DNA of 17,260 nt, from positions 1-17,260 of the forward strand of contig JAGUYV010000454.1 of the NCBI GenBank assembly GCA_020061125.1, read 5' to 3'. The notes below the pieces were generated by a model, which saw only the letters and a list, made by a program, of their open reading frames with translations, made no database searches and was not told the DNA's origin. Position numbers and translations under genes: made by a program. Origin of the DNA: a bacterium. GTDB taxonomy: Bacteria; UBP15; UBA6099; DSWB01. Below are positions 1 through 17,260 of the stretch, piece by piece. The stretch's first letter is position 1. Each line of letters starts with the position of its first letter.

Positions 1-210
1 CACCGGCGCAAGACATGCTATAATTCCATCCGGTTCAGCCTCAAGAGCGGCGCCTGCGACAGCCTGGCGCCCGGACCGCTGCAGCGGGATTTCGTGGATG
101 AACTGTTCCGCATCGCGGAGCTGGATACGGCCGTGCGGCCCCACTGCGTGACGAACGCCCAATGGGCGGCTCTGGCCAACGCCGCGGCCCATCTCATCGC
201 CAATGCGTAG
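1..210 (+). CDS. C-terminal fragment of an unrecognised protein (5' end outside window)
   Basis: Frame 1 is open from the first base to a TAG at 208-210, giving the last 69 residues of a protein whose start lies upstream of the window. Codon use is GC-rich and like that of the later genes. The tail is soluble-looking: a basic, Cys-containing start (HRRKTCYNS) followed by a predicted helical stretch with FVDELFRIAEL and a C-terminus rich in Ala and Asn. I do not recognise the family, and it does not look like the end of RmlA or RmlC, the usual partners of rmlB and rmlD. A hairpin-plus-T-tract terminator begins five bases after the stop, which supports 210 as a true gene end. It is on the same strand as rmlB, 44 bases upstream of it. 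Confidence 0.65.
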   Translation, partial: HRRKTCYNSIRFSLKSGACDSLAPGPLQRDFVDELFRIAELDTAVRPHCVTNAQWAALANAAAHLIANA

Positions 211-214
211 CGCC

Positions 215-240
215 CGGCCCCGAACGGGCCGCATTTTTTT
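215..240 (+). terminator. Rho-independent terminator, or leader attenuator of rmlB
   Basis: CGGCCC (215-220) and GGGCCG (226-231) form a perfect 6-bp GC stem with a 5-base loop. CA and then seven T (234-240) follow, the standard intrinsic-terminator layout. It ends the upstream gene, but its T-tract directly abuts the rmlB ribosome-binding site (GGGAG, 241-245). Transcripts reaching rmlB from upstream must therefore read through it. Confidence 0.75.
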
Positions 241-254
241 GGGAGTATGCCTTC

Positions 255-1268
255 ATGAAAACCATTCTGGTCACTGGCGGCGCCGGTTTCATCGGCACGA
301 ATTTCGTCTATTACATGCTCAAAAAATATCAGGATTACCGCATCATCAACCTGGACAAACTCACCTATGCCGGGAATCGCGGCAATCTGGCCGCCCTGGA
401 CGGTGACCCCCGCCACGAGTTCGTGCACGGAGATGTCGCGGACAAGGATCTGGTGCTGCCCCTCATGGGGCGCGCGGACGCCGTGGTGCACTTCGCCGCG
501 GAAACCCATGTGGACCGCTCCATCATGTTCGCCGGCGATTTCGTGAAAACCGATGTGTTCGGCACCTATGTGCTGCTCGAAGCCGCGCTCCAGTGCGGCG
601 TGGAGCGCTTCGTGCACATTTCCACGGATGAGGTGTACGGCGACGCGGGAGACGAACCCTCGTGTGAAACCGATCCGCTCATGCCCAGAAGCCCCTACGC
701 CGCCTCCAAGGCCGGCGCCGACCGCCTGGCCTTCTCTTACTGGGCCACGCACAATGTCCCGGTCATCATCACCCGCTGCTCGAACAACCTTGGCCCGTTC
801 CAGTACCCGGAAAAACTCATCCCCCTGTTCGTGACCAACGCCATAGACGACATTCCCCTGCCTGTGTATGGCGACGGCAAGAACACCCGGGACTGGATTT
901 TTGTGGACGACCATGCCTCGGCCGTTGACTGCGTGCTGCATAGTAAAGGCCATGACGGCGAAGCCTTTAATGTCGGCGCTAATACGGAATACAGTATTTT
1001 GGAAATCACCAGATTCATTTTGGATTATTTGAAAAAGCCAGATTCATTGATAAAATTTGTAAAAGATCGGGCTGGGCATGTCAAGCGGCACGCAGTGAAT
1101 ACCGAAAAAACAGAGCGGGTGTTGGGTTGGAAAGCGCCCACGAAATTTGAAGACGCCATGGCGAAAACCGTGCAGTGGTATGTGGATAACGAACCCTGGT
1201 GGCGCAAGATCAAGGAAAAACAGGAAGACTACCGCAAGTTCATGCAGGAATATTACAAGGACAGATAA
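255..1268 (+). CDS. rmlB: dTDP-glucose 4,6-dehydratase
   Basis: This 337-residue extended short-chain dehydrogenase converts dTDP-glucose to dTDP-4-keto-6-deoxyglucose in the cytoplasm, an early step of dTDP-L-rhamnose synthesis for surface polysaccharide. Visible motifs are the NAD-binding GGAGFIG (8-14), the family-specific substrate segment LTYAGN (36-41), STDEVYG (123-129) with the catalytic Asp-Glu pair D125/E126, and the active-site YxxxK (Y148, K152). Length is normal for RmlB. ATG 255 was chosen over an in-frame upstream start because the protein then begins MKTILVTGGAGFIG and a GGGAG site lies about nine bases upstream. The C-terminal substrate segment reads GHVKRHA, whereas E. coli RmlB has GHDRRYA, so it may be a divergent subgroup. 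The stretch around 960-1140 is noticeably AT-richer than the rest of the gene. rmlD follows after 15 bases, which suggests one operon. Confidence 0.95.
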   Translation: MKTILVTGGAGFIGTNFVYYMLKKYQDYRIINLDKLTYAGNRGNLAALDGDPRHEFVHGDVADKDLVLPLMGRADAVVHFAAETHVDRSIMFAGDFVKTDVFGTYVLLEAALQCGVERFVHISTDEVYGDAGDEPSCETDPLMPRSPYAASKAGADRLAFSYWATHNVPVIITRCSNNLGPFQYPEKLIPLFVTNAIDDIPLPVYGDGKNTRDWIFVDDHASAVDCVLHSKGHDGEAFNVGANTEYSILEITRFILDYLKKPDSLIKFVKDRAGHVKRHAVNTEKTERVLGWKAPTKFEDAMAKTVQWYVDNEPWWRKIKEKQEDYRKFMQEYYKDR

Positions 1269-1283
1269 GGTCTCCGGACTGCA

Positions 1284-2168
1284 ATGAAATCCGTACTGGT
1301 AACAGGAAGCGGCGGCATGCTTGGCGCGGAATTGCTGGAGCGGCTCGCCCGCCGCGGATTTGCGCCCGTGCCTCTGGCGCGGCGGGATGCGGACATCACT
1401 GATGCCAATTCCGTGCGCGAAGCGGTTTCGGCGCGCAGTCCGGACATGGTCGTCAACTGCGCGGCCATGACGGCCGTGGATGCATGCGAAGACGAGCGGG
1501 ACAGGGCCTTCGCCGTGAACCGCGACGGCGCGGGCCATGTTTCGGCCGCGGCTGCGGCCATCGGCGTCCCCATCATCCACATCAGCACCGATTATGTGTT
1601 CGACGGCCGCGCGAATGTTCCCTACAAGGAAGAAAGCCCACGCAATCCGCTGGGAGTGTATGGCGCGAGCAAGGCCGCCGGAGAACTCGCCGTGGCCGCA
1701 GCAAACCCGGAGCATTACATCATCCGAACCTCATGGCTCTGCGGCAAACACGGCAGCAATTTCGTGAAAACCATTCTCCGGCTTGCGGATTCACACCCCG
1801 AGCTGAATGTTGTGAATGATCAGGCCGGTTCGCCCACATTCGCTGCGGATCTGGCGGATGCGCTGTGCACCATCGCCACGGCCCATTTCGAGGCCCGAAC
1901 CCCGCCTTATGGCATTTACCACATAACCAACGCCGGGTTCTGCACATGGCATCATTTCGCAAAAACGATTCTGGAATTTTCCGGCAAAGCCCACATACCC
2001 GTTCATCCCATTGATTCCGAACAGGCCAGAACCATGCTCAAGTACAAAGCGACCCGCCCCGGATACTCTGTTCTGGACTGCTCCCGCGCGTCCGCCGTGT
2101 TCGGCGTCAGACTCCAGCCCTGGCAGGTAGCGTTGGAGACATATTTGTCCGACATGCAATCCGAATAA
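1284..2168 (+). CDS. rmlD: dTDP-4-dehydrorhamnose reductase
   Basis: This 294-residue NADPH-dependent reductase catalyses the last step of dTDP-L-rhamnose synthesis. Motifs are the Rossmann glycine loop GSGGMLG (8-14), STDYVFDG (101-108), the catalytic YxxxK in VYGASK (Y126, K130), RTSWLCG (148-154) and NDQAGSPT (178-185), all in RmlD order and spacing. Length is typical. The start has only a weak Shine-Dalgarno (AAGG around 1266), so translation is probably coupled to rmlB, which stops 15 bases upstream. The intervening pathway enzyme RmlC and the first enzyme RmlA are not in the window; they may lie upstream or elsewhere. What follows is a long AT-rich gap with no further sugar gene. Confidence 0.94.
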   Translation: MKSVLVTGSGGMLGAELLERLARRGFAPVPLARRDADITDANSVREAVSARSPDMVVNCAAMTAVDACEDERDRAFAVNRDGAGHVSAAAAAIGVPIIHISTDYVFDGRANVPYKEESPRNPLGVYGASKAAGELAVAAANPEHYIIRTSWLCGKHGSNFVKTILRLADSHPELNVVNDQAGSPTFAADLADALCTIATAHFEARTPPYGIYHITNAGFCTWHHFAKTILEFSGKAHIPVHPIDSEQARTMLKYKATRPGYSVLDCSRASAVFGVRLQPWQVALETYLSDMQSE

Positions 2169-2441
2169 CTTCCAATGAAAATTGTTCACACGCGTTGTGT
2201 CCTTTTATTCGACGGATTCAACGGTTTCGCCCCCGATCCTTAAACCTTCGAAAATTCGCAATGAACCTGGCTCACGCGGAGCGCCAAAGAGCTTCACCGG
2301 CTTTGATTTTCCTAAAAACCGCAATAGAACGCTCTCTTTAGTCCGTTGATCACGGCGAAGCGCAATAATTGTTACAGATTATATAGCTAAAGATGTATAT
2401 GTCGTTCCTTATTCGGTCCTTTCCAAGAATGGCCGAAATCA

Positions 2442-2481
2442 GACAAACCTGTTTGCAGAGCACAGAAATCAACGGTTTGTC
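2442..2481. repeat. 8-bp perfect inverted repeat in the AT-rich gap
   Basis: GACAAACC (2442-2449) is the exact reverse complement of GGTTTGTC (2474-2481), separated by 24 bases. The left arm also sits in CAAAC-CT-GTTTG (2444-2455). No T-tract follows on either strand, so it does not read as a terminator. Confidence 0.4.
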
Positions 2482-2571
2482 AGGGCAAATTTCAGGGTTT
2501 TGCGGGTCTGCGGCGCACGCCTGACAGGTGTTCACACCCGGAAAATGGACAGATTCACAACATGAGGGTTG

Positions 2572-2602
2572 TTGAAAACCGGCCTGCTATCCATGCTATG
2601 AT
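2572..2602 (+). promoter_or_regulatory. Candidate sigma70 promoter with extended -10 inside the gap
   Basis: TTGAAA (2572-2577) and TATGAT (2597-2602) are each one mismatch from consensus. The 19-base spacer is long, but TGC directly before the -10 supplies an extended -10. A transcript would begin near 2609 and run into the hairpin region with no clear gene to express. Confidence 0.4.
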
Positions 2603-2675
2603 ATCGCAGAGGCGACCGCAGATGAAGTTTTTATGATAATACTTTATAAATTAGGATATTTATCAGATAGAGCAA

Positions 2676-2737
2676 AAACATTGCTTTATTGCGAATAAAG
2701 ACAAGGCTTTTATTGACAATGTTTATTGCGGCAAGGC
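2676..2737. repeat. Nested inverted repeat with 9-bp direct repeat
   Basis: CTTTATT-GCG-AATAAAG (2684-2700) is a perfect 7-bp hairpin with a 3-base loop. An outer pair AAACATTG (2676-2683) and CAATGTTT (2717-2724) encloses it and an extra 16 bases. TTTATTGCG occurs at 2685-2693 and again at 2722-2730, each followed by CAAGGC (2702-2707 and 2732-2737). The arrangement resembles a partial duplication. Confidence 0.4.
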
Positions 2738-3105
2738 GAAAAAGGCGACGCCGGCATGAAGCACACTTCGCATCCACGCTTTTTACGTTGTAGAGCCACA
2801 TTTGAAGTATCCGGTACAGGAACAAATTGTAGTATGGTATTCTTCTGCAAAGAACAAATTGATCGTAAATTCATAACGCGCATTATTCGTCAAGAGCACA
2901 ATAATTTCGTTCACGATTTTGCCAGCATAGGCAGGAGCTGGTTAAATGTATAGTACAAAATGGGTGAACAAAATAATTCGGCTCAGTTTTTGGCCTGAAG
3001 TCTCAAAAATCAAGGGGCAGGCAACAGCATTATTGAAAACAAGAAGAATCAACCATTTTTGATAAACCAGAAGAAGGATGGTTTTGAGATCTCGTTCTTG
3101 ATACT

Positions 3106-3131
3106 GCTCAATTGATGAGCTTAAGTTTTTT
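3106..3131 (+). terminator. Weak + strand terminator candidate overlapping the TPR gene end
   Basis: GCTCA (3106-3110) and TGAGC (3116-3120) form a 5-bp stem with a 5-base loop. TTAAG and then a run of six T follow on the + strand. It would stop transcripts leaving the AT-rich gap. The short stem and interrupted T-tract make this uncertain, and it overlaps the coding end of the opposite-strand gene. Confidence 0.25.
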
Positions 3132-5441
3132 CATAGCGTCGCGCACCACTTCGATTTGTGGGCTAAGAGCGTATTCCTTCTTGATTTGAGCCAGAGCGTC
3201 GTTGCGGCGGCCCGGGATGTCGAGCAGCACCAAGGCGTATTCATAATGCAGGAATTCCGTGGGCTGGTTCTTTTCCATGGCCTTTAGAAAGTATTGTTCG
3301 GCCTCATTGGCGCGGCCGTTTTTCCAGAGCGCCACGGCGTAATTTTTGAGGTACACGACATCATCGGGGCTGGATTCCCAGGCGGCGCGGGTGAGCTTGA
3401 GCGCTTTGTTGAGTTCCTTACCGTTCAGCGCGTAGAAGTAACCGACATAGGAGAGGGTTTCGTGGTCTTCTGGTTTGAGGGCCTCGACTTTGGCGATGTA
3501 CTTGAGGCTTTCGCGGGTGTTTCCCTGGCGGAACTCGAAGTGCGCGATGGAGAGCAGGGCAGGCGCCTGGAAATCGCGGTCTGCGCGCAGTTCAAGCAGA
3601 GAGCGGCCGCGGAACTTTTCGCCCACGGTTATTGACACCTCGTTGGCGCCGCCGGTCACGGCGTCGAGTCCGGCTTCGAATTCTTCCTGAAGTTGTTTGA
3701 GCTGCCATTCCGAAGGCAGATTGTTGACGAACTCGTGCAGGCGCGCCACGCCGTCGGCGTAGCGGCCGGAGAGGCCGAGTGCATTGCCGTGGAAGAACCC
3801 GGCGCCAGCGGTCAGCAGACGCGGGAAGGTGCTCAACCCGGCTTCTATGTCCGCGTCCGGCGCGGGCGCCGCCTCGAACGCCTTGATCGCTTCCGCGTAT
3901 TGTCCGCGCTTGCAGTGCAGTTTTCCCTTGAGCACAAAAGCGGTGCGGGAATCCGGGAAGTACTGCGCGCTGCGCGCCGCGATGTCCAGGGCCGCATCCG
4001 TGTCTCCGGCCATGTACAGGGACGCGAGCAGCAGCAGGTACTGGTCTCGGCCCATGAACCCGTATTCCAGGGAAGTGGCGATGGTGGCGGCTGCGGCCGC
4101 GAAATCCTTTTCTCCCAAATACACCTCGGCCAGCCCCACATAGGCGATTAATGAGAAAGGAGAGATGCGCTGCGCCTTGTGATACAAGGCCGTGATGGCT
4201 TCTTTCTGGGTTTGCGTATTCAGTGACATGGCTTTGATAAGGTAGTTGCCCAGCAGGTTGGAGCTGATATCGGGGTTGTGGGGGTCCAGTTCCAGGGCCT
4301 TTTCCAGATGATGTATAGCCAGGTCGAGGTACCGGGGTTCCTGTTCGCGCAGGGCCGAATAGCCCATGCCCAGGAACATGTGCGCGGGAGCGTAGTCCGG
4401 GAATTGCTCGACCACGCCGTGGAAGGAGCCGAGGGCTGCCTGGAACGAGCGGCTGTCCCAGGACATGATGGCCAGTTGCAGAGCGCGCGCCTGCGGCGTG
4501 TCGCCGGTGGAGAGCGTGATTTCCTCGGGGAACGGGAGGATTTTGATGCGCGCGATAAAAGACGGGCCGCGCACGAACAGCCTGCCGCTGCGGGCGAACA
4601 GGGCGCTGGCCGCGTAGTTGTCTACATTCTGCGGCAGTTCATCCCAGAATCGCATGTCAATGTGGCGCGTGAGGTCCAGGCTCAAGGTTTTTTTCCCGGT
4701 TTCGGGGTCAAGCCCGGTAAGAATTCCCTTGACCGTGAGCAGATAAAGCCTGTTGTTGAACAGCGCGGCGGTGTGCGCTAGGGGATCTGGCGCTTTCCAT
4801 TCCCACGCCGGTTCGTTTTGTCCCCGGCGCATCAGAATTGCGGAGGAACCCTTGAACACCAGTTCCGTGTCCGGCCCTAACAGCGCGGGCTGAAATATGT
4901 CGGCGGGAGGCGGGGGTGTGACGATGGGCGCCTTCTTGAGCGCTGCGCTGGCTGCGGCGGCGCCGTCCGCAAGTTTCAAATATGCGGGTTTGCCGTTTCC
5001 GCATTGCACCTGCAGCACGCCGCCGTTAGCCAGCGCGCCCATGCCGCGGGGCAGGGTTCCGCACACGGGCGTGGACCACGGGCGCCGTCGGCCTTCGATA
5101 TCCAGGGCGTGGACGATTTTGGGCGTTGCCGCGATGACGAGGCTGCGCTCCAGGCCGGATGCGGCCGCGGGCACCGGCAGCAGCAGGGCCTGATCCTCGA
5201 TGGCGTAGGCCCAGCGCCGCGCGCCGGTTTCCGCATCCACGCCATGCACCACATTGCGCTGCGTCTGAAACACTACGGTGGCGTCGTCCGGGAACACGAT
5301 GCTTTTTGGGGAGATATCCGGCTTGGCGCGATAGACCCAGCCAATGCTCGGGTAGTCCGCTGCGTGGCACGGGACGCCCGTGCGCAGGATCGCCGCGGCT
5401 GCGCATGCCAGGATAAAAATCATTTTGCTGATACGCATCAT
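3108..5441 (-). CDS. Exported beta-propeller/TPR-repeat protein
   Basis: A 777-residue protein of unknown role, probably periplasmic or surface-exposed. It begins with a signal peptide: MMRISK, a hydrophobic core, then PCHA-AD near residue 27. Residues about 30-300 look like a PQQ-type beta-propeller, with the characteristic GVDAETGARRW (67-77) and GLDPETGKKTL (243-253) strands. From about 318 to the C-terminus it is built of TPR-like helix pairs, for example the segment around AHMFLGMGYSALREQ and ALELDPHNP. Such proteins usually scaffold complexes, which is an inference from fold only. The frame is open further upstream, but ATG 5441 is the better start because it opens the signal peptide and has an AGG-rich site nearby. 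It is divergent from the macro-domain gene. Confidence 0.85.
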   Translation of the reverse strand: MMRISKMIFILACAAAAILRTGVPCHAADYPSIGWVYRAKPDISPKSIVFPDDATVVFQTQRNVVHGVDAETGARRWAYAIEDQALLLPVPAAASGLERSLVIAATPKIVHALDIEGRRRPWSTPVCGTLPRGMGALANGGVLQVQCGNGKPAYLKLADGAAAASAALKKAPIVTPPPPADIFQPALLGPDTELVFKGSSAILMRRGQNEPAWEWKAPDPLAHTAALFNNRLYLLTVKGILTGLDPETGKKTLSLDLTRHIDMRFWDELPQNVDNYAASALFARSGRLFVRGPSFIARIKILPFPEEITLSTGDTPQARALQLAIMSWDSRSFQAALGSFHGVVEQFPDYAPAHMFLGMGYSALREQEPRYLDLAIHHLEKALELDPHNPDISSNLLGNYLIKAMSLNTQTQKEAITALYHKAQRISPFSLIAYVGLAEVYLGEKDFAAAAATIATSLEYGFMGRDQYLLLLASLYMAGDTDAALDIAARSAQYFPDSRTAFVLKGKLHCKRGQYAEAIKAFEAAPAPDADIEAGLSTFPRLLTAGAGFFHGNALGLSGRYADGVARLHEFVNNLPSEWQLKQLQEEFEAGLDAVTGGANEVSITVGEKFRGRSLLELRADRDFQAPALLSIAHFEFRQGNTRESLKYIAKVEALKPEDHETLSYVGYFYALNGKELNKALKLTRAAWESSPDDVVYLKNYAVALWKNGRANEAEQYFLKAMEKNQPTEFLHYEYALVLLDIPGRRNDALAQIKKEYALSPQIEVVRDAMKKLKLIN

Positions 5442-5496
5442 TATTGTCTGCCTCGCTGTCCTGTTCAAGCGCGCGCACGGCGCGCCGCCTATACCA

Positions 5497-5526
5497 TATA
5501 TAATCACGCGCTTGGGGTTATCTTAA
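5497..5526 (-). promoter_or_regulatory. Possible sigma70 promoter for the TPR gene
   Basis: On the minus strand TTAAGA (5526-5521) and TATATA (5502-5497) are spaced by 18 bases, each with two mismatches to consensus. They sit in the only AT-rich patch of the divergent spacer, about 55 bases before the start codon. The call rests on position and composition more than on motif strength. Confidence 0.3.
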
Positions 5527-5596
5527 CACGGAATCACAAAAACACGGGCTTGACCGAGATGAGCGCTGGTGATGCGTCGTGCGCCTGGCGCGCTCG

Positions 5597-5605
5597 TGCT
5601 ATAAT
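5597..5605 (+). promoter_or_regulatory. Extended -10 promoter for the macro/pilin-like/VWA cluster
   Basis: TGCTATAAT (5597-5605) combines a perfect -10 hexamer with the TGN extension. No good -35 is present at 16-18 bases, as is usual for extended -10 promoters. Transcription would start near 5612, inside the short inverted repeat TGCAT-N6-ATGCA (5605-5620), about 27 bases before the macro-domain start codon. The repeat could be an operator. Confidence 0.5.
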
Positions 5606-5638
5606 GCATCAAAGCATGCAAGGGGGGGCGCGTGCGCC

Positions 5639-6172
5639 ATGAAAATCGGGATTGGAGGATCCGAAATCGAGCTTATACAGGGCGATATCACCGCGCTTGC
5701 CGTGGATGCGATTGTGAATGCCGCCAATGCGTCGCTGATCCTGGGCGGAGGCGTGGCGGGCGCCATCAGGTCCAAAGGCGGGCCACGCATCCAGGAAGAA
5801 TGCGACCGCATCGGCGGAACATTTGTGGGCGGAGCGGTCATCACCACGGGCGGCAGCCTCCCGGCCCGGCATGTGATTCACGCCGTCGGTCCGCGCTGGG
5901 GCGAGGGCGATGAGGAAAACAAGCTCCGAAACGCAATCACGAACAGCCTGAAAGCCGCTGACCGGAACGAACTCGAATCCATCGCGTTTCCGGCCATCAG
6001 CACGGGCATATTCGGGTTTCCGCTGGCGCCCGCCGCGCGCATCATGCTGGGCGCGGCGCGGGATTATCTGCAAGAGCGAACCGGCTTGCGCCGTGTGATT
6101 TTCTGCCTCTATAGCAGGGGCGATTACGATGTCTTCGAGAAGACTCTGCGGGAATTGACGGACCGCGCGTGA
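5639..6172 (+). CDS. Macro-domain protein, ADP-ribose/O-acetyl-ADP-ribose binding
   Basis: A 177-residue stand-alone macro domain. Members bind ADP-ribose, and many remove ADP-ribose from proteins or hydrolyse O-acetyl-ADP-ribose in the cytoplasm. Motifs are QGDIT (14-18, with the adenine-contacting Asp16), the ribose loop VNAAN (26-30), the phosphate loop GGGVAGAI (36-43) and STGIFGFP (121-128). GGGVAGAIRSKGG followed by IQEEC resembles the AF1521-like class more than the MacroD/YmdB type (GGGGVDGAIH), so the catalytic activity is uncertain. ATG 5639 follows an AAGGGGGGG site by about nine bases. An upstream in-frame start would place the -10 box inside the coding sequence. Two genes follow at 25 and 18 bases, probably in one operon. 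Confidence 0.9.
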   Translation: MKIGIGGSEIELIQGDITALAVDAIVNAANASLILGGGVAGAIRSKGGPRIQEECDRIGGTFVGGAVITTGGSLPARHVIHAVGPRWGEGDEENKLRNAITNSLKAADRNELESIAFPAISTGIFGFPLAPAARIMLGAARDYLQERTGLRRVIFCLYSRGDYDVFEKTLRELTDRA

Positions 6173-6197
6173 GCGCGGCACGGAGATACGATTGCCT

Positions 6198-6776
6198 ATG
6201 GCCAGAAAGAAACCTGCGAGAAAAACGCCCTACCGACCGCCGCCCCGGCCCGTGTCCCGGAGCCTGGATCCGCGTAAGCATGTGCGCGCCGCGGACCGCC
6301 GGACCCGCAAACGGGGCCTCGGGCTTACCTTCGAGGACATCAAGGTTCCGGTCTATGTCATCGCGGCCGCAACCGTGATCGCGGCCCTGTATTTTTTTGT
6401 CGGCCGTCCGCTTCTCGGCCCCACGGCGCAGAAGCGCGCATTCGAGAAATGCTTCGAGCGCATGCGCGATGTGCGCATCGCCATGGAGCAGAATTTCGAA
6501 GCCGAAAACAGCTATTCCGTCATGGGCCTGTACCGGCACATGAAGAAACCCACGGACATAGATGTAGAGGCGTTCGTGGATGAAGCGTGCAGCGGGCGCG
6601 GCAAAGAGGAGTGGACCCTGCTCGACGACATCGAAGTCAGCGAAAGGTCCTATCGCATTCACGGCGTGGCGCCCACCAGCCCGCCGTGCCCCATCGTCAT
6701 GACCAAGTCCTCGTACTGGCCCCTCGAATACGCCGGGTGCGGGGAGCCGCCGCCCGCGAGCCTGCTTAAAGAGTGA
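6198..6776 (+). CDS. Membrane-anchored protein with a pilin-like outer domain
   Basis: 192 residues, family not recognised. Residues 1-48 are strongly basic and proline-rich (cytoplasmic by the positive-inside rule). Residues 49-68 form one membrane helix (VPVYVIAAATVIAALYFFVG). The remaining 124 residues would be outside the membrane. That part resembles a type IV pilin or pseudopilin head: an amphipathic helix, NFEAENSYS (99-107), then YRIHGVA, and a C-terminal pair of cysteines in PPCPIVM and YAGCGE. The classical prepilin cleavage signal (G-F-T-L-I-E) is absent, so it would not be processed as a pilin. Four cysteines (85, 131, 164, 181) could form two disulfides. The start is ambiguous: TTG 6192 is six bases from GGAG (6182-6185), whereas ATG 6198 is twelve. 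It sits between the macro and VWA genes. Confidence 0.75.
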   Translation: MARKKPARKTPYRPPPRPVSRSLDPRKHVRAADRRTRKRGLGLTFEDIKVPVYVIAAATVIAALYFFVGRPLLGPTAQKRAFEKCFERMRDVRIAMEQNFEAENSYSVMGLYRHMKKPTDIDVEAFVDEACSGRGKEEWTLLDDIEVSERSYRIHGVAPTSPPCPIVMTKSSYWPLEYAGCGEPPPASLLKE

Positions 6777-6794
6777 CCTCTGAAGGAGAACGCC

Positions 6795-8027
6795 GTGTTT
6801 GAAGGGTTTTTTTATGAACTCAAACGCAAGGGCGTGCCCGTGTCGCTCACCGAATGGATGACCCTGCAGCAGGCGCTCGCCCACGGGCTGATGAACAGCA
6901 GCCTGAACACATTCTACAGCCTTGCGCGCGCCATGCTCGTAAAAAACGAAGCGCATTTTGACCGGTATGATCGCGCGTTCTCCGAGTATTTCCGCGGCAT
7001 CGAAACCCCGGACCAGGTTCTGGAAAAGATTCTCGAAGGCCTGGAGCGCACCCAGGCTCTGGATCTTGATGAACTCGCCAGAGCGCAGATCCCGGAGCTG
7101 TCGCTGGACAAGGTGCTGGAAAATTTCTGGGAGCAGTACCGGGAGGGGCATTACCGGCAGCACCGCGGCGGCGACCGCGCCATCGGCACGGGCGGACGCA
7201 GCACGCAGGGCGCATTCGGCTACAATCCCGCGGGGATTCGCGTGGGGCAGAGCGGGGGCCGCCATGGAAGCGCCATCCAGATCGCCGAACAGCGCCGGTT
7301 CAGAAACTACGACCCGGACCTGGTGCTGGACACGCGCCAGATCCGCGTGGCCCTGTCGCGCCTGCGCACCCTGCTGCCGCGCGGCCCCGAGGACGAGCTT
7401 GATGTGGATGTGACCATAGACAAAACCTGCCGCAACGCCGGGGATCTCGAGCTTGTGTGGAAGCGAAGCCGCAAGAACACCGTCAAGCTCCTGCTGCTCA
7501 TGGACACCGGCGGCTCCATGGCGCCGTACGCGCGCCTGGTCAGCCGCCTGTTCAGCGCCGCGCGCTCCCAGTTCAGGGATCTCAAATATTACTATTTTCA
7601 CAATTGCGTCTACGATACGGTCTGGAAGAACATGGAGGAGAACGAGGAGATTTCCCTCGAAGAACTTATGCGCACCCTGGACGGGGATTACAAAGTGATC
7701 CTGGCCGGGGACGCGACCATGGCGCCCAGCGAATTGCTGGATCGCAACGGCTGCATTGATTTCTTTCAATATAACGATGTACCTGGCGTGTGGCGGCTGT
7801 ACCAGATCGCGCACAAGTGGCCGTCGAGCGTGTGGCTCAATCCCGAGCCGCAGCGGTTCTGGGTGAGCGTGACCGCGCGCATCATTGGCCGCATTTTTCC
7901 CATGTACGGCCTCACCCTCAATGGCCTGGACGATGCGGTGCGCGCCCTGCTGCGCACCCGGCTGCAAGGCGTGTCCCATGCGGACATCAAGGAAATTCTG
8001 GACCGCCGCATGAGTCCCTACAGGTGA
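6795..8027 (+). CDS. CoxE-like VWA-domain protein
   Basis: A 410-residue cytoplasmic protein of the family annotated as VWA-containing CoxE-like. Family landmarks include the N-terminal helical part (PVSLTEWMTLQQAL), a Gly/Arg-rich middle (about 124-160), and the VWA fold from about 230. The metal-ion site motif is DTGGSM (237-242), where D237, G239 and S241 replace the usual DxSxS. Then come YYYFHNCVYDTVW (265-277), AGDATMAPSELL around D306, and a C-terminal WLNPEPQRFW...IFPMYGLTLNGL signature. VWA proteins of this group typically act with a MoxR-type AAA+ ATPase in metal insertion or complex remodelling, but no such ATPase is present here. GTG 6795 is chosen because AAGGAGAA ends a few bases before it. 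It lies 18 bases after the pilin-like gene and stops 12 bases before a convergent gene. Confidence 0.88.
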   Translation: MFEGFFYELKRKGVPVSLTEWMTLQQALAHGLMNSSLNTFYSLARAMLVKNEAHFDRYDRAFSEYFRGIETPDQVLEKILEGLERTQALDLDELARAQIPELSLDKVLENFWEQYREGHYRQHRGGDRAIGTGGRSTQGAFGYNPAGIRVGQSGGRHGSAIQIAEQRRFRNYDPDLVLDTRQIRVALSRLRTLLPRGPEDELDVDVTIDKTCRNAGDLELVWKRSRKNTVKLLLLMDTGGSMAPYARLVSRLFSAARSQFRDLKYYYFHNCVYDTVWKNMEENEEISLEELMRTLDGDYKVILAGDATMAPSELLDRNGCIDFFQYNDVPGVWRLYQIAHKWPSSVWLNPEPQRFWVSVTARIIGRIFPMYGLTLNGLDDAVRALLRTRLQGVSHADIKEILDRRMSPYR

Positions 8028-8039
8028 GTACGGCGCGGA

Positions 8040-9143
8040 TTATTTCACGCTGTACCCGCGATTCACCGATTTCACCCTCGTGAACAGCGACGCATCCCAC
8101 AGCTTAAGTTCCGTCATGTTCGGGCTGGCCTGCGACAAAGTCAGGAAAACGAATTCAAGCTCTCCGCTGGGGTTCGGCTCCATGGCGGTCAATGGCACGG
8201 AAACCTCGAGGGTATTGCCGTCGCTCACGCAGGTGGCGGATGTGGCGTCCGCGTCCAGTGTTGCGCCGCCCGCGACCTGGTAAATCGTGCATTCTCGGAA
8301 CAGCGACGGGATGGCGAAGATCACTGCGCCGCCCTGTTTCAAAATGGCGTCCAGGCCGCGCTCGAGCGTGGCCTTGTCCGGATTCAGCCACCCGGCCACA
8401 TAGAACTGGAGGTTCGGCGGCGAAATCGTGCCGTGGGTCACCTCGCCCTTGAATCGCGCTTTCAGGCGCACCCGTCCGTCTCCGAACGCCACATGCCCGT
8501 ACTGGAAATCCAGGGACTTGGCGATGGCGATGCGTTCATCTTCGTAGGATATGGCGTCGTGTTCCGAAACCGAAAGCGGGAACACGCAATCGTAAGGAAA
8601 GCGGAGAGCGCACAGCGCGGGCGAAATGTCGCCTTCACATGCTGCGGGAGGGCCTTCGGGCATGGGCGTGAATCCGCTCTGCTCACATGCCGCTTCCACA
8701 TACAGCTCATCGGTCACGCTCACGGCCTTGATTCCGAAGAGCACATCGGTTCCAGCGGGCTGGCCCGGGATCTGGCCCGACCACTTGCGGTCATCGCCCG
8801 GCGCGCGGGTCATGTCCGCGCGGGACCATGTGGCGCCGCCGTCCGTGGTGTACAGAATCGAGGCTTCGAAAACCGGCGCGTTGCGCGATCGGCCCACCGC
8901 GAAAATGCGTGCGGTCACGGTTACCGGCTCACCGTCCTGCGGTTCACTGGGCGAAAATTCCACATCGTGCGCCACGGGCGGCATGCGCTCGTCCACAAGT
9001 TCCTTCAAATCGAGGATCAAATCATCGGGCAGGCCGAGCTGCCGCAATGATTCCAGGGGGCTTTGCTGCGCCGCGGCGGGGAATGCGGCACACACGGCAA
9101 AACCAAGAACCAGCATTGTCAGCAGTGCAATGCGCCTCATCAT
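8040..9143 (-). CDS. Exported protein with an Ig-like domain, function unknown
   Basis: A 367-residue protein with a clear signal peptide (MMRRIALLTM, hydrophobic core, cleavage near AAAQQ at 25). A helical segment (LESLRQLGLPDDLILDLKELV) is followed by an Ig/fibronectin-like beta domain around 57-150, containing the typical YTTDGGATWSRADM strand. After a Cys-containing linker (cysteines near 153, 169, 178 and 186) comes a second beta-rich region (about 195-367) with KSLDFQYGHVAFGDGRV and a C-terminal VSVPLTAMEPNPSGELEFVFLT. The latter could be a ligand- or carbohydrate-binding sandwich, but I cannot name the family. AGGAGGAG lies just upstream of two adjacent ATG codons. It is convergent with the VWA gene, 12 bases apart, with no terminator between them that I can see. 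Confidence 0.82.
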   Translation of the reverse strand: MMRRIALLTMLVLGFAVCAAFPAAAQQSPLESLRQLGLPDDLILDLKELVDERMPPVAHDVEFSPSEPQDGEPVTVTARIFAVGRSRNAPVFEASILYTTDGGATWSRADMTRAPGDDRKWSGQIPGQPAGTDVLFGIKAVSVTDELYVEAACEQSGFTPMPEGPPAACEGDISPALCALRFPYDCVFPLSVSEHDAISYEDERIAIAKSLDFQYGHVAFGDGRVRLKARFKGEVTHGTISPPNLQFYVAGWLNPDKATLERGLDAILKQGGAVIFAIPSLFRECTIYQVAGGATLDADATSATCVSDGNTLEVSVPLTAMEPNPSGELEFVFLTLSQASPNMTELKLWDASLFTRVKSVNRGYSVK

Positions 9144-9197
9144 ATTCTCCTCCTCTCGGGGTGCGGAGCGCCCGCGTTGCGCAACGGGCCTGGTGCA

Positions 9198-9203
9198 CTT
9201 ATA
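9198..9203 (-). promoter_or_regulatory. Possible -10 box for the exported Ig-like protein
   Basis: On the minus strand TATAAG (one mismatch from consensus) lies about 55 bases before the start codon. No good -35 hexamer is found at 16-18 bases, so this is a weak call. Confidence 0.3.
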
Positions 9204-9353
9204 GGATCGCCAATTTCAAAGAAAATCACAACCCTTTGCTCAATCCCGGCGCCGGTCGCGGATTTCGTCCTGCGGCTGCGCCGCATTAAAACTTACCCAT
9301 GCGCGGGCAAGAATGTTCCCGGATTCAGAAGCCGCGCGGCGGCTGCCGGGCAG

Positions 9354-9386
9354 AAAAAAACCGGGGCTTGATGACGGCCCCGGTTT
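9354..9386 (-). terminator. Rho-independent terminator of the ETF-QO gene
   Basis: On the minus strand AAACCGGGGC, a 9-base loop and GCCCCGGTTT form a perfect 10-bp stem (arms 9377-9386 and 9358-9367). The T-run continues through 9354, seven T in all. It lies about 50 bases after the ETF-QO stop codon and isolates that gene from the exported-protein gene. Confidence 0.9.
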
Positions 9387-9434
9387 CGGGTTGGTTGCGT
9401 TGGACCGCGCGCGGGCGCGGCGCATGCGTCGCTC

Positions 9435-11150
9435 TTACAGGTTGTTGTACATGGGGCCGCCGCCGCCTTCGGGGCAGACCCAGTTGATGGCCTGGAAGGG
9501 ATCGCGGATGTCGCAGGTCTTGCAGTGCACGCAGTTGGAGAAGTCCACCTGGATGCGCTCGAACGCACCGGTCTTTTCGTCGCGCACGATGTTGTAGACC
9601 TGCGCCGGGCAGAAGGCTTCGCAGGGCGAGCCGAACTTTTCGTAGCACTCCTTGCACTTGGCGGTGTCCACCTTGAGGTGGCAGGGCTGCTTTTCCTCGT
9701 GGGTGGCGCCGCTGTTGTACACATCGGTGAGCTTGTCGTAGATAAGCTCCTTGTTGTCGTACTTGATGTCGTCTTCGGGTTTGCCGCCGGGGTAGTACGC
9801 GGCCATGGGCTGGATTTCGGTGTGGTCCTCGTGCAGCTTCATGTTGACCCAGGGGTATTTGCCCTTGGAGAAGTAGTTGATGCCGCCCTTGACCAGGCCC
9901 ATGGGGAAGATGCCCTTTTTCATGAGGGGGCGGAAGTTTTTGAAGGGAATAAGCTCCTGCCCGATGAAGGAATCGGTGACGGCCTGGATGTAGCGCTCGA
10001 AGCTGGAGGCGGAGAAGTCGCCGGAAGTGAGCATGTCGAAGGCGTTTTCCGCGGCCAGGATGCCGGATTTCATGGCGTAGTGGATGCCCTTGAGCTTGGG
10101 CGTGTTGACCAGGCCCGCGGCGTCGCCGCAGATCATGAAGCCGTCGCCGGCCATTTTGGGCACCGTGTTCCAGCCGCCCTCGGGCAGGGTCTTGGCCCCG
10201 TAGGAGAGCATTTTGCCGCCTTCGAGAATCTGCTTGATGAAGGGGTGCTGCTTGAATTTGCAGAAGTTTTTGTGCGGGTCCATCTGGGGGTCGGAGGCGT
10301 CCAGCGCGGTGATCATGCCCACGGAGACCATGTTGTCCTTCATGTGGTACACAAAGCCGCCGCCGAAGGTCTTGTTGTCGAGGGGGAAGCCCATGGTGTG
10401 GACGACTTTGCGGCCCTCCATACGGCCCTCTGGCACTTCCCAGATTTCCTTGCAGCCCGTGGCGTAGACCATGGGGTTGATGTTTTGCAGATTCAGTTTC
10501 TTGATGAGCTGCTTGGTCATGGAGCCGCGGGAGCCTTCGCACAGGATGGTAACCTTTGCGTGCAGGTCCATGCCGGCCTCGAAGTTGCTCTTGGGCGTTC
10601 CGTCGGGGTTCACGCCCTTGTCGCCGCAGCGCACGCCGATGACTTTGGAGCCTTCATACAGGATTTCCTGGCCGCAGAAGGTGGCGTACACATCCTGTTC
10701 GAGTTCGGAGAATTTCTCGCCCATCCACTGGATGACTTTGCCCAGGGACACGATGTAGTTGCCGTGGTTGATCATGGTGGGCGGAGTGATGGGGAGCTTG
10801 CGCGCGCCCGCGGCTGTGAGCTGCACGACTTCGTCAATGTCGGCTTCGTATTCGAGCGGGGCTTCTTCCTTGTAGTTGGGGAACAGTTCGGCCAGGGCCA
10901 CGGGGTTCATGACCGCGCCGGAGATGGAGTGCGCCCCCACCATGCCGCCTTTTTCGATGACGATCACGGGCACATCCACGCCCAGAGATTCCTCGTCAAT
11001 GCGCGTTCCCTGCTTGGAGCCGTTGTCAATGGCCTCGTTGTGCGCATTGATCATCTGCACGAGCTTGATGGCCGCGCTCATGCCGGACGGGCCGGCGCCC
11101 ACAATGCACACGCCGCAAGTCATCACATCGCGTTCGATTTCTTCTGACAT
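9435..11150 (-). CDS. Electron-transfer flavoprotein:quinone oxidoreductase
   Basis: A 571-residue membrane-associated FAD and iron-sulfur enzyme that passes electrons from reduced ETF to the quinone pool. The FAD motif GAGPSG (18-23), SISGAVMNP near 75-83 and the later FICGDAAGLVN-type segment (MICGDAAGLVNTPKLKGIHYAMKSG) are as in ETFDH/FixC proteins. The C-terminus has the family ending with NCVHCKTCDIRDP and NWVCPEGGGGPMYNNL. Canonical ETF-QO uses four Cys for one [4Fe-4S] cluster. Here eight are visible: C499, C502, C510, C514 and C540, C543, C546, C559, the last replacing the Val found in human ETFDH. ATG 11150 is preceded by GGAGG at six bases, and an upstream in-frame ATG lacks one. 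It is downstream of etfB and etfA, with its own promoter in the gap. Confidence 0.95.
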   Translation of the reverse strand: MSEEIERDVMTCGVCIVGAGPSGMSAAIKLVQMINAHNEAIDNGSKQGTRIDEESLGVDVPVIVIEKGGMVGAHSISGAVMNPVALAELFPNYKEEAPLEYEADIDEVVQLTAAGARKLPITPPTMINHGNYIVSLGKVIQWMGEKFSELEQDVYATFCGQEILYEGSKVIGVRCGDKGVNPDGTPKSNFEAGMDLHAKVTILCEGSRGSMTKQLIKKLNLQNINPMVYATGCKEIWEVPEGRMEGRKVVHTMGFPLDNKTFGGGFVYHMKDNMVSVGMITALDASDPQMDPHKNFCKFKQHPFIKQILEGGKMLSYGAKTLPEGGWNTVPKMAGDGFMICGDAAGLVNTPKLKGIHYAMKSGILAAENAFDMLTSGDFSASSFERYIQAVTDSFIGQELIPFKNFRPLMKKGIFPMGLVKGGINYFSKGKYPWVNMKLHEDHTEIQPMAAYYPGGKPEDDIKYDNKELIYDKLTDVYNSGATHEEKQPCHLKVDTAKCKECYEKFGSPCEAFCPAQVYNIVRDEKTGAFERIQVDFSNCVHCKTCDIRDPFQAINWVCPEGGGGPMYNNL

Positions 11151-11301
11151 TGCAGTCCTCCAGGTTTCCCTATTTCCCGTCTCCACCGGGCGATGGGGCG
11201 CGGTTGGAGCGGGAGGTTGTTATGTTGTCCTGGCGGGCCGCCCGAAGCGCTCCTGCGGGGCGCGGGCCTGACCGCCGGTTGTTGCCGAATTTTACTATCC
11301 C

Positions 11302-11330
11302 ATCATATAAATTTTAAAAATCAATGACAA
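11302..11330 (-). promoter_or_regulatory. Sigma70 promoter for ETF-QO
   Basis: On the minus strand TTGTCA (11330-11325), 17 bases, then TATGAT (11307-11302): each hexamer has one mismatch and the spacing is optimal. It lies in a sharply AT-rich island between the etfA terminator and the ETF-QO start. The predicted leader is about 145 bases. I see no riboswitch or attenuator in it. Confidence 0.6.
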
Positions 11331-11395
11331 ACATTATTTAAGAGGGCGACGAGATCCGCGCAGCCGTTGCGGCGTGCGCGCGGCTCTTGAGCAGG

Positions 11396-11430
11396 AAAAG
11401 CCCCGGCGGGGCGTGTGCGCCCGCCGGGGC
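11396..11430 (-). terminator. Rho-independent terminator after etfA
   Basis: On the minus strand GCCCCGGCGGG (11430-11420) pairs perfectly with CCCGCCGGGGC (11410-11400) around a 9-base loop, followed by four T (11399-11396). The stem is very strong but the T-run is short, so readthrough into ETF-QO is possible. Confidence 0.75.
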
Positions 11431-11459
11431 CGGAATTGCCGAGTCACGCCGCGCCGCAG

Positions 11460-12437
11460 TTACGCGAGCAGCTTTTTGAATTCGTCGTTCATGATGGGCA
11501 GAACCGTGTTGAGGTCGCCCACGATGCCATAGTCGGCCACGCCGAAGATGGGGGCTTCGGGATCCTTGTTCACGGCCACGATGCACTTGGAGGAGCTCAT
11601 GCCCGCCAGGTGCTGGATGGCGCCGGAGATGCCGGCCGCGATGTACAGAGTGGGGTTGACGACCTTACCGGTCTGGCCCACCTGCTCGTCGTGCCCGCGC
11701 CAGCCCGCGTCCACGGCCGCGCGGGACGCGCCCACGGCGGCGTTGAGGGTCTTGGCCAGGTCTTCGAGCAACTGCCATGCGTTGCCTTCCTTGGGATCCT
11801 TGCAGCCGCGGCCGCCGGCCACGATGATGGCGGCTTCGGTCAGCTCGATCTTGTCCCCGCCGGACATCTGCTGTCCCTGCACGGACACTTTCACATCGCC
11901 GCAGTCGGCGTCGAACTTGGCCACGGCGCCCGCGCCCGCGCCCTCTTCGGCCGCGAACAGGTTGGGGCGCACGCTGGCGATCTGGATGTCCGTCTTGAAT
12001 GTCACGGACGCCAGGGCCTTGCCTGCGTACATGGGGCGCACCACGGTGAGCTTGCCGCCGTCAACGCCCAGATCCGTGCAGTCGCTGGCCAGGCCGGCGC
12101 CGAGCTTGGCGGCCAGGCGCGGGGCCAGGTCCTTGCCGTACACGGACGCGCCGATGAGAATGATGCCGGGCTTTTCGGCCTCGGCCAGTTTGGCGATGGC
12201 GCTTGCGAACGCCTCGCCCACATAGTCTTTGAGCGCGGCGCTGTCGGCCACATGGACCTTCGCGGCGCCGAACTTGCCCATATCCGCGGCCAGCGCTTCC
12301 ACGCCGGAGCCGAGAAGCACGCCTTCGAGCTGCCCGCCAGCCTTGGCCGCCAGGTCGCGGCCCTTGGTGAGAAGCTCGGTCGTCACTTTTTTCAGTTTGC
12401 CTTCTTTAACTTCTGCGATAACCCATACATTTGCCAT
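11460..12437 (-). CDS. etfA: Electron transfer flavoprotein, alpha subunit
   Basis: A 325-residue FAD-binding subunit of the soluble ETF heterodimer. The N-terminal half (to about 190) is the subunit-interaction domain, opening with VWVIAEVKEGKL. The C-terminal FAD domain has the hallmark series: VAGGRGCKDP (206-215), GWRGHDEQVGQTG (245-257), LYIAAGISGAIQHLAGM (264-280), VNKDPEAPIF (289-298) and ADYGIVGD (301-308). Length is typical. AAGGAGG lies 11 bases before the ATG. It follows etfB closely (50 bases between coding regions), so the two are almost certainly co-transcribed and co-translated. Presence of ETF-QO nearby favours a canonical respiratory ETF over an electron-bifurcating one, though sequence alone does not exclude the latter. 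Confidence 0.96.
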   Translation of the reverse strand: MANVWVIAEVKEGKLKKVTTELLTKGRDLAAKAGGQLEGVLLGSGVEALAADMGKFGAAKVHVADSAALKDYVGEAFASAIAKLAEAEKPGIILIGASVYGKDLAPRLAAKLGAGLASDCTDLGVDGGKLTVVRPMYAGKALASVTFKTDIQIASVRPNLFAAEEGAGAGAVAKFDADCGDVKVSVQGQQMSGGDKIELTEAAIIVAGGRGCKDPKEGNAWQLLEDLAKTLNAAVGASRAAVDAGWRGHDEQVGQTGKVVNPTLYIAAGISGAIQHLAGMSSSKCIVAVNKDPEAPIFGVADYGIVGDLNTVLPIMNDEFKKLLA

Positions 12438-12487
12438 TTATGGTCTGACCTCCTTCAGAGTTCTGTGATGTGGCGATGCTGTGCGCA

Positions 12488-13261
12488 TCAGATGACCTTG
12501 GCTTCCTCGCGGAGGGCCTTGACCACTTTGGGCACGATGTCCGCGGGATCACCCTCGAACTTTTTGCCTTCGGCGCGAGCCGGGGGCGGGTTGAGGGCCG
12601 CGATTTCGGTTTTGGCGTCGGCGCCGGCCAGGCCGATGTCGCCGCCGGCCTTGACTTCGAGGGGTTTCTTTTTGGCTTTCATGATGCCGGGCAGGCTGGG
12701 GTAGCGAGGCTCGTTGAGGCCCTTGGTGCAGGTGATGACCGCAGGGAGCGGGCATTCCACGGTCTCTTCGCCGCCCTCGATTTCGCGGGTGGCCGTGAGC
12801 TTGCCGTCCGCCACCGCGAGCTTAAGCACCACATTCACGCAGGGGATGCCCATGAGCTGGGCTACCATGGGGCCGACGGCCGCGCTGTCGTCGTCCGAGG
12901 CCTGTTTGCCGCAGAGGATGAGATCCGCGCCGATGCTCTTGGCCGCGGACGCCAGGGCTGCAGCCACCGACGCCGGGTCCGAGAGGCTGATGGCCGCGTC
13001 TTCGATGCGCATGGCTTTGTCCGCGCCCATGGCCAGAGCGGTTCGCACGGCTTCCTCGGCCTTTTTCTCGCCCACCGTTACGATGGTCACTTCTTCGGCC
13101 ACTTTGGCTTCCTTGAGCTTGATGGCCTCTTCCACCGCGAACTCGTCGTAGGGGTTCAGCACCATGGCCAGCCCTTCGCGATCGATGTCCTTGGCTTCGG
13201 ATTTGACTTTGATTTTTGCTTCTGTGTCGGGTACCTGTTTCACCAAGCAGATGATCTTCAA
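12488..13261 (-). CDS. etfB: Electron transfer flavoprotein, beta subunit
   Basis: A 257-residue partner of EtfA. Members bind AMP and dock dehydrogenases. Motifs are MKIICLVKQVPDTEAKIKV (1-19), LNPYDEFAVEEAIKLKE (35-51), the nucleotide segment LCGKQASDDDSAAVGPM (116-132), and the dehydrogenase recognition loop EPRYPSLPGIMKAKKKP (184-200), which closely follows the mammalian loop. The frame stays open far upstream, but there is no family sequence there. The start is TTG at 13261, seven bases after GGAGG, which makes the canonical MKIICLVKQ N-terminus. The upstream region carries a perfect TTGACA. First gene of the ETF cluster. Confidence 0.95.
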   Translation of the reverse strand: MKIICLVKQVPDTEAKIKVKSEAKDIDREGLAMVLNPYDEFAVEEAIKLKEAKVAEEVTIVTVGEKKAEEAVRTALAMGADKAMRIEDAAISLSDPASVAAALASAAKSIGADLILCGKQASDDDSAAVGPMVAQLMGIPCVNVVLKLAVADGKLTATREIEGGEETVECPLPAVITCTKGLNEPRYPSLPGIMKAKKKPLEVKAGGDIGLAGADAKTEIAALNPPPARAEGKKFEGDPADIVPKVVKALREEAKVI

Positions 13262-13442
13262 AACTATCCCTCCTTTATGGTGTATCTTGGATTCAGAGCG
13301 GCAATCGCGGGCCGCGCGGCGCGGACGGCCCGGGATATGCGGTAAAGCGCGTGCTGTTCCTCCCTGGAGCGTTGTGACCCGTGCTTTGGGTGGATTGCGG
13401 CCTGTTTTCCGCCGCACATTGTGAACAATAGCACATAGTAGC

Positions 13443-13469
13443 TTAATATATTCCCAAATTGATTGTCAA
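13443..13469 (-). promoter_or_regulatory. Possible sigma70 promoter for etfBA
   Basis: On the minus strand a perfect TTGACA (13469-13464) lies about 200 bases before the etfB start, in an AT-rich patch. The best -10 is TATTAA (13448-13443) at a short 15-base spacing, so the exact -10 is uncertain. No better promoter is visible in the divergent spacer on this strand. Confidence 0.4.
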
Positions 13470-13709
13470 CATTTCCTGCGGGGTTTCGCGGCTTTTTTTT
13501 CAAATTCCACATATGCCGCGCGCGGTTGTTTTCCGTCCTGTAAAGAAATCCGGCAGCCGGGGACAACCCGCGCTTTGGAAACCGGCGTGCGGACCGCGTC
13601 CCCCCAAGGCAACGCTCTCTCCCAAAATCCGGGATTTTCATAGGAGAATCGCAGGTGCGCTTGGGCCGCCCCGCGGCCCCCGGCATTTCCCCGCCTCCCG
13701 GAATTGGTT

Positions 13710-13726
13710 CTGGCACATTTATTGTA
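13710..13726 (+). promoter_or_regulatory. Sigma54-like -24/-12 element upstream of the thioredoxin-like gene
   Basis: CTGGCAC (13710-13716), five bases, then TTGTA (13722-13726) matches the sigma54 layout YTGGCAC-N5-TTGCW except that the -12 GC is GT. Transcription would start near 13738, about 45 bases before the ATG. The -12 GC is the most conserved dinucleotide, so this may be weak or false. Confidence 0.3.
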
Positions 13727-13781
13727 GCTGATATGTCCAAGATTTCAGTCGTCAAATTTTTGCCCGCGGGGGGTGCGCGCC

Positions 13782-14630
13782 ATGCATTCCAATATCCAGG
13801 AATTGTCGGACAACACCATCGGCCAGTTGGCGGACAAAGAGTTCGCGCTCGTGGTGTTCACCGTAGACTGGGCCGTGAGCTGCAAGGTCCAGTTGACCAT
13901 GGTGGACAATGTGCAAAAGGCATTCGGAGACCGCGTATTTTTCGGTTTTGCGGAAATATCCGAATCGCCAAAAATCAGAGAAAGGTACAAAATAGAAGAA
14001 TATCCAACAATTATCGTTTTCAAAAACGGCCGGGAGATCCAGAGATTCACGGGAATCCAGCGGGGCAAATGGCTCGCTGATTTCCTGAATACGGCCACGG
14101 GCATGTTTGATGCAGGCACGGATTTCCGAGCTATGTGGAACAATCTCCGGGACAGGGAAACCGAAGAAAAGCTCTTTGCGCGAACCATCCTCATTGTGGA
14201 CAGCGATCCGGACACCAGTTTTTGTATCCGCACCATCCTCGAAGAATCGGGATACAAAAACATTGCCCTGGCGTCCAACTACGACGACAGCGTCAGCAGC
14301 CTGGAGAATCAGATCCCGGACCTCATCTTTTTGAACTTGAAAATGGCGAACAAGGACGGGTTCCGGTTGATGAAGACGCTGCGCAAGTCCCGCGCTTGGA
14401 GCGGCATCCCGCTTTTGGTGTCCGTGGGACCGGGGAAATCTTCGCAGGATTATGAGGAAGCTTTCGGGGATTCGAGCATTCTGCGGCAGGGCAAATATGT
14501 GGAGCAGCCGCGCAACCGGGCCTCGTTCACCGGGCTGGTGCGGCACATGCTGCTGTTGCATGAAAACCGGCCCGGCGAGCAGCCCGCCCTGGCCGTGAGC
14601 AGTTACTGCCCGGTGGAGCCGAAGCTGTGA
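13782..14630 (+). CDS. Thioredoxin-like domain fused to a degenerate receiver domain
   Basis: A 282-residue cytoplasmic protein with two recognisable parts. Residues about 1-110 have a thioredoxin fold: FALVVFTVDWAVSCK (21-35) and the cis-proline segment IEEYPTIIVFKNGREI (71-86). The usual WCxxC is WAVSC (30-34), so the first catalytic Cys is Ala and disulfide exchange is unlikely. Residues about 135-260 resemble a response-regulator receiver: ILIVDSDPD (137-144) keeps the acidic pocket, but the phospho-acceptor position in IFLNLKMANKDGF is Asn185, and the conserved Lys before Pro is Gln242. It therefore looks like a phosphorylation-dead pseudo-receiver, and a binding or scaffold role is the natural inference. 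ATG 13782 follows a G-rich stretch; GTG 13773 is an alternative. It is convergent with a PAS-only gene. Confidence 0.82.
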   Translation: MHSNIQELSDNTIGQLADKEFALVVFTVDWAVSCKVQLTMVDNVQKAFGDRVFFGFAEISESPKIRERYKIEEYPTIIVFKNGREIQRFTGIQRGKWLADFLNTATGMFDAGTDFRAMWNNLRDRETEEKLFARTILIVDSDPDTSFCIRTILEESGYKNIALASNYDDSVSSLENQIPDLIFLNLKMANKDGFRLMKTLRKSRAWSGIPLLVSVGPGKSSQDYEEAFGDSSILRQGKYVEQPRNRASFTGLVRHMLLLHENRPGEQPALAVSSYCPVEPKL

Positions 14631-14634
14631 CACG

Positions 14635-14667
14635 AAAAAATCTCCGGCCGGTTGGCGCCGGCCGGAG
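14635..14667 (-). terminator. Rho-independent terminator of the PAS gene
   Basis: CTCCGGCCGG (14642-14651) and CCGGCCGGAG (14658-14667) form a perfect 10-bp stem with a 6-base loop. Read on the minus strand the stem is followed by A and then six T (14640-14635). The + side has no T-run. It is therefore oriented for the PAS gene and lies in the convergent gap. Confidence 0.85.
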
Positions 14668-14729
14668 CAACAAGAGAAAGGGTATGTTTGCCATGGCCCC
14701 GGGGGCGGGGCGCGAAGCAATCTGTTTAT

Positions 14730-15182
14730 TCAATACGACAGGTTGTTGCGTTCCAGCGCCAGGGCGTTCTTCATGCGCTGCTCCTCGGTGACATCCGTGA
14801 CCAGAGCGGCGACCACGCCGGGCCGCGGCCCCGCGGCCTGGAACGACAGCCATTTCCGCACCGAGCCTTCGGCGTACTCCACGATGGTGTCCGCCTGGCC
14901 GGTGCGGGCGATTTTGGCCAGCGCCTTAATCCACTTGAAATCCCAGGTGTGAATGCCGGGCAGGATGGCGGTGATGCGCCGTCCCTCGATATCTTCAAGT
15001 TTTTTACCGAGAATTTCCGCGAACGCGGCGTTCGCGTCAATCACGGCCAGGTCCTCGGCTTTCCCATCTTCTCCCAGAATGACTTCAAACACGGCGAAAC
15101 CCGCGTCCATGCCGTGCAGGATATCCTTGTATGTCTGCAGATCCAGAGTCTGGTTTCCGGGTGCGATGTCCGTGGCGCTCAT
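14730..15182 (-). CDS. Stand-alone PAS-domain protein
   Basis: 150 residues, essentially one PAS sensor domain (about 16-133). Features are YKDILHGMDAGFAVFEVI (18-35), the PAS core AVIDANAAFAEILGKKLEDIEGRRI (46-70), and the closing strand plus linker VAALVTDVTEEQRMKNALALERNNL (124-148). That ending is the usual junction leading from PAS into a kinase, cyclase or chemoreceptor module, yet the protein stops two residues later. The terminator downstream shows that this is the real gene end. No ligand can be assigned. The start is ATG 15182, nine bases after GGGAGG. An upstream in-frame ATG would run through the palindrome and lacks a ribosome-binding site. It is divergent from the AI-2E transporter gene and convergent with the thioredoxin/pseudo-receiver gene. 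Confidence 0.85.
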   Translation of the reverse strand: MSATDIAPGNQTLDLQTYKDILHGMDAGFAVFEVILGEDGKAEDLAVIDANAAFAEILGKKLEDIEGRRITAILPGIHTWDFKWIKALAKIARTGQADTIVEYAEGSVRKWLSFQAAGPRPGVVAALVTDVTEEQRMKNALALERNNLSY

Positions 15183-15203
15183 TTGATAATTCCTCCCATT
15201 GGC

Positions 15204-15219
15204 CGCGCAAATTTGCGCG
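15204..15219. promoter_or_regulatory. Perfect 16-bp palindrome, candidate operator
   Basis: CGCGCAAATTTGCGCG is self-complementary over all 16 bases and sits 21 bases upstream of the PAS gene start, in the spacer shared with the AI-2E transporter gene. It has no loop and no T-tract, so a dimeric regulator binding site is likelier than a terminator. Confidence 0.45.
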
Positions 15220-15303
15220 ATGAAATGCGAACTCATGTATACAGCCCGATTCCGGCGCGCCGGGTTCCCGTATAGGACAAAAACATGGGACCGCGCGCCG
15301 ATA

Positions 15304-15333
15304 TTGATTTCGACCGCCGCGCGATGCTATGAT
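15304..15333 (+). promoter_or_regulatory. Sigma70 promoter for the AI-2E family transporter
   Basis: TTGATT (15304-15309), 18 bases, then TATGAT (15328-15333), with TGC directly before the -10 as in an extended -10. Transcription would start near 15340, about 60 bases before the start codon. Confidence 0.55.
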
Positions 15334-15400
15334 GTGCGGGAAGCTTTCCGGAAACACGATCACGGCATGCGGCGGCATCAACGGCGCACGGGAGACACTG

Positions 15401-16549
15401 ATGACTGACGGCGAGAACACAAGGACCGGACCGGGATACGCGGCGCGGTTCGCCGCATACCTGGCGATTCTGGGCGCGGCGGCTTTGCTTCTATGGTTCC
15501 TGGGCCGCATCACCATGGTGCTGGCGTATTTCGGGGTGGCCATTGTGGTCACCTATCTGCTGAACCCGTTTGTGGATGCGCTGGAGCGCCGCCGGGTGCC
15601 GCGCAGCTTGAGCATTCTGGTCATGTTCGTGGTATTTGTGATTGTGGCCGGATCGGCCTCGGCGTTTCTCGCCACCAGCGTGCAGAAAGAAATCGTCAAG
15701 CTGGTGGACGCTGTGCCGCAGTACCAGGAAACGGCCGTGGGCCTGTGGCGGCAGGTGCAGGGGCATTACGACTGGCTCAAGGATCAGAGCTGGTTCGAGG
15801 GATTTCTGCAAAAGGCGACCGCGGCGGTGCAGGAATTCGGCGGGCGCATCGCCACGCGCACCTTTCAGGGCGTGATGTCCTTCTTCAGCGTGGCCATGGG
15901 CATGATCGTGGTGCCGGTGCTGGTGTTTTATTTCCTTAAGGACGACCACACCATGCGCGCGTCGTTCATCTCCGCGCTTCCCGCGCCCTGGCGCGCGGAC
16001 GGCGACCGCATTCTGGACCGTATCAACGAAGCCATCGGCGGGTTCATCCGCGGGCAGCTCAAGCTGTGCCTGGCCATGGGCGTGCTTACCTGGGCGGGCA
16101 TGGCCGTGATCGGTCTGGACTACGCGCTGATCATGGGCCTCATCGCGGGGGCCACCGAGTTCATCCCCTACATGGGGCCGATCCTCGGCATCATCATGCC
16201 GGTGATCGTGGCCGCGTTCGAGGGGCCGGACAAGCTCGCGGCCGTGGGTGTCGCATTCGTCATTCTTCAGGTGCTTGAAGGAAACATTCTGGCCCCGCGC
16301 ATCATGAGCGGCGATGTGGGCATTCATCCCGTGATCATCATTTTCGTGCTCATGGCCGGCGGCCAGGTGGGCGGCATCGGCGGCATGATCATCGCGCTGC
16401 CCGCAGCGGTCATTCTCAAGGTATTCTTTGAACATTTTTACATAGATAAATTTGTGAAACCCTCGGAGAACACGGCGCCCGCACCGACGAAGGACGAAAT
16501 CGAGGCCGCCGGAACCGGGGAACAGGCGGACGATCCGGTTCAGGAATGA
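15401..16549 (+). CDS. AI-2E family (UPF0118/PF01594) membrane transporter
   Basis: A 382-residue inner-membrane protein with the helix pattern of the AI-2E family: two N-terminal helices (about 17-55), a third near 69-92, a soluble segment with amphipathic helices (about 93-150), then a helix near 158-178 and a helix cluster from 222 to 345. Family signatures are YFLKDD (177-182), RGQL (217-220), EFIPYMGPILG (253-263) and LEGNILAPRIMSG (292-304) with HP (309-310). Members are variously proposed to export autoinducer-2 or to be Na+/H+ antiporters, so the substrate here is not known. The C-terminal tail (about 353-382) is acidic and disordered. ATG 15401 is preceded by GGGAGA at the right distance. 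An in-frame start at 15329 would overlap the -10 box. Confidence 0.92.
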   Translation: MTDGENTRTGPGYAARFAAYLAILGAAALLLWFLGRITMVLAYFGVAIVVTYLLNPFVDALERRRVPRSLSILVMFVVFVIVAGSASAFLATSVQKEIVKLVDAVPQYQETAVGLWRQVQGHYDWLKDQSWFEGFLQKATAAVQEFGGRIATRTFQGVMSFFSVAMGMIVVPVLVFYFLKDDHTMRASFISALPAPWRADGDRILDRINEAIGGFIRGQLKLCLAMGVLTWAGMAVIGLDYALIMGLIAGATEFIPYMGPILGIIMPVIVAAFEGPDKLAAVGVAFVILQVLEGNILAPRIMSGDVGIHPVIIIFVLMAGGQVGGIGGMIIALPAAVILKVFFEHFYIDKFVKPSENTAPAPTKDEIEAAGTGEQADDPVQE

Positions 16550-16589
16550 ATCGCGTCGCGCTCGGGGCCTGCGCGCCCGGCCCGGACCG

Positions 16590-17260
16590 TCAGCCTTGTT
16601 TCAGCATGTCCGTGATGCGTGCGAACGGACTGATCAGATAGCGGTACTGGAAGGACGCGGCGGTCCAGAACGGGCCTTGCGCGCTCTGCATGAGCCGCAG
16701 CGCCGCCCGGCGCGCGCGCCGTCCCTGGAGCGCCATGAGCGCCGCGTAATACGGGTTGTTGAGTTGCGAGGAATGCCCCGGAAGCAATGTGTCGAATTCC
16801 AGGCCTGCGCACAGATCCAGTGTTTGTTCCCATTGCCCGCGGTCTCCGCTCACGCGGCTGCAACTGGGCGTGAGGCAGTCTCCCGCGAACAAGAAATCGC
16901 GGCCGTCAATCTCCGCGCGCAGGCACATGGAGCCGGGTGAGTGGCCGGGCGTGTGAATCGCCTCCAGGGCCAGGCCCGCGATCTCAATCGTTTCTCCGCC
17001 GATTAACTTATTGTCAACCCGGAGAGGCTCGATGCGCGTGTGAAACATCCAGCCCGCGCAGGTCAGATCCGGGTCCGCAGATTCCACGGCGGCCGCGTCC
17101 GCCCGGTGCATGGTTAGCGGGATGTCCGGGCATTGCGCGCGCAGCGCGGCCAGACCGTTGACATGGTCGTAATGGCAGTGTGTGCATATCACGGCGGCGA
17201 GGTCCGCGGGCCGCACGCCCAGGCGCGCCAGGTTGCGCGTGAGCGCGCCGTGCCCCTCGC
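16590..17260 (-). CDS. Metallo-beta-lactamase-fold hydrolase (5' end outside window)
   Basis: The minus-strand frame is open from the right edge to a TGA at 16592-16590, giving at least 223 residues of an MBL-fold enzyme. The metal-binding motif THCHYDHVNG (HxHxDH) is followed by HTPGHSPGSMC (third ligand His), FAGDCLTPS (bridging Asp) and LLPGHSSQ (final His). This is the ligand order of glyoxalase II-like and related zinc hydrolases. The C-terminal part (GPFWTAASFQYRYLISPFARITDML) is a family-variable extension. The substrate cannot be assigned from motifs alone. The reading frame continues upstream of the motif as HGALTRNLARLGVRPADL, typical of the preceding helix, so the N-terminus is cut by the window edge. 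It is convergent with the AI-2E gene (40 bases). Confidence 0.88.
   Translation of the reverse strand, partial: EGHGALTRNLARLGVRPADLAAVICTHCHYDHVNGLAALRAQCPDIPLTMHRADAAAVESADPDLTCAGWMFHTRIEPLRVDNKLIGGETIEIAGLALEAIHTPGHSPGSMCLRAEIDGRDFLFAGDCLTPSCSRVSGDRGQWEQTLDLCAGLEFDTLLPGHSSQLNNPYYAALMALQGRRARRAALRLMQSAQGPFWTAASFQYRYLISPFARITDMLKQG

Follow-up and report, generated by a model that had tools for sequence, protein, structure and literature searches.

The window analysed here, a contig of 17,260 nucleotides, carries a plus-strand gene for a two-domain protein in which a thioredoxin-like domain is joined to a pseudo-receiver. The gene, its parts and its two neighbours are as follows:

13782-14630, plus strand: thioredoxin-like/pseudo-receiver fusion gene, 282 aa plus stop, open frame
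13782-14099, plus strand: thioredoxin-like domain, residues 1-106 (Pfam, AlphaFold, Foldseek)
13869-13883, plus strand: WAVSC (residues 30-34), which replaces WCGPC, only Cys34 being retained (alignment)
14004-14006, plus strand: cis-Pro75 of the thioredoxin fold, in EEYPT (Pro in 50/50 relatives)
14100-14180, plus strand: linker, residues 107-133, predicted to be mostly helical and to run straight into receiver strand 1 (pLDDT about 50-70, low)
14181-14567, plus strand: pseudo-receiver domain, residues 134-262 (Pfam, AlphaFold, Foldseek)
14196-14207, plus strand: V139-D140-S141-D142, with DD1 retained (D140) and DD2 replaced by Ser141 (DD2 is Asp in 29/29 receivers)
14334-14336, plus strand: Asn185 at the phospho-acceptor position (Asp in 29/29 relatives)
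14424-14426, plus strand: Val215 at the conserved Thr/Ser position (Thr/Ser in 29/29 relatives)
14505-14507, plus strand: Gln242 at the conserved Lys position, VEQP versus LEKP (Lys in 29/29 relatives)
14568-14627, plus strand: C-terminal tail, residues 263-282, which includes Cys276 and is predicted to be largely disordered (AlphaFold)
12488-13366, minus strand: ETF beta subunit, divergent neighbour, with ETF alpha and ETF-QO beyond (profile search)
14730-15236, minus strand: single PAS-domain protein of 168 aa without kinase or effector, convergent neighbour (Pfam)

The frame at 13782-14630 is open throughout, and an alternative start (GTG 13773, three codons upstream) would give a product of 285 aa. 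An earlier note on this DNA had described the frame as intact and its codon use as normal, in agreement with the CAI-like index (0.58 versus 0.58-0.85 in the window's other genes) and the GC3 value (0.72 versus 0.70-0.87) found here, both of which fall inside the window's range. Codon use and third-position GC reflect the recent coding history of the gene and are compatible with function or with early decay. Base composition differs between the halves, with GC 0.49 and GC3 0.66 in the thioredoxin half and GC 0.59 and GC3 0.80 in the receiver half. The gene is assigned to the plus strand because the profile matches lie there, and an antisense open frame of 322 codons (13752-14720, minus strand) is taken as a shadow of it. 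No Rfam match was found anywhere in the window.

The PAS-only protein ends in ...ALALERNNLSY, while a relative from the same order (L050:1121-1672) ends soon after ...ALSLERSFLKTVSY; this order may have a conserved type of short PAS protein that lacks a kinase. Elsewhere in the window, some 940 intergenic bases at 2169-3107 have a G+C content of ~0.42-0.43 versus about 0.6 around them, and contain no ORF of at least 80 codons except the ends of the neighbouring genes. Two predicted proteins without a Pfam match (6192-6776, plus strand, and 8040-9143, minus strand) flank a VWA/CoxE-like protein at 6795-8027, and the first of them is preceded by a macro-domain gene (5639-6172).

A profile search of each half, as proposed in the earlier note, placed both above the curated Pfam cut-offs, with scores well beyond what chance would give. 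The first half matches Thioredoxin (PF00085) over residues 16-103 (E 3.3e-11; 43.5 bits, cut-off 23.5), is modelled by AlphaFold as a complete thioredoxin fold with a domain core pLDDT of ~97, and superposes in Foldseek on thioredoxins with TM up to 0.92 at about 1.1 Å; by profile score, fold and cis-Pro75 it belongs to the Thioredoxin family. It falls well short of the thioredoxin equivalog TIGR01068 (about 46.3 bits versus a cut-off of 96.8), WAVSC having a single cysteine, and the fusion protein reaches none of the NCBIfam equivalogs. All residues named earlier (W30-A31-V32-S33-C34, cis-Pro75 in EEYPT, N185 and Q242) are in place, and the alignment agrees with the reading of WAVSC as an altered WCxxC. 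In comparison with 50 CxxC relatives, the first cysteine is A31, the motif proline S33, the buried Asp26 Val25 and Trp28 Thr27; Cys34 (the second cysteine of CxxC), cis-Pro75, Gly83 and Gly91 are retained. With its single cysteine, WAVSC excludes the CxxC dithiol mechanism for this half. The claim that the active site had been lost is thus correct as regards dithiol chemistry, but the site is partly left in the form of Cys34.

Among the Foldseek matches of this half is E. coli YbbN (3qou), a protein that has SxxC and is not known to have reductase activity, and the half could be pictured as a chaperone-like holdase similar to CnoX/YbbN, in which the pseudo-receiver stands in place of the TPR domain. 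This is very unlikely, given that the match is confined to the thioredoxin domain, that the fusion lacks a TPR and, apart from the shared fold, is not related to YbbN in sequence, and that no chaperone genes lie near.

The second half matches Response_reg (PF00072) over residues 136-211 (E 1.1e-12; 48.5 bits, cut-off 30.2). AlphaFold models it as a complete receiver of alternating strands and helices, with pLDDT of at least 90 over residues 131-210 and lower values after 215, and Foldseek compares it with RR468 and CheY at TM 0.78-0.85 (RR468 0.84). Structure prediction, the other check proposed earlier, therefore supports both folds and identifies the second half as a receiver. In an alignment with 13 cellular and 16 viral-contig receivers (n=29), V139-D140-S141-D142 corresponds to V-D-D-E/D, with Ser141 at the second, Mg-binding acid position. 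The description of the receiver's acidic pocket as kept was overstated: D140 (DD1) remains, but the second acid, Asp in all 29 other sequences, is here replaced by Ser. The replacement of the phospho-Asp by Asn185 and of the conserved Lys by Gln242 was correctly recognised, both columns being invariant in the 29 receivers, and to these is added a loss that had gone unmentioned, that of the T/S position (Val215). One of the five catalytic residues of an active response regulator (DD, D, T/S, K) is retained and four are replaced, which bears out the loss of phosphotransfer chemistry. The half keeps G193, P243 and, in the switch region, Y239.

Pseudo-receivers (PsRs), which are common, are defined as domains recognised as PF00072 receivers that lack at least one of DD, D, T/S and K (PMC12632262). 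The half is a PsR by its PF00072 match and its replaced DD2, D, T/S and K, and with Asn185 where 29/29 relatives have Asp it is also an Asp-less receiver (ALR). Asn accounts for 16% of phospho-Asp replacements among ALRs, second to Glu, and may deamidate to Asp in such domains (PMC4395418); since DD2, T/S and K are also lost, deamidation of Asn185 would leave the receiver site unrestored. The parent of the pseudo-receiver gained no resolved placement in the receiver tree.

AlphaFold modelling, for which two separate alignments were used, one per half, yielded no confident interface between the thioredoxin and receiver halves (pTM 0.50-0.58); the models speak neither for nor against a complex of the two halves within the protein. 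The genome is a 513-contig draft of 79% completeness, in which an assembly or sequencing error might have joined two genes. That the fusion is such an artefact is nevertheless hardly credible: the gene is set well back from both ends of its 17-kb contig, its frame runs unbroken across 850 bases and includes a linker predicted to be helical, and no close copy of either half on its own was found elsewhere in the genome.

The best match to the thioredoxin half within the phylum is a stand-alone protein of 131 residues from a genome of the same order (G001), 33% identical, in which the motif reads WGASC. Its gene and surroundings are:

L005:1465-1824, minus strand: stand-alone WGASC thioredoxin-like protein, same-order genome, no receiver domain
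L084 (G001:C122), about 10281-18877: cluster of HdrA/B/C-like, DsrE-like, DUF1638, CGGC-domain and WGASC thioredoxin-like genes, the WGASC gene being divergent from a PAS sigma-54 activator

Like the fusion, the WGASC protein has lost the first cysteine, has Ser for the motif proline and has Asp26 replaced, and the two share NG[KR]EI[RQ]RF.G[LI]Q; unlike the fusion, it has no receiver and is encoded in a cluster with HdrB/C-like, DsrE-like, DUF1638 and CGGC genes. Trees built without the motif columns pair the two proteins (83/60 and 89/83). A third relative (G320) has WCAAC and Phe in place of Asp26, and with the active-site columns removed the window, WGASC and WCAAC proteins form one group (98/91), so that the window copy is not alone in having lost the first cysteine. 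In AU tests neither the WGASC nor the WCAAC relative is preferred as the nearer, and a canonical thioredoxin as sister is not rejected. The branch of the thioredoxin half is very long, at 3.6-5 changes per column, and its placements are for this reason tentative; with this reservation, sequence comparison places the half in a small atypical subfamily.

The G320 WCAAC gene is, as read from translations, also divergent from a PAS sigma-54 activator and is followed by a pyridine nucleotide-disulfide oxidoreductase-like gene. The genomic setting of these relatives suggests a thiol and redox context for the origin of the subfamily. DUF1638 of the G001 cluster was not found in the window's genome, so the thioredoxin half could not be traced to a matching cluster there. 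A related layout, in which a PAS sigma-54 activator and a thioredoxin-like gene diverge, occurs in another lineage (L190). Separately, positions 181-495 of NC_073930.1 / BK013625.1, records named ssRNA phage SRR5466337_2, resemble the thioredoxin half (24% identity, E 1e-7); a thioredoxin-like gene would be unexpected in such a phage, and the records may be chimeric assemblies.

Searches for a single protein with both halves found none in the seven genomes of the phylum set (none other from the same family), in 386 relatives, which were searched twice, once with a junction-spanning fragment, and with 6-9 candidates per genome scored, or among genome contigs, viral contigs, plasmids and phages, where the contig scans match near-exact peptides and the genome-contig scan reaches close relatives only. 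Nor does the available sequence at the etfBA operon of three same-order genomes (L026-L028; also L086) show a divergent thioredoxin-receiver gene. The fusion is rare or narrowly distributed, its absence from the searched genomes not meaning that it is unique. The view that the architecture has no named family is right in so far as no family in Pfam or NCBIfam spans it, but the domain types do have names, pseudo-receiver and ALR (PMC12632262; PMC4395418). No paper on a thioredoxin-receiver fusion was found among the open-licence papers searched. The dead-domain types are thus known but their combination is new, and it has been seen in a single genome to date.

Such a distribution would fit a lineage-restricted fusion under relaxed selection, two once-active modules that came together in one lineage and are decaying in a frame not yet broken. 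The missing fusion orthologue, the very long branch of the thioredoxin half, the different GC and GC3 of the halves and the scatter of replacements across both active sites are all in keeping with decay. However, the frame is open with codon use inside the window's range, both folds are predicted with high confidence, the structural residues cis-Pro75, Gly83, Gly91, G193 and P243 are retained, and the related stand-alone protein of the same order likewise lacks the first cysteine; on balance we regard decay as somewhat unlikely. The earlier note had gone further and proposed a conserved binding or scaffold role, not decay. The same-order WGASC relative speaks in part for that proposal, but the lack of a fusion orthologue, the WCAAC of the third group member and the very long branch speak against it. 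Moreover, an intact frame and normal codon use, on which the proposal was built, do not exclude recent relaxation and so do not establish a conserved role.

The retained cysteine admits a different function, that of a redox-sensing regulator without phosphorylation, in which Cys34 (perhaps together with Cys148/Cys276) would be oxidised or persulfidated and would thereby alter binding by the pseudo-receiver. A receiver fused to a thioredoxin-fold DsbA module is on record (PMC4395418). Cys34 is present in 52/52 thioredoxin relatives, the WGASC one included, and a thiol and Fe-S setting is provided by the HdrB/HdrC-like, DsrE-like and CGGC-domain genes beside the WGASC gene; a pyridine nucleotide-disulfide oxidoreductase-like gene lies beside that of the WCAAC relative. 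The second cysteine of CxxC is, however, usually buried and of low reactivity, and the window gene stands outside any thiol/Fe-S cluster like that of the WGASC protein. A one-cysteine thiol switch is thus an unlikely explanation.

We favour, at about even probability, the reading of the fusion as a functional cytosolic two-domain binding adaptor that is neither redox-active nor phosphorylated. This reading draws on the preservation of both folds while their chemistry has been lost, on the structural residues kept in both halves and on the existence of the WGASC relative. The thioredoxin-like half, with its fold and cis-Pro groove and no dithiol, would most likely bind a protein partner without reducing it; the Asp-less receiver would most likely dock, without phosphorylation and via the usual receiver surfaces, on a histidine kinase, another receiver or its own copy. 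In this way the fusion would hold a signalling protein together with a redox partner or a client of the thioredoxin type. We infer that the protein is functional and that each half binds something, and the identity of what is bound is likewise our inference.

Binding without redox chemistry is well established for the thioredoxin fold: Salmonella TrxA binds OmpR, PhoP and SsrB, and its binding to OmpR persists when Ala replaces both catalytic cysteines (PMC9584953). The fusion does not, however, have the TrxA docking station: in an alignment to TrxA made by eye, Ile73, Arg74, Gly75, Ile76, Gly93, Ala94 and Leu95 correspond to Ile71, Glu72, Glu73, Tyr74, Gly91, Ile92 and Gln93, with 2/7 residues retained. 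Change of TrxA Arg74/Gly75 to Asp abolished detectable OmpR binding (PMC9584953), and because the docking residues are mostly replaced a TrxA-type docking mode is not expected in the fusion. Against the adaptor reading as a whole are the lack of a fusion orthologue on which selection for binding could be gauged, the very long branch of the thioredoxin half, as expected of relaxed constraint or of a new function, and the models, which predict no confident interface between the halves. The more specific proposal of a permanent, signal-independent docking unit, formed by the fused halves and joining two-component proteins to a thioredoxin-type client in a phylum that has been little sampled, is improbable.

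Among known systems, CnoX/YbbN proteins resemble the fusion in combining a thioredoxin fold, an incomplete CxxC (in the E. coli form) and an extra C-terminal domain, but that domain is a TPR where the fusion has a receiver, so the fusion is not a CnoX/YbbN protein. In the TrxA-OmpR/PhoP/SsrB interactions a non-catalytic thioredoxin surface likewise binds response regulators, with the catalytic cysteines dispensable (PMC9584953); in contrast to the fusion, these are separate proteins that bind at the OmpR linker and C-terminal domain, and the docking residues Arg74, Gly75, Ala94 and Leu95 are not kept here. ALRs such as RitR share the PF00072 fold with catalytic residues replaced and Asn at the phospho-Asp position (PMC12632262; PMC4395418), although RitR and many ALRs have a DNA-binding output where the fusion has an N-terminal thioredoxin-like domain. 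Receivers joined to a part of the thioredoxin system are found in Mycobacterium and Heimdallarchaeota, where the partner is the enzyme thioredoxin reductase (PMC5847659) and not a thioredoxin-like domain as here. The Cys-ALR of Neptuniibacter caesariensis, which is joined to a DsbA module, is similarly an Asp-less receiver coupled to a thioredoxin-fold protein (PMC4395418), but its phospho-site is Cys and its partner of the DsbA family, whereas the fusion has Asn and a classical Thioredoxin-family domain without the first cysteine. With one known copy, the fusion is at present a curiosity and not a family. A 2025 review gives the switching of bacterial pseudo-receivers as unknown (PMC12632262). 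Having the two dead domains naturally combined, the protein would be a compact object for testing each fold as a pure binding module.
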